A stretch of 64,000 nucleotides of DNA. Origin: Tenrec ecaudatus. Its lineage: Eukaryota > Chordata > Mammalia > Afrosoricida > Tenrecidae. The notes beneath the pieces are model-generated. The model saw only the letters and a list, made by a program, of their open reading frames with translations. It had not been told where the DNA came from and ran no database searches. The translations under genes were made by a program, and so were the position numbers. Positions 1 through 64,000 of the stretch are shown piece after piece; position 1 is the first letter of the stretch; the number at the start of each line of letters is the position of its first letter. Location: positions 130,022,758-130,086,757 of the forward strand of contig NC_134536.1 in assembly GCF_050624435.1 (NCBI RefSeq), read 5' to 3'.

Positions 1-189
1 TGTGCATGGATAGACATGAAGGCTGAATGGGCATGAGAGGAGTGAGAGTATACTCCAAAATACATACTATACATAGGTTTGACAAAGGATGTTTTAATGT
101 GGATATTTACTTTTACAGTAAATGTATCTATGAATGTGATGGAGCATACAGGGGACAAAGTTAGGAACATTTTGTACATGGAACCAAAT

Positions 190-870
190 CTTCAAGGAAT
201 GAGTCATGGGGCCTAGGAGCTCAGGACCATGGTCTGGTGGAGCCCAAAGTTAATTGGTATAACAGTCCACAAACACAATGCTTGGCATCCTGCTCCAGGG
301 TCTTCCAAGCTCAGGATCAGCCATCTAAGGTGCTGCTACTGCTCTCTTCCCATCCATAGAGAGGAAGAGTGAAGAAAACTGTAGGTGCATGGAAGCAGTT
401 AGTCCAGTGCACTAATGGACCATCACCGCCAGTCTGCTCCCCACAACTCTGAGACCAGAAGAATTAGGCGCCCGGCTATCATTGAGCGGGAGAGAGATGT
501 CGAATAAAACCCAGAAATTGTAAAGATGACCAGGCTTACTAGACAGAGATGGAAAATGGCAGCACCCTTGAGACTGTGGCCTTGGTCACCCCTCAAGTCA
601 AGAGAACAACTCACCCACTGGCCTAAAAGGGGACATAGTCACACCAAGGAGCTCTGCAGGACAACTTCGAATGCTTGATTTGCCCAAGGGCGAAGCTCAG
701 AAGGGCTCCCATGGAGGAGGACCGGAAGTGGATAACAGGGAGGAAGGGAGATATGCGATGCTCATTTGTGAGGATTGCAATTAATGACACAAAGCGTGTA
801 TGAACTGTTGAATGGATGATGTGCTCTGAAAAACTCTACCCAATTCACAATAGAAATTATGTACAAAATA
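190..870 (+). repeat. Family B retroposon, sense copy
   Basis: This is a sense copy of a poly(A)-type interspersed repeat that recurs in this window near 4.6-5.1, 21.5-22.1, 25.3-25.8 and 40.1-40.3 kb. Shared landmarks, in order, are a CCATCTAAGGT block near 322, a short block about gaccagaag near 450, and a 3' tail reading as CAATTCACAATAGAAATTA just before 860. The best relative is the copy at 21570-22112, which has the same order of landmarks. I recognise the general sequence as common in afrotherian genomes but do not assign a library name. No coding capacity is visible. Confidence 0.6.
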
Positions 871-879
871 ACACACAAA

Positions 880-1182
880 AAAAGAAAATATGTACATAAA
901 AGGGTTTTAGAAAAGTCTGGGAATTTTCCATTATCTTTTCATTTTGTTTTGAATCCCATGATTGTTTTGAATCCCATTTATCTATTTTTTGACATTTTTG
1001 GACTTGTTTCCCCCGATCGCCTCCCCATATTTCTTCCCTTTACCATAGGGTTTTTCTTCCTTTCCCACTATGTCTGCAGTGTCTCAGAGTGACCTTCATG
1101 AAATAAGAAATGAGAATTGGGATCCCCTGTGCTTTGTTTCTACACAGGAAATGCCTAATCTTCCCAACACCATCTACAAAAC
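880..1182. other. Unassigned AT-rich stretch
   Basis: I see no gene or recognisable repeat here. A 77-residue open frame crosses most of it but is T-rich low complexity with no family resemblance. Confidence 0.4.
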
Positions 1183-1375
1183 CCGTGGTTCTCAACTTTC
1201 CCAATGCCGCGACCCTTTCATACAGTTCCTTGTGTGGTGGTGACCCCCAACCATAAAAGTATTTTCATTGCTACTTCATCATTGCCATTTTGCTACTGTG
1301 ATGAATCGAGTGGTCCCTGTGAAAAGGATCGTTCAACCCCCAAAGGAGTCGCGACCCACCGGTTGAGAACCACTG
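1183..1375 (+). mobile_element. SPIN-type hAT MITE, internally deleted
   Basis: The left end (GTGGTTCTCAACTTTCC) and right end (GGTTGAGAACCACTG) form the terminal inverted repeats of the SPIN family of hAT transposons. Subterminal blocks also match SPIN, such as the GCGACCCTTTCATACAG and TCGCGACCCACCGG regions. The middle found in the longer SPIN copy at 13441-15231 is absent, leaving about 193 bp, so this is a non-autonomous deletion derivative. The flanking 8-mers, tacaaaac and gacacagc, match at only 5 of 8 positions, a decayed hAT-size target duplication at best. SPIN is known from scattered tetrapods including tenrec. Confidence 0.85.
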
Positions 1376-1585
1376 GACACAGCCATCTACACACTCCAAT
1401 TGATTTGCGGTGACACCATGATTGTAAACCAAGTTTTCCTTTTGTACACATGGTTCATGAGCATGCGTTCATTTGTCTCCCAGTTTCTCAGGGGGGCACT
1501 GTGGGCGTGCTGCTCAGTCATTGTGATATTTTGAGACTCCACTCATTTCCAGTCACCCCTGAGATCAGATCCTATGGTTTCTTAT

Positions 1586-1690
1586 TATTATTAAAAGATC
1601 ATTTTATTGGGGGCTCTTACAACTCTTATAACAATCCATACATCAGTCGTATCAAGCACACTGGTACATATGTTGCCATCCTTCTTTTCT
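1586..1690 (-). repeat. Family A retroposon, 3' fragment
   Basis: The stretch starting ATTTTATTGGGGGCTCTTAC is the reverse complement of the family A 3' end, which in sense orientation ends in GAGCCCCCAATAAAAT followed by A-rich sequence. Only about 100 bp of the 3' end is present. It abuts the insertion site of the RPL35 processed pseudogene. Confidence 0.8.
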
Positions 1691-1697
1691 AGACATT

Positions 1698-2081
1698 GGC
1701 TTTTTTCCCCCAGCCAGTTTGTTTTATTGATGCGCACACCTGTGCCTTGACTGCGTACGTGCGCAGTGGGTACAGCCGCTGCTTCTTGGTCTTCATGTGC
1801 AGCCGGCAGCGCTTGGCCTGCAGATACCAGGCTTGGCCTTCCTAGCCTGGTATAACTCGCTGAGGTTCTCCTTCTGTGTCTGGCTGATGACGGTGAGAAC
1901 TTGAGCTAAGGATTTACGGGCAACTCGGATTTTGGAGAGCTTGGAAGCACACCGCTGCGACAACCCCACCTTCAAGTGGTCCAGCTGTTTGAGCAGCTCT
2001 TCCTCCTCCTTGCAGGGATGGTCCCGGGCTTTCATCTTGACCATGGCTGAGCTGTAGAATCCTGCCCAGGGAAAGAGACTA
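1698..2081 (-). pseudogene. RPL35: RPL35 (uL29) processed pseudogene
   Basis: The parent is ribosomal protein L35 of the large 60S subunit. The conceptual start is at 2044 on the minus strand and reads MVKMKARD, then [15 protein letters not shown], then [13 protein letters not shown] and [14 protein letters not shown], in the order of the RPL35 N-terminal two thirds. After LSQ about nine codons of the family sequence are missing. Further on a frame change and loss of the KPLDLRPKK region lead to a stop at 1793, and the C-terminal KTKKQ...RLYPLR.YAVKA follows in another frame. There are no introns. A 5' pyrimidine tract (CTCTTTCCCT) ends near 2077 where a TOP-type mRNA would begin. AATAAA lies near 1720, followed by a short A-rich tail. 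The 8-mer tagacatt flanks the insert at 1690-1697 and 2082-2089. It is a full-length mRNA retrocopy and is not functional. Confidence 0.93.
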
Positions 2082-2261
2082 TAGACATTTACTTTCTATT
2101 GAGCCCTTGGTGTCAGCTCCCTCCGCCCCCCAACCAAGACCCTGTGTCGATACCATGCTTACTGCTCTTGCTTCATAGCATTTCTCAATAAAGGTAGGAG
2201 AAATTCCCCGCCCTGGGCTCTTTCTCAGAATGACAGGCTTGTCCCTCATCCTTCCATAGAA

Positions 2262-2300
2262 GGCACCCTTGGTGGTGCAGTGGTTAAGCTCCTGGTGGCC
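2262..2300 (+). repeat. AfroSINE 5' fragment
   Basis: CACCCTTGGTGGTGCAGTGG is the tRNA-derived head of an AfroSINE (family form: gagccctggtggcacagtgg). The match fades after about 40 bp. Confidence 0.5.
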
Positions 2301-2429
2301 ACCGGAAAAATTGGTTTGAAAGTCCTCTTTGGTGAGGTGTCTATAGTCAAGCCATTTTGCCATTTCATGATCAGCTATTGATCTTGTTACTGCTAAGCTG
2401 TTGAAGTTACATATATATTTGGCTAGCTA

Positions 2430-3560
2430 GTGCATGTCTTTTCACTTTTTCAGGAAAGCCTTTTGATGAACACGAGTTTTTATTTTTCTGAGGTCTCTTA
2501 TGTTATTGCCGTTGTGCTCCTGTTACTAGACAGTGGTTGTTGAAAGCTAGGGTGGCAGAAGTGCCCTTGCTTCTTGTTCTGATAGGTTTATGAGTTCAGC
2601 CTGCATGTGTAGGTCCTTCGTCCATATTGAATTTGTTTTGGGGTCCTGGTTCAGCTTTCTGCAGGCACAAATCTAGTTTTTCCAGCACTATGTATTGAAG
2701 AGACTCTTCTTTCTCCGTTGAATGAACCTACCGCACTCATCAAACATCAGTTGACCATAGGGGTGTGGGCTTGTTACTGGACTGTCGGGTCCATTCCATC
2801 GTTAGCTATTTTTATACCAGTGCCACGCTGTTTTGATAACTAGCCGTGCAGTATGTTTTACAATCAGGAAGTGTGCCTCTTCCTACCTTGAACTCCATCA
2901 GCATCGTTGTATCTCTTCAGGGCTTCTTGCCATTCCATATAAAGTAGGGCACTGGTTTGGCTGCTTCTGTAAAGAAGGCTGTTGGAATTTTGGTTGGAGT
3001 TGCATTGAATCTATTGACTGCTAGGTGGTATTGACATCTTAATATTAAGTCTTCCAATCCATTACCACAGAATATCTTTCCATTTACCTATATCTTCTTC
3101 AGTCCTTCTCAGCGGCGTTTTATAATTTTCAATGTTTAAGTCTTCCACACCCCTATTTTAATTGATTCCTAGATGGTTTGTTTTCTTAGATGCTATTGTT
3201 GTAAATGGAATAATTTCCATAACATCCCTTTCAGATTCATCTTTAAGGAGCCTGGTGATGGAGTGGCTCCATGCTGGGCTGCTAACTGCAAGGTCAGCAG
3301 TTAGAAGCCACCAGCTGCTCTGCGGGAGAGAGATGAGGTTTTCTGCTTCCATAACGAACACAGGGGTAATGTTAGTCTGTCCACTAGGGCTGCTATGGGG
3401 CAGAGCCCACTCCTGGCAATGATTCTGTGTGTGGAGGTTTCGGTCAGTGCATTAGAAACCCTGCTATATTGGGTTGCTGCTCCTGTGCACCGCAACTTTT
3501 TGCTGAATTCCTCTATTAGCTCTCGAAGCTTTTCTGGGGAGTCTTTGGCAACTTTTTTAA
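2430..3560 (-). mobile_element. L1 ORF2 3' part, antisense, split by an AfroSINE
   Basis: On the plus strand this reads as the reverse complement of the L1 ORF2 C-terminal region. Diagnostic blocks are CAGTGCCACGCTGTTTTGAT near 2820, the CAATCCATTACCACAGAATA block near 3055, and ATTCCTAGATGGTTTGTTTTC near 3170. The match resumes after the inserted SINE with TTGCTGAATTCCTCTATTAG near 3500. Stops and gaps are frequent; it is an old, dead L1 fragment. Confidence 0.85.
3246..3442 (+). repeat. AfroSINE inside L1
   Basis: Landmarks are GGAGCCTGGTGATGGAGTGG (head), CTGCTAACTGCAAGGTCAGC, GCGGGAGAGAGATGAGG, and a degraded GGGCTGCTATGGGGCAGAGC tail. It interrupts the antisense L1 at 2430-3560, so it is younger than that L1. 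Confidence 0.8.
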
Positions 3561-4150
3561 AGTACTAATTTGGGAATGAGGAAGGCAAGTGCCCTTATTG
3601 TGGTACAGTGAACTAGATACCACGTGCGTCTCAGAATCTCAGATGACGTTTAGCAGCGGTTGTTTACAATTGCGTGTGAACCCCACCTTTACTTGGCTCA
3701 GTCTACAGGAAAGAATGCGCACCTGACTCGAAATGCTGCTGGACTCTCCCCAGAGAAACCAGTACGACTTTAGAAGCTTGCATTTCTGACCAAAATGCGA
3801 CTGTCAGGTGTCTAAGTGAGATTAGTCTGGCATCTGCTTGACTGAGTGAAAAAAATTTTAATTTAAGAGATTGACATAGTTGTGAACCATGAACTTTTTC
3901 CAATAACACCCTAATAATTTAATTTTTTTCTTTTTTAATTGTTTGCTGGTTTTGTGGTTATGCTGACATTTGACTGAGTATCAGAAAAACAATATTTCAT
4001 GCTTTTAAATTTTTTGAGACAAAACCACAAAACTTTACAAATTCTTTGATTTTGTTAGTTTCTTTCTGTAGTGTTGTTTTTCTTCCCTCAGAAATCTTGC
4101 TTGGAAAGTCAGATTTTCATTTATGTATTTTTCATTTACCAAGTATTTGG
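3560..4150. other. Unassigned stretch
   Basis: Nothing could be assigned. The sequence is AT-rich, with T tracts near 3920-3945 that look like weathered retroposon remnants. The 68- and 99-residue open frames have no family features. Confidence 0.3.
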
Positions 4151-4154
4151 CATA

Positions 4155-4345
4155 GTTATGCTTTGGGCTGTGAGCAGCAAGATCCGTAGTTCGAAACTAG
4201 TAGCCACGCCTCGGGAGAAAGACGAGGCTTTCTACTCCTGTGAAGAGTTAGTCCCAGAATGTCAGAGGAGCAATTCTCCCCTGTCCTACAGGGTCTCTGT
4301 GGGTTGGCATCGACTCTGTGGCAGTGAGCTTGGGTTATTTTGTGG
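4155..4345 (+). repeat. AfroSINE
   Basis: The head is degraded. The body has GGGAGAAAGACGAGGCTTTC, then CTACTCCTGTGAAGAGTTA, and the tail has TCGACTCTGTGGCAGTGAGC. The order and spacing match other AfroSINE copies in the window. Confidence 0.8.
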
Positions 4346-4530
4346 CGCAGTAAACTGGAATGTGTTCTAGGTGCAGAGACTTGGTGGCAACAAGATAGAA
4401 AAGCGACTTACTCTCCAGGGAGGCAGCTGTAAGAAATGAGTAAACAAACAGTCGGATCCGGTTGAAATAAGGTGCTAGAATAGTGATTGGATCAACAAAC
4501 TGACCACAGGCCAAATATCTGTCCCCACCC

Positions 4531-4532
<2 letters not shown>

Positions 4533-4582
<50 letters not shown>

Positions 4583-4583
4583 T
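4533..4583. repeat. (TG)n microsatellite
   Basis: An uninterrupted dinucleotide run of about 24 TG units. Confidence 0.98.
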
Positions 4584-4619
4584 GTTTTTGAATCGTACTG
4601 GGGTTAGTTAATTTTAGAA

Positions 4620-5115
4620 ACCCACCCTTTTTGTTGTGAACCGGGTGAAGCTTTACCGAGCAAATCAATCATTCTTAACATTTTATTCCGTATTGATTGC
4701 AGTCCCCACCGCGCCTTATCCATTCCGTCCCTCTGTTTCTCCTTCCATTGCTTCCTCCTCCCTCCCCCTTCTCAGTGTGGTCCTTGGGGAAATGCTGTCC
4801 TTTTCCTCTCAAATGGCTGATTATGTCTTGGTGTGTGGACCTCTGTACTGTCATCATTCTATTGTTTGGCTGAAAAATTGGGCTACAGAGGTGAATTCCG
4901 TTCCAGACTTACAGGGTGAGGAAGAGCCATTCTCCCTGGGATTCCACCAGTCTCCCCAAGGCCAGTCAGCCTGGTCTTTTTCATGATTTCTCCCCAGGGT
5001 CTGGGAATTCAGTCTTTCCACGGCAGCTGGTGGTGGTAGCCGGACACCCTTCTGTTCTTCTATTGTCAGGGTCGCGGAGACTAATGTGTGAGTGGTCCAT
5101 TCATCCACTGGGTTA
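4620..5115 (-). repeat. Family B retroposon, antisense copy
   Basis: The copy begins with the reverse complement of the family tail (TTTTTGTTGTGAACCGGGTG) and runs through ATTGATTGCAGTCCCC and TCGCGGAGACTAATGTGTGA. The last block matches the reverse complement of the sense copy near 21710. The 116-residue open frame across it is antisense repeat, not a gene. Confidence 0.7.
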
Positions 5116-5199
5116 GTTGGGGAAAACCTTATTTTTAGATGTGATCTCTAAGCCTTTTTTAATCTTAAGCATCTTTTAAATTTTAGTTTTTGTCAAAGG

Positions 5200-5310
5200 T
5201 TGATGATTGGAACCCACCAAGAGCTCTGTGAGAGGAAGATGTTCTCCTGTGTCCTGTGGGGTTGTGATGTGTGAGAACTGATTCGACTGCATTCAACAGT
5301 GATCAAGCAT
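5200..5310 (+). repeat. Degraded AfroSINE 3' part
   Basis: AACCCACCAAGAGCTCTGTG, GGAAGATGTTCTCCTGTGTC and a decayed tail match the AfroSINE body order only loosely. Confidence 0.4.
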
Positions 5311-5714
5311 CCACCTTCAAACATCCCGCCTTAAGATTAAAAAAAATAATAATTAAAAAAAATCTTAAAGTTTGCAGAATTAGGGGGAAAAAATACCCAC
5401 CTGTTTTCCCCGGTCGTAACATTGGCCATTCCAAATACCTCTATTTTTAAGTCTTTGGTACGTCATACCACATCCCACATAGTAGGCTTATACTGCTGTT
5501 TTGAAAAGTGGGGATAATGTGTCCTTCAGATCTGTGCAGTTACTGTCCCGATGTCTGTCCTTTCTGCAGAGCATCACCCAGCGCACCTGCATGCTCCTGC
5601 GTTTCCTGACTCCCTTCCTCCTTCCTTCTTAACCCCGTGCATTGTGCCTCCTGGGTCCCACTTGGTCCATGGGCCTAAGGTGGGTGCACACCAATAGTGT
5701 TGTTAGTGTTGTTA

Positions 5715-5850
5715 TAAACCTGTTCATTGTTTGGCTGCAGATGGAGCCACAGGGGTGAGTTCAGTTCAAGTCCCAGTGAGTGACCAGGTCCCGGGGGTTC
5801 CACCTGCAGACCCGGACTTCATTTTCAGGGAGCTCATCCTCCAGTACCCT
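5715..5850 (-). repeat. Family B fragment, antisense
   Basis: CATTGTTTGGCTGCAGATGG and the GAGTTCAGTTCAAG block parallel the antisense family B copy near 4858-4905. Limits are uncertain. Confidence 0.45.
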
Positions 5851-6039
5851 CCAGAGAAAAACGGTGGGAATTCGCTTTGTCTGAGAACGAGAATGTCTTT
5901 CTGTGGCTCTCGATTTCTAGTGGACCTGGGTATAGATTGCACGATACGCCCTCAGAGCTTTAGATGCAGCGCCCTATTGATTTCTAGCTTCAGGTCTTGC
6001 TCTAAGAAGTTCAGCACTGTTGTGCTTCTCCATCCCCGC

Positions 6040-6430
6040 CCGGGTTACTTTTAGTTTCTTGTTTTTGTTCTCAATGATCTGAAATGTTATAATAACCTGC
6101 CTCACTCTGGGCTTTGTTTTATCCTTTGTGTTGAGTGCACTGAATACTGTTTCAGTGTGTAAACACATTTTTCTTCAATTCTGGATAATTTTCTTGAATT
6201 CTAACCCACTCCTTCCCCTCTATCCAGTTCTTTTATTCTTTCTCTCTGAAGTTTTTACTATTTCTGCTCTTCATTGAGTTTTTATAGTTCAGCTTTCATA
6301 TTTTGAATTTTAATGATTTTTTCCCCTCACCATGTGACTTTTTAATTTTTTAGCATGTGACTTTTAAACTCATCTTCTATTTTTGTTTCCTAGAGTAGCA
6401 CTTTTCTAAGTATGTGAATTGTAATTTTTT
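6040..6430 (-). mobile_element. Old L1 fragment, antisense
   Basis: T-rich sequence with blocks such as GAGTTTTTATAGTTCAGC and TTTTGAATTTTAATGATTTT resembles reverse-complemented L1 sequence of ancient mammalian type. Its divergence is high and the class assignment is tentative. Confidence 0.4.
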
Positions 6431-6439
6431 AATTTAATA

Positions 6440-6600
6440 TATAATAAATCTTTTTATTGGGGCTCATACAACTCTTATCACAATCCATACATACATCAAT
6501 TGAGTAAACCACCCTTACACATTCGTTGCCCTCGTCATTCTCAAAATTCGCCTTCCACTTGGGTTCCTGGAATCAGCTCATTTTCCTTTTTTCTCCTCCC
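6440..6600 (-). repeat. Family A retroposon, 3' fragment
   Basis: ATCTTTTTATTGGGGCTCATAC, ACATCAATTGAGTAAACCAC and TTGCCCTCGTCATTCTCAAA form the antisense family A 3' end. The same subfamily variant (GTAAACCACCCTTACACATTC) appears reversed in the sense copy at 8835-9298, so the two share a recent source. Confidence 0.85.
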
Positions 6601-6814
6601 CCTGCGAATTATAATTTTTAAACAGCTTTCTTCAGCTTTTCTTCACCAATCTTTGTTTCCTCTGAGCAACTTTATTTTTCCATCTGTTTTAATCATTTGG
6701 AGGATTTCTTTCAATGCCCTTGGCTGTTTGGTGTGTGAGTCACATGTTCACTATTTGTAATTGCTCAGAGTTAGAAGCAAAAGATGTCTTACAGTAAGTG
6801 CATGGGCAGTTTTT

Positions 6815-6960
6815 TCAAATAAAATTTCAATTTTGGTAAAACTGCACATAACAAAACAAGTCCCCAACTCAGCAGTTTTTATGTATATAGCTCATTGATA
6901 ACAGTTCCACGCTTCACACTGTGTTATCATTCTTCCAATGTCTGCCCACGTCATTTCCCC
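6815..6960 (-). mobile_element. L1 3' region fragment, antisense
   Basis: TGCACATAACAAAACAAGTC, the GCTTCACACTGTGTTATCAT block and the CACGTCATTTCCCCACC block follow the order of an antisense mammalian L1 3' region. A related fragment is at 43555-43965. Confidence 0.55.
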
Positions 6961-6964
6961 ACCA

Positions 6965-7735
6965 TTAACCCTTAAAGTTCTTTTTTAACCCTTAAAGTTC
7001 TTGACGAACAACAGGGAAACCACATCTGACCTCCTTCAGCTTCTGTAGGGGTAGGGAGAACTCAGCTAAATCCCAGCTCAAGACCAGTTGCTATAAGGCA
7101 GGGGTCAGACACGCCTCTGTCTTCCATCCTTCCTTTACCCTGTTCTGACCCAAACACTACTTCTCTGCCAGCCTCGAGAATCCACTGCCATGGTTACACA
7201 GGCCTCAGGCAAGACTCACAGTTATGGGGGCTTAGTAGGGAAGTTCACAAGTTGTCCCAAGCCAGGCTCAGAAAACATGAAGGATGCAGTCTTGAGTCCC
7301 TAACAACACCTCTCCTCAGCCAGCAACCACTGGTCTCTCTGGTCCTCAGTCTCCCAGCCACATGATCCCTTTGCCTCTGCTTTGTTCAGCTGGCAGGGAG
7401 CCTGCTGGCTTCCCCCTCACCACCCCATGGTCTCCATGTCACAGTTCCTCTCCTGTGTCTCAGAATGGCTCCTCTGTTGCCTCCACCACTTCAGGCAGGG
7501 GTATCACGTGGTCTCCACTGGTGGCCCTGCTCTCAACGGTCACAGGAACTTTCACCTGAGCCAGCCCTCTGAGACCCAGGGGAATGACAAAACTGGCCAA
7601 TTCCTCTACTAGTGCTTGACACACTTGATTTGCATGGCCCCACCTAATCAGTTGGTGGTATGGCTAGAGGAGCCATAAGTCAGTAATATTACTTCACCCC
7701 AGCTCTTATCTGTCTCTTAGAATTACTGCGTTCAT
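6965..7735. other. Unassigned stretch
   Basis: No gene or repeat is recognised. The 65- and 76-residue frames near 7362-7612 overlap in two phases and show no domain. Confidence 0.3.
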
Positions 7736-7737
7736 GG

Positions 7738-7940
7738 GGATCCCAGGTGGTGCACTGGTTAAGCACAGGACTGCTAGCTGCACAGTCAGCATTTGAACCC
7801 CGCTGCTGCTCTGCGGGAGAAAGCTGAGACTGCACCCACAAAGACTTAGAGCCTTGGGAATCCTAGGGAGCAGTACTGCTCTGTCCTCTAGGTCTGTTAT
7901 GAGTCATAATTGACTCTATGGTAGTGTTGTTATTGTTATT
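7738..7940 (+). repeat. AfroSINE
   Basis: Head GGATCCCAGGTGGTGCACTGG, body CTGCTAGCTGCACAGTCAGC and GCGGGAGAAAGCTGAG, tail TAATTGACTCTATGGTAGTG, then a short GTT-rich 3' end. Confidence 0.88.
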
Positions 7941-7944
7941 GGCA

Positions 7945-8830
7945 TTCATTTGATTCAAATAGATAACGCTTTAAATGAATACAGTGCTCAAGGAGCATTT
8001 ATGATGTGAGGTAAATTATTGTTTAGCTTAGAGATGACATCATGGTATGGTTTGGGTCAAAGCTTAAGAGCTGTCTCCAGGCAATTGATTTGAGCCGTCC
8101 TTCAGGCTCAGTGTGATGGAGAAGCTCAATATCAACATTGAAAACGAGGCCAGGGGCCAACTGTGGAGTAGACCATCAATTGCTCAGAAGTAAGTTCAAG
8201 TTGAGGTTGAAAATTCAAATAAATCCACAAGAACCAAAATACAACCTGGAGTGGTATTGATTTATCCCCCCTGATACACTTATCCCTCCTAAATTTAGAG
8301 GGGATCTCTCAAGAGCCAATCTGATTCCTGAACACTAATGACGAGCTATGGATGACATCTAAAAGTTCTTGGAGAAAAATGGAGTCAAGAGCTAATGGAA
8401 TTTGTCTACCAATCTTTTGAAGAGCCCCTCCTATATAACCAGTGTGCCATTTCCCTACCTCCCACCCCCATTTTCAACCTGGTGCTGTTAATCTTATTAT
8501 TTTTTGCTATTAATTTTAATAGTTGAGTTGGGTAGGAGCGCAGGGTATTTTTCGGACAGTGACACCATGAAACTGTCATGGTGCTTGTTTGACATTCTGC
8601 GCTTGTCAAAACAGCTAGAACAGGCCAGCAGCGCAGAGTGAGCCCTGACGTAAACTGAGGACGGCAGTTCCCAAGAGTGTGTCAGTAGTGGCTCATCAGC
8701 TGTGACAGGCACCACACAAATACTAGATATTAATAATAGCAGAAACCAGGGATAGGGAGAAAAGGAGGGGTAAGGAACCTTTCTGCACAATTTTTCTATG
8801 GACCCGAAACTGCTCTTAAAAAAAAATAGA
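7945..8830. other. Unassigned stretch
   Basis: No exon or named repeat could be assigned. The 118-residue minus frame at 8497-8853 has a hydrophobic segment but no start context or homology that I can recognise. Confidence 0.3.
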
Positions 8831-8834
8831 CACC

Positions 8835-9298
8835 TCCCCCCCACCATTATCATTCCATTTCTACCTTGCGGACCTGGTTAGACCAGAGGATGTACAGCGG
8901 TGCAGTAGGGATCTGGAAACACAGGGAATCTAGGACGGATGAACCCCTCAGGACCAGCAGTGGGAGTGGCGACACCAGGAGGGAAGTGGGTGTAGAAAGG
9001 GAGAACCGATCTCGGGGATGGGCAATGGGAAGGTGGGTGAGGGGAAACGCCAGGCAATGTAAGATAAGATAAAATAATAATTTATAAACTATTAAGGGTA
9101 TAGGGGGGAGGGGGGAGTGAGGAAGGAAGGGAAGGGAAAAAAAGGAAACCGAGCTGATTCCAGGAACCCAAGTGGAAGGTGAATTTTGAGAATGACGAGG
9201 GCAACGAATGTGTAAGGGTGGTTTACTCAATTGATGTATGTATGGATTGTGATAAGAGTTGTATGAGCCCCAATAAAATGATTTATTAAATTAAAAAA
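8835..9298 (+). repeat. Family A retroposon, sense copy
   Basis: This is a 5'-truncated sense copy of about 460 bp. It carries the GACCAGAGGATGTACA block, a GA-rich middle, and the 3' end GGATTGTGATAAGAGTTGTA then GAGCCCCAATAAAATG and an A-rich tail. In sense orientation AATAAA sits just before the tail, so the terminus looks like a polyadenylated transcript end. The 126-residue minus frame over it is antisense repeat. Confidence 0.9.
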
Positions 9299-9346
9299 AT
9301 AGAAATATTTAAAGCAAATCATGAAAAACTGGTAAAAATCAAATCC

Positions 9347-9533
9347 ATGCTGTTGCGTCCATTCCAACTCCTAGTGACTCCATGGGACAGAGTCGAGCCA
9401 CGCCATTTGGTTTCCCAGGCTGTCCTCTTCATGGACGCTGACTACCACCCTCCTGCAGAGTGGCTATTGGGTTTGAACTGTTGACCTGTTGGTAAGCAGC
9501 TAAGTGCTTTAACCACTGTGATTCTGGGACTCG
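9347..9533 (-). repeat. AfroSINE, antisense
   Basis: CATTCCAACTCCTAGTGACT, ATGGGACAGAGTCGAGCC and GTTTGAACTGTTGACCTGTT followed by AACCACTGTGATTC are the AfroSINE read backwards. Confidence 0.75.
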
Positions 9534-9583
9534 TTAAAACAGAATGCTTTATTTGCCGAGTCCGGGTTTCTAAATATTAACCA

Positions 9584-9785
9584 AGGAACCCTGGTGGCAC
9601 AGTGGATTATGAACTGGGCTGCTTACTACAAGCCCAGCAGTTCAAATTCAGCAGCTGCACAGCAGGAGAAAGATGAGGCTTTCTACTCCCCTAAAGACTT
9701 ACAGTCTCAGAAACCCGTAGGGGCAGTTCTGCCGTGCCCTATAGGGTCTGTATGAATCAGAGTCACCTCGATGACAGTGCGTGAA
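9584..9785 (+). repeat. AfroSINE
   Basis: Near-complete copy: GGAACCCTGGTGGCACAGTGG, GGAGAAAGATGAGGCTTTCT, CCCGTAGGGGCAGTTCTGCC, tail CCTCGATGACAGTG. Confidence 0.92.
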
Positions 9786-9799
9786 CCAGCAACCAGTGG

Positions 9800-11165
9800 T
9801 AGGCAGGGGCGGGGAACTCCGTGTCTTCTCTGGGTGGTTCCATTGTTGGTTGCTGTTGGGTTGATTTTAGGCATCAGTGTTTACAGGTGAGTTTTTCTTG
9901 GGCCAACTCTTTCCTCAGAATGACTCCTCCAGCCACTTGCTTGGGGCTTACAAGCCTGGCTGCTGAGTGTGGGGCTGAGGCGGTCTCCCCTGCATCTGCC
10001 TTAGAGCGGTAGGCCTTAAGTCTGTCTGAGCTCTACCAAAGTCGAGTCCCTCTAGTGATCTTGCCAAAGGAGAGCTCCCATCTTTGGCCCAGCTGCTGCT
10101 CTGGACCAGGCTGGGAAGCCAGGGGTAGAGGTCTGCCATCGCTCTCTCTCTGGCCCTTCTACCGGCCCACTGTCGGAGGCACTGTAAGCTCTGCTAGTGG
10201 CCTCCAGCCCGATTCAGCGTGTTGCCTCCCCTCCACATGCTTGTAGGTTTCCACTTTCCACTCTGCTAAGCTCTCCACTGTATCCATCTGTTTCCCCCCA
10301 AAATGGTGGTGTTGCTGCTCCTGTTTTTATTCTTTGCCCTTGAGGGGTTTAGATTTCTCCTGTCGTTTCAGGGAGCGCAGAGGTAAATGCAGGTGCTCAG
10401 GGCACCATGTTTAGCTGAAAGACCAAGCTTTTTCTTTGCTAGTCTGCCTTAGCACAAGATTTAATTTGTTGTTTACAGCTGTTGAGTTGACACCCCAGTC
10501 ATGGCAACCGCCATCACAATGGAGCGAAGTGCTGTGACCAGGCCGATAGCACCCCCATCCCCACCCCCAGGATTGCACAATGAGCTGTGTGAGCCGCTGG
10601 GTTGACGCGGGCCGGTGATTGGCAGCCCAGGGCTCCGGCTTCTTTCCTGATCCGTGCTGAAGTGCTGCGGCATCGTGGCCACACACAGACTCCTGACAGG
10701 CAGCTGCAAATCCCCACGTGCTGCAGGAAGACCGGAAGCCTTCCCGCCAGGCGCCGTGCACCGGGCTCACAGTCTGTTCGGCAGCTTGGAGCAATTGCAG
10801 AAATTTAGCTGCAGTAGCAGAGTTGAAGATGACATATGCTTGTTTCGGTTTCTGCCCCCTCTTTACATTAATATCTAATGTATCATTCACTATAAGGGAA
10901 GTGACACCTGAGTAGGATTTCCTCGACGGTGATCTTTCCAGAGCAGATTTCTAGGTGTTCTCGTAAAGAACCCCGTTAGTTAGGTAGCCCAGGGCTTAAC
11001 CATTTGGCCAGCCGGGCTGCTTCTCAGTGAACTTGTGTGACCTTTCTACAGATACGGAAACAGGTCTAGAGAGCGGCAGAGTTGGAACTCTGAGTCTCCT
11101 CTCTGGCCTTCTTTTTGTTATCAGTGGGGTTCTGTCCTCGCTCATGAACTAACTAGCAATGGAAG
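9800..11165. other. Mostly unassigned, weak SINE shards
   Basis: No coding exon could be supported. Around 10480-10520 there is a stretch like the RTE/AfroSINE tail (GTTGAGTTGACACCCCAGTC). Near 10985 the block GTAGCCCAGGGCTTAACCA resembles a decayed AfroSINE head. The overlapping 159-, 78- and 67-residue minus frames near 10411-10890 shadow this GC-rich block. Confidence 0.35.
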
Positions 11166-11174
11166 CCCTTCAGC

Positions 11175-11320
11175 CCCCCAGACTCACTGCCATCGAGTCC
11201 ATTCGACTCACAGCGACCCTGCGTGACAGGGTAGAGCTGCCCTGTGGGTGTAAAGACTATAACTCTACACAGGAGTAGAAAGTCCATCTTTCTCCCTCAG
11301 CCACCCATAGGTCTCCCAAA
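11175..11320 (-). repeat. AfroSINE, antisense, truncated
   Basis: ACTCACTGCCATCGAGTCCA, ACAGCGACCCTGCGTGACAG and the CAGGAGTAGAAAGTCCATC block are the reversed 3' half of an AfroSINE. The tRNA-derived head is missing. Confidence 0.88.
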
Positions 11321-11324
11321 TGCC

Positions 11325-12200
11325 CTGATCATTTAGATGTAGGCTTAAGATCACAATTATGTGCGGGATTTAAAAAAAATGTTTTCCTCCTTGCTATTAT
11401 AGGGAGGCTAGTGTCCCTTGACTATCTTTATCAACTTTAAAATATAGGAAGCTTTGTGTCGTTACCAGTTGAAGATGCTGCTGTTTTAAAGATTTTATAA
11501 CTCACACTTATAAGGTTTCTTTTTTCCTTCATACTTCACAGGTAAAGTTACTTACTTATAACAACAACAAATAAGGTGATTTAGGATAAATTAGTATATT
11601 TGTTAAAATATTTTTTGATGTAGGCAAAGGAAGAAGATATTTAAAAATGTGAACAAGTTCTCTAGGAGAAACACCGGAATGCTCTTTGGACTAATTTTGC
11701 AAACTTCGGCTCTCCTCTCCCAAGGCCCCACCCTCCATCTCACCCCGGGCTGCACACAGGTTCTGTCAGCCTCCTCTCCTCCTGTCTGTGTACTTGATGC
11801 ACGTTGCCCCAGAACACCCCCATGTCCCCATATGTTGGGCTGTTTTCATATATATCATTGTCTTTGGGGTCAGAGACCCTCCTGTCAGGATTTCTGGTGC
11901 TTTCCCTGAGCGACTCCCCATGCTCCTCCGTGGGCCGGCCTCCCTTGGAACTCACATCAGATTGCGGACAGTCTGATTCCCTGTCTCTCCAGTCCCTGCT
12001 CCAGGGACTAGTGGTGGGAGTGGAGTGGGGACAGCCTGCTCGTTTTCTCAAAGTCAGTGGGTTCCCTGTTCCCTTATCTGGAAAGTGAAGAAGGAGAAGA
12101 GACGTCCTCTGAGATTCCTTACATGTCATGACTGTACAGGGGTGCTATTAGCACATCAGGGACACCCTTCGTACCAGCTGACTCAGGAAGACCGCGAAGC
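11325..12200. other. Unassigned stretch
   Basis: No gene or repeat is recognised. The region 11640-12130 has overlapping open frames on both strands (86, 94 and 129 residues), a composition effect of local GC richness. Confidence 0.3.
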
Positions 12201-12205
12201 TTGAA

Positions 12206-12347
12206 TAGAGGAGCCCTGGTGCTATTAGGCTGAGCACTGAACAAGGTTCAAACCCTCCTGATGTAAAAAGGTTGGAGCCCCAAAGAGGCCATTTTACCCT
12301 TTCCTATAGGGTCCCTATGAGTGAGAGTCAGTTCAATGGCAGTGAGT
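12206..12347 (+). repeat. AfroSINE, internally shortened
   Basis: Head GAGGAGCCCTGGTGCTATTAG and tail TATAGGGTCCCTATGAGTGA to CAATGGCAGTGAG are clear. The middle body is shortened. Confidence 0.8.
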
Positions 12348-12463
12348 TTTTGTATTGTTTTTGTGGAAGAGTGAATAGAATCTGATGGAAATTCTCCCAG
12401 GCCCAGGCTAAGCTGTCACAAACACAATCAACAGAGATCTAGGGGCTTAGGGCACTGGGGTTT

Positions 12464-12655
12464 CCCCTCCCTGGTGGCATGGTGTTTACACACTGCACTG
12501 CACCTGGTCAGCAGTGTGAATCCAGCAGCTGCTCGGGAGGAAGATGAGGCAGCCTGTCCCGTACAGATAGTCATCTTTGGAAACTCCTGGGAGCTGCTCT
12601 GCCCTGCCCTGCCCTACAGGATACCTTCATTATGAACCTGAATCGACGCATGGCT
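12464..12655 (+). repeat. AfroSINE
   Basis: CTCCCTGGTGGCATGGTG, GGTCAGCAGTGTGAATCCAG, GGAAGATGAGGCAGCCTG and a GCCCTGCCCTGCCCTACAGG tail appear in AfroSINE order. Confidence 0.8.
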
Positions 12656-12862
12656 CTGCTTTTGACTTTCTCTCTAACATTAAACAATGATTTCTCACTG
12701 TTATGCCCTGGGAATCTATTGCTTTCTATTCTTTGTTGTCAAACATATGATATGTGAGACAGAAATGTTGAGTGTACATTTTAAAGACTAGTCACAGACA
12801 GGCCTTTGGAGTGTGAAAGTTCTGTGATCCTTCCCGGCCCCGCCCCCAGGTAGCGCTGTCCT

Positions 12863-13058
12863 GTGCTGTTGCTAGGTGCCACCGCGTTCACCCTCGTTCA
12901 TAGTGACCCCACGGAACAGAGTCGAGCCGCCCCCGTGGGATTTCCTCAGCGGCCCTCACTATGGGAGCCCAGCTGTCTTCCGTGGAGCCTCTGGGTGGGC
13001 TTGAACCTCTGGCCTCAGTTAACAGTGGAACACTTAGCGGTGGCATCCTCAGGGCCAT
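12863..13058 (-). repeat. AfroSINE or RTE tail element, antisense
   Basis: GCTGTTGCTAGGTGCCACCG and CATAGTGACCCCACGGAACA match the tail common to AfroSINE and the RTE LINE. GGGCTTGAACCTCTGGCCTC and GTGGAACACTTAGCGGTGG then fit a reversed SINE head. Confidence 0.65.
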
Positions 13059-13299
13059 TCACGCTTCTGGCCACCGCCACAGAAGTTAGGATTTTATGTC
13101 TTTTCCTCCTGCTTTACATTCGAAACTTTATCGTATTTCAAGTTCTGAACGCCACACAAGGCCTTACATCTGTTTACGTCTATAGTTTCCTGTTTCCCAC
13201 AAGGGAAAGGCCCAAACCCAAACCCACTGTCAGTAGGTTGATTCAGAGACACTACCTCACTGCCATCAAGTAGATTCTGACTCAGAGCAAGCTGAGGCA

Positions 13300-13440
13300 G
13301 GATTCTGAAGGTTGTTTTTTTTAAACAAATATATCTATTAAAAAACTAAATATATATACATATATAGGTTTATACAGGAGGAAGGAATAAAAAGTCCACA
13401 CAGCAGTACAGAGGGCTCAGTTCAACTCACTTTCGTGTAA
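13300..13440 (-). repeat. LTR-like repeat, first part before the SPIN insertion
   Basis: An AT-rich stretch followed by GAAGGAATAAAAAGTCCACA and the TTCAACTCAC block appears to continue after the SPIN element at 15232-15735. I take it as one side of an old LTR-like repeat that SPIN split. Family and orientation are uncertain. Confidence 0.4.
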
Positions 13441-15231
13441 CAGTGGTTCTCAACCTTCCTAATGCCGTCACCCTTTCATACAGTTCCTCATGTGGTGGTG
13501 ATCCCCCCCAACCATAACATTATTTTCGTTGCTACTTCATCACTATCATTTTGCTGCTGTTATGAATCGTCATGTAAATATATCTAATATGCAGGATGTA
13601 TTTTCATTGTTACAAATTGAACATCATGAAAGCATAGTGATCAATCACAAAAACAATATGCAATAGTGTGAAATATTTCTTTTTTGTGTGAGTGTGAGTG
13701 AGTGAGAGTGAGTGAGAGAGTGAGTGAGAGAGTAAGAGGGTGAGTGAGAGTGAGTGAATAAGAGAGTGAGAGAGTGACAGTGAGTGAGTGAGAGAGTGAG
13801 TGAGTGAGAGGGTGAGTGAGAGTGAGTGAGAGAGTGAGTGAGAGAGTAAGAGGGTGAGTGAGAGTGAGTGAATAAGAGAGTGAGAGAGTGACAGTGAGTG
13901 AGAGAGTGAGTGAGAGGGTGAGTGAGTGAGAGGGTGAGTGAGAGTGAGTGAGAGAGTAAGAGGGTGAGTGAGAGTGAGTGAATAAGAGAGTGAGAGAGTG
14001 ACAGTGAGTGAGTGAGTGAGTGAGAGGGTGAGTGAGAGTGAGTGAATAAGTGAGAGTGACAGTGAGAGAGTGAGTGAGTGAGTGAGTGAGAGAGAGAGTA
14101 AGGGTGAGTGAGAGTGAGTGAGTAAGAGAGTGAGAGAGTGACAGTGAGTGAGAGAGTGAGTGAGAGGGTGAGAGGGTGAGTGAGAGTGAGTGAGAGAGTG
14201 AGTGAGAGAGTAAGAGGGTGAGTGAGAGTGAGTGAATAAGAGAGTGAGAGAGTGACAGTGAGTGAGTGAGTGAGTGAGAGGGTGAGTGAGAGTGAGTGAA
14301 TAAGTGAGAGTGACAGTGAGAGAGTGAGTGAGTGAGTGAGTGAGAGAGAGAGTAAGGGTGAGTGAGAGTGAGTGAGTAAGAGAGTGAGAGAGTGACAGTG
14401 AGTGAGAGAGTGAGTGAGAGGGTGAGAGGGTGAGTGAGAGTGAGTGAGAGAGTGAGTGAGAGAGTAAGAGGGTGAGTGAGAGTGAGTGAATAAGAGAGTG
14501 AGAGAGTGACAGTGAGTGAGAGAGTGAGTGAGAGGGTGAGTGAGTGAGAGGGTGAGTGAGAGTGAGTGAGAGAGTAAGAGGGTGAGTGAGAGTGAGTGAA
14601 TAAGAGAGTGAGAGAGTGACAGTGAGTGAGTGAGAGAGTGAGTGAGTGAGAGGGTGAGTGAGAGTGAGTGAATAAGTGAGAGTGACAGTGAGAGAGTGAG
14701 TGAGTGAGTGAGAGAGAGAGTAAGGGTGAGTGAGAGTGAGTGAGTAAGAGAGTGAGAGAGTGACAGTGAGTGAGAGAGTGAGTGAGAGGGTGAGTGAGTG
14801 AGTGAGTGAGAGAGTGAGTGAGAGTGACAGTGAGAGAGTGAATGAGTGAGAGAGTGACAATGAGTGAGTGAGAGAGTGAGTGAGTGAGAGGGTGAGTGAG
14901 AGTGAGTGAATGAGAGTGAGTGAGTGAGAGTGAGTGAGAGTGAGTGGGTGAGAGTGAGTAAGTAAGAGTGAGTCAAAATATTTATTTCTAATTACAAGTA
15001 CTAAATGAAATTTTGTCCTGAAGCATGATGTGGCATGGATAACAGACTTCACACTGAGTACTTGTATGTGGGTGTATCTGCATGTGGGTGGACCACCTGG
15101 ACACGGATAGAGGAGCGGTGTCTCTGTTCTTAAGACCTGCGGAAATGTGTTTTCCAATGGTCTTAGGCGACTCCAATGAAAGGGTCATTCAACTCCCAAA
15201 GGGGTCTTGACCCACAGGTTGAGAACCACTG
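13441..15231 (+). mobile_element. SPIN-type hAT transposon carrying an internal minisatellite
   Basis: The left end starts CAGTGGTTCTCAACCTTCCT and the right end finishes with GGTTGAGAACCACTG, the SPIN terminal inverted repeats. The left arm (GTTACAAATTGAACATCATG, AGCATAGTGATCAATCAC) and right arm (GATAACAGACTTCACACTG, GGATAGAGGAGCGGTGTC) match SPIN non-autonomous elements as I remember them. The block gtgtaacag is found at 13435-13443 and again at 15232-15240, spanning the hAT-size target duplication and part of the terminus. Between the arms, about 13688-14975, lies a 1.29 kb GAGT-type tandem array that is not part of the ordinary family. No transposase is encoded. Confidence 0.9.
13688..14975. 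repeat. GAGT-type minisatellite with higher-order units
   Basis: The array is built from gagt, gagagt and gggtgagt steps, punctuated by taagagggtg, gaataag and gtgacag marks. Higher-order copying is visible. The block starting agtgaataagtgagagtgac at 14041 recurs at 14295 (254 bp apart) with near identity over about 220 bp, and again near 14667. A shorter unit starting taagaggg recurs at 13733 and 13847 (114 bp). Cytosine on the plus strand occurs almost only in gacag. The long minus-strand frames of 515 and 443 residues, made of Thr, His, Ser and Leu, are translation artefacts. Confidence 0.95.
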
Positions 15232-15735
15232 GTGTAACAGTTAATATACTGGAAATCCATCAACTCACATAGGCTGCCAGGTCCAAGGTCAAGGAAGCAG
15301 ACAGTGGAGTTCTTCCTCAGAAAAGGCAGGTGGAGTCTGCCCACAGGCAGCAGACAGCAGGGTGGGTCAGCAACAGCCAGTAACTGGGAGCTTAGGAAAG
15401 CCGGCCCGGATGGGATATGGAACTCAAGCACTGCAAGGCAGCAGGATCCATGAGCCACAGTTCAAGGGATATACCCACCAGTAGCCAGCAGCGTGGTGAA
15501 GCAGGTCTTAAAGGAACCTCAAGCTCCAGCAACACAATCCATGTGTTGGGTTGGTCCACAGGTGGAGTAGCACACAGGTTGAGGCAGAGAACTAGCTAAA
15601 GCGGCAGCATGCTGGTCTGATGACCAGGGAGCAAGAGACACACGGGCGGGCCTTGAAGAGCCATTTATCTGTCTGCCTTCCAATCAAACTGCAACTTGAT
15701 GAATCCCACATGTTCCTATAGGCCAGGTTGGCACA
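15232..15735 (-). repeat. LTR-like repeat, second part after the SPIN insertion
   Basis: This continues the element interrupted by SPIN, with blocks such as CCATCAACTCACATAGGCTG and GGCACAATAAACCCATC. It resembles the sequence style of 22395-22915 but is not clearly the same family. I treat it as an old solitary LTR-like fossil of uncertain class. Confidence 0.4.
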
Positions 15736-16004
15736 ATAAACCCATCACAAGTACTTTTAAACCAAATGCTTTTCCAAGCCTGTGAAGGGATCGTACTGCA
15801 GGTTCTGATTTATCGCAGGCGGACAGGAATAAGAGAAGCATAGCTTGCTAGGACTGAAAGAGCAAGTGCCGGTGCAAGCCCTTAATTGAACTGGAGAAGG
15901 AGGGTTGGAGAAGCCCTTCCCTGTGTGGAGTGGGAACGTGAACCCTGAGGGGTGGTGACTCGCTCAAGCTTTGTATTTACAGCTCTTCTAGTCTCAGTTC
16001 TTCT

Positions 16005-16437
16005 TTTTTTTTAAAAAAAATAATTTTATTGGAGGCTCGTACAGCTCTTATCACAATTGATCCATCCACCCATTGTGTCAAGCACATTTGTACATATGTT
16101 GCCATCATCATTCTCAAAATCTTTTCTTTCTATTTGAGCCTTTGGTATCAGCTCATTTCCCCCTCCCACACTCTCCCTCCCTCATGAACCCTTGATCATT
16201 TATAATTTTATTTTTCATGTCTTACACTGACCAGTGTCTCCCTTCACCCTCTCTTCTGTTGTCTGTCCCCCTGGAAGGGGTTATATGTAGATCACTGTGA
16301 TCAGTTCCCCTTTTCTCCCCCCCCCCCCCCCACCTTCCCCTTACTCTCCTGGAATCTGTCCTGGATTCCCTGTGTTTCCAGCTCTTATCTGAACCAGTGT
16401 ACATACTCTGGTCTAGCCAAATTTGAAGGTATTAAAT
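16005..16437 (-). repeat. Family A retroposon, antisense
   Basis: It runs from an A/T-rich 3' end (TTTTATTGGAGGCTCGTAC) through TGAACCCTTGATCATTTATA and a poly(C) run at about 16318-16332 to CATACTCTGGTCTAGCC. The sense 5' end is truncated near 16437. Confidence 0.92.
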
Positions 16438-16479
16438 CTTTATGAGAGCAGACACCTTACCTCTTCTTTCTCCTGAAGT

Positions 16480-16552
16480 GCAGCTGGTGGGTTTGAACCG
16501 CTGACCTTGTGACTAGCAGCCCAGTGATTACTGGACAGCGTAATTTATTGAG
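16480..16552 (-). repeat. AfroSINE head fragment, antisense
   Basis: GCAGCTGGTGGGTTTGAACC, the GCTGACCTTGTGACTAGCAG block and GCCCAGTGATTACTGGAC are the reversed SINE head. Confidence 0.6.
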
Positions 16553-16574
16553 CTGCCATCAGCTCTCTGAACAT

Positions 16575-16715
16575 TTAGTACATCCTCACCTCCCAAGAAC
16601 CTTGAGAGGCAAGGAAACAGGCACCGAGCATTTACGTATCTATTAATTTGGCCCTGCTGAGATTCTAACCCAGCCAATCTGGCTCCCTACCCAAGCTCCA
16701 AGCCACTGTAGCTTA
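16575..16715 (-). repeat. MIR, antisense
   Basis: GAGAGGCAAGGAAACAGGCA followed by a decayed core and GATTCTAACCCAGCCAATCT is a reversed MIR. Confidence 0.6.
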
Positions 16716-16774
16716 TTAGACTCTGCACTTCCCCCTTCATTCACTATGGTATATATATATATATAATAGTATAT

Positions 16775-17160
16775 TCTTTTTTTTTTTTTTGCATGATGCC
16801 TTATACCTGGTTCCTTTGGCACCTCGTGATCGCACCGGCTGGTGTGCTTCTTCCATGTGGGCTTTATTGCTTCTGAGCTAGATGGCCGCTTGTTCACCTT
16901 CAAGCCTTTAAGACCCCAGACGCTATCCCTTTCGATAGCTGGGCACCATCAGATTTCTTCGCCACATTTGCTTATGCACCCGTTTGTCTTTGGCGATCGT
17001 ATCATGGAGGTGTGCAGCCAATGATATGATTTTTTGTTCTTTGATGCCTGATAACTGATCCCTTCAGGACCACGCGATCACACAGGCTGGTGTGTTCTTC
17101 CATGTAGGCTTTGTTGCTTCTGAGCTAGATGGCCGCTTGTTTATCTTCAAGCCATGTTGT
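16775..17160 (-). repeat. Poly(A)-tailed dimer of the family A 5' module
   Basis: In sense orientation two copies of a module containing GCGGCCATCTAGCTCAGAAG and CACACCAGCCTGTGTGATC are joined head to tail (plus-strand footprints about 16790-16910 and 17034-17155). A poly(A) tract follows directly (T run at about 16778-16791). The rest of family A is missing. In the 803 bp copy at 33232-34034 the same module occurs once, at the 5' end. Confidence 0.75.
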
Positions 17161-17354
17161 TTCTACTAGAAGCATTTATTTGTAAATCTGTACAGACTTT
17201 TAGGTCTTGACCCACTATTGCTAACTTGGCTTGGCATGAATTTATGTAGCCACTTAAAACTGTTTTATATTGTTAACATAGTCTGTTTTGGGGTCCATCT
17301 AAAATATTAGTTTTTCTAAATATTAGTTTTTTAATATTTTTGTCTGTTCTTTTT

Positions 17355-17655
17355 ATTTTTAAATCATTTTACTGGGGGTTCATACAGTTATTTTCAAAAT
17401 ACATACATACCTCTATTGTGTCAAGCACATTTGTACATTTGTTGTCATTCTTTTCAAAACATTTTCTTTCTACTTGGGCCCTTGGAATTGGCTCCTCATT
17501 TTTTCCTTCCCTCCCTCACGAATCCCTTGATAATTTATAAATGAAATTGATCACAATGATCTACCTATAACCCCCTTCCTGAGCGACATACAACAGAAAA
17601 GTGGATGAAAGGAGACATGGGTCAGCGTAAGGCATGACAAAATAATAGTTTTTTA
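17355..17655 (-). repeat. Family A retroposon with 5' inversion
   Basis: Positions 17355-17545 read as an antisense family A 3' part, ATCATTTTACTGGGGGTTCA to AATCCCTTGATAATTTATAA. Positions 17546-17650 are the next part of the same element in opposite orientation. CATACAACAGAAAAGTGGAT and GACAAAATAATAG there are reverse complements of the expected CACTTTTCTGTTGT and ATTATTTTGTC blocks. This is the classic twin-priming signature. Confidence 0.88.
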
Positions 17656-17839
17656 AATGGAGATTTGCATGAAAACCAACACTATTACATATGTTTATAC
17701 TCTAGTGAATACTGATATTTACACTAGAGTTAACTTTTTTTAAGGAAGAGCTGTGATGGAAGGAGATGCTTTATAGCACTTTTTATTTAAACTATTTTAA
17801 ATGTTGGTTTAATGTTTGGGTGAATATTTACATCTGCTC

Positions 17840-18260
17840 TCTAAGAGCGGATGTCTTAGTTGAATAGAGATACTATGACAAAAACAACAGCCAGACAGAC
17901 TCAATGGCAGTGAGGTTTTTTGGAGTGAAATAAGTGGACAGCTTTAAAGAGTAGGAATTTATTTTCTCACAGCTCAGGAGGCTGGAAGTTTGACTTCAGG
18001 GTATAGCTGTAGGAGGTATGCCTTTCTCGTTAGCAGCCTCTGGAGTTAATTGGTGTTCTTGAATTGTCTTTCCCCCAAAATGTTTTAATTTGGTTGAGCC
18101 ATGATTCTCCATTTTGTGTAATTATCCCCACTTTTGTGATCTGACGTAATTGTCCTCTCTTTCCTTACCTTGTGTGCAGCTCTTAGTCCATTCGCTCTTT
18201 TTGGGTGGCTGGGAAGTGATTGGAGATTTAGGACCCACCCTACTCTGGTATGACCCCGTT
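17840..18260 (+). repeat. Old LTR-like repeat pieces
   Basis: GATGTCTTAGTTGAATAGAG, GGAATTTATTTTCTCACAGC and GGAGGCTGGAAGTTTGAC form an old mammalian LTR-like start. From about 18070 CCCCCAAAATGTTTTAATTT and TGATCTGACGTAATTGTCCT resemble the left part of the LTR at 19575-20118. It is an ancient, heavily worn fossil. Confidence 0.45.
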
Positions 18261-18264
18261 GACA

Positions 18265-18630
18265 TAACAAATCCTATTTCCTAACAGAATCGCAGACTCG
18301 GGTACCTACCGGGGCCAAGACGTTGATAACGTAATTTTGTGGGGACACAATTGCTTATGTAGCAGGTGATAGCTTGTTGAAAACAGCTGTTGAGAGCTAC
18401 TTAGTGAGGGCATTGATGTTTCCCTTTCCGTGTCTTCCCTGAAGATACCTAGCTGCAGTGAGAAGTCTTTCTGTTGAATCGGCCCGTAAGCTCGTGTTGC
18501 TCTCTGCAAACCACAGTGGACCAAGGGCATACACCTTCACTTCAGCGCCGCTTGAGTTCCTTGCCACTGGTGTACAGTTACTGGAATGGCACAATTTACA
18601 GCAATTACCATGCGCCTCGACGCTGCTGCT
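18265..18630. other. Unassigned stretch
   Basis: I see no gene or recognisable repeat. Overlapping 60-80 residue frames occur on both strands. Confidence 0.3.
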
Positions 18631-18635
18631 GCCTT

Positions 18636-18805
18636 GCTGTGTGAGCCTGGGCCACTCATTTAATAACCAGTTTGAGCCTCCATCCCCTCATCTGTAAAAC
18701 GCCACCAACACCGACCTCATTGTGAGAATTAACGGAGCAAACATATGTGAGAACACCTCCGCCAGCGTGGCATCTAGTAGGAGCATAATAAGTGTTCACA
18801 AGTGT
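18636..18805 (+). repeat. MIR, sense
   Basis: The MIR core is clear: GCTGTGTGAGCCTGGGCCAC, the GCCTCCATCCCCTCATCTGT block, GAGAATTAACGGAGCAAAC, then GTAGGAGCATAATAAGTGTT at the 3' side. Confidence 0.85.
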
Positions 18806-18809
18806 CCCG

Positions 18810-19425
18810 CCCCATTGTCGTCCCTGCTCTCGGCTGACAAAGGGGTGTGTAGTGTTTATAAAAAGTGCCTCCAATGACAGAAGTAATGTTTTTGAAATGG
18901 CTTGAACGTGCGCTGGCAGACTGAACGCTAGCAATCATGATGCATTATCTGTTGGGCGTAGAAAAAGCAGGATTAGTGTGTGGGATTAAGCGGCACGGTG
19001 AAAGAGCAACCGGGGCGTGTGCTATGTGGAAAGCGATTTCTGTCGAGGACACCGCAGCTCTAGCAAGGAAATGGAATTTGGTATTGATTTTGCTCGTCTT
19101 TATCTCGGACGATGGCGGCGAATACAAGTTCGTCGTGTGCCATTGCCTTCAGCTCTCTGGGGCGTTGGGTGAGAAGGAATCCACAGTTCTTTAGTCTTCC
19201 TGAGGCTTTCAATTAAGTCCATGAGGTTTCTGAATTAAAACAGCGGTTATATAGTAAACATTTTAAGATTTTTTTGACTTTTACCCGAATGATCTGGCTC
19301 TTTCATCCCAGCCTGCCTCTGACTATGTGAACCTCAGCACCTCTTCTCACCTGCGTGGCGATCTGCAGTCGTTGCTCTTCCTGCTACCAAGGGTGAGACA
19401 TACAGGTACTGCTCTGGTCAGTTTA
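18810..19425. other. Unassigned stretch
   Basis: No repeat could be named. The 85-residue plus frame at 18937-19194 (MMHYLLGVEKAGLVCG...) is matched by an opposing 60-residue minus frame, and no domain is recognisable. Confidence 0.3.
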
Positions 19426-19429
19426 CAGT

Positions 19430-19570
19430 AGGCTTACAAGCACGTTATCTTCTTTGCTCTTCATAGCGCCCTTGGAGGGAGGCAGATAAGGCAATAGAGG
19501 CCGCAAGCCTCTAGTGAGTTGCTCAAAGTCACCTGCTAATAAGTGGGTAGCATGGAACGCTAGCTGACAG
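19430..19570 (-). repeat. MIR, antisense
   Basis: GAGTTGCTCAAAGTCACCTG and TAATAAGTGGGTAGCATGGA are the reversed MIR core (family form: cttgcccaaggtcacacagc, agtaagtggcagagc). Confidence 0.65.
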
Positions 19571-19574
19571 GTGT

Positions 19575-20118
19575 GTCCCCCCAAAAATGCTCCACTTTGG
19601 CTCAGGCCATGGTCCTCATACTGCAATTGTCTTCCCTTTTGTAATCTGATGTGATTTTTCTATGTATTATAAATCCCAACCTCTGTGACATTAGTGAAGC
19701 AGGCTCAGAGGCAGGTAGATTATGTAATCCACAGGATTTAATTGTATTTTGACTCCATCTCTTTTGAGCTGTAAAAGAGATTAAACAAGGAAGCAGAGAT
19801 TCGAGGGATCTACTACTGCCAAGAAAGAAGAGCAGTGATGGGCACATGTCCTTTGGACTTAGGGTCCCTGTGCTGAGACCCTCCTAGTCCCAGGGGAAGG
19901 TTGACATCAGGACACACGGGATCGCCAAGGGATGCTGGGTCAGCAAACGTGGAAAGATGGCAAGGGCCTCACCCAGAGCTTGGAGAGAAAACTTTCCTTT
20001 AGAGCTGGTACCCAGATTTGCAAGTCTATCTTCCCAAATTGTGAGAAAACAAATTTCTCTTTGTTAAGCCATCTACTGGTGGTATTTCTGTCGCAGCAGC
20101 ACCAGATAAATAAAATGT
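19575..20118 (+). repeat. Solitary MaLR-type (MLT1-like) LTR fossil
   Basis: Start CCCCAAAAATGCTCCACTTT, middle GTCCCTGTGCTGAGACCC, and end GTGAGAAAACAAATTTCTCT with GGTATTTCTGTCGCAGCAGC have the order of a MaLR-class LTR of a form common in afrotherians. It stands alone, with no internal region beside it, and looks old and broken. Confidence 0.6.
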
Positions 20119-20410
20119 AAGCCCAAGTGTTCAGGTTCTAACTCTACTTGAACCAAAAATAAAACCCAGCCATTGAAAACCCGGGGTGGGGGGTGGGGGA
20201 GGACACAATTCCAATCTGGCTCACGTGGTCACCAGGAGTTGCACTGGACTGGGCAGTAACTGATGTCCTCCACGCAGAACTAATGGGGGGCCAGCCTTTG
20301 AAGAGGGGCCACAGTTAATTAGTTCAGATAAGTTGGATGCAGAGGAGCTGAAATTAGCTTTTAATTTCAGGGGTTCTAATGATGAAAGTCATGTCTTTTG
20401 GAAACAGGGA

Positions 20411-20832
20411 TTTTTTTAAAATTATTTTATTGGGGGCTCATACAACTCTTATCATAATCCATCCATCCATTGTGTCAAGCACATTTGTACATTTGTTGCC
20501 CTCATCATTCTCAAAACATTTCCTTTCTACTTGAGCCCTTGGTATTAACTCATTTTCCCCTCCCTCCCAACCCCCACCATGAACCCTTGATAATTTATAA
20601 GTTATTATTATTTTGTCATCTTACACTGTCTGACGTCTCCCTTCACCCACTTTTCTGTTGTCCGTCCTCCAGGGAGGGGTTTATATGTAGATCCTTGTAA
20701 TTGGTTCCCCTTTTCTACCCCTCCTTCCCTCCACCCTCCCAGTATCGCCACTCTCACCACTGGTCCTGAAGGGGTCATCTGTCTTGGATTCCCTGTGTTT
20801 CCAGTTCCTATCTGTACCAGTGTACATCCGAA
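20411..20832 (-). repeat. Family A retroposon, antisense
   Basis: About 420 bp from ATTATTTTATTGGGGGCTCA through the TCTCCCTTCACCCACTTTTC block and the GTGTTTCCAGTTCCTATCTG block to ACCAGTGTACATCC. It is 5'-truncated at the same region as the copy at 16005-16437. Confidence 0.93.
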
Positions 20833-20839
20833 AGAGGAA

Positions 20840-21370
20840 TATTTTATGGACATTAAAGCTCCAACCTAAGATGCATACAAATCATAAGCTCTCCCAAGAA
20901 ATACGTATTTCCTGAGCTTTATAATCTTGCAGCCTCTTCTGCCTCCTGGGCTCCTACTTTCTTTCCTGATAACCCTGATTTGTGCCTTGATAGAACCAGA
21001 TGTGCAACTTGACAAGCTCCTCTAGTTTCACAAAGACCCCACTTCCACAAAGCATTCACGGTCCAAGTAAACCTACGGTAACTGACCAATGGCAGCCAAA
21101 CAGCTGCTCTGAGCCTCACCCTGGGTTAGTGCACGTCCTTTCTCCAGCGAGGCATCCTCGGCCTTAAAGTCTATTCTGGTCCCCCTGACTCAGGAGCTTT
21201 GTCCAATCATAAGGGCTCTTCCTTTCTCTTTCGCTCATTCTTCTTTCCATTCGTCTTGCAGCTAGACTGCCAGGGGACAAAACAGAGCTTTTCATCTTGT
21301 TGATCGGGTAGCCGACAGCACACCAGCCTGAAGGGTTTTTGTTTTGTTTTGTGCTTTCCTTTAATCCACA
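20840..21370. other. Unassigned stretch
   Basis: No repeat or exon could be named. Overlapping minus frames at 20919-21463 show no domain. Confidence 0.3.
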
Positions 21371-21373
21371 TTT

Positions 21374-21480
21374 TGTTGTTGAGAACAGACAGCAAACCAT
21401 ACACCAGGTCAGCAGTTTGTGTGTGTGCCAGTTAGGGACGTGGGACCGTTCATAGGTGTCCAACCAATCTGTCTCCTTTC
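21374..21480. repeat. Short repeat shared with 30275-30460
   Basis: GAACAGACAGCAAACCATAC followed by CAGGTCAGCAGTTTGTGTG parallels GAATGTAGACAGCAAACAAC and GGTTAACAGTTTTTTATACG near 30290. The two are probably copies of one unnamed family. Confidence 0.45.
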
Positions 21481-21569
21481 TGGAGTTGTTCCTCTCCCGT
21501 TCACATAAAGTCCCCCAAGGTGCCTGTCTGTTTCCAACTGTCTGTACAGTCCTTCAAACAGCATCATGC

Positions 21570-22112
21570 TCGCTGGGGTCTTACAAGCTCCTGAGCAGCC
21601 ATCTAAGGTACAACCACTGGTCTCTCCCTCGTCAGAGGAAATCAGTGATAAAAATGAAAGACAATATAGAAACAACTCATCCAGGGAACTAATGGACCAT
21701 GCAGACATTAGTCTCCACGACCCTGAAACCAGAAAAGGGAGATGCACCTGGGTATCCACTACCAACTACTCTTTACAGGGCCCTGGGTGGAGTTGGAGGA
21801 AAGTGTGGAACAAACCCCAAATCATGAAAGGGACCAGGCTGGCTGGGTGGATAGAGACTGGTGGAACCCCTATGGCCCTTCGTTACCCTTCAGGCCTTTA
21901 CTCAGCCACGTGTTAGAAGAATCCACCATTTGAGATCAAAAGGGAGAGTTTGAACAGAGGGGGAATGGAAACAGGAAACAAGGGGAGGAGGTGGGGAAAA
22001 GTGATGGTATGATGAGGGGATTGCAGTGGGTAGTGGAAACAAAATGTGTATGAATTTTTAAGTATAAAATATCTGTTCTGTAAACCATCTAATTCACAAT
22101 AAAAACTTTAAA
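21570..22112 (+). repeat. Family B retroposon, sense copy
   Basis: This is the best copy of the family in the window. It carries GCTGGGGTCTTACAAGCTCC, GCAGCCATCTAAGGTACAAC, TAATGGACCATGCAGACATT, a GA-rich middle, and a tail of CTAATTCACAATAAAAACTTT plus A's. AATAAA lies just before the tail. The first block also matches the 5' module of family A, so the two families share sequence. Confidence 0.8.
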
Positions 22113-22114
22113 AA

Positions 22115-22390
22115 AAGAGTATAACACTCAAGAAACTCCTTTTTGTATGAATTAAGCTAAATGACTCTTCTGTTTCAAGATGACTTTAGGGCATATTGTT
22201 GGTGTAACTTTCAGACCTTATCTCATGGCAGTAGTTCAGGACTTCATCTCTCTTCCATGGCTCTAGAAAGTCTAACGTCCATGAGAATTGGAAATTTCTG
22301 TTTCACATTTCCTCCGCTTTGACCAGGATTAATGGAATCGATGAAAATGTTCAATAATGGTAGCCAGGTGCCATCCAATTCTGATGTGTC
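22115..22390. other. Unassigned stretch
   Basis: Nothing recognised. Confidence 0.3.
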
Positions 22391-22394
22391 ATGG

Positions 22395-22915
22395 CAAAGG
22401 AGGCTGTGCTAGTCCTGGTGGACTAGAGAAACAAATTCGTAGACACTCATGTGTATTTAAAAAAGAGTTTTATATAAAGAGTGATTGCATTTTAAGAAAA
22501 CATCCTAGCCCAGTCCAGATCAAATCCATAAGCCTGATATTAGTCCATTTGTCTGGTACCAGTCTATAAATTCCTCTCAGACTCACACAGCACATGCAGT
22601 GATGCCGAATGCAGGAAGATCACAGACCAGTAGGTGGAAAGTCTTGTGGATCCAGTGGCAGTGGAAGCATCTCAGCGTGGGTCTCCACATGGTTCCTTTA
22701 GCTCCAGAGCTCTGGCTCCATCAGCATAGCTCCATGGGGCTTGTCAGCAGGAATGTCAAGCAGAGAGTGTGTCCCACCTCCAGGGAGGAAGACAAATTCC
22801 CACAATCTTCAGGAGAAGGCCATGCCCACACAGAGGCATTCTTGGCTATGACCTGATTGACAGGCTAGACTCCACCTCTTCGAAAGTTGACAGGAAATGG
22901 TGTAACTGCCACAGT
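22395..22915 (-). repeat. LTR-like interspersed repeat
   Basis: GTCCTGGTGGACTAGAGAAA, GAGTTTTATATAAAGAGTG, GGATCCAGTGGCAGTGGAAG and GACAGGCTAGACTCCACC look like a high-copy afrotherian repeat that I remember only in outline. The TATATAAAG block near one end suggests an LTR read antisense. It appears old and solitary. Class is uncertain. Confidence 0.4.
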
Positions 22916-22919
22916 AGAC

Positions 22920-23575
22920 AGTCATTCATGAAGCCATTTAGCCACACTTTCCATATTGTCCTCCTCGTCACGACAACTCTGCTCGTCACTCAATTGTTCC
23001 CGGCTAATAGTGGTCATTTTTTTCTGCCTTGGGTGGCCTTAAGAGGTAGACAGAAAGCATTACGTCTGTGATTAGGCCAATTGACTTGAACGCCCTACGA
23101 AAGAAACCATGATCCTGAACCCCAAACCAAGGAACCACACTCCTCGAGCTATTTGGTTGTCCATAAGCAGCCCATTTCATGTTTGTTGAGTCCTGCTTCC
23201 TAAGTAACTTGTCAGAAACCTAAAAAATGGCTATGTATGCAATTTATCCAAATTACATACTCTCAATGCCATTGGCTAATAGAATCTCCTGTGTGTAAGA
23301 CATGTTTTGTATAAGAAGCCTGCTCTTTGCCCCCAAATTTTGAACTGTTCAGCATAAAAGCCCTCTCATGCCATCTATTCATGGTTGTGTATTTCACTGG
23401 AGTAAGAATAATTTTAGTTTTGCCACTTGAGTATTTGTTACCATAATTTTTCTTCTCTCTCATAGATTCAGGTTAGAAAATTAACTAGGCAAACACATTG
23501 TTCTAATTTTTAAAATCTAGAACAGAGGCAGAGGTTTGTTCAGGAAGCAGACCTTTAATCCTCCCATTTATGAAT
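22920..23575. other. Unassigned stretch
   Basis: No gene or repeat could be named. Small open frames of 66 to 100 residues carry no domain. Confidence 0.3.
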
Positions 23576-23579
23576 TGAT

Positions 23580-24590
23580 CTCTGTGCCCGAATCTTTGAT
23601 TACCTGTGTGGTCATCAGCTGCCATCCAGGAGGTTCAGACCGAGAGTGACTTGCGTACAGCAGACTGAAGCACTGCCTGGCCCTGCCTTCTGCTTGCACC
23701 CACGGTTGCCCATTGTCCCTCTGCTTGCACCCATGGTTGCCCATTGTCCCTCTGCTTGCACCCACGGTTGCCCATGGTGTCAGCCCATCTCCTTGAGGGC
23801 CTTCCTCTCTTTCATTCCCTTCTACCTTACCAAACGTGATGTCCTTTTCCAGAGACTAGTCTCTCCTGACAGCATGTCCAAAGTATGTCAGATGAAGTCT
23901 CACCATCCCTGCCTCTAAGGAGCACTCTGGCTGTACTTCTTCCAAGACAGATGGGTTTGTCCTTTTAGCAGTCCGTGGTACTTTCACTGTTCTTCTCCAG
24001 CCCAACCGTTCAAATGCAGCCGTTCTCCTTCTGTCTTCTTTAATCAGTGTCCAACTTTCACATGCCTGTGAAGCATTGGAAAATACCGTTGCTTTCATCA
24101 GGTGCACCTAAGTCCTCAAAGTAACATCCCACTTTCCAATACTCGACCAAGGTCTTGTGCAGCAGATTGACCTAAGAGAACGTATCTTTTGCTCTCTTGG
24201 CTTCTGCCTCCACCATCCACTGATTGTGAATCCAAGCAAGACAAAACCCTTGACAGCGTCAACCCTCCGTGTGTCATGATGTTCCCTGTTAGTCCAGTGG
24301 TGAGGATTTGGGTCTTCTGTACATTGAGTTATAACCCACACCATAAGCTACAGTCCTTGATCTTCATCAGCAAGCAAGGTTGTGTATCTGCATTCATTTA
24401 GCAGGTTGCTGATAAGCCTTTCTTCAATCCTGATGCCACATTCTTTTTCATAGAAGCCAGGTTCTATGAATCTATGATGATTTGCCTGACATACAGATAG
24501 AGTCAATATGGTGAGAGGATCTAACCCTGTCACACACCTTTCCTGATTCTAAAACATGCGGTCCCTTGTTTGATTACCCTCAACTGGGAA
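23580..24590 (-). mobile_element. RTE (BovB-like) LINE fragment
   Basis: The sense direction is minus. The plus strand shows the antisense RTE landmarks in order: GAGACTAGTCTCTCCTGACA, CATGTCCAAAGTATGTCAGA, TCTGGCTGTACTTCTTCCAA, TTGATCTTCATCAGCAAGCA and CAATCCTGATGCCACATTCT. It covers part of the reverse transcriptase and the C-terminal part. At the position of the YADD catalytic box the minus-strand reading gives CRYTTLLADEDQ, so the catalytic aspartates are gone. The copy is long dead. A 31 bp unit is triplicated inside it at 23690-23776. Confidence 0.88.
23690..23776. repeat. 31 bp unit, three tandem copies
   Basis: The unit starts ctgcttgcacccacggttgc at 23690, 23721 and 23752. The second copy differs by one base (catggttgc) and the third is clipped. 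It lies near the 3' side of the RTE fragment and is a local duplication. Confidence 0.95.
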
Positions 24591-24591
24591 C

Positions 24592-25265
24592 ACACACACA
24601 CACAGTTTAATTTAAACATCGTTACTTGACCTTGGATTTGAGGACTGCAGAGAGTTCACCGAGCTACGTTGTAAAACTGATATCAATTTTGAGTTTACAG
24701 GTGAACTTGAGATTGCGTTCATCTTCTTTTACAGATTGTTTTCCCCACTACGTAACAGAGAAGAAGAAACCTCAATGACCCTGGAATATTATGGAAGAAG
24801 ATGGGAAAAACTTGTTTAGTGGGTAAGCGTTAAGAACCATGAAAAGTGTTCACGGTGGTGGAGTCATGTGGAGCCCGTCAGCAATGTCCTGTCATCAGCT
24901 GCTGTCTTTGCCTTCGTGCTCTGATCTTCCACCACTTGCTTCTCATAATCTTGTGACTTTTTCAGTGACATGAAATTCACTTAAGTGAGGAAGGGTTGAG
25001 CCCTATTAGAAAATCAAGGTGGGACCTGGAGACCAACAATTGCACTAAAACCAAGTCTAGGATAGGCCTGGAAGCTTATTGGTGAGAGGATCGAGAACTT
25101 GTCTGTTTTGAACCACCAAGAGTAAATGATCTACCTTTCTCGTCATGTATAGCCAGCTCCTCTGATGTGCTCACTGTGGGGATACTGTTCATTTTAGCAG
25201 GTTCACAATACACGTCAGGCAGTAATCACATAGAATTCTCTAGAAAGTCCAATAACAGGTTTGAC
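24592..25265. other. Unassigned stretch
   Basis: A short (CA)n run lies at 24591-24603. Otherwise no gene or repeat is recognised. Confidence 0.3.
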
Positions 25266-25269
25266 TAAG

Positions 25270-25800
25270 TGGAGGAGGTAAACTTTTTTTTAACTTATGC
25301 ATTTTGGGGGCATGGTTTCATTGCAGTTTGGCTGAAGTTGACAGAGCAAATTACTTTCCCGTTTACTTCGTTTTGCAACCCCTCAACCGAGCAGCACTCT
25401 TCTTGCTTCTTCCCTGGGCTCCCCATTTCCATTCACCTTTCTTGCCCCTTCCTGCCTTCTGAGCCTTGTTTTGGGACAAATGCCCCTCTCTCCTCCTGTG
25501 TAAGGGGCTGCTCTGCAGAGCCTGTTTCTCGCGGGGGTTACTGCTCACTGAACAGTTTCTTGCTGAAGTGAAAGGTGATTCCGGGGGGTGGTTCAGTCCA
25601 GGCTTGAAGGGCCATAGTTTGGATGGTCCTACCAGCCTGTCAGACCAATACGTCTGTTTTGTTTTTAATGCTTTTGAATTTGGCTCTGCCATCTGTTGGC
25701 CTTTTACGAACATTCCATGGGCTCTCTGTTGTGAATACCTATCATGGTGCTTGGTAGTGGAAGCTGGGACCTTCCAGTTCTTCTTGTTTCAGACTACACG
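25270..25800 (-). repeat. Family B retroposon, antisense
   Basis: GTTGACAGAGCAAATTACTT, TTTGCAACCCCTCAACCGAG and the CCATAGTTTGGATGGTCC block follow the antisense family B order seen at 4620-5115. The 113- and 116-residue frames on the two strands are repeat shadows. Confidence 0.6.
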
Positions 25801-26049
25801 ACTGTAATCTTTTGGTCTAATTGTTCCCTTGAATGCTCTATTTTCTTAATTCTTCATTCTGGAGAGGAAGGGAACAATAGATCTTAGATTGACCAGCCTA
25901 TACATTCTTATCAATTATTCACACATTATAGATAACCCCAACCATCTACCTGAATCTTAGCCTGCTCCCAGTGATAAGCAGTGCAATCAGATGGCACACA
26001 TTTGTGCAAACCCTTTTTTTGCAAACCCTTTTTTGGTTGTTGCTTAGTG

Positions 26050-26245
26050 ACTAAAAACACAGGCTCTGGATCCAAGGTGGTTGTGACTAACCGCCACAAC
26101 CATGACATTTGGGCACAGTAATCTCTCTGTGCTTGAGTTCTTCAGGTGTAAGCTGGGGAACCGTAAAATGCCTCTCTCGGTGATCTTAAAGGTGAATTAA
26201 TCCATGTGAAAACATTTGATAATGCCTAGAACATAGTGTTTAAAA
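26050..26245 (+). repeat. MIR, sense
   Basis: AAAACACAGGCTCTGGATCC, GGGCACAGTAATCTCTCTGT and the GTAAGCTGGGGAACCGTAAA block are the MIR head and core. It is well worn. Confidence 0.75.
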
Positions 26246-26410
26246 AATGGTAGCTGTAATTATCCTATGCATTCCAGTTACATTTTAATATATCAACCCT
26301 TCACAGCTGAATCTCACGCTGATACACTCCAAGAATTAAACATCTTGGTATCAGGTTAACTCTGGTTGTTAGGAGCTTGTTTGTGCTTTTTCATATAAAA
26401 TGTTTCTTTT

Positions 26411-26451
26411 TTTTTTTTTAATCCAAAACGGGTTTATTAGAATGGCTTCCC
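26411..26451 (-). mobile_element. 41 bp micro-retrocopy with poly(A) tail and 14 bp target duplication
   Basis: In sense (minus) orientation it reads GGGAAGCCATTC, then TAATAAACCCG and TTTTGGATT, followed by an A run. It has a polyadenylation signal (AATAAA) followed about 15 bases later by a tail. It is flanked by the exact 14-mer aaaatgtttctttt at 26397-26410 and 26453-26466. This is an extremely 5'-truncated insertion of the 3' end of an mRNA or mRNA-like transcript. I do not recognise the parent. Confidence 0.8.
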
Positions 26452-26469
26452 AAAAATGTTTCTTTTCAT

Positions 26470-26975
26470 GCCGTACTTTTCTCCGAGCGTCCCACGGAGC
26501 TGTGTGTGAGAATCGTTTCAGATTTTCACCTCTTCCTGCCTGTCTTTGTGGTGTGCGTGCTGCTGCCTGCCAGCCTGCAGCGATTTCATCTTGCCTGTCC
26601 CCGTGAGTGACCCTGTCCGTGTCACGGAGGAGCCACAGTGCTTTTGTTTCTACCTAGTGAAGTCCAGTGTTCCCTTCCGGGAGGTTCTTCCAACCTGTTT
26701 GAAGGATAAGTCTTCTTGAGTTTTGTTCCTCCTTCCCCCTGCCCCCCCCCCCCCCCCCCGCGCAAATTGTAGTTTTGAAAAATGTCCTTGCCATTTTTTC
26801 CCTGGCCTGTCCGCTGTTTGCTAGATGGTGCAGACGCTTACCTTTCTAAACAAGGAGGGACCTGCTTCCCTCGGGCCTTGTGCTCGCTTGTCTCTTAATG
26901 ACACTGCCTTCCCGGGACCACAGGGGGCTCTTTCAGAAGATTCACCCATAAAAACGAAAGTCCACAGCGACTGCA
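26470..26975. other. Unassigned stretch with poly(C) tract
   Basis: A C run lies at about 26742-26759. No gene or repeat is named in the rest. Confidence 0.4.
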
Positions 26976-26979
26976 TTTT

Positions 26980-27160
26980 ATGATGACGCCAGGCACTGCT
27001 GAACGTGCTCCCGTCACTATGTATGGGGCAGACACTGTCTCGCCTTCCTTATACGGCTGAGGAAAGTGAGGCACCTTCTAAGAAACTTGCTGAGAGTCAC
27101 CTTGCAAGGGGCTGCTTCGGGATTCCAACCTGGACCCCTGGCTCCAGATCCCATGCTGTT
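26980..27160 (-). repeat. MIR, antisense
   Basis: GCTGAGGAAAGTGAGGCACC, the GCTGAGAGTCACCTTGCAAG block and GGATTCCAACCTGGACCC are the reversed MIR core. Confidence 0.85.
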
Positions 27161-27164
27161 GCCA

Positions 27165-28365
27165 GGGGTCTACTAGCTTAGCTAATTAGGACTGAGAAGG
27201 TTTGCTTTGTGGCTGTGAATTGAAGGACACACTAAAGCCAAGTGTCACCCCAAGAAGTCACCAGAACTAAATTGCTTTTGCTTGCCTGTGGGTAGGAGCC
27301 TTTGAAGTCATGTCTCTCCTTAAGTATGGGAAGATGATAACTTGAGGTGACTGTTGGGCAGTATTTCCCCCCTTAACTGTCCTTACATGAATATAGCTTC
27401 GTTACCTGTTGTTTGTGGTAGACAGAAATCACCTGAACTAGCTAAAGAACAACACCTATTTAGAAGGCGTCAGCGTGTGCTGATTTGGAGATTACGATTT
27501 AGCTACTGTTCACAGAATCATGCAGCCAGAATGATTGAACTGTGTAGCAGGCTGGAACTGATTGGTAATTGGAAATTACTCTTTTGTCTTGTTAAGTAAT
27601 ATTTGAATGACAGTCAGCAGAAAGTTGTGCAGGAGGACAAAAGCCAGGAGAAAGGTGACTTACGGGTCTTATAATTAGAATGTCACTTAGAAGCGATTGC
27701 CTTGGAAGTCAGTGCGCACCCACAATCGATGTTTACGTAGCAGCTGGAAGGAGGTGTAGTTCATGGCACCGACTTTGCGTTTCTTAAATAACGGTTTGTT
27801 TCCTGTTGAAATCTGGCTGAGTACAGAGAGTGAGCCACCTTTGAAGTAACAACCATCATGCTGAGAACATGTGGCCTCCCTGGAAGAGGCAGCTGCATGA
27901 AGTTGGTTATATTTTCTTCTCTCCATCTTTTTCACCCCTTCTCCTGATTGACTTGAGAATCTTTATGAAAGTTATGGCTATAGTGTATGTAACAGTGCTC
28001 TCAAAGTGAGGTCCTTTTTGAGGTTCCAACTAGCTTCCTAATATAGAATGTGACTCGCCCCTGTCCTCTCAGCCTCTCACAAATGTGTAGTAGAGTTTAC
28101 AGAAGCTACTTGTCACGGGATGCCGCAGCCAACTGAACGCAGAAGCAGATCTGAAAACCCAGCTGTCGTTCTTAAGTCAGACATTTAAAAGAGTTGCCAA
28201 AATGTAAAGCAAGGCGGCTCTTCTCACTGAGCTTTCAATTTTTTTGTATTATAGGGCTTTTACCATTAAAAAGAATAATTGAGTGTAACATGAAATGGAC
28301 TTATTTTAAAATAAGTAAATTTTAAAAGTTTTTTGTTTTAACAGTATGTTCAACATGGGTAGCTC
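27165..28365. other. Repeat-poor unassigned stretch
   Basis: No repeat is recognised over about 1.2 kb. The 82-residue minus frame at 27687-27935 (MKKMERRKYNQLHAAASSRE...) is preceded and followed by stops and matches nothing I know. With the next gap this is the longest repeat-poor part of the window. Confidence 0.35.
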
Positions 28366-28367
28366 TA

Positions 28368-28530
28368 ACAGGGGCTCTGGTGGCATAGTGGTTAATGATG
28401 GGAGCTGCTAGCCTCAAGGTTGGCAGTTCAAAACCACCAGCCACTCTGGGAGAAAGATGAAGCTTTCTACTCCTGTGAGGATTTACTGGCTCCGTCCTTT
28501 AGGGCGGCAAGGAGTTGAAATTGAGTAGAG
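28368..28530 (+). repeat. AfroSINE
   Basis: GGGGCTCTGGTGGCATAGTGG, GCTAGCCTCAAGGTTGGCAG, GGGAGAAAGATGAAGCTTTC; the 3' tail is degraded. Confidence 0.88.
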
Positions 28531-28534
28531 GGCC

Positions 28535-30270
28535 GTGCGTTTTTGGTTTATAACCCACACCAACAAAGCCCTTCAGGGTCTTCAATAAGGAGTAAAAGCA
28601 TAAAGGGGTCGGAGACCCAATATTTTGTGAAAATTGTTGCTCTCGGGTCAAAGTCTGAAAAAATTCATCATGATTAATATTACCAGGTGTTAACCATTTT
28701 CTGGACATCAGAGATTTATTCAGAGTTCTTAGTTTTCTCCTTTAGCTTTGCTTGTGCCAACTCATTTATTCCAAGTGGCTAATCATAGATGTTGGTTTTG
28801 CTTTACCACTAGTATGTCACCTTTGGGCACAAGTAGACAAATGTGGTAGCTGTTGAGGGTAAAACATTATTTGCCAGTCGGGTAGCATTTCAATGTAGCT
28901 TATTTAGGAAATGTATGGACGATTATTGAAGAGTGCTTTTTGACTTACAATGGATGGCCAAGCCCAAATGGGTCACCTTGAATGGGGGGTGAGGGTGGTG
29001 TAGATTACAGTGAGACGTTCTGCCTTCTGTTTCTGCATCGGTGCATTGCAATGACTCCGGCCACAGAAACATGGTGCCCTCTCTAAATGATTGCATAGAT
29101 AGTGCCCACCTTATGACCCCTCCTTCTGGACCCCCATGCGTCTAATGAAGTCAGAGGTAAAAGTGCCGTCCCTTTTCCGTAATTGTGTTAGAGAGTGTGC
29201 TACAGATCACCAACAGCTGGGGAAATCTGAACTGAACAGAGGCAGGAAGGACATCATCCAACCTCACAGACAATTCCCACTGATAGATCCCAAACTTAGG
29301 ACGGCCTTGGTATTGGTCGCTCCCAACTTTGCAGAGACTTTTCAGGACAGCCTTTAATTTTGACAGTCGTACTTGAGCATCTGGAACTGAATCCGTGAAC
29401 ATAACAAAATGGGGTAGAAGGAAAGCTGTCGTTAACCTGTATGCTCGCGGACTTAAAAAGTCTTTGAGTCTGCTCCCGTCTCCCTCGAATCTCAGAGCTG
29501 ATGGCCAAGGTTGGTCTGGAACATGGGCGGGGTTTTTTATTGGCTGAGTGTTGAGATTCGAATGCCAACAGTTTGACACTTTGTGATTTTTAGATTTCAA
29601 GAGAAATGATGTCAAGTGGTTTGGGATTTTTTAAACTTTACCTGGAACCCAACAGAGCAAAAACAATGGGCCGACTCACTCCCCTTTGTGGTTGATTTAA
29701 TCTTGTTTTGCTTTCAAAGTTAGTGTTGAGTTTGCTCAGAAATTTAATTGAAAAAAAGAAATTTAATTTAAAATTAAATGTGAATGGGTACTTAACGAAT
29801 GCTAATTGCTTATTATTATTTGAAAAGGGAAAAGTAGTTCTTACATGTGAGGGATTTTCCTTGCCTGGTGATTTGCCTCCCAAGACCCTGTAATTTGTTC
29901 AGTCGAGTTTTACACAGAAAGAGATTACTTGGCTCATTAGATTGAGTCACTTAAAAATGACTTCAAGGTTAAGTAGTGTGACCATTAGGCTTCTGTCACC
30001 GCCTAGTTGTCTTTCCTACTTACCACTCACTCCCTTCGGGCATTTCCAAGCGCAGACTATTGGGAATGCCATCAAAATACTCATGGAAAAAGAAACAGGA
30101 CATTCATATTGTTGAGTGACCCTCTAAAGATTATTTCAGTTTTGAGCTCCACAACATTCCAGTTTCAAACTCTGGCAAATGGAACCCAGCCCTCTGCCGA
30201 AGTGGGAGAGGCACCGTCATTTGGCTCATCAGAGACGAGGGGTGACTCTGTGAGGATCCTTTTTATTTTT
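28535..30270. other. Repeat-poor unassigned stretch
   Basis: About 1.7 kb without a recognisable repeat. A 154-residue minus frame (29151-29615) overlaps 73-residue plus and 90-residue minus frames in other phases. It has no signal peptide, membrane segment or motif that I can name, so I do not call it a gene. Conserved non-coding function cannot be judged from one sequence. Confidence 0.35.
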
Positions 30271-30274
30271 AAAT

Positions 30275-30525
30275 TGTTATTCAGAATGTAGACAGCAAAC
30301 AACACTAGGTTAACAGTTTTTTATACGTACAATTCAAAAGACATTTTATTACATTCCTCAAGTTGTGTTTTCTAAGTCCACCTTTTCTGACTGGTTCTTC
30401 CCCCATATCATGAATTCATTGCCTGCTTAGGTTTCTTGTTGGTCTTTCAGGTTCTCTCCTAACACAGTAATGCTTCTGTTCGATCCCATTGTTGCAGCCA
30501 GTGTGCCAGTCCATCTCACACACAT
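30275..30525 (-). repeat. Composite of an unnamed repeat and an RTE shard
   Basis: 30275-30460 shares blocks with 21374-21480. 30478-30525 (GTTCGATCCCATTGTTGCAG, CCAGTCCATCTCACAC) matches the antisense RTE 3' region seen at 35945-35985. Confidence 0.5.
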
Positions 30526-30819
30526 TCTTTTTTATCTTCTGTGATTTTCCTGGGGTTTTGAGAAAGAGAAAGGGTAAACATGAGTATTCTCTGTTCTGGC
30601 TGCCTGGAAGCTCTAGGTTGACATTTTATTGAGTGCATGCAACATACCAGCAGTCGTGTTAGACGCTGGATTATTGCTCTAATTAAAAACCCTTTCAGAG
30701 TCTATTTATATTGTGATTCAGCACATTCATGCAAACTCGTGCTAGTCATCTGGTTTTATTTTAACCCCCTCAACATGGCATTGGGCTTGGTTACTTTTAT
30801 CCACTAGGTATTCTCACAT

Positions 30820-30960
30820 GAATAGCTCCATTGAATCATCACCTCTGCACTGGAAGGTATTAGCATTGTACTCCATTTTAATGACATGGGAACAAATTCT
30901 AAGACCTAAAGAGCAAATTTAGCATCACACATCTAGGAAAAAGTAATAGCAGGTTTGTGA
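30820..30960 (-). repeat. MIR, antisense, degraded
   Basis: GAATCATCACCTCTGCACTG, the GGAAGGTATTAGCATTGTAC block and GCATCACACATCTAGGAAA keep the reversed MIR order at low identity. Confidence 0.45.
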
Positions 30961-30984
30961 TAGGTCTCCAAAACAAATACACTT

Positions 30985-31525
30985 TTTTTTTTTTTTGCGG
31001 GGGAAAGCAAGAGAACACTTTAATTTACAGATAGGAATTGGATAGCTTCCCCATCCCACCCCCCTCTAGTTAGAAAGGAGCATAAAAGTTATACCGGGAG
31101 AAGAACATTTTAGAGGTGAAGACACCCCCCCACCCAGATAGGGAGGGTGCCATGGAGGACCAGGAATGGGAGAGAATGCCAGGGCTTGGAGCTCCATGAA
31201 GCTGGTCCTAGGCTTAGCAGTGACTGGCACTGCTTGAGGGGCTGTCTCAGGTCACGCGGATCTGACTTGCATTTGCTACTCAGAGCAAAGACAATTCCGA
31301 CGATGCACAAGGTCGCCGCCCAGGTCATCCCGCCAAGCTGCAGGTTTCCCCAGTCATGATAGAAGGACTGTCTCTATCAATGTTGTCGCTGGCTTTCAAG
31401 GCAGGCAGGCCAGTCAGCAGAAGAGCCCATGCCACTTCTTCCATGTCACACGCCTGGCAGGGCAGGGGCTGAGCTCCCCTCCCTTGAGAGTCCAGTGCAA
31501 AAGAGAGGCCGCTGGGTCTGTCCAG
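30985..31525 (-). pseudogene. FXYD-family (FXYD4-like) processed pseudogene
   Basis: FXYD proteins are single-pass regulators of the Na,K-ATPase. The start is at 31444 on the minus strand and reads MEEVAWALLLTGLPALKASD, an FXYD4-like signal peptide. About 27 codons later one base is missing after CC. In the shifted frame [12 protein letters not shown] and [21 protein letters not shown] follow: the FXYD motif with Tyr to His, the membrane span, and the basic stop-transfer end. WGNLQL and the leader favour FXYD4 over FXYD3. FXYD genes are built of several small exons, but here signal, motif, membrane and tail regions are contiguous. ATTAAA near 31019 precedes an A tail (T run about 30984-30996). 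The 8-mer atacactt flanks it at 30977-30984 and 31526-31533. It is a non-functional retrocopy. Confidence 0.85.
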
Positions 31526-31571
31526 ATACACTTCTTACACTAGATCGATGTCAATTATGCTCATGTATGTG

Positions 31572-31760
31572 ATATAGACAGTGGCACTGTTTGGTACGTG
31601 TTGGACTGCTAATCACAAGGTTGACAGTTCAAACCCCCAGCTGCTCCGAGGGAGAAAGATGGTGCTATCTACTCCTATAAAGACTTACAGCCTTGGAAAC
31701 TCCATATAGGGTCACCATGAGTTGACATCGACTCGATGGCAGTGTTTCTTGGTGTTTGTT
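31572..31760 (+). repeat. AfroSINE
   Basis: GGACTGCTAATCACAAGGTT, GAGGGAGAAAGATGGTGC, ATGAGTTGACATCGACTCGA and TGGCAGTG; the head is worn. It starts about 40 bp from the FXYD retrocopy. Confidence 0.9.
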
Positions 31761-31764
31761 TATT

Positions 31765-33215
31765 GTGGGATCTGCAGGTAGAGGATCACAATGTCAGAGG
31801 AGAATGTTGGTTTTGTTTGATAGAGCGATAACATTCAGAGGAGGCATCAAGATCAATGGTAGTGACGGCAGTTGGAATGCAGGCACCTGGTGTTAGGGCC
31901 TAGATTTGGGGAGAGGAGGTCACAGTGGAAATGGGGAGGATGAGTAGGTTCTGAAGCCAGGGGCATCTGAGTCCATTCTCTTCAGTGAGGTCCTTTCCAG
32001 GGCCTTGACCTCTGATTTCTGCATGCATGCAGGCCATGGTTGCCAACTGGATTGTGACATGATACAGAGAAAGCACACCTTTCAAGGCCAGGGAATTAAG
32101 TGAACAGAGTTCAGCTCCAAGTATGGGAAAGGTGGGAAGAAGTGCTGAATTTTGGGAATAAGTAAATTTAAGCAAGATTGCACATGGATTTCATGGTTGT
32201 TTGAAGATACGTTATCTTCTTTCTTCTTCAGTGTTTGATATTTGAATGCCCTATAACCATATCATACTACAGAAAACCGACTTCATTAAGCCAAATTGCA
32301 TTTCTGGTGGGGAATATGTACTTTTATTTCCTAACCAATTTATTGTGTTTATATAGCTGTAATCTTTGAAACATTCTTTTTGATTATTTTTCTTTTTGAT
32401 TTTTACTTCCCTTTTGAAATCAATTTCATTAACACACAAAGTGTTTTTTGTAGATTAATTTTTAAAAGACATGAAAGTGAAGTTTACAAAAACTGCAAAA
32501 GAGATTAGTATTCATCATCAGAACAAATAAATGAAAAAAAAACCCAACAACATACATGTATACACACACCAGGAAAAAGGGTCAGTAAAAGTATTGGTAG
32601 GAGGCTTCCAGTCCGTACCTGCCCAGGATATTCCAGTGGGAACCTATGTAAGTATTTCTCCATAACCAGTGGCTAGCTGAGTCAAATGCTCTCAGGAACA
32701 CACTCTTCTTGGTCTCATTACAGTGCCTTTGACAGCCAGCTCGTCCAGGGAGATTCAGAGAGAGCAGTCAGCTCGGAGATTATGGTGACTGGTTTTGGAT
32801 TCTACGGGAATAATCTTGATAGGTTTTCTCAGTGGACACAGGGTGATCATGGGGGCCTATTTTGAAGATGTTTTGAGAAAATTAAAATCTGTGTCGATGA
32901 GAAAAGGGCCAGGACTGTTTTCTATCATGACCACGCACCTGCTCGTTCTTGGGGACTAGTAGCAAGGGCTGTCCCGTGAGAACGTTGCTGAGAAACCTCA
33001 CCGTAGCCGCCCTCCAGACCTGCTCTTGTTTTTTCAGACTTCTGTTTGCTCCCCACAAGAACACAGTGTGAGTTCCCGAGGAGTCCAAACCTGCCGCTGT
33101 TTCGAGGTGTCATGCACAGAGTGTGACAAGTTGGAGGGAAGTGTGAAGTGTGAGAGAGATGGAAACAGGGCCTTCAGCAGTGTGGACACCTGCATGGAGC
33201 CACATAAAGAGAAAT
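31765..33215. other. Unassigned stretch
   Basis: No exon or repeat could be named over about 1.4 kb. A hydrophilic 91-residue minus frame and Cys-containing plus frames near 33026 carry no domain. Confidence 0.3.
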
Positions 33216-33231
33216 AATAGCTTCACCTTTT

Positions 33232-34034
33232 TTATTTTAAGCATTTTATTGGGGGCTCGTACAACTCTTACCACACTCCATACACACATCCATTGTATCA
33301 AGCATATTTGTACATTTGTTGTCCTCATCATTCTCAAAACATTTGCTTTCTACTTGAGCCCTTGATATCAGCTCCTCATTTTTCCCCACTCCCTCCCTGC
33401 CCCCTTCCTCATGAACCCTTGATACTTTATAAATTATTATTATTTTGTCATCTTACGCTGTCCAACGTCTCCCTTCACCCACTTTTCTGTTGTCCATTCC
33501 CCAGGGAGGAGGTTATATGTAGATCCTTGTAATCAGTTCTCCCTTTCTACCCCACCTTCCCTCCACCCTCCCGGTATTGCTACTCTCACCACTGGTCCTG
33601 AAGGGATCACCTGTCCTGGATTCCCTGTGTTTCCAGTTCCTATCTCTACCAGTGTACATCCTCTGGTCTAGGCAGATTTGTAAGGTAGAATTGGGATCAT
33701 GATAGTGGGGGGAGGAAGCATTTAGGAACTAGAGGAAAGTTGAATGCTTCATAGTTGCTATCCTGCACCCCGACTGGCTCATCTCCTCCCTGCGACTCTT
33801 CTGTAAGGGGTCTCCACGCTGCACTCCCCCTCATTCACAATGATGATTTTTTGTTCTTTGATGCCTGATACCTGATCCCCTTGACACCTCGTGATCACAC
33901 AGGCTGGTGTGCTTCTTCCATGTGGGCTTTGTTGCTTCCCAGCTAGATGGCTGCTTGTTCACCTTCAAGTCTTTATGACCCCAGACGCTATCTCTTTTGA
34001 TAGGCAGGCACCATCAGCTTTCTTCACCACATTC
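33232..34034 (-). repeat. Family A retroposon, longest copy, with 13 bp target duplication
   Basis: This is the longest contiguous copy, 803 bp. From its 3' end it runs TTTTATTGGGGGCTCGTAC, the CACCCACTTTTCTGTTGTCC block, GGTAGAATTGGGATCATGAT and CATTCACAATGATGATTTT. It ends with the 5' module (GACACCTCGTGATCACACAG, AGACGCTATCTCTTTTGATA). The exact 13-mer agcttcacctttt flanks it at 33219-33231 and 34035-34047. It has no long ORF in either direction beyond antisense artefacts, so it is non-autonomous. Confidence 0.95.
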
Positions 34035-34056
34035 AGCTTCACCTTTTAAGATTTTT

Positions 34057-34122
34057 TTAATTCTTTTTTTAAATTTATTTATTTTTATTTTAACAATTTA
34101 TTGGGGCTCATACAATTCTTGT
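34057..34122 (-). repeat. Second family A insertion, 66 bp, in the same site
   Basis: TTATTGGGGCTCATACAATT is the family A 3' end, antisense, behind a T-rich stretch. The exact 17-mer caccttttaagattttt lies at 34040-34056 and 34123-34139. This duplication overlaps the right duplication of the previous element, so both inserted at the same short target. Confidence 0.9.
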
Positions 34123-34339
34123 CACCTTTTAAGATTTTTATTTAACAAAGGTTTCTGTGATTCTTTAGCAGTGCTTTGTGACTTACCCGGGCCCTCTATA
34201 GGTACAGATAGCAAGTACACACATGCACACAGGAGGGGTTTTCAAGACGTTTGTGGAAAAATTCCAGAATCTTATCATTTCATTTTCTGTGAGCTTTTTA
34301 AACCTCCCCTTGTATATGTGTATGTAACAGATATTGTAT

Positions 34340-34378
34340 ACAGTATATATACATGTGTGTATATGTGTGTGTGTGTGC
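34340..34378. repeat. (TG)n-rich microsatellite
   Basis: Mixed tatatgtgtg and tgtgtgtg runs, impure. Confidence 0.8.
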
Positions 34379-34483
34379 TTTTGAGTTGATTCCATCTCAT
34401 AACAGCTGTAGAACAAAAAACTTGTAAGAATAATACAAGAAATTACTATGCACAGTTTTACTTGTATACGCACACGCATGCCA

Positions 34484-35128
34484 TTACGGTTGATCCTTGC
34501 ACAAGACAGGCTTGGACTGTGGGGTCCACTGACACAGGTTTTCAACACCTTGTGACACTAGTCATCTTCAAGTGAGCTGTTCTACTCTCCAGTCAACTGC
34601 TGATGGCAGTAAGAAGCCATCCCCATGGCTCACGCCCATTTTCACCTTGGTTGTCCCAATCCCACGCTGAGCCCCGTGGGGTGTGCAGCCAGTGATGCAG
34701 GATGTGCTCCGACAAAGCAGAGAACGGTCGTGGCTTTACGAGAAAAGGCTGAATGGCTTAGCACGGACACTAGATCCAGGTCTGCTGCTGCGGTCATCCA
34801 CCACTTCAAGAGGAGCACATCCGGGGTCACAAACGAAAAGGTGCCGCTGTCACTACAGCGAAGACTGCAGGCACAAAAACCTTGCCTTCTCTGGGAAATA
34901 CATTTTTTATCTTGCATGGAAAATGCAGCTTGTATGTCGGCACAGAATACATACAACATACAGAATATATGTCAATCAAATGTTCATCGATCAGTAAGAA
35001 TTCTGGTTAACAGTAGACTGGTTAAGTTTGGGGCTGTGTGTGTCAAAAGTTAGATGTGGATTTCCAGCTATGTGGGGACAGGGAATTGGTGCCTTTAACC
35101 CCTGAGTTGTTCAAGGGTCAACTGTAGA
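34484..35128 (+). mobile_element. Tigger (pogo) DNA transposon, MER2-like ends
   Basis: Left end CGGTTGATCCTTGCACAAG and right end TTGTTCAAGGGTCAACTG form about 25 bp inverted repeats of Tigger type, each flanked by a TA. Next to the right end, GGTTAACAGTAGACTGGTTAAG and GTCAAAAGTTAGATGTGGATTT match the MER2/Tigger subterminal arm. The middle (34560-34960) is not the standard MER2 middle I remember and has open frames of 104 to 142 residues in several phases without a recognisable DDE motif. It is non-autonomous or a deletion product. Confidence 0.75.
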
Positions 35129-35199
35129 AGTTTTTAGTTGACAGATTGAAAAATCTTTAACAATCTGCCGATCCCTAGTTTTGGCAGACGTGGGGAGAC

Positions 35200-35560
35200 A
35201 CGCGCTCTCCAATACTGCAGGGCGGGAGTGTGAATTAGCACGATGTTTTAGTGGGCAGGTTCATGGTCTATCCATCCTTTGACCCAGAAGTTCATCTTCC
35301 AGACTGGATCCTGCAGACACACTTGTGCCATGATGCATATACAAGAATCTCCATGGCACACTGTTTGAATTGTGCTCCAGAGGGCCTGGGAAATGAATTA
35401 TGCAGCTCAGACCATAGAATATAATATAGTCTTTTGAAAGAATGAGGTAAAGCCAGATATATGGAAAAATGTCAAAGGTATATTAAGCTTAAAAAAAACC
35501 CGGCAATATGAAGAATAATATGTAGGGTTAGGATTCAATTTATATTAAAAATTGTATTTC
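35200..35560 (+). mobile_element. L1 3' fragment, sense
   Basis: CTATCCATCCTTTGACCCAG, GATGCATATACAAGAATCTC and the ATAATATAGTCTTTTGAAAG block follow the order of the L1 ORF2 end and 3' UTR (dead copy). Confidence 0.7.
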
Positions 35561-35764
35561 AGACTAAGTATATAAATATAATTTAAATGTATACAGAGGC
35601 TCTACCGCATCAATTATGTAGTCAAAATGCACGAAATATTCCTGGAAGGGTGCTCAGTCAGCAGTAATTTCCTCTGTGGGGCAGACGGGATAGTTACACT
35701 CCGGGAAATGTTGCAGGTTTGGAGGGCAGTGTTTAAGTACTCGTGCGCGTCCATGAAGATTGCA

Positions 35765-35815
35765 GCATCGTCCTACAGGGACACTATGAATGGGAACAGA
35801 CTTGATGCCGGGGGG
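35765..35815 (+). repeat. AfroSINE tail fragment
   Basis: TCCTACAGGGACACTATGAA and CAGACTTGATGCC form the worn tail, lying about 30 bp before the RTE piece. Confidence 0.45.
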
Positions 35816-35849
35816 TGTGGGGTTTTGTGTGTTTGTGTTTTACTCCTTG

Positions 35850-36325
35850 TTGTTGTGGTTAGGGGCCGTCAGGTTGGTTCCGACTCATCGTGCCCTCTGC
35901 CCAACAGAACGGAACACTGCCCGGTCCTGCACCACCCTCCCAGTCGTTCTTCTGTTTGAGCCCGTTGTTGCAGCCACTGTGTCCACCCGTCTTGTTGTGG
36001 GCCTGCCTCTTCTCACCACCCCTCTACCTCCTCCAGCACGATGTGCTTCTTCAGGGACTGATCCCATGTCCAAAGTATGTGAGACAGGGTCTCACCACCC
36101 TTGCCTGTAAGGAGCATTTTGGCTGTACTGCTTCCAGGACAGACATGTTTTTTTGTACTCTCGGTTTTCTTCACCAGAACCAGAATGGAAACGCATCTTT
36201 GGTCTTCCTCATTCAACTCTCACTTGCGTTTGAGGGCTTGAGTTGGCTCCCCTGGATGTCAGTACTTTAGAGAGGTGGTGTGCAGTCATTTGGTGCCTTG
36301 ACTGCTGCTTCCACGTGCCTGCTCT
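35850..36325 (-). mobile_element. RTE (BovB-like) LINE, 3' end fragment
   Basis: The plus strand starts with the reversed RTE 3' terminus, GTTGTGGTTAGGGGCCGTC and GTTGGTTCCGACTCATCG. It continues through CCCGTTGTTGCAGCCACTGT, CATGTCCAAAGTATGTGAGA and CTTGACTGCTGCTTCCACGT. In sense orientation it is the last 480 bp or so. The 106-residue and 126-residue plus frames are antisense shadows. Confidence 0.92.
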
Positions 36326-36329
36326 CCAG

Positions 36330-36858
36330 GCATGCATTGCTGTGCCAATGGCTAGCCCTGCCTGACTTGTTCGCACACACACTTTGCTTTGGACAATTGT
36401 AGGCTTCGTCGACATCCCTCCCTTCCTCCTCCCCTACCCTTGGATTATTTTGAAGCAGATTCTAGACATTATGTTATTTCATCTATAAATACTTAATTAT
36501 GTAGCTCTAAAAGATGAAAATTATTTTTAGAAATCCTAATTGTCATGTACACACACATAAAAACCCAGCAATTCCTTAACATAATCACATTTCTAGTAGT
36601 CATTGTTCAAATTCTCCCAATTATCTCACTCTCTTATTCACTTGTTTGAATCGGAACCTAAATAAAATCCAAACTTTGTCATTAATTGGTATATCTCTTA
36701 AATATCATAGAATCTAGTGACTCCCCCAATCATATCACTCCTTCATCTTTCCCTCTCACCTCCCGTGCTCTGCCTCTCTGTCCCGTTTTTCATTTCCATT
36801 GATCTGTGGGAGAAACGGAGTCATTTGCTGTGTTGTTTCCAATGGGAGAGGTCCCTTA
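36330..36858. other. Unassigned stretch
   Basis: AT-rich between 36460 and 36720. Some blocks (AAATTCTCCCAATTATCTCA) look like an old antisense LINE, but I cannot name it. Confidence 0.3.
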
Positions 36859-36860
36859 CA

Positions 36861-37030
36861 GTATCCTTGTGGCTCTGTGGGTTAAACATGGGACTGCCAA
36901 CTGCAGGGCTGACCGTTCAAATCCATCAGCTGCGCCAAGGGAGAAAGAGGAGACGATCTGCTCCTAGTCAAGATTGATCGTTTGGGGAACCCTGTACAGT
37001 GTTGCTATGCGTTGGAATCAATGGTTTGTG
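36861..37030 (+). repeat. AfroSINE
   Basis: TATCCTTGTGGCTCTGTGGG, GGACTGCCAACTGCAGGGCT, GGGAGAAAGAGGAGACGATC, with a worn tail. Confidence 0.8.
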
Positions 37031-37044
37031 GTTTGAACCTGGTT

Positions 37045-37170
37045 ATTGAACCTGGTGGGCTGTGATCTGCATGGTTGGCAGTTGAAGGCTTTCTACCCCC
37101 GTAAGCAGTTACAGCCTTGGAAACCCACAGGGCTGGGGGCAGTGTCATGGACTGCACGGGAGTGAGTTTG
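37045..37170 (+). repeat. AfroSINE fragment
   Basis: GAAGGCTTTCTACCCCCGTA, the CAGTTACAGCCTTGGAAACC block and GGGAGTGAGTTTGG are the 3' half of a second copy directly after the previous one. Confidence 0.7.
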
Positions 37171-37369
37171 GTTTTTGGAGCCCTGCCCTGGAAGAAAGGC
37201 CTGATGGCACAGAAAGCCCCAGAGAGCTGTTCTCTGTGACACAGAGGGTGGCCTATGACTCGGGATCAGTTCAGTGCTAACAGGTTTGATTTGGAGTTTG
37301 TTTCAAGTGCTCCTGGTGTCGTGCCTGTCTAAGTCTGGTTAGGGTTGTAATAGCCAAACTGAGCTCACT

Positions 37370-37532
37370 TCCAGGGAGCCACTACCAACTCATTCCCTGT
37401 GAGGGGCTAAGACTGTAACTATTTACAGGAGTAGAAAGCCCAGTCTTTCTCCCGAGGAGCAGCTGGTAGTTTCAAACTGCCGACCTTGCAGCTAGCAGCC
37501 CCATGGTGTAACCACTCTGCCACTAGGGATCC
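37370..37532 (-). repeat. AfroSINE, antisense
   Basis: CAGGAGTAGAAAGCCCAGTC, CTTTCTCCCGAGGAGCAGCT, CCGACCTTGCAGCTAGCAGC, ending CACTAGGGATCC (reversed head). Confidence 0.9.
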
Positions 37533-38039
37533 TGTGGTTGTGATAGGGTCCAGCAAATAGATGACTACAGTGTAGCGTGCTAGATGTTGGGTGCAGGCAA
37601 GTAGAGAGTGCTCTGAGAACACACAGAAGACACAGGAAGAAGGGCTTTATATTTCTGCTGAGCTGGGAAGGCGAAGTCAGAGTCCAGCAGGCTAAGGCAG
37701 GCATAAGTGGCCAGGGGAATGGTGCAGACAGCGCTAGGCCCAGAGCTGAGGAGGGAGAACAGTTTGCTGGGGAATTCCACATCACTCAGAACAGGGAGAG
37801 GATAGTGGTCTGAGGAGAGAGGGACAGGCTGGAGGGGTGTTCAGGAGACCTAATGGACCGGGTTCAGGAGCACTTGCCGCTTGAGAATGCCATATTTGGG
37901 TTTTAAGCTAAATTCAGGCAGACCTGCTAAAAGGCATTTACAGAGATGTAGGTTGGAACTGACACGGTATCTATTAGATCAGAAGCAGTGGAGGTGGAGA
38001 GAGTCTGAGTCACGCTCTCAGAAACCACAGAGCACCTGT

Positions 38040-38690
38040 TTTCTGCCAGTACTGTTCCCAGTGCTTTCTCCAGCTGGGTCCAAAATAGGCAGAACTCTGC
38101 CCTCCCCTAACTTACAGTCTGGCCCGGGAGCAAGCCAGTAAAAATGAATCAGCACAGAGGTACATGCTGTTGACTGGAAAGCCAATCTGCTCTGTTCACT
38201 TTCACCCAGTTCACAAGACAGTTTGTTTTTGTTTTTTTCCAAGATAAGTATCACATCCATATCCTATATTTAGATAGTGGTGATTTCCAGAGGAAGGCAA
38301 AGCTGGGAGGTGAATAAGGGAGCAGTGAGAAGCGGGGAGGGCACGGTTTTCTGTAGAGTGCCCGGGAAGGCTTCACTTTAGCACGCACCTGAATGAAGTG
38401 GGGAAGCCAGCCGGCCACGTGGGCATCTGAGGGAAGAGCTCTGTGGCGGTCTGGAGAGGATGAACAGTGGGGAGGTCGGTGTGACTGACGAGCAGTTAGG
38501 GAGGGGAGAGCGGGAGAGAGGATGCCTAAGAGCGAAGGAGTCTGATCACCGAGGGCTATACCTCATCCTTGTAAAGATGTGATGGAGCGAATAGACACAT
38601 GGTTCATGAGGAAGAATCAGACGTGGGTGAAGCGGGGAGGAGACACTGGGGAAGAGGACATTTGCCGGGGACACCCTCTCTTTTGGCAAT
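38040..38690. repeat. Ancient mammalian interspersed repeat
   Basis: CTTACAGTCTGGCCCGGGAG, GTGGGCATCTGAGGGAAGAG and the ACCGAGGGCTATACCTCATC block follow the order of a widespread old mammalian repeat whose name I cannot fix. Purine-rich. Confidence 0.4.
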
Positions 38691-38884
38691 GCTGTCTTTA
38701 GATGGCCGAGGAGAAAAGCCCACGATGGAGCTGTAGATTTGGCGGTCCTCAGGAAATGCCATGCTAATCCGTGCTCAACACATATTTACTGCTGTGACAA
38801 GTCACCATGGGCCTCATCGTTAGAGAGCCAGCAGTTGTGTGGTGTTCCCTGCCTTTGCTCTCTGCTGAGACGAACCCTTGCGGT

Positions 38885-39048
38885 GGCATGGGTATGTTGG
38901 GCTGTTTGAACCCGCCAGCCTCTCTGAGGGAAGAAGAGGCGACTTTCTGCTCCCTTGAAGATTTCCAGCCACAGGTACCCACACGGGAGCCCTCCTCTGT
39001 CCTGTAGACTCCCTGTGAGTTGGAATCGACTCGATGGCAGTGTGTTTT
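38885..39048 (+). repeat. AfroSINE, 3' two thirds
   Basis: GTTTGAACCCGCCAGCCTCT, GGCGACTTTCTGCTCCCTTG and GTTGGAATCGACTCGATGGC. Confidence 0.85.
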
Positions 39049-39087
39049 TTGAACCTTCCTTTCTACCTGTGACCAGGCCTAAATGCA

Positions 39088-39255
39088 CAACCGTTTAGTC
39101 GTTTCTGACGCAGAGTGACCCTGTAGAACTGCCCCCATAGGACTTCCTGGCCTGGACGTCGTTATGGAAGCAGTCTGCCTGCTCCTTGTCGCACGGAGAG
39201 TGCTTGGTGGGTTCAGACCATCAGCCCTCAGTCAGCAGCTCACATCTAACCCGCG
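39088..39255 (-). repeat. AfroSINE, antisense
   Basis: GTCGTTTCTGACGCAGAGTG, CCCTGTAGAACTGCCCCCAT, GGGTTCAGACCATCAGCCC. It forms an inverted pair with the copy at 38885-39048, about 40 bp away. Confidence 0.78.
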
Positions 39256-39259
39256 GCCC

Positions 39260-40080
39260 GTTGCAGAGTCAAGACTCCCTCAAAGAGTGAGCTCACTATG
39301 ACACGTGATGAATTCAGTTTTTCTTCATTCGCCAGTGATCTTTACCATGCGAGCTTCTCGATTTGGTTTTTGAGAATAAAGCAGATGGAGCAGACACGCT
39401 CAGTCACTTATTATCAGGCAAATGTCTCTTTCATTACAAAAGATAATCCTGACTCCACCTATTGTGAAGGGGCAAAGTCTTCCTTAGCCTTTAAAGTGTC
39501 CACCGACTTCCTGGTTGACATCAACCTACTGGAGTCGAATAGCAGCTGTTCCTACTGAGAGAGATGTCATCCTGAGCTTTTGCCTTAAGCATGGTTTTAG
39601 GAGATCCACCCATCAAGTCCTCACTTACCGATGATCTCCATAACTCTCTGGGCAATGCCCGGTCTACCCAGCTGATAATCAGGCGGAGAAAGGAAATCAG
39701 GGATTACAGTCAGGCATGCCATCCTACTATTGGCGAAGAAGGTATTACAGGACGACAAGGAAGGGGTCGTCCCTTGAGTTGGAGGCTGAGAGAGAAACTT
39801 GTGAGAGAAGAGGATAGCTTCTGAAGCCATGATCTGTGCGCACAGTCCTTTTTATTTGCTTGCTCGACTTTGTATTGTGCACAGGGCACATCACCAGTTT
39901 TCCATTCAGCGGTTCATGTGCATTGTGTTTCATCCCACTGATTACAGACCCACCGTGTAGTAACGCTTATCCCACTGCCTCCCTGTGTTTTCTGTGCCCA
40001 TTCCGCCACCTCTTTGAACCTTTCTGGACTTTGTCCTTGGGTAAGTGCTCCCCTTGTGGTCCCCGTGGCTGCTTCCCTCT
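39260..40080. other. Unassigned stretch
   Basis: I can name no gene or repeat. 60-86 residue frames occur on both strands. Confidence 0.3.
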
Positions 40081-40119
40081 CTAGTTCCCCTCGTAGCCCT
40101 GTCTAGTGTTGGGCTGAAA

Positions 40120-40320
40120 ATGGAGCCGGGTGGATGGCAGGAGATAGAGGGGTGCTTTCTGTTACAGACCTGGAGGATGACTCAAGGGTTCCAGCAACCC
40201 GTCTTCTTTTATGCTTTTGAGTTTTGTTCTTCATCTCTCTCACACTCTATCCAGGACCTTGGAATGTGATCTCTCTTCAGTACATTTGGTAGAGGTAGCA
40301 GGGTACCATCTACATCTGCT
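40120..40320 (-). repeat. Family B fragment, antisense
   Basis: CTTTTATGCTTTTGAGTTTTG and GGTAGAGGTAGCAGGGTACC match the order of the antisense family B 5' part. Divergent. Confidence 0.45.
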
Positions 40321-40694
40321 GGTCTGGGGGGTGGTGGTCATAGAGACAGATGATCCCTCTTGTCTCTGCTGTGTCAGAGTAGAACTGTGCTCCGTCGTCG
40401 GGTTTCAGGTCTGCTTCTCTGCAGCACATCTCCAGGGCTTGCTTTCCAGGCCAGCTCTTCATCCACCTCTTGCCCATCTCTGCTTTTCTGGCTAAGCCCC
40501 TCGGCCCCCATTGTCCTGTTTGAAGCTTTGTTTGTGAGCCCTGTGTGATCTCCCTTCCCCTGACCCAGAGGGGAACAGCAACAGCGTTAATGAACAGAAA
40601 GAAAAGAGCTGAGTAGGCGAGAGTTCCCATTCATTTGTAACGAAAAGTACTAATGCTGGCATAAAAATTAGGTACAAGGTCTCTCCCTCTCACA

Positions 40695-40737
40695 AAGAAG
40701 AAGAAGAAGAAGAAGAAGAAGAAGAAGAAGAAGAAGC
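40695..40737. repeat. (GAA)n microsatellite
   Basis: About 14 uninterrupted AAG/GAA triplets. Confidence 0.98.
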
Positions 40738-41019
40738 TCTCAAAATAAAGGGGCATCTCTCCCGTAGACCGTACGGGATAGAGCAAGATCTCAAGCACTC
40801 TTCATTAGTGTAGAACGTTCATGATTTTTACCACAATCTGGTAACTTCTGTAGAGGTATTTAATGTTTTCCCCTTTAGACCAGATTAATTGTTTGTTTTT
40901 TGTTTTCCGTTTAGAAAGATGCTTGATCCTCATCTTAAAAAATATCTGTGGAGTCACAGGTTTTCCATTGTCTTATAAAATACATGGACGTTGTCTACGG
41001 CCACAGTTCTCCTCAGCGA

Positions 41020-41232
41020 GAGGAGCCTTGGTGGGCCAGTGGTAAAGAGCGAGTCTGCGACCTCAGAGGTCAGCGGTTTGAAACTACCAACCCCCTGCGG
41101 GAGACAGATGGGGCTTCCTACGCCCATAAAGAGCTCCTGTCTCAGACACCCCCGGGGGCAGTTCTACCGTATCCTGTGGGGTTGCCGCGAGTCGGCATGG
41201 ACTCGGTGGCAGTGAGCTGTTGCTTGTTGGTC
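41020..41232 (+). repeat. AfroSINE, well preserved
   Basis: GGAGCCTTGGTGGGCCAGTGG, AGAGGTCAGCGGTTTGAAAC, CCCGGGGGCAGTTCTACCG, TCGGCATGGACTCGGTGGCA. CpG-rich bases are retained. Confidence 0.93.
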
Positions 41233-41237
41233 AGATG

Positions 41238-42535
41238 GAGTGAGCACCTCCTTTCAGCCTCTCTCACTGTGCATGCCGCTGAACACCTGGGACAGCCCTG
41301 TGAGGACTCAGACAGGGGAACAGCTGGCTCCAGCTCTGAGCATCCGCTTTCTTTCTCGTACCCTCTGGCCTGAACTCCAGGGCAGCCCAAACAGACGTGG
41401 GCACCAGGCATGTACAGAATCCCCAAAATAAGTCCTGGGCCCTGGTTTGAAGGGACGAGGGGACTCAGGCTTAGGGAGAGTGGGAGAGATGACCCTCTCT
41501 TTGGAATGATCCCTCGGTGCTCAGGGGCTCAGCCTGCAGGCAGTCTTACATTGATGGTGGTGGCGGTGACAGTGACAACAGCAGGATCCACAGGTGACTA
41601 AGATTCTGAGAGAGGGGAACCTGTTTTGCCCACTGGAGAATCTGTAGTTTCAAAAGAGTGTGAAAACTGCCCATTACTATTTTTCCTTTCGCTGTCTTGC
41701 TGCTGCTTTGGGAGTGCCAGAACCCCCCCAAATTCCTGGGATGCAGTGGAGAGGGAGGAGCCTGAGTAGGTGACCCCATGAAGTTGTTTATGAACGTTGG
41801 AGTTCACCCGTAAGCAGGACATGAATGGGTCTGATCCAAAATAGTATCCTGAAGTCTTTGAGAATTGAACTATGACTTGGACCACTTCCGAGGTTCCAGA
41901 CTGGCCACGGGGTAGCACTTGGGCCAAACCAATAGGAGTAGCTCAGCAAAGCCTTGGGCATTGGAATTGACACCTAATAGACAACCGAGAGACACTTGAT
42001 TGGAACTTGTGACCTGAGTGTGACCTGGCTGGTGGCTTGCTAACACAAACATATCATCACACTTCTTGGATTGAAATAGAACTCAGTTTTGATCGTATTC
42101 ACAATGCCCAGGATACAATCCAAAACTACTCAGCGTACAAAACCCCAAGAAACTCTCAATTCGTGGGCCAGACAACCAGTAGAACCAACACTGGGCTGAC
42201 ACGGATCTTGGGGTTATTTGACAAAGACTCCTGAAGCAGCCGTTGCAGAGTGCTCCAAAAGATTCAAGGGTGAGTACTCCTGAGCTGGACGGGAAGCTGG
42301 AAAGTCTCCGCGTAGACACAGAAGGAAGAAGGACGAAGTAGAAATTTCAGTCCTGAAAAAGACATTAACCCGGATTAAAAATTCATTGGATGACTTAGTA
42401 GCAGGATGGAAACGACAGAGAAGGGAATCGGTGAATTTGAAGAAAGATCAATAGTAATTGTTGGGTCTGAGCAGTAGGGGGACAAAGATTGAGGACGACA
42501 GCAGAGCCTCGGGGGCTCTGCAGGGCAACATCATA
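41238..42535. other. Unassigned stretch
   Basis: No gene or repeat could be named over 1.3 kb. The 109-residue minus frame at 41598-41927 overlaps other frames and has no domain. Confidence 0.3.
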
Positions 42536-42539
42536 AAGC

Positions 42540-43075
42540 CTCGTATTTCATGTCACCACAGCCCCGAAGGGGAGGAGGAAGTGTGCAGAGCAAGTATGTG
42601 AAGAACTCCTGCCTGAAAACGCCTCACATTGCATGAAGTGCCCAGGACAACCACCATGAGACACCACTGCACACCTGTCAGACTGGCTAGGCTCACAAGA
42701 ACACCGAATCCACCAGGTCCGGAGAGGACGTGGACCAGCGGGACTCTCGCCTGCGGTGGGGAACTTCCTCTGTAAAGCATGTGCTTTGCATAGGACCCGA
42801 AATCCCTGCCATATTTACCCCAAAGAAATGAAAACGCATGCATACGCAAGACCTATGTGTGGATGTTTCTATTGCTGAAACAACGCAAATGTCCCTCCCC
42901 AGATGAATGGATAGGCTGTAGTATGCCCTATAATAGAACACTACTCAGAATAAAGGAATAAACTATTCACGTATGCACTGTGGAGTATACCCACACACTG
43001 GAATACTGATAAAAATACTAGAGATACGTACACAATTTAGGTGCATCGCCAAGGCATTATGCTGAGTGGATGCCA
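42540..43075 (+). mobile_element. L1 ORF2 end and 3' region, sense
   Basis: GAGACACCACTGCACACCTG, GGAGAGGACGTGGACCAGCG, CAACGCAAATGTCCCTCCCC and GAATGGATAGGCTGTAGTAT are the conserved L1 ORF2 C-terminal blocks (family forms: aggatgtggagcaac, acccaaatgtccatc). Broken by stops and indels. Confidence 0.88.
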
Positions 43076-43089
43076 GAGGTGGAATGGAA

Positions 43090-43260
43090 TGCTGCTCTGG
43101 GATTGCGCCCTCGTGGTCCCCCGGGTTTTTTCTGGTTGATGGTTGGAAGTTGATGACCAGGCCTTTCCCTAGTCTGTCTTTCCCTAGAAGATTCTCTGAA
43201 ACCTGGTCGGCATCGAAGCAACAAGCAAGCCTCCTGAAAGACAGGGGCTGAGCACCCTTC
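43090..43260 (-). repeat. RTE-associated repeat block, uncertain
   Basis: GGAAGTTGATGACCAGGCCT, the GAAACCTGGTCGGCATCGAA block and CAAGCAAGCCTCCTGAAAG resemble a reversed 5' end of RTE-type elements. Weak assignment. Confidence 0.35.
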
Positions 43261-43344
43261 TCCTTCCACTGGATCTTATTGCAGTGAAATTTATTAGTAG
43301 ACAGCAAACATTTGGCAATTTTAGTCTGCTTTAAAACTAGAAAC

Positions 43345-43545
43345 CAACCCACTGCCATTCAGTCAATTCTGACTCGTGGCAACTATATAGGACAGAGTAG
43401 AGCAGCCCCTGTGGGCTTCTGAAATGTCAACTCTTGACCGGGGTAGACAGCCTTAGCTTGCCCCCAGGAGCGGCTGGTTGGTTTTGGACTGCTGACTCCT
43501 CAGGGAACATCCCAACTTGTAACCCACAAGCCCATTAGGGCTCCT
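43345..43545 (-). repeat. AfroSINE, antisense
   Basis: CACTGCCATTCAGTCAATTC, AGGACAGAGTAGAGCAGCCC, the GAGCGGCTGGTTGGTTTTGG block, ending CATTAGGGCTCC. Confidence 0.85.
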
Positions 43546-43554
43546 CATCTTTCA

Positions 43555-43965
43555 GTGTGTGATTAATTAGTATCAGTGAAATTTGTCCTGTTGTGCTACT
43601 ATCATTTCATCCGTATTTCATCACCCCAAACAGAAACTCGGGACCCTTTTATAGCGTCTTATTTCCCCCTTCCCCTGGCTTTGTCTCTGTGCCTTTGTCT
43701 ATCTTAGATATCCGATGTAAGTAGAATCATGTAACTGTTGCCCTGTTTTCTGAGTTGTTTCCTTCGTGTCCCGTATTCCAGGTTTATCCTTGTCATAGCT
43801 AGCACGTATGAGGACTTCATTTCTCCACGTGGCTGTATAATATCCCATTATATGTATAGCCCATATCATAAAGTCCATCTGTTAACGAACTCTTACATAA
43901 ATAATAGTTTTTACAGTTCTTACCCATCAGCCCCGAGTCATCGACATCCTAGCAGCCCAGCTGCT
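43555..43965 (-). mobile_element. L1 3' region, antisense
   Basis: CACCCCAAACAGAAACTCGG, the GTAAGTAGAATCATGTAACT block and GGCTGTATAATATCCCATTA are the antisense L1 3' region typical of mammals. Confidence 0.8.
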
Positions 43966-43969
43966 GGTT

Positions 43970-44785
43970 GACCATGCCGATGATTTAATCTCTTAGAACC
44001 TCGGTGGGGATGTTCCTGTTGGGAGAAGGCTGAGGACAGAAGATGGGCAAACATGTAAACTATTGCGGTGACAAAAGAAACAATGTTTGGAACGTGCAAA
44101 AAAGATGTCAAGCTCCTTCCTTCTGTTTTCTATTTGTGTTTTCACACTGCCGATGACGTGTGGGAGCAAGGCTGTGAACTCGGGCCTGCCTGAGTCCCTA
44201 GCATGAGCTTCCAGCTCTCTGGATGCTCAGAATGTGGAAGCTGCTGTGATATAGGGGCCGTTGGAGAGATCAACAGCCTCACATCAAAGGGCACTTCCTT
44301 GGACTTACTCAGCCATGGTGGGCATAGAGATTTTGTGTTGTTTTAATTTCTTTCTAGCTCGGGTATGATAATAATCAGTGTCACAGGGAGGCTGACATTT
44401 TGGTCCAGGCTGCCTCTGAATTTCTGTTTCTGTTTGTTCGTATGTTTGTCTTGGCTTGGACCAGGAGGAAGTTGATGTTCTCAATAACTGAAATTCCAGA
44501 AGAAGGGTGAAGGTCGCAGTGTGCCTCCAGGAGGGTTCCTTCCTAGGTGTGGTTCCCTCACCTGCCCTCACGTGACGTCCAGGAGCAACCTGACTGCTTC
44601 CTGCTCGGGGGCCCGCTTCTCGCAAAGGAGGCCCTCCCATGGGCACACGGACCATGCCCCTTCTTCCTTCAGCCTCCAGCCTGGCTTCCCCTGTTAGGAC
44701 CCACCTTGGGTCTGGGGCTGAGGTCAGCATCTCCTGAAGCACAGGCCCTGTGGAGAAAGTCAAGAGGGAAAAAAAAACAAACCAA
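43970..44785. other. Unassigned stretch
   Basis: No gene or repeat could be named. The 202-residue minus frame at 44305-44913 starts inside the MITE that follows and shows no domain. Confidence 0.35.
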
Positions 44786-44788
44786 CTA

Positions 44789-44906
44789 CCGCATAGACTC
44801 GTGGATAAGCCGAGAGTTTCAGCACATTTTAAATGCAGTTTTTGTGCTAAAATTAGGTGCTTCAGTTGGTAATCAGGTCGGCTTATCGCGCGTGTATACG
44901 GGATGT
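44789..44906. mobile_element. Tc1/mariner-like MITE
   Basis: The left end is TACCGCATAGACTCGTGGAT followed by AAGCCGAG. The reverse complement of the right end is TACATCCCGTATACACGCGC followed by GATAAGCCGAC, giving inverted repeats of about 28 bp at roughly 75 percent identity. TA dinucleotides lie at both ends, as expected for the superfamily. The 118 bp element has no coding capacity. The ends resemble short elements with CCGTATATACTCG-type ends seen in several animal groups, from memory only. Confidence 0.7.
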
Positions 44907-44909
44907 ACA

Positions 44910-46295
44910 GCATGAAAGAACCCTAAAAGACAGTATAAAATAAGTCAGTCACAAAAGCACACATCGTGTCTGCCTCACTCACGTGAAATCACCAGATCTC
45001 GGTGATGTTTCTTAGTTTACACTAGTTCATTCGTGGTGACTGGGGCTGGGGTGCGGGGAGAGCTTCCTTGACCAGGCCCTGAGCTGCTGGCTTGGGTGCC
45101 GGGAATTCATGGCAGTGAACGTGGGCGGGAGTCACTCCACATGATTCATGTGAATGGCGCCCTGAATGGTACACCCGAAAATGTTGAACAAGCAGCGCCT
45201 GTGTCCCTGTGCACTTTTACCACGGCAACCACAAAATCCCTGGCTAGTGTGGCCGCCCCCCAAGTGGAAGAGTCTGGCCTCCAGTCAGGTTCAGTGAGAA
45301 CTAAAAGGAGACCACAGAACATCTGGATCAATACAAGTTTTATTAAGCCCGCTGTATATTCCCTCCGTGTGTAGTTCTTCCTGTTTTTATGTTTTGGGCA
45401 GATGGGCAAATGTGCCTGGCGGCCAGCTGTCACTTTAGCACTCTCACACTCAGATAAATCACCAGGCGAAGAAGGCAGTTGTCAAGCAAGCCACACCTTG
45501 TCCTTTGTAGCTCAAGGTGACAGCCACTGACCAGGCATTGCTATGCAGACAGTGGATTCCCAACCAGTGGCCCACGCCGGCACAATGTGTACCCACAGAC
45601 TTGGTGGGCTGAGCCCGGCACAGTTTGCAGCTGCCACCCTCTCTTCAGAAGGCAGTCTTCCGGTGTTCGTCGGTGCTCCCTAGGCCTGTCTGCCCCTGTG
45701 ATGTCTGCAGGGCCCCAGTGGGGCTGTATCATTTGAAGTTGTGCTGTAGTGCACCTTCAAAGTGTTCCTCCCGCCTGTTCTGCTCTAGTACTCCCTGTGC
45801 AGCTGCTCACCCCCAGCCGCTACTTGGGAATGCACAGCGTAGCGGTTCAGAAAGCACGCTTGAGAGCGGCGGTTGCAGTGTGCCCTCAAACCTTCAGTGT
45901 GCCCCGTCTCCAGTTGTGTTCACGGAAGGTGGCTTTAAACAGGAGACTAACCCACGGTATTCAAATGGCAGGGTCAGGCTGGGCAGACTCAAGCAGTTGG
46001 ACTTTACTTAAAGAGCCCACTAACAGCTGCCTAGGGCCATCCTTTGACCCGAAAAGCCCTGTCCCGAGAGATGATTCTGACTGGTATCAACCCTCTGTAG
46101 CGCGTGTGCACCGTCGATTCTGCAAATAGCAGGCCAGCTCTTTGCTGACAGCCCCGCCTGGGCTTCTACTTTATGGTGTTTGAGCAGGTGGGAGGGGGTT
46201 TGTGGAGCCTGGTGAAAGGACCTTAGCAAGGGAGCAAGCTCCTTCCAGCCGGGTTAGTCACAGCCCTCCTCCATAGCGAGAGGATCCTTTCGTGG
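44910..46295. other. Unassigned stretch
   Basis: Around 45150-45270 GAATGGTACACCCGAAAATG recalls an L1-like 3' end (aatggtacacttgaaaa). Otherwise nothing is named. Frames of 92-128 residues overlap on both strands. Confidence 0.3.
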
Positions 46296-46299
46296 GCTC

Positions 46300-46515
46300 T
46301 GTGGGCCAGGCATCGCGCTGAGTGTTTTGTATGAATGAACTCATTTCATCCTCACGAGGACCCTGTCAGGTTGAAACTGGTGTTGTTCCCATTTCACAAG
46401 TGAGAAAACCAACACCCAGAGAGATTTATTTGCCCAAGGTTGACTACAGCTAACGAATCCAGAGCTGGACTCCCAGCGCAGACTTTCCTTACTGTGTCTG
46501 ACTGCCTCTCTGTTT
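46300..46515 (-). repeat. MIR, antisense
   Basis: GGGCCAGGCATCGCGCTGAG, CTCATTTCATCCTCACGAGG, GAGAGATTTATTTGCCCAAG and the GAGCTGGACTCCCAGCGCAG block. Confidence 0.9.
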
Positions 46516-46519
46516 ATGT

Positions 46520-47315
46520 GTCAATGACAGATTCAAAACACCCACCATAGCGATTTTACAGAGTTGTAAGGAGTAGACAATGAAATGCACATCTGAAAGT
46601 AGTTTTTGTAATATATATAGAAAGAAAGAAGTCGATATCAAGGAAGTGGCTCACCCAGTTGTAGACCAGTTGACTCAATTTGGTGCACAGCCACGTGGCA
46701 GATGCTAAGCTGACGGCTCTTTCCGAACCAGAAAACAGGAAGACAGAACAGCTGATGGAGTCCTTGCCAGTTCTGAATGAAGCAGAACCCAGACAAAACA
46801 AAAACCCAGGAAGGCAGATCAGGAGTCAGGAGGATGAAACAGGGGGATGAAGCAGGAAGACGATGGCTGGTGGACACAGAGGTGGCTCCCAGGGTCAGGA
46901 GGCAATATGGCTGGCCATTGGCTCATGTTGATGAAAGAGATGCAGGCTCCAGGCGAGCAAGGAGAGATCCCCACTGTATCTGCCGCTGTTTGTAAATGGA
47001 GATCCAGTTGGCAAATTATGTTCTCTTAAATATTCTTTAGACAGGAGTGTGAACGTACTTTTAATGAAAGAATAGTACAAAAGTATACCATGAGAGCCCA
47101 ATAACTATGAGAAGTTCTTCTCTAGAGAATTGTGACATTTGGAATCATAGAATCATAAACTTAACAGGCTGAAGCCCTGGTTCCCAGAATCTTTGAGTTT
47201 TGTGGATTTGTAAAATACCTATATGTAAACACAGACACACACTCCAATCCAAACCACAACCTGCTATCTTTCACTGTGAGAGAATGAACATTTTAACACT
47301 AAGGACACTGGAGAG
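46520..47315. other. Unassigned stretch
   Basis: No gene or repeat named. A 72-residue charged plus frame near 46777 has no recognisable domain. Confidence 0.3.
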
Positions 47316-47331
47316 ATAAAATCTCTTAATA

Positions 47332-47512
47332 GGAGGGAGGGGGAAAAAAAAGAGGACCTGATGCAGAGGGCTTAAGTGGAGAGCAAATGCTTTGAGAATG
47401 ATTAGGGCAAAGAATGTACGGATGTGCTTTATACAATTGATGTATGTATATGTGTGGATTGTGATAAGAGTTGTATGAGCCCCTAATAAAATGTAAAAAA
47501 AGAAAAGAAAAA
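47332..47512 (+). repeat. Family A retroposon, sense, 13 bp target duplication
   Basis: 5'-truncated to about 180 bp. GATTGTGATAAGAGTTGTAT and GAGCCCCTAATAAAATG precede an impure A-rich tail. The exact 13-mer aaatctcttaata lies at 47319-47331 and 47513-47525. Confidence 0.95.
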
Positions 47513-47527
47513 AAATCTCTTAATAAA

Positions 47528-48438
47528 GAGCAGTATTTCCCAAGAACCAAACAGATGAGCATCTTAACATGGCCACTGAGAGCACTGGTCTAAAGATTTG
47601 TGTGTGGGAAACTAACTTCTGTAGACTGGTAGTTTGGCTCCTGTTTGGGTTCAGATAAATTACCTTGTGGTAAAATGAACTGCCAAGTGGAAGTATCATT
47701 ATATCGCTGGAAGCATGTTCAGGGAAATCAGAGTTGAATTGTAATTTACCTTGCTGCTTGGTAGAGCTTTTAGTATTTGCCTTGGCACCCTGAGCTAGTT
47801 GTCCTCGCCGCCCCTGCAGGTTCTCCGTGTTCACTTCTCACCAACCGCTTGGAGTGTAAGCTCTGGGGTCTCAACTCTTGTTTGGGTCGAACAAATATTT
47901 CACTGTCTTTTATTTTAAAAATACATCGATTGTTATTGGAAATAAGAAGAAATAAAGAAGAAATAGTAGTTGTTCAGGAGTAACAGGTGGCTGGGAAGAC
48001 AAAATCTATGAATTATATTAAAACCCCAACTTGGTAGGCGAGTAAGTGTCCAATCTATAATAGCAAGGAGACCTCAGGCTGCAGATGGGCTGCAGACCTA
48101 GAACTGAAGGAAGACAAAGCCTTTCCAGATGGTAGGCTCCTTGAAGGCAGGGACTCTGTATATTTCACCACAGGGATTCCAGGGCCCAATCGATAGTTCA
48201 GTAGTTACTCAGTGACGGAGTCAGGAGAAGGGATTGTCCAAGGCATTCCTAGAGGGAAGACAGTGGGAGTAAATGGGTGACAGAAAGGGAATGATTGTGT
48301 CTGCCCACAGAGTAGGGATCCTATGGAGAATACCCAGAAATAGTTACAGGGAAGCGGAAGGGCCAGGTGGCAAAAAGTTTTAAAATGCTAAGTAGGGGAA
48401 CCATGGACGTTTCTGGCACGGATATTATTAGAGATAAG
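47528..48438. other. Unassigned stretch
   Basis: GGCTCCTTGAAGGCAGGGAC near 48136 is a phrase common in old mammalian repeats. No firm assignment. Confidence 0.3.
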
Positions 48439-48441
48439 ATT

Positions 48442-50450
48442 GTTGTTATTCGGTGTTTTTAAGTTGGTTCCAACACATGAGAGCCCTTTGTGCAACAGAA
48501 CGAGCCTGGCTCAGCGTCCTGCCCTCGTCACCGTCACATTACGTGTGAATCCGTGGCCGCAGCCACTGTATCGATCCATCGTGCCACCGGGCTTCCTCTT
48601 TTCTTACTAACACTCTGCCGGGCATGATGTCCTCGTCCAGGGACTGGTCTCTCCTGATAACATGTCCAAAGATCATGAAGCAGAGTCTCGCCATCCTTGC
48701 TGTTAACGAGCATTCCGGCTGTGCTTCTTCCCAGGTGGGTTTGGTTGTTCACCTGGCTGTTCTTGGTATTTTGAATATGCTTCACCAGCTCCCCAAGTCA
48801 CATGTGTCTGTTCTTCTCTGGTCTTCCTTATTCATCGTCCAACTTTTAGTTGCATCTGAGGAGGTTGAAAATACCATGGCTTTTGGTCAGGTGCCCCGAG
48901 TCCTGGAAATGACATCTTCTCTCTTTAAACACTTTAAGAGGGTCTGACAGAACAGTTTGTCCTTTGATTCCTAGACGGCTCCTTCGATCAGTACTGGTTG
49001 TAGATCCATGTAAGATGAAATCTTTGAAAAGTTCAACCTTGCCTCTGTTTATTGTGATGTAGGTAGTTATTGGTTCAGTTGTGAAGCGCTTCTTTTAAAA
49101 CATGGTTGCAACCCATACTGAAGGCTGCAGCCTTTGACCTTCATCAGCAAGTCCTTCAAGTCCTCCTCACTTTCGACAAGCAAGGCCATGTCCTCTACAA
49201 TCACAGATTGTTAACAAGCCTTCTTCCATCCCGATGTTGTGTTCTTCCCCATACACTTCAGTTTCTCAGATTGTTTGCTCAGAATACGGATTGAAGGAAT
49301 ATATTGAGAAGGATAAAACCCCGATGCAAACCTTTCTTGATTTTATGTGTATTCTTTTGTTCTATTCAAATAATTGCCTCTTGATTTGTGTACAAGTTCT
49401 ACACAAGCATGAAGTGTTGTGAGTTCCCATTTTTTCACAAGGCTCTCCATAGTTTGCTATGCTTTCCACAGTCGAGTGCCTTTACACAGTCAGTCAAACA
49501 CAAGTACACACCTTTCTGCTGTCCTCTGCTTGCAGCCAAGACCCATCTGGCATTTGCAATGGTGTCCTTCATTCAGCATCCTCTTCTGAATTCAACCTGA
49601 GTTTCTGACAGTTCCCTGTGAGTGGAGGATTGCGGCTGTTTTTGAATTATCTTCTAATATTTTATTTGCATGTGATGTTTTTTGAATAATTTCTGGTTTC
49701 TGTTAGGCTACCTTTTTTTTTTTTTTTCTGAATGCGAAAGTATGACTCCCCTCCAGTCATATGGTCAGGTAGTCCGCTTCCAAATTTCTTGGCCCAGCCT
49801 AGTGAGCATGCCACTTGTGCTCCACCAGCTTGGTGCAACATCTCAGTTGGTGCTCCCTCAGTGCCTGGCGCCCTGGTTTCCGCTGATGCCTTTGTGCAGG
49901 GTGATGTCTTCCTTCAGTCCCAGCGTTCTTGAGCATGTGCCACCTCTTGCAGTGAAGAATGCTGACCAGCTCTTTTTGGTGCAGTGACTCTATATTCCTT
50001 CTATCTTCTTTTGATGCTTCCTGCATCATTCCATATTTTGCCCATAGAATCCTTTATTATTTTATTTATTCATCATTTTCTTGGGGGGAACCTTACTAAT
50101 CTTATAACAGTCCATCATTCAGTTGTGTTAAGCACACTTGCACATATGTTGTCATCAACATTTCCAAAACATTTTCTTTCTACTTGAGCCCTTGGTATCA
50201 GTTCCTCCTCCACCACCACCACCACCCTAGAATCCTTTAATATTATAACTTGAGGCTTGACGTTTTTCTTCAGTTCTTTTGGCTTGAGATACACTGAGTG
50301 TGATTTTCCATTTTAGTGTTCTAACGCCGTGGCTTTCCACATGGCGTTGTAATACTCTGTCTCCTCGTATTACACAGTGGAATATTATGTTCAGCTCTTT
50401 CACGGCATCATTTCTTCCATTCGCTGTAGCTGCTCCCTTCTTCCCCACTA
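48442..50450 (-). mobile_element. RTE (BovB-like) LINE, longest copy, with a nested family A insertion
   Basis: About 1.8 kb of RTE, sense on minus, covering the reverse transcriptase domain to the 3' end. Plus-strand landmarks in order: GTTGTTATTCGGTGTTTTTA (3' terminus), GGGACTGGTCTCTCCTGATA, CAAAGATCATGAAGCAGAGT, TGTGATGTAGGTAGTTATTG, CTCCTCACTTTCGACAAGCA and CATCCTCTTCTGAATTCAAC. Then come TCTTCTTTTGATGCTTCCTG and CTTGAGGCTTGACGTTTTTC. At the YADD position the minus reading is VEDMALLVESEE, so the active site is lost. Stops are frequent in every frame. Family A is inserted at 50057-50227. Confidence 0.93.
50057..50227 (-). repeat. Family A retroposon inside RTE, 12 bp target duplication
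   Basis: ATCATTTTCTTGGGGGGAAC, AACAGTCCATCATTCAGTTG, TTTCTTTCTACTTGAGCCCT. The exact 12-mer tagaatccttta is at 50045-50056 and 50228-50239. Removing the insert restores a continuous RTE sequence. It is younger than the RTE copy. Confidence 0.94.
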
Positions 50451-50548
50451 CTGCTGAAAAAAAGGTATTTGGATAGGATTGGGAGGGAAATATTTTTCTA
50501 TCGTGAAGGGAGAACTCTTTTTAAAGTCGAGGCGTCTAGCACGATGCC

Positions 50549-50675
50549 AGGAGCCCTGGTGCTGTGATAGTTAAGCATTGGGCCACTAATCGCAAGGTCA
50601 ACAGTTCTAAAACTACCAGTCAGTCCTTGAAAGACAAGGCTTTCGACTCCTGTGAAGAGTTACCGTTTCAATAGA
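50549..50675 (+). repeat. AfroSINE, 5' half (split element)
   Basis: GGAGCCCTGGTGCTGTGATAG, CACTAATCGCAAGGTCAACA and CTCCTGTGAAGAGTTACCG. The expected next block (agtctcagaaaccc) is found only at 51162. Confidence 0.88.
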
Positions 50676-51158
50676 AAAGAAAGCAGAGCATGTGAGAAAA
50701 TGAGAATAAATTTTAAAATGAGTCAAAAGGGAGCTCTGAAGACAAAGTGTTGTATTCCAGCCTGACTACAGCTGCTGAAGTCATTGCACGTGCTCCCTCT
50801 GATACTAAGGCTGTCCTGGAGCATGGTCTCTACTTTCTTTTCAGCTGAGGTTCCCTGTTTTACTTGGTCATTGTTGCTGGGTCCCTTTCAGTCTCTTGTC
50901 TTTGTTTGCTTGCTTTTCTGTACAGGGAAGTCAGGGTGGGTGGATCTATGAAGACAGCCACTGGATTGATAATTTGCCTGGGGGCACAGATGGAGGGGGT
51001 GGGGGTGGGTGGGGGTGGGGGGGACATCTACAGCAATGGGTCTAAGAAGGGAGAGCCTTTTCCAAAGCTAATTGTGGTGATGCCAACACAACCCTTCTTC
51101 ATATGAATCATCGATTGAATTATAGCTCAATTAAACTATTAAAAAGGAAAAGAAAACA
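50676..51158 (+). mobile_element. Unidentified retroposed insert splitting an AfroSINE
   Basis: About 480 bp between the two halves of one AfroSINE. It ends with GCTCAATTAAACTATTAAAA and an A-rich tail, and aaaagaaa is present at both junctions (about 50673 and 51148). This fits a poly(A) retroposon. It contains a G-run cluster at 50993-51024. No family is recognised. The 80-residue frame at 50864-51106 is glycine-rich because of the G runs. Confidence 0.6.
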
Positions 51159-51159
51159 G

Positions 51160-51248
51160 TCTCAGAAACCCACCATGGCAGTTCTTCCTTGTCCTGGGGG
51201 GTCACTGTGAGTTGACAGAACTGACTGGATGGTCATGAGCTTGGTCTT
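51160..51248 (+). repeat. AfroSINE, 3' half (split element)
   Basis: CAGTCTCAGAAACCCACCAT, GGCAGTTCTTCCTTGTCCTG and TGTGAGTTGACAGAACTGAC continue the SINE begun at 50549. Confidence 0.88.
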
Positions 51249-51249
51249 T

Positions 51250-52055
51250 TAGCTCCAAGCAAGTCCCAGCAATCAAAGAGGAAGTGGTCCAGGATAAGTG
51301 AGCTAGGGAGGTGCCTCAGGGAAGCAGGGAGAGTAGATTGGAGATGGTTTTGTTTGTTTCATAGTTGCTGGTCATGCGTTTCACGCCAGGGCCTGTGGCC
51401 ACGGCCTTGTGAAGAAAGACTCAGTGTTCCTTGTAAGCCCAAAGACAGCTGCTTTCTCACGGGCTACCTCGCTGCTCTGTTGATTCCTATTAACTCCCCC
51501 CCATCTCTACTCAAGTTACATTTTCCACAAACGTGCCTTCTGCCAACCTTCAGTTAACTTGCATGTTCTCCTTCTTAAAACACTGTGAGGGGTTTTCAAA
51601 AAGGTCTTGGACAAGTGGAGCTAAAAGATAATGCGATTTCCCCCACAAGCCTATGTCACATCCCCGTGTCTTCCGGCTTCCACCGAGCAAAACGGAACTG
51701 CAGAGTTGGCTTCTGTGGCCTCTTCTCGGCATGGAGGTGTTACTGGCATAAATACTTCTTCAGGCTGGCTGAGTGTATCGGTCACCCTCCTCTCTGCTCA
51801 CTCCGTCATCCAAGAGGAATGGTGAAGTCTGTGCGACTGTGGGAAGAGATACCACAAGACATGGCAGCCCAGTACGCCATGCTCCCCACCTGAAGACCGC
51901 CCTTAGATGACGGCCAGAGGGGCTGAGAGCAGTGGTGGTTGAGCTCCAAACAGGGCATCTTCCCACGTCGCCACCACTGCCCTGCCCTCCCTGCCCCCAA
52001 TTGTGACTGTTCAAGTTGTTTAGGACATTTGTATCTCCTGGGTACAACCAAAATA
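51250..52055. other. Unassigned, possible MITE remnant
   Basis: GGGGTTTTCAAAAAGGTCTT and GAGCTAAAAGATAATGCGAT near 51588 resemble the end of a mariner/Tigger-type MITE (phrase: gtggaactaaaagataat). No matching opposite end is clear. Nothing else assigned. Confidence 0.3.
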
Positions 52056-52059
52056 TTGC

Positions 52060-52150
52060 GAGTTGAAGATAAGCAATCCTCTTTGGGCCTCAGGAGCCTC
52101 ATCTCTAAAATGGGAGTCATAGTAGCTGATTGTTCCATGACTAGAGAAGT
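52060..52150 (+). repeat. MIR fragment, sense
   Basis: TCTTTGGGCCTCAGGAGCCT and CATCTCTAAAATGGGAGTCA are the MIR core. Confidence 0.7.
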
Positions 52151-52560
52151 AGTAAAAATTCCCCACACTTGGTTTACTTTGCTAGTTACTGCTGTTGTTA
52201 CGATGCTTGCCAAACCACGGTTTCCATTTCCTGGGAATAACTTAGGTTTCTGTGTTATGGTAGAGTAACTTACGGTGTGGAGCTCACAGGAATGGCGTTA
52301 AGAATTGTAGGGTCAGACTTTTAAGGCCCGAGTGCCCCATACAGCAGAGGAACTCATGGAAACAAGTTTCCTTTAGTTTGATTTCTTTGATTTCCTTCTA
52401 GTGATAAGCTAATGTGTCTCGGCATTGTTCGCTGCCCATATACATGGGCCTTTTGAAGCGAAAACCCTGTTAGCTGATAGCCCAGTGAGCCAGCTACTGT
52501 ACCCGCACACTTTTCTGAGTCTGTGCTCATTTTAGCACCATCGGCCACATGCGCATGCGT

Positions 52561-52564
<4 letters not shown>

Positions 52565-52600
<36 letters not shown>
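52565..52600. repeat. (TG)n microsatellite
   Basis: Eighteen uninterrupted TG units. Confidence 0.98.
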
Positions 52601-52602
<2 letters not shown>

Positions 52603-53354
52603 AGAAAGGCTTATTCAACAACAGCTCGTTAGGAGATGCTGCCAAGACAGAATTGAAGCCGACCCTGAGCTGCCTGGCCTGGACTTTCCAGATGGACTGT
52701 CAGCCGACTTCATGAGGTGGTCCTTTTGGGGGTACAGAAGTCTGGCTGTTGTTTCTTACATTTATCTTATCATCATGCTGTGATGATCTTGTCCCCCGAG
52801 GTCTTCTTTGAGCCTAGGTTGTCGCCGGGCATGTAGGCCGCTGTCATGGAGTCTTGTCCTTGTGGCCTACCAGTGAAAGCTAGCACGCCTGGTAGGGATG
52901 CTTTTGTTCCTTCTGGATGTGAGGCTGGAGCTGACTGAATTCTAGTAGTAAAGCTTGCCACCCAAAGTGCCTGCTCATGGCAGCTGGCATCTGTGAAGAC
53001 GACAGTCCTCGTGGCTGCATTGCATTTCCTGTGGAAAAGAAAACCAAAGCCCACACTTGAGAATAGCACTGTGTGGGGCCCGTCAGAAATGGCTTCCTGG
53101 TTGGCTTGTTTGCTCTCGTTGCAAGGAACACACCATGTGTGTGAATTGTCTAGGAAGCCAATTCTTTAAAAATACTTCCCTTTTGATTTCTGCCTGCGTG
53201 CATGGATCCAGTTTTACTTACACTGGGACGAGGCTTTTGCCAGAAGCGTGGCAGTCCTGGGGAATGCCCTTACACAGGAGCTAGGCTTACGTCAGGTGAA
53301 GTGAGCAGCCATCACAGAACTGCCAACCACAGTGATCTCTGCCTACACAGCCCC

Positions 53355-53380
53355 TGGGGGCGGGGGCGGGGGGGGGGCGG
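53355..53380 (+). repeat. G-run tract, quadruplex-capable
   Basis: Runs of 5, 5 and 10 or more G separated by single C's on the plus strand. Confidence 0.7.
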
Positions 53381-53654
53381 TGCTGGGATGACCCAGGGGA
53401 GCCGCAGAAGCAGACACATTGTTATCCTGGACTGTGCGCTACAGTACACAGTGTTTTATTGCTGGGGGATGCTGAGTAATTATTTCCCCCCCTGAATAGC
53501 CCTGAATCAGTTTGGGAACCTCTGGCTTAAGGCAAACATTCTTGTTTACACTATTCAAGTGAAGTAGCTCCACTGGGATTAGAAAACAAGTCTGCAAACT
53601 GCATGGAGTCAATGACGTTGGGACCGTATTTGGAACTAAATTATGAGTGTCTTT

Positions 53655-53795
53655 CCATACCAACAGAGAGACGGCGCTTTCTACTCCCATGAAGAGTTAC
53701 AGTCTCGGAAAGTCACAGGGGCAGTTAGTTCTATCCTGTCCGACAGGGTCGCTGTGAGTGGGCACTGACTCAATGGCCATGAGTTTGCACCAAGA
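53655..53795 (+). repeat. AfroSINE, 3' two thirds
   Basis: GACGGCGCTTTCTACTCCCA, GAGTTACAGTCTCGGAAAGT, ACTCAATGGCCATGAG. Confidence 0.88.
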
Positions 53796-53799
53796 ACTC

Positions 53800-54200
53800 C
53801 GAGTGAGGAGATGGTACAATGTGGTTACAGCCTTAACCCTCAGGAGCTTGGGGATCAAACACACACGTATCAGCCGAGGGCTGTGGGAGATGCCTTGTCT
53901 TTGAGGGAAGAGTCGCTGTGCAGTGAAGGGGTCAGAAAGAAGAGCCTTCTGGAGATGCTGATTGGACGAGCTCTCTCTCTCCATCATTGCATGTGCAAGT
54001 CGCACGTGGGAGAACAGCCCCTGGCCTGTGCCTCCTACTGCTTTCCAATGGGAACCGCTTGCCAGTTTGCTTTCCTTTGTCAACCCTTAGTCATTTGTAT
54101 ACTTGCAAAAGTGTCAAGAACCATGGACGTTTTTTGAGGGGTTAAAGTAGATCTGAGATTGCCAAGACAGACTTTCCCAAGGTAGAGACGTAGGCTATAT
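53800..54200. other. Unassigned stretch
   Basis: Nothing recognised. 108- and 128-residue frames overlap on opposite strands. Confidence 0.3.
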
Positions 54201-54208
54201 GGTCTTGT

Positions 54209-54382
54209 TAAGGATCCTTGGTGGTGCTTGGCTGCTAGTGGAAAGCCCTTTCAGGAGAAAGATGTGGCAGTCTGCCCCTGTCTCCAGCCTTGGGAATCCT
54301 ATGGGGCAGTCCCGCTGCCTTGCCTGGTCTCTCCAGGTGGCATTGGCTGGGTGGCACTGAGTGAAGTGTGCTTTGGTTGTGC
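54209..54382 (+). repeat. AfroSINE, diverged
   Basis: AAGGATCCTTGGTGGTGCTTGG, CAGGAGAAAGATGTGGCAGT, CCTATGGGGCAGTCCCGCTG. Confidence 0.78.
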
Positions 54383-54564
54383 ACGTAGCTCCAGTCAGCA
54401 TTTGGACAGTCTTAAGGAATGCCTGGAAGAGAGCGTTCCAGCGAAGTGTGGCCTGACCCTCATGGGACAGACAAATCCCGCAAGACTTCTAGTGTCTCGG
54501 AGAAGAAAGGAGGAGGAAAAGCTGCCCAGCTCGTTTTCTGAGCTCATATAATTTTTTGTTTATA

Positions 54565-54730
54565 TAATCCTGATACAAACACTAGAAAGAACAGTATAAG
54601 AAAATGAAAGACCAGTCTCATTGTGAAAAACCATAAATATATAACATCGGCAAATTCGATATATTTTTAAAAAACCAACGTTCTGATCAGATAGGTTTCA
54701 TTATTCTCAAACACCTCATGGAATTTAGTT
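54565..54730 (+). mobile_element. L1 ORF2 fragment, sense
   Basis: CCTGATACAAACACTAGAAA, AAATGAAAGACCAGTCTCAT and GATCAGATAGGTTTCATTAT follow the L1 ORF2 region around the reverse-transcriptase start. Dead. Confidence 0.75.
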
Positions 54731-54945
54731 TCTTGATTTGGAAGTTTAGGGCCCTGGTTTCATGGGACAGTCTAGATAATTGATATCTTTAAAGTTTCTG
54801 TTTAGCCTTTTGTTTTGTTGAGTAGTGCCTAGGGTCTTAAGTTTGCAAGCAGCTATCAAGGCACACAAATTAGTCTCTATTCACCCGGATACGAGAGAAA
54901 GAAGGAGAAACTAAGAGGAGGATATGGAATATGTGGTGATCTTTT

Positions 54946-55265
54946 AAAAAAATAATTTTATTGGGAACTCGTACAACTCTTATCACAATCTATATATCTA
55001 CCCATTGTGTCGAGCATATTTGTACATTTGTTGCCATCATCATTCTCAAAACATTTGCTTTCTACTTGAACCCCTGGTATCAGCTCCTCATTTTTTCCCT
55101 TCCCACTCCCCACCCCTCCATGAACCCTTGATAATTTATAAATTATTATTTTTTGGTCATATCTTACATTGTCTGGCATTTCCTTTTCTGTTGTCCACCC
55201 CCAGGGAGGGGGCTATATATAGATAGATCCTTGTAATTGGATCTTCCTCCACCCTCCTGGTATCG
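54946..55265 (-). repeat. Family A retroposon, 14 bp target duplication
   Basis: AATTTTATTGGGAACTCGTAC, the GAGCATATTTGTACATTTG block and CTTTTCTGTTGTCCACCC. Flanks tgtggtgatctttt (54932-54945) and tgtggcgatcttta (55266-55279) differ at two bases. 5'-truncated. Confidence 0.93.
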
Positions 55266-55492
55266 TGTGGCGATCTTTATAAGAAACTATTACTGGGAGG
55301 TAATAAAAGGCTTAATCTATGAGTACAAAATGATAAACCATGAAAGTTGTTTAATGTGGGTGTATTAACTATCTTATAAGTAACACAATACGCTCAGGCA
55401 AAATGCAAGCCACAGACTTAGGCTGTTTACCACACACACACCCGGCTCAGGGTTTGTATCAAGATGATTGTAATGAACTCCAGTCACTTTAT

Positions 55493-55605
55493 ACGGAGCC
55501 CGTGGCGCTTAGTGGTTAGCACTCTGCTGGTAACTGGAACGTCAGAGGTTCGAAGCCAACAGTTGCTCCGCAGGAGAAAAGAGCAGGTGGCTTGCTCCGC
55601 TGGAG
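55493..55605 (+). repeat. AfroSINE, 5' half
   Basis: GGAGCCCGTGGCGCTTAGTGG, GTCAGAGGTTCGAAGCCAAC, CTCCGCAGGAGAAAAGAG; it then stops. Confidence 0.85.
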
Positions 55606-55769
55606 AACCAACTAGGTGGTGCTCTTAGGACCAGGGCAGCACCAAGCATTCCACATGAACAAGACAACAGCTCAACTAGTAAACAGGCAGAGGTGATGCA
55701 GAGTCAGCTTACAGGAGCGACAGCAGAATGGCCGAGAGACGCGAGACGAGCTTCAGCCTTGTTCTTGTC

Positions 55770-55840
55770 ATCAGGAAAATGGATGCACATTAAAGCAATG
55801 AGATACCATCTCACAGCCATCAGATGGCAAAAATCTTAGG
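55770..55840 (+). mobile_element. L1 fragment, sense
   Basis: GCACATTAAAGCAATGAGAT and ACCATCTCACAGCCATCAGA form the L1 ORF2 3' block (aatgagataccacctcac). Confidence 0.8.
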
Positions 55841-55849
55841 TTCCCACAG

Positions 55850-55975
55850 TGGTCAATTTCATTTGGTTAATAGAGAGCTTTTGAATCTCGCAGTCCAACT
55901 GTGCATCAGTTGTGTGACCTTGAAGAGGTTTCTGTACATCTTGTATTGTAAATAATAAAATAAATGAGCATGATG
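55850..55975 (+). repeat. MIR fragment, degraded
   Basis: GTTGTGTGACCTTGAAGAGG and AATAAAATAAATGAGCATGA in MIR order. Confidence 0.4.
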
Positions 55976-55999
55976 TTACATTCCCCAATAAGCCCCCGT

Positions 56000-57415
56000 A
56001 ATTTGGGGTATTATCTGTGTGTAAATGGCATGGGGGTGGGCTGTATCTGACCCCAACTGGCTTTCTTATGGCCACTGGGCAGGGGCCGGACAGGCCTCCT
56101 TCCTCCAGCTTCCTTTCTTTCCCCCTCCCAGAGGAGGGAGAGTTGTGTACTCAACCACAATCCATGTCAGGATAGTTTCTTCATCCTCGCCCCCAGTATT
56201 ATTAGCTCCCCTTTCCCCCCACCACCCCTGCCATAATCCTAAGGAACTATTGCTCTAAATGTTGCTATCAATTTGCCTTCCTGGATTTCCTATACAGGAT
56301 ATCATACCAAAAAAAAGACAACAAAATAAAAACCCCAATCCAAGAGAAAGCAGAATAGAAACTAAAATACAAAAAAGTGGGTCCAAAGGAAAAACAAATG
56401 ATAGCATGTTAAATTTGAACCGCACACACAGTGTGCGGTGATAGGGTGACTATTCACGTTCCTGGTCAGTGGCCAGAGGGAATTCAGTGGGCCTGCTCCA
56501 CCCTCCTTCAGCCTGTGCTCACTCCGCCCAGCTCCCCCACGGCACTCCACCTCTCTGCTGGCGCAATTGGTTAGTCGCAATGACCCACACAGAACCCAGA
56601 GATGTCACTCAAAATTAAGGGGGTTTATTAGGGAATAACCAACAGAGAAACGATTGAAGTCATCAGTAAGTGCTTATTTATTATTTAGAAGGCAAGTTAA
56701 TTATAAAAAGACTGAGCCTCTCTTACCCCCAACAAATTTCTCCTGGTTGTATTCTACTTAGATTGATACTACATCGAGTAATCTCTAAAATGCCAGCTAG
56801 CCAGCTTCTTACTGAGCACCCTCCAGGGTGACATTAACTGGGTGATGCCATAACTAGGATGTAGCCCTCACCTCTGAAAGTCCAGCGCCTCGATTTTGTG
56901 AGGCTGAGATAAGATGAGCAGTTTCTTGGGAACTGGCCTATGTGGTCAGGTAATCAGAGCGGAGATTCATTTACTGTGAGCAATACAGCCGCCCGGCACC
57001 TGAGCGCGCTGGTGATTGCACTCTCTCCCCGAAGGCAAGCTACATGGAAAATCAATTTTAGGTTTCTGCGCAAGGAAGGAGTGCAGGTGGAGGCTGCAGG
57101 AGGATGTTAGCGGTAACAGTATCTGGCCCTGGGCTGATCAGGCTCACCAGGCTCATGCAGCTGTAGTTGGGCATGGGACACAGCTCCCTCGGCCATATGG
57201 AAAGAGCATTGTCTAATAGGCACTGGTGGCCGGCAACCCTTCATCAGGCGTCACCTCAGCAGTCCTTCCTGGCGCTCAGAAATTTGACCTGGCCTCCTCT
57301 GTCAGGTCTGGGGCTCCTCAGAACCCAGTTGACACCCAGACCTCAGGATTTGTGTGGGTTCTGTTGTTGTGTCTGGTCAAAGTTCACCCCGCAGATTTGG
57401 TTCCCCTTTGCCATC
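56000..57415. other. Unassigned; possible LTR-like block at 56545-57210
   Basis: GGGGGTTTATTAGGGAATAA near 56620 is the kind of phrase seen at one end of an antisense LTR. No partner copy is in the window and no internal region is seen. Nothing else is named, and no gene. Confidence 0.3.
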
Positions 57416-57419
57416 TGAT

Positions 57420-57605
57420 CCAAGGAGCCTTGCTGGTGCTGTGTGTAGCTGCCGGGTAACCGTGAGGTAGGTGGGGTAAACCCGTTGGGCAATCCACGGA
57501 GAACGTTGAAGCTCTCTGTTCCCATAAAAGATGCACAGCTTCAGAAACCCTAAATAGGGTTTAGGGCAGTGGGTTAGGTTTTTTTTTCAGTGGCAGTGGG
57601 TTAGG
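57420..57605 (+). repeat. AfroSINE, degraded
   Basis: AAGGAGCCTTGCTGGTGCTG, CCCATAAAAGATGCACAGCT, TTCAGAAACCCTAAATAGGG. Confidence 0.6.
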
Positions 57606-57619
57606 TTTTTTTTTTTCTG

Positions 57620-57740
57620 TGTGTGTATATATATAATAGAATATATTGTATTAATATATTTACATTATATTGTACTTAATATTACACAGTATATTAAATA
57701 TATTTTATAGTAGATATTTTTATATACACACATATTCTGT
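57620..57740. repeat. AT-rich simple sequence
   Basis: TA-rich run with a tatatata core near 57628; no family. Confidence 0.7.
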
Positions 57741-57803
57741 GGCATTGTTTTCATTTTTCACACTGTGCCAGTATGCTCACCATTTTTGTTCTGTTTTGGA
57801 TTT

Positions 57804-57988
57804 TCTTTTCTCAGAATCACTTTATTGGGGGCTCTGGAAGCTCTTAGAACAATGCAGACATCAGTTGCATCAAGCACATTTGGACATACTTTGCCCTTAT
57901 CATTCTCAAGACATTCATTTCTACTTGAGCTCTCTCCCCCACCGCCTCCCATCTTCATGAACCCTTGATAAATTATAAGTCACTGTTT
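57804..57988 (-). repeat. Family A retroposon, 12 bp target duplication
   Basis: ATCACTTTATTGGGGGCTCT, GCATCAAGCACATTTGGACA, CATGAACCCTTGATAAATTA. The exact 12-mer tgttttggattt lies at 57792-57803 and 57989-58000. Confidence 0.93.
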
Positions 57989-58004
57989 GTTTTGGATTTC
58001 CAAC

Positions 58005-58490
58005 AAATGATTGCTTGTATCTACTACAGCCTTTTTTCTTTCTAATGTCAATTTTAGAGAATAAAAACACTCGATAACAGCCATTTCAGAAGCAGTTTAT
58101 GGCATTTGAATAAACACGGGCAATGACCGCTTCTTTCTTGAACGTGCTCAAGGACAGCATCCTAGTGGTCCTTCTCTCCCTTTCCATTGAAGTCCAGTTC
58201 GTAGCAGCTCTCTGAGGTGCTTCGCGTCTTTCCCTGTAGACTTGGAAGCTGAAGTGCGTGCTGGTCCCCTGGAGGATTCCTGGCTGTTCTCTCGGCATGT
58301 GCGATGTCTGTTAGTTTGTCTCTGCCATTATTACATGTGTTTCTCCCTCAAGGAAGCTTAGTTCTCTCTGGTTCAGTTCTTGTGTGAGTGGCAGGTGAAG
58401 TGCATTTTGGATAAGTGAGGTGGTCTGATGGGGACCTCTGTCCTGTCTTCAAACAAGCTAGTTATGCTCTGTTTACTCACGACTCTGGGC
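58005..58490. other. Unassigned stretch
   Basis: Nothing recognised. Confidence 0.3.
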
Positions 58491-58496
58491 TATTAG

Positions 58497-58694
58497 ATGA
58501 GCCCTGGTGGCACAGTGGTTATACCGCAAGGTCAGCGGTTCAAAACCACCAGCGGCTCTGCAGGAGAAAGATGCAGTTTTCCACTCCGGTAAAGAGAGAT
58601 GGTCTCGGAAACCCACAGGGGCAGTTCCACCCTGCCCTATGGGGTCGCTATGATTCCGCATCGACTCGATGGCAGTGAGGTTGTAGGCTGTTGG
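58497..58694 (+). repeat. AfroSINE, near-consensus
   Basis: The cleanest copy in the window: GAGCCCTGGTGGCACAGTGG, CAAGGTCAGCGGTTCAAAAC, GCAGGAGAAAGATGCAGTTT, CCCACAGGGGCAGTTCCACC, ATCGACTCGATGGCAGTGAG. A useful reference for the tail shared with RTE. Confidence 0.97.
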
Positions 58695-58699
58695 TGATC

Positions 58700-59900
58700 A
58701 TACATTTAAAGATCAGGCTGATAAATCTGAAGGTCTGATTCTAAAACGATCATATTCTTACATGCTCATGCCTACTTAAGCTCTACTAGTCATTAAAACG
58801 ATTGGATATACTCTTATGGCGATGTCACAGTGTGGCACACGGTAATGAGTATGAATAGTTACAACAGGCCACATGGGTGGGGGTCATGGAGGAAGTTATG
58901 AAGCTAGTGAGGTGTGTTTGTGTGTTCGCATCAATTTCTTTGTGTGACCTCCTCCCTCCCTCCTGAGTATCCATTGCCCCGTGGCTGCTTAGGTCTTCCT
59001 GCCACAGGGTCTCAGACAGGGACACACACGTCTCCCCACTTGCGTGTCTCTCGCTGTCAGCATTCACCTTGCAGCCTCCTGGTCCTCTGAGCGCTGCTTT
59101 GTCCTTCCTGCCATGCTAAACGAAGCTGCCTTGAGCTATAGTGGCTGACTGGCTGGGTGGGTTTCCCTTATAAGATGATATGTTTGCCTTTGATGGGGAT
59201 TTCCGCGTGTGACTCTAAATCGGGGGGCTCACCAGCGGTCTGAGGGAGCTATGTTCAGAGGGAGCCTAATCGGGGTGGGGGGCTGTCTGTGTGGGAGGGA
59301 GCTGCCTGGGTGGGCACTGGGCCTCCTGTTGTGGCAAGCCTGGCCCATTCTTCCAGGGGCCCAGTCCTCACCTCTGCTGCCTCCTCACAGTAGTTGAGTT
59401 CCCAGAAGTCATCCTGCTATATTTTCATACGAGAAACCAGGGTTCATGCTTGGTCCATGACTTTGAAATCCCTTCTAGCCCTTATTTGAAAGAAGGCGCC
59501 TTTTCTATCTCGGCCACCCAGCACATTCTACCGGGCCTGTCAGCATTCAGGGAGCACCCCCCATGGGAGAGTGAGCTGAAGCCTATTCTGCTGTTGAAAC
59601 CCAGCTGTGCTTTAGATTTCTGTCAGCATCTGAACCAGACTTATACAGTCCTTGCACAATGTCACTATGAAACCCCATTTCCGAGGCCCAAGAAAGAAAC
59701 ATTGATAGCACAGCATTCGAAAAACTTGCAGTTTGCTTCGAAAAGAGAGCTGTTTTTCTAATCTGTAATCTAAAACATCCATTAATCTCCTGTTTAAGAA
59801 TATCTTCTCATGCATGGTCTACGAGATGGAACGCTGGGTGAAATAAAAGCAGAGTCTCTGTCCCGTGAGCTGCCCCGTTGGCTCGCCTCTCGCGGCAGAG
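58700..59900. other. Unassigned stretch
   Basis: No repeat is recognised over 1.2 kb. A 156-residue plus frame at 59291-59761 overlaps a 62-residue frame. It has no motif that I can name and no splice-site pair that I can defend, so it is not called a gene. Confidence 0.35.
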
Positions 59901-59904
59901 TCTG

Positions 59905-60028
59905 TTGTTGTTTGGTGCCGTCTATTGGGACCCCGTGCACGACGGACGGGACCCTGCCGACCCTGTGCCACCTCACAGTTGTTCTGACATGTGATCTGGG
60001 GTGTCAGTCTATCTCGTTGAGGGCCTAG
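59905..60028 (-). mobile_element. RTE 3' end fragment
   Basis: TTGTTGTTTGGTGCCGTCTA, TGTGCCACCTCACAGTTGTT and GTCAGTCTATCTCGTTGAGG are the reversed RTE terminus. About 125 bp. Confidence 0.8.
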
Positions 60029-60087
60029 AGAAACAAAAATAGCTAGCCTGCGGCAGCCCCCACTTTCAGAGATGGATGATGAGGAAG

Positions 60088-60275
60088 ACAGGCTGGTGCG
60101 TAGTGGCTCCATGGGCTAAGCATTGGGCCAACCCAGCAGTTGCCCACAGGGAGAAAGATGAGGATGCCAGCTCCCCCTAGACTGTCCTACAGTCTCAGAA
60201 GCCCCCAGGGACAGGTTTCGTCTGCCGCGCATGGTTGCTCTGAGGCGGCACTGACTGGGGCAGTGGGTTTGCCGT
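60088..60275 (+). repeat. AfroSINE
   Basis: GGCTGGTGCGTAGTGGCTCC, GGGAGAAAGATGAGGATGCC, TACAGTCTCAGAAGCCCCCA. Confidence 0.85.
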
Positions 60276-60279
60276 GGGC

Positions 60280-61005
60280 CACTTTCCAAGTGCTGTTCCG
60301 CGGCCATGCCGATGGATCCTCCCTCAGCACACCCAAGTGGGGATCACTGTAGCCGGAGGGATTGTAGACGGGCGGACTGAGGCCCACCCTTGGCACTTGG
60401 AATTGTGTGGGGTAGAGCTCATTCCCTTCTGTGCGTACCACACACACTCACATTCTCACAACTCACACTCTGTCTGAGAGGTCGAGTGAGTTGAGAGAGA
60501 GATTAGGCTGACCAGTAAACCAGAGTGAGCGCTGCGAGCTCCAGGAGAGAAAGGATGTTCTCCCGAGAATCGGAAAAGGCAACTGTCGGCCCACAGGAGT
60601 CACCCGCATAGACAGTTCTTCATGAGGGCCCCTGGGGAAGCGGGGCCAAAATGACCTCGTTCCCTTGGTTGATATGAAATTTCAAATGATTGACACTCGA
60701 CCCACCAGGCTGAGCTGTCTGGCCGCTCTGCAGCGACGCCAAGGTCGGTGCCTTTTGGAGCATAGCTGCCTGGACAAGGAGTGGGGGCCGCGTTTCCAAA
60801 GAGCAGTGCTACTGGGACGCATCCCCTAGTTTCGTCACACACAGCACATAGCATCGGACTACCTAAATCTCATTTCCTAGTCTAACAAAAAGGACGTGCA
60901 TGCTCTGTGCTCAACTGCAGTCATCCTGTTGCTGCCTCAGTTCAAACCCTGTTGCTGTCGGCCGGCCTCCCAACACACAGCTGCAACCAAGACAGAGCAA
61001 GACGA
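60280..61005. other. Unassigned stretch
   Basis: GC-rich in part. An impure CACACTCAC run lies near 60440-60470. No gene or repeat is named. Confidence 0.3.
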
Positions 61006-61009
61006 CCCA

Positions 61010-61142
61010 CCTGGATTCCGGGACCGTGATCTTCATGGAGGCAGGTTGCCCATCTGCCTCCTGGGTTAGCAGCTGCTGGGTTTGAACCACCAGCCTTTTG
61101 GTTAGCAGCCAGGTGCTTCACCACTGTGCCACGGGGGCTCCA
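61010..61142 (-). repeat. AfroSINE, antisense
   Basis: GGGTTTGAACCACCAGCCTT, TTGGTTAGCAGCCAGGTGCT and CTGTGCCACGGGGGCTCC are the reversed head, well kept. The 217-residue minus frame (60942-61595) begins outside and runs through it. Confidence 0.92.
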
Positions 61143-61144
61143 CA

Positions 61145-63850
61145 TCCCCCAAGGTGTAGACTTGAGATGTTCGGTGCCATATCCTTTTACAATGTGGCCA
61201 CTCCCCGTGCCCACCAGGCCCGCAGACGCCAGCCAGCCTGACAACCGAGTCTCCTTGTCATTGCCTCGCTCGGTTTCCCATCCCCGGCGCACACCCTGGC
61301 TAGTTTGCAGTTGTGTGGAACCTTGTAGCTGTTTGTTGTTGTCGTATGCCTGGCTGTTTGTGCTCGTGGAGGGATGTGTGTACTTTCCACCATCCTGCCC
61401 TGTGCTTTTTCCCCACATGGCGTTGTTGGTTGTTGTACAAGGAAGCCAGGCTCGCTCGTTCCCCTTCTCGTTATGAACAACTGGGCATTTGCTGTCGTGT
61501 GGCCAGTTTGTAACGTCTTGAACCTGTTCCTCATTAACGTGCCTGAATGTTCCCGCTGTAGCTCCCAGCTTCCTCCTTTTGTATGCATTTAACAAACGAT
61601 CCGCTGTATCTGGCCCCTTCTTTGGGCCTTCTCCACTCTTGAAATATAGTGCTTGAAAGTTATGTCTCCGTTCATGAAATTCGAGGGCCCCGTGCCGACA
61701 GGTCTGCTCTGGTCTGGGGAGTGCTGCTGAGGAGGCGCAGGACTGACCTCTTCAGAAGCGGGGCATCAGGAAGACGGGGTCCCCGCTTCGCAGAACAGTC
61801 CCCGAAATAACTCACACTTGCGTCTCAGCCTGAGGATCCGTTTGTCAATTCTAGTCAGACTTATTTTCTATTCACAGAAATGGTTCTTTTTGTCTCTGCA
61901 GGCAGTTCCTGACTTACATGTGTGTCTTCCATACAAATGGCCATGTGGGGAAGCCTCCTTGCAGCCACGTGGGGAGAGCGGGAGGAGGGGGGCCCAATGT
62001 CACCGCCGGGGCTGCAGCTGGGGAAGGAAGCTTGGCATCTGAAGCTGAAACCTGGAGTTTCCTTGGAGAAAACACACCAGATAATGTTTTATTTGGTAGC
62101 TCGCTTCCCTAGTGATAGCAGTTGTAGTGTAGTACTGTGCTATTAGACGCTTTACAGGGTCAATGAGACTTGTTTTACCCGGACTAAATCATTTCTATGT
62201 GATTTGGTATAGTCCAGTGTGTTTGGACTAAATACAGTCCACAACCCCAGTTGCACAATGGGCTGGTTGGTGTTTGGGACTGTTATGTTGGGACTGGCTG
62301 GTCAAATTTTGCTTTGCTGAGCATCACAGATTACAAATAACCTTTATCTCACTGGGGCCAAAGAAACAAAAAGATTTGGGTTTAAACAAACCAATTTATA
62401 TTTTTAAATACAAATATTTTAATATAAATTTATATATATTTTTTAATTTGTCCCGAAGACAGATACTTGGGACATTTTTGTGGACCAGATGAAGTTACTG
62501 AGAGAAAGTCCAAGGGGCTGTAGAAAACCTGACATTGTAAGCCCAGAATGAACCAGGCGGGCAGTGGCTGCGGCGCGGAGAGGCCTGACTGCCCCCGCTT
62601 CTGCGGGGGCGTGGCGGGGACATGGTGGTAGAATGAAAGCTGTCTCCTCACGAGCTTCATTTGCAGCTGGTTTGTTTCTTGAGATTTTCTCTTACTTTCT
62701 CTTAATCAGAGTCTATTGTTAGCTCCTTTGCAGTTGTTTGAGAAGTATTCTTTCTCACATAAAACTGATTTGTTTACAGTGTAACCACACAGGAAGAGAA
62801 CCAATGCATAAGAAGCATGCAATGTTCTCTATCACAAGAATTTCATGTTTCCTACTAATAAAAGTTCTTAAACTTCTCAATAAAAGGAACAACTATTCTG
62901 TGCAATAGCAGCCATTACCGGTTGAGCAGTACTTTTAATGGGACAGTTCAGCGTCAGGAGCCCCGCATCCCCATCCGCTGGCCTGACCAGCAATTCTTGT
63001 TTGCTCCCTTTGCCTTCCTTTCGTGTGGTCAAAGTCCTTTCCTCGTCAGCAGTTTTACACAGAGTGTTCCCCCATATGCTGCACCCCCACCCCCGCACAT
63101 AGACACACCAGTACAGCAGCACTCTCCCCACTTCTACCCAGGGCCCCTGTTTGTTTGTCTGGTGCTCCTGCCACTCCCTGCCGTTGGGTGATTGCTCTTT
63201 AGGTGTAATATTGCTCTGCGGGCCTGTGCCTCTAGCTGCCGTGACTGTTCTGGTACTGGCTGGACGGTGGCTTCTGGCAATGGCTTCAGTTCCAAGTAGA
63301 AGAGTCTCTAAGGACTATAGGCTTGGGGTTGCTCTCCGTTCCTATCACCCCAGTAGTCTGGTCTTTCTTTGATGAATTTGCATATTGCTGTACCTTTTCC
63401 TGCCACTCTGCTCAGTACCCACTTCGGTAAGAGTGCCCAGAGTGGTTGATGGTGGCATCCAGGCGCCGTCTCGGTCTTCCGGTCTCCAGGCCGGGCGGGG
63501 TTGGCTGGGCTTCTTGTAGAAGGATATCCGTCCTGTAGCGGCTTTCTTCTCTGAGTATTTGGTTTCCCCCTTTCCTTGTTGCTCTGCATGAGGAGAGACA
63601 GTAGCCCTCAAGACACTACTCACCACGTTGGCATGTAAAACCTTCCCTTTGTGAATGCCAGTGCAGTGAGTCCTCATGAGACTAGTCCTCAGCCTTTAAT
63701 CCTAGAAAACCAGCCTTGGTTATATCACAGTATTCATAGGTATGCCCCCATGTAGTTATCTGTGTGTGGTCATATGCATAGACACATGCACACACGCCTG
63801 TAGGTACATACGCCTCTAGATACATCTCTCTGTGCACACACGTGGACCCA
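61145..63850. other. Longest unassigned stretch
   Basis: About 2.7 kb without a recognisable gene or named repeat. 61145-61600 carries many overlapping frames on both strands because of its GC-rich composition. 62390-62450 is AT-rich. 63050-63110 is C-rich. 63740-63850 has impure CA-rich sequence. Confidence 0.35.
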
Positions 63851-63856
63851 CATAGA

Positions 63857-64000
63857 CAAAAACTCACTGCCACTGAGTCAGTGTGGACTCACGGTGACCA
63901 CCTAGGTCAGGGTAGAACTGCCCCTCTATGTTTTCCAGGCAGTAACTCTTCATGGGGCTAGAAAGCCCGTGTCTCTCCCCCAGAACGGCGGGTGGTTAGA
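63857..64000 (-). repeat. AfroSINE, antisense, cut by the window end
   Basis: AACTCACTGCCACTGAGTCA, GTCAGGGTAGAACTGCCCCT and the CTAGAAAGCCCGTGTCTCTC block are the reversed tail and body; the head lies beyond base 64000. Confidence 0.92.

What the first reader, a model, noticed from the sequence alone, without database searches (positions are those of the whole stretch)
13441..15231. SPIN hAT transposon hosting a 1.29 kb GAGT minisatellite
Both SPIN arms and inverted ends are intact in outline, and gtgtaacag sits on both sides, so this is one insertion. Its middle has been replaced or expanded into a tandem array of about 1290 bp. A tandem array several times longer than its two arms combined is unusual. 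It might have grown from a short GAGT seed within the element after insertion, or have been carried by a source copy and spread. The long Thr/His/Ser/Leu frames over it are a by-product.
Basis: partly seen in the sequence, partly recalled or inferred. Interest (0 to 1): 0.75.

Follow-up and report, generated by a model that had tools for sequence, protein, structure and literature searches.

The report
Minisatellite grown inside a SPIN transposon
A 1.3-kb run of short repeats has grown inside one old copy of a jumping gene, at a spot where another kind of jumping gene has landed in other copies; it looks like a one-off example of a known way that tandem repeats are born.

Summary
Window 13441-15231 is one SPIN (hAT) insertion: 16-bp perfect inverted ends, an 8-bp target duplication gtgtaaca (one CA shared with the left end), and a 1288-bp GT/GA array (13686-14973) between its arms. 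The host genome was searchable. None of 68 other SPIN copies fetched carries the array; its 30-base unit has nine hits in 3.9 Gb, all here. So spread from a source copy is not supported. Exact internal repeats of up to 327 bp, against arms about 78-84% identical to other copies, point to growth after insertion. New: 47 uninterrupted copies hold AAATATTTATTTCT once at this point, this copy on both sides of the array. At the same nick (TTTCT/AA) ten other SPIN copies seen carry an antisense LINE-1-like insert, and two carry only the duplication plus a T-run. Best reading: a tail-only LINE-1-type insertion (or a plain short duplication) set a GTGA or GTGTG seed beside a T-run; slippage and larger duplications built the array. 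GAGT arrays are common in this host. A new member of a known kind, TE-born minisatellites; the LINE-1 landing site is the more interesting part.

The parts
13435..13442 (+). left copy of 8-bp target site duplication gtgtaaca (last CA shared with the element's first two bases)
   Evidence: read from the sequence; 8 of 8 identical to 15232-15239
13441..13456 (+). left terminal inverted repeat of SPIN
   Evidence: 16 of 16 complementary to 15216-15231
13441..13678 (+). SPIN left arm
   Evidence: found next to the right arm in other genome copies
13671..13684 (+). left copy of the duplicated SPIN stretch AAATATTTATTTCT (12 of 14), present once in uninterrupted copies
13680..13685 (+). T-run next to the array; possible remnant of an antisense poly(A) tail, overlapping the duplication
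   Evidence: similar arrangement in L133, L138, L139, L141
13686..14973 (+). GT/GA minisatellite array with higher-order repeats; longest exact repeat 327 bp at offset 254 (13940 and 14194)
14976..14989 (+). right copy of the duplicated SPIN stretch AAATATTTATTTCT (14 of 14)
14990..15231 (+). SPIN right arm
15216..15231 (-). right terminal inverted repeat of SPIN
15232..15239 (+). right copy of target site duplication gtgtaaca

Best explanation
A non-autonomous SPIN (hAT) copy of about 490 bp inserted here long ago, duplicating gtgtaaca (shown). Later the SPIN stretch AAATATTTATTTCT, perhaps with the GTG before it, was duplicated at the nick TTTCT/AA (duplication shown, cause inferred). The likeliest cause is a tail-only LINE-1-type insertion by target-primed reverse transcription, since the same nick holds antisense LINE-1-like copies and tail-only insertions in other SPIN copies. 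This left a T-run followed by a GTG-type seed, as in L138 (T-run then GTGAAATATTT) or L007 and L139 (T-run then GTGTGTG). Slippage in 2-bp steps made a (GT/GA)n microsatellite, and larger unequal exchanges or duplications (offsets near 110, 254 and 618 bp) made it 1.29 kb (inferred from the repeat structure). It is most probably functionless.
For: 47 of the 68 other SPIN copies fetched read through the junction with the stretch once. 2 of the 68 have an insert exactly there: L014 (same locus as L007), an antisense LINE-1-like insert of about 0.8 kb, and L066, an unidentified insert of about 355 bp. The junction followed by a T-run has 21 sites in the genome, 0 in the control; 20 loci covering all 21 were fetched. 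14 of 20 have the SPIN left arm upstream: 9 with a LINE-1-like antisense 3' end, 2 tail-only with the duplication (L133, L141), 1 T-run only (L136), 1 with T17 plus unidentified sequence (L137), 1 other insert (L132). L138 holds the stretch three times, i.e. two insertions at one nick, the last one T-run then GTGAAATATTT. The stretch twice within 30 bp: 9 sites, 4 with a clear T-run filler (three of them L133, L138, L141), 3 with other A/T-rich filler, 2 plain tandem duplications. Array unit: 9 hits, all in this array. 327-bp exact repeat against mean arm identity of 84% (left, 27 of 29 copies) and 78% (right, 30 of 39).
Against: No retroelement body is left, so the retro-insertion is inferred from the duplication, the T-run and the shared site. 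The left copy of the duplication matches only 12 of 14, and its mismatches make the T-run hard to tell from the duplication. In shuffles of the two 47-bp edges a local match as good arose in 108 of 2000, so the edge match alone is weak; comparison with uninterrupted copies carries the argument. 2 of 9 short duplications are plain tandem duplications without a T-run. No stage with two GTGA units before AATATTTATTTCTAAT was found (0 sites, exact pattern). In most LINE-1-like cases the far side of the insert was not fetched, so its target duplication was not seen. The label LINE-1 is recalled; searches show only a high-copy 3' end with A-rich tails.
Confidence: 0.65

Rival explanations
1. No retro-insertion: a plain tandem duplication of about 18 bp of SPIN (TGTGAAATATTTATTTCT) by replication slippage, whose second GTGA then expanded.
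For: One site shows exactly such an 18-bp duplication without a T-run (C22:137805840) and another a longer one of about 43 bp (C62:6887667). The array's last unit before AAATATTT reads GTCA, explicable as SPIN's own GTGA mutated.
Against: 4 of the 9 short duplications at this place have a clear T-run filler and 3 more an A/T-rich one; LINE-1-like elements do land at this nick; the T-run at 13680-13685 is not in uninterrupted copies.
Confidence: 0.2
2. A larger LINE-1 insertion with a GT-rich tail, as in L007 or L139, whose body was later deleted while the tail microsatellite expanded.
For: L007 and L139 have T-run + GTGTGTGTG at the same nick, the only two exact matches to that pattern in the genome; the array's left edge reads GTGTGAGTGTGAG, GT-rich before it becomes GTGA.
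Against: No LINE-1-like sequence seen at either edge by reading.
Confidence: 0.12
3. The array is the tail of a SINE: in this host some GAGT arrays start at the 3' end of AfroSINE-like elements.
For: 6 of 20 sampled (GTGA)n arrays begin directly after a SINE-like end of the form GACTCGATGGCAGTGAGT, judged by eye, L108 the weakest (SINE name recalled).
Against: No SINE body at either array edge; in those six GAGT follows the SINE end on the same strand, so a body would be expected on the left, where SPIN plus a T-run lies.
Confidence: 0.04
4. A SPIN source copy carried the array and spread it.
Against: Array absent from the 68 other copies fetched; unit and right junction found only here.
Confidence: 0.02
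5. The array is an assembly artefact, or its length is wrong.
For: Exact 327-bp repeats are what mis-assembly could also give; no reads were available.
Against: No N in the window; imperfect GAGT arrays occur elsewhere in the genome, e.g. L110, L119, L126 (by eye).
Confidence: 0.05

Closest known systems
SPIN (SPACE INVADERS) non-autonomous hAT elements (family name recalled)
   Same: inverted ends, 8-bp target duplication, thousands of copies in this genome
   Different: this copy holds a private 1.29-kb array; other copies seen are about 193 or 490 bp
Minisatellites born in transposable elements: Ms6-hm in a mouse MaLR element, (GGCAGA)n in mouse B1 (PMC6947457 and PMC9659126, passages read)
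   Same: a short motif inside a TE copy expands into a long array
   Different: those hosts are retroelements; here the host is a hAT MITE and the seed lies at a LINE-1-type nick inside it
MITEs that give rise to or carry tandem repeats, e.g. (GTCY)n in Lepidoptera and Xstir in Xenopus (PMC9659126, passages read)
   Same: tandem array inside a MITE
   Different: here the array was found in one copy only
Microsatellites generated by retrotransposon 3' ends (RTE elements in Lepidoptera, PMC2887409, abstract read; A-rich LINE-1 microsatellites in a table of PMC6947457, passage read)
   Same: end of a truncated retro-insert as microsatellite nursery
   Different: the insert is nested in a DNA transposon and no retroelement body is left

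Membership tests
SPIN (hAT) | terminal inverted repeats of the family (motif recalled) | tested here: met
   16 of 16 complementary
SPIN (hAT) | 8-bp target site duplication | tested here: met
   gtgtaaca twice, with one CA shared by duplication and element at the left end
SPIN (hAT) | many dispersed copies sharing both arms | tested here: met
   4043 first-look candidates, 40 scored, 89-100% identical; 65 of 68 other fetched copies have both arms in order; 3371 exact junction matches
SPIN (hAT) | mobilised by a SPIN transposase | not tested
   no transposase-bearing copy was looked for
TE-born minisatellite | array younger than the host TE copy | tested here: met
   327-bp exact repeat against 78-84% arm identity; assumes no assembly error
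TE-born minisatellite | seed motif present in or at the TE | tested here: inconclusive
   GTGA precedes AATATTT in most of the 47 uninterrupted copies; a T-run+GTGTG tail as in L007 and L139 is a second possible seed
LINE-1-type (TPRT) insertion | target site duplication at a TTTT/AA-like nick (consensus recalled) | tested here: met
   AAATATTTATTTCT on both sides (12/14 and 14/14), nick TTTCT/AA
LINE-1-type (TPRT) insertion | poly(A) tail or LINE-1 body in the insert | tested here: inconclusive
   only a T-run of 6, partly inside the duplication; no body seen

The most novel reading that the evidence does not exclude
A hAT MITE spread thousands of LINE-1 landing sites (TTTCT/AA) through this genome. 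LINE-1s that land there antisense meet AATAAA in the SPIN strand and can carry a short SPIN piece away as a 3' transduction (five candidate loci), while tail-only landings leave short duplications, one of which grew into this minisatellite.
Probability: 0.45. Interest if true: 0.5.

Novelty: new member of a known kind. Interest (0 to 1): 0.35.

Why it matters
It is a case in which the birth site of a minisatellite can be read base by base, because thousands of copies of the host element show the state before. It also suggests that one DNA transposon has repeatedly served as a landing site for LINE-1-like elements in the same genome, which can be counted and tested.

Tried and rejected
Searches for SPIN outside the host genome found nothing: four patterns in viral contigs, one in genome contigs, blastn of the left arm in phages and of the right arm in plasmids. 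Spread from a source copy was dropped. A SINE-tail origin was considered because GAGT arrays are common here and 6 of 20 sampled start at SINE-like ends, but strand and edges do not fit. A doubled GTGA before the junction, expected if SPIN's own GTGA were unstable by itself, was not found (0 sites, exact pattern). The edge match taken alone was not convincing (108 of 2000 shuffles as good). The reversed-pattern control had 1 forward and 2 reverse matches, so such purine-rich 30-mers do turn up by background; the control says nothing because the repeat reads alike backwards. The genome-wide count of 3' transductions did not complete. In one search I read the wrong strand's coordinates of L008; the short (GTGA)n there lies at + 254-281 by conversion, outside its SPIN copy at 1501-1975, and I did not read it again. 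One search gave nothing.

Full report
What is there. The window element runs from 13441 to 15231. Its ends are perfect inverted repeats of 16 bp, and gtgtaaca stands on both sides (13435-13442 and 15232-15239). The left duplication and the element share a CA, best explained by loss of one CA from gtgtaaCACAGTGG. So this is one hAT-type insertion. The ends and arms are those I know as SPIN (family name recalled; PMC5857283, passage seen, says SPIN was transferred 15-46 million years ago into galago, murine rodents, opossum, tenrec and vespertilionid bats). A second copy, 193 bp and without array, lies at 1183-1375.

The array. 13686-14973 is 1288 bp, 81% purine, and every one of 221 GT-initiated tokens has even length, i.e. 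it keeps a 2-bp register throughout. It has higher-order structure, with periods near 110 and 254 bp and exact repeats of 327 bp (13940 and 14194) and 213 bp (13804 and 14422). If mutation is near 2.2-4.5e-9 per site and year (assumed), an unbroken 327-bp pair is younger than about 1-2 million years; the pair was picked as the longest, so this is a local bound. The arms are on average 84% (left, 27 of 29 copies picked by the right arm) and 78% (right, 30 of 39 picked by the left arm) identical to other copies, counting only alignments of 150 bases or more. The array therefore grew or was homogenised long after the insertion, unless the assembly erred.

The host genome. The window lies in G000:C65:130022758-130086757, genome size 3.918 Gb. 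The left-arm search gave 4043 first-look candidates with 40 scored, the right-arm search 2800 with 40 scored. From these I held 70 loci, two of them the window copy itself, so 68 others; 65 of the 68 show both arms in order, 3 (L018, L044, L074) do not. In 47 the arms abut at ..TTGTGAAATATTTATTTCTAATKACA.. with scattered substitutions, L017 lacking four bases. The other 18 with both arms were left out of that alignment; two of them, L014 (the locus also held as L007) and L066, have an insert exactly there, the rest are diverged, partly deleted or interrupted elsewhere, and of these L021, L045, L055 and L064 were not classified; L029 has an unidentified insert in its right arm. A scan of the loci held then found GAGT arrays only in the window copy, apart from one short array outside the element in L008. 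The unit GTGAATAAGAGAGTGAGAGAGTGACAGTGA has 9 hits at up to 2 mismatches, all in this array; its reversed control has 3. The right junction has one hit at up to 3 mismatches.

The duplication. In uninterrupted copies AAATATTTATTTCT occurs once. In the window copy it stands left of the array (13671-13684, 12 of 14) and right of it (14976-14989, 14 of 14). That is what an insertion with a target duplication leaves. In L007 the insert is an antisense, LINE-1-like 3' part between the same stretch; that 3' end is high-copy (3692 first-look candidates, 40 scored) and is followed by an A-rich tail and then differing sequence in the 20 loci I read. The name LINE-1 is recalled, not looked up. A pattern for the junction followed by a T-run has 21 sites in the genome, 0 in the control, against 3371 exact junctions without insert. 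Of 20 loci fetched, covering all 21 sites, 14 have the SPIN left arm upstream: 9 with the LINE-1-like antisense 3' end, 2 tail-only with the duplication (L133, L141), 1 with a T-run only (L136), 1 with T17 and unidentified sequence (L137), 1 with another insert (L132). 5 have the LINE-1-like end but no SPIN arm (L128-L131, L134) and 1 is unrelated (L143). This pattern selects for T-runs, so it shows that the nick is used, not how often compared with other sites; the sample not so selected gives 2 of 68. For most of the nine the far side of the insert was not fetched. Nine sites hold the stretch twice within 30 bp: 4 with a clear T-run filler (three being L133, L138, L141), 3 with other A/T-rich filler, 2 plain tandem duplications. 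L138 has it three times, with a LINE-1-like piece between the first two and TTTTTTTT before the third, which continues GTGAAATATTT. That last arrangement is what the window copy may have looked like before growth: T-run, GTGA, AATATTT. L007 and L139 offer another seed, T-run then GTGTGTGTG, and they are the only two such sites at exact match.

How it most likely arose. Insertion of SPIN; later a tail-only LINE-1-type insertion at TTTCT/AA, or a plain short duplication, leaving a T-run plus a GTG-type seed; slippage in 2-bp steps; then duplications of 100-600 bp. The left edge, GTGTGAGTGTGAGTGAGTGAG, goes from GT-rich to GTGA, which fits growth from that side. The insertion, the duplication and the internal repeats are shown by the sequence; the cause of the duplication, the seed and the order of growth are inferred.

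Context. (GTGA)8 has 4176 forward and 3711 reverse overlapping hits; the 100 rows listed fall in 20 places, so there may be roughly 1600 such arrays (my extrapolation). 6 of these 20 places start at an AfroSINE-like 3' end (L108, L113, L115-L118, by eye, SINE name recalled). The motif is thus common in this host, and an array of it inside a SPIN copy is not in itself remarkable.

Compared with what is known. Minisatellites that grew inside a TE copy (Ms6-hm in MaLR, (GGCAGA)n in B1) and MITEs giving rise to tandem repeats are in print (PMC6947457 passages; PMC9659126 passages); TEs account for at least 7,276 or 23% of human minisatellites and satellites in PMC3389668 (passages). Searches (open-licence full text only) listed no paper whose title or abstract start describes a SPIN copy with a tandem array; I did not read most of the papers listed.

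Verdict. Observation right, interpretation half right, kind known. Interest 0.35. The LINE-1 landing site and its possible 3' transductions are the part worth a follow-up.

Noticed in passing
L128, L129, L130, L131, L134 (genome G000): LINE-1-like antisense 3' ends preceded by a short SPIN piece but no SPIN arm, with T-rich sequence before the piece (a C-run in L134): candidates for 3' transduction using AATAAA in the SPIN strand as poly(A) signal.
   Followed up: partly
L138: Three copies of the SPIN stretch GAAATATTTATTTCT in one element: two insertions at the same nick, one LINE-1-like, one tail-only.
   Followed up: partly
L108, L113, L115, L116, L117, L118: (GTGA)n arrays starting directly at the 3' end of AfroSINE-like SINEs; SINE tails may seed GAGT microsatellites in this host.
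   Followed up: partly
window 1183-1375: A 193-bp SPIN copy, a shorter deletion form without array.
   Followed up: yes
window 36624-36642, minus strand: 19-bp exact match to a unit of the array in non-repeat sequence; perhaps chance.
   Followed up: no
L125: A SPIN copy ending about 20 bases before a (GTGA)n array that lies outside it.
   Followed up: no
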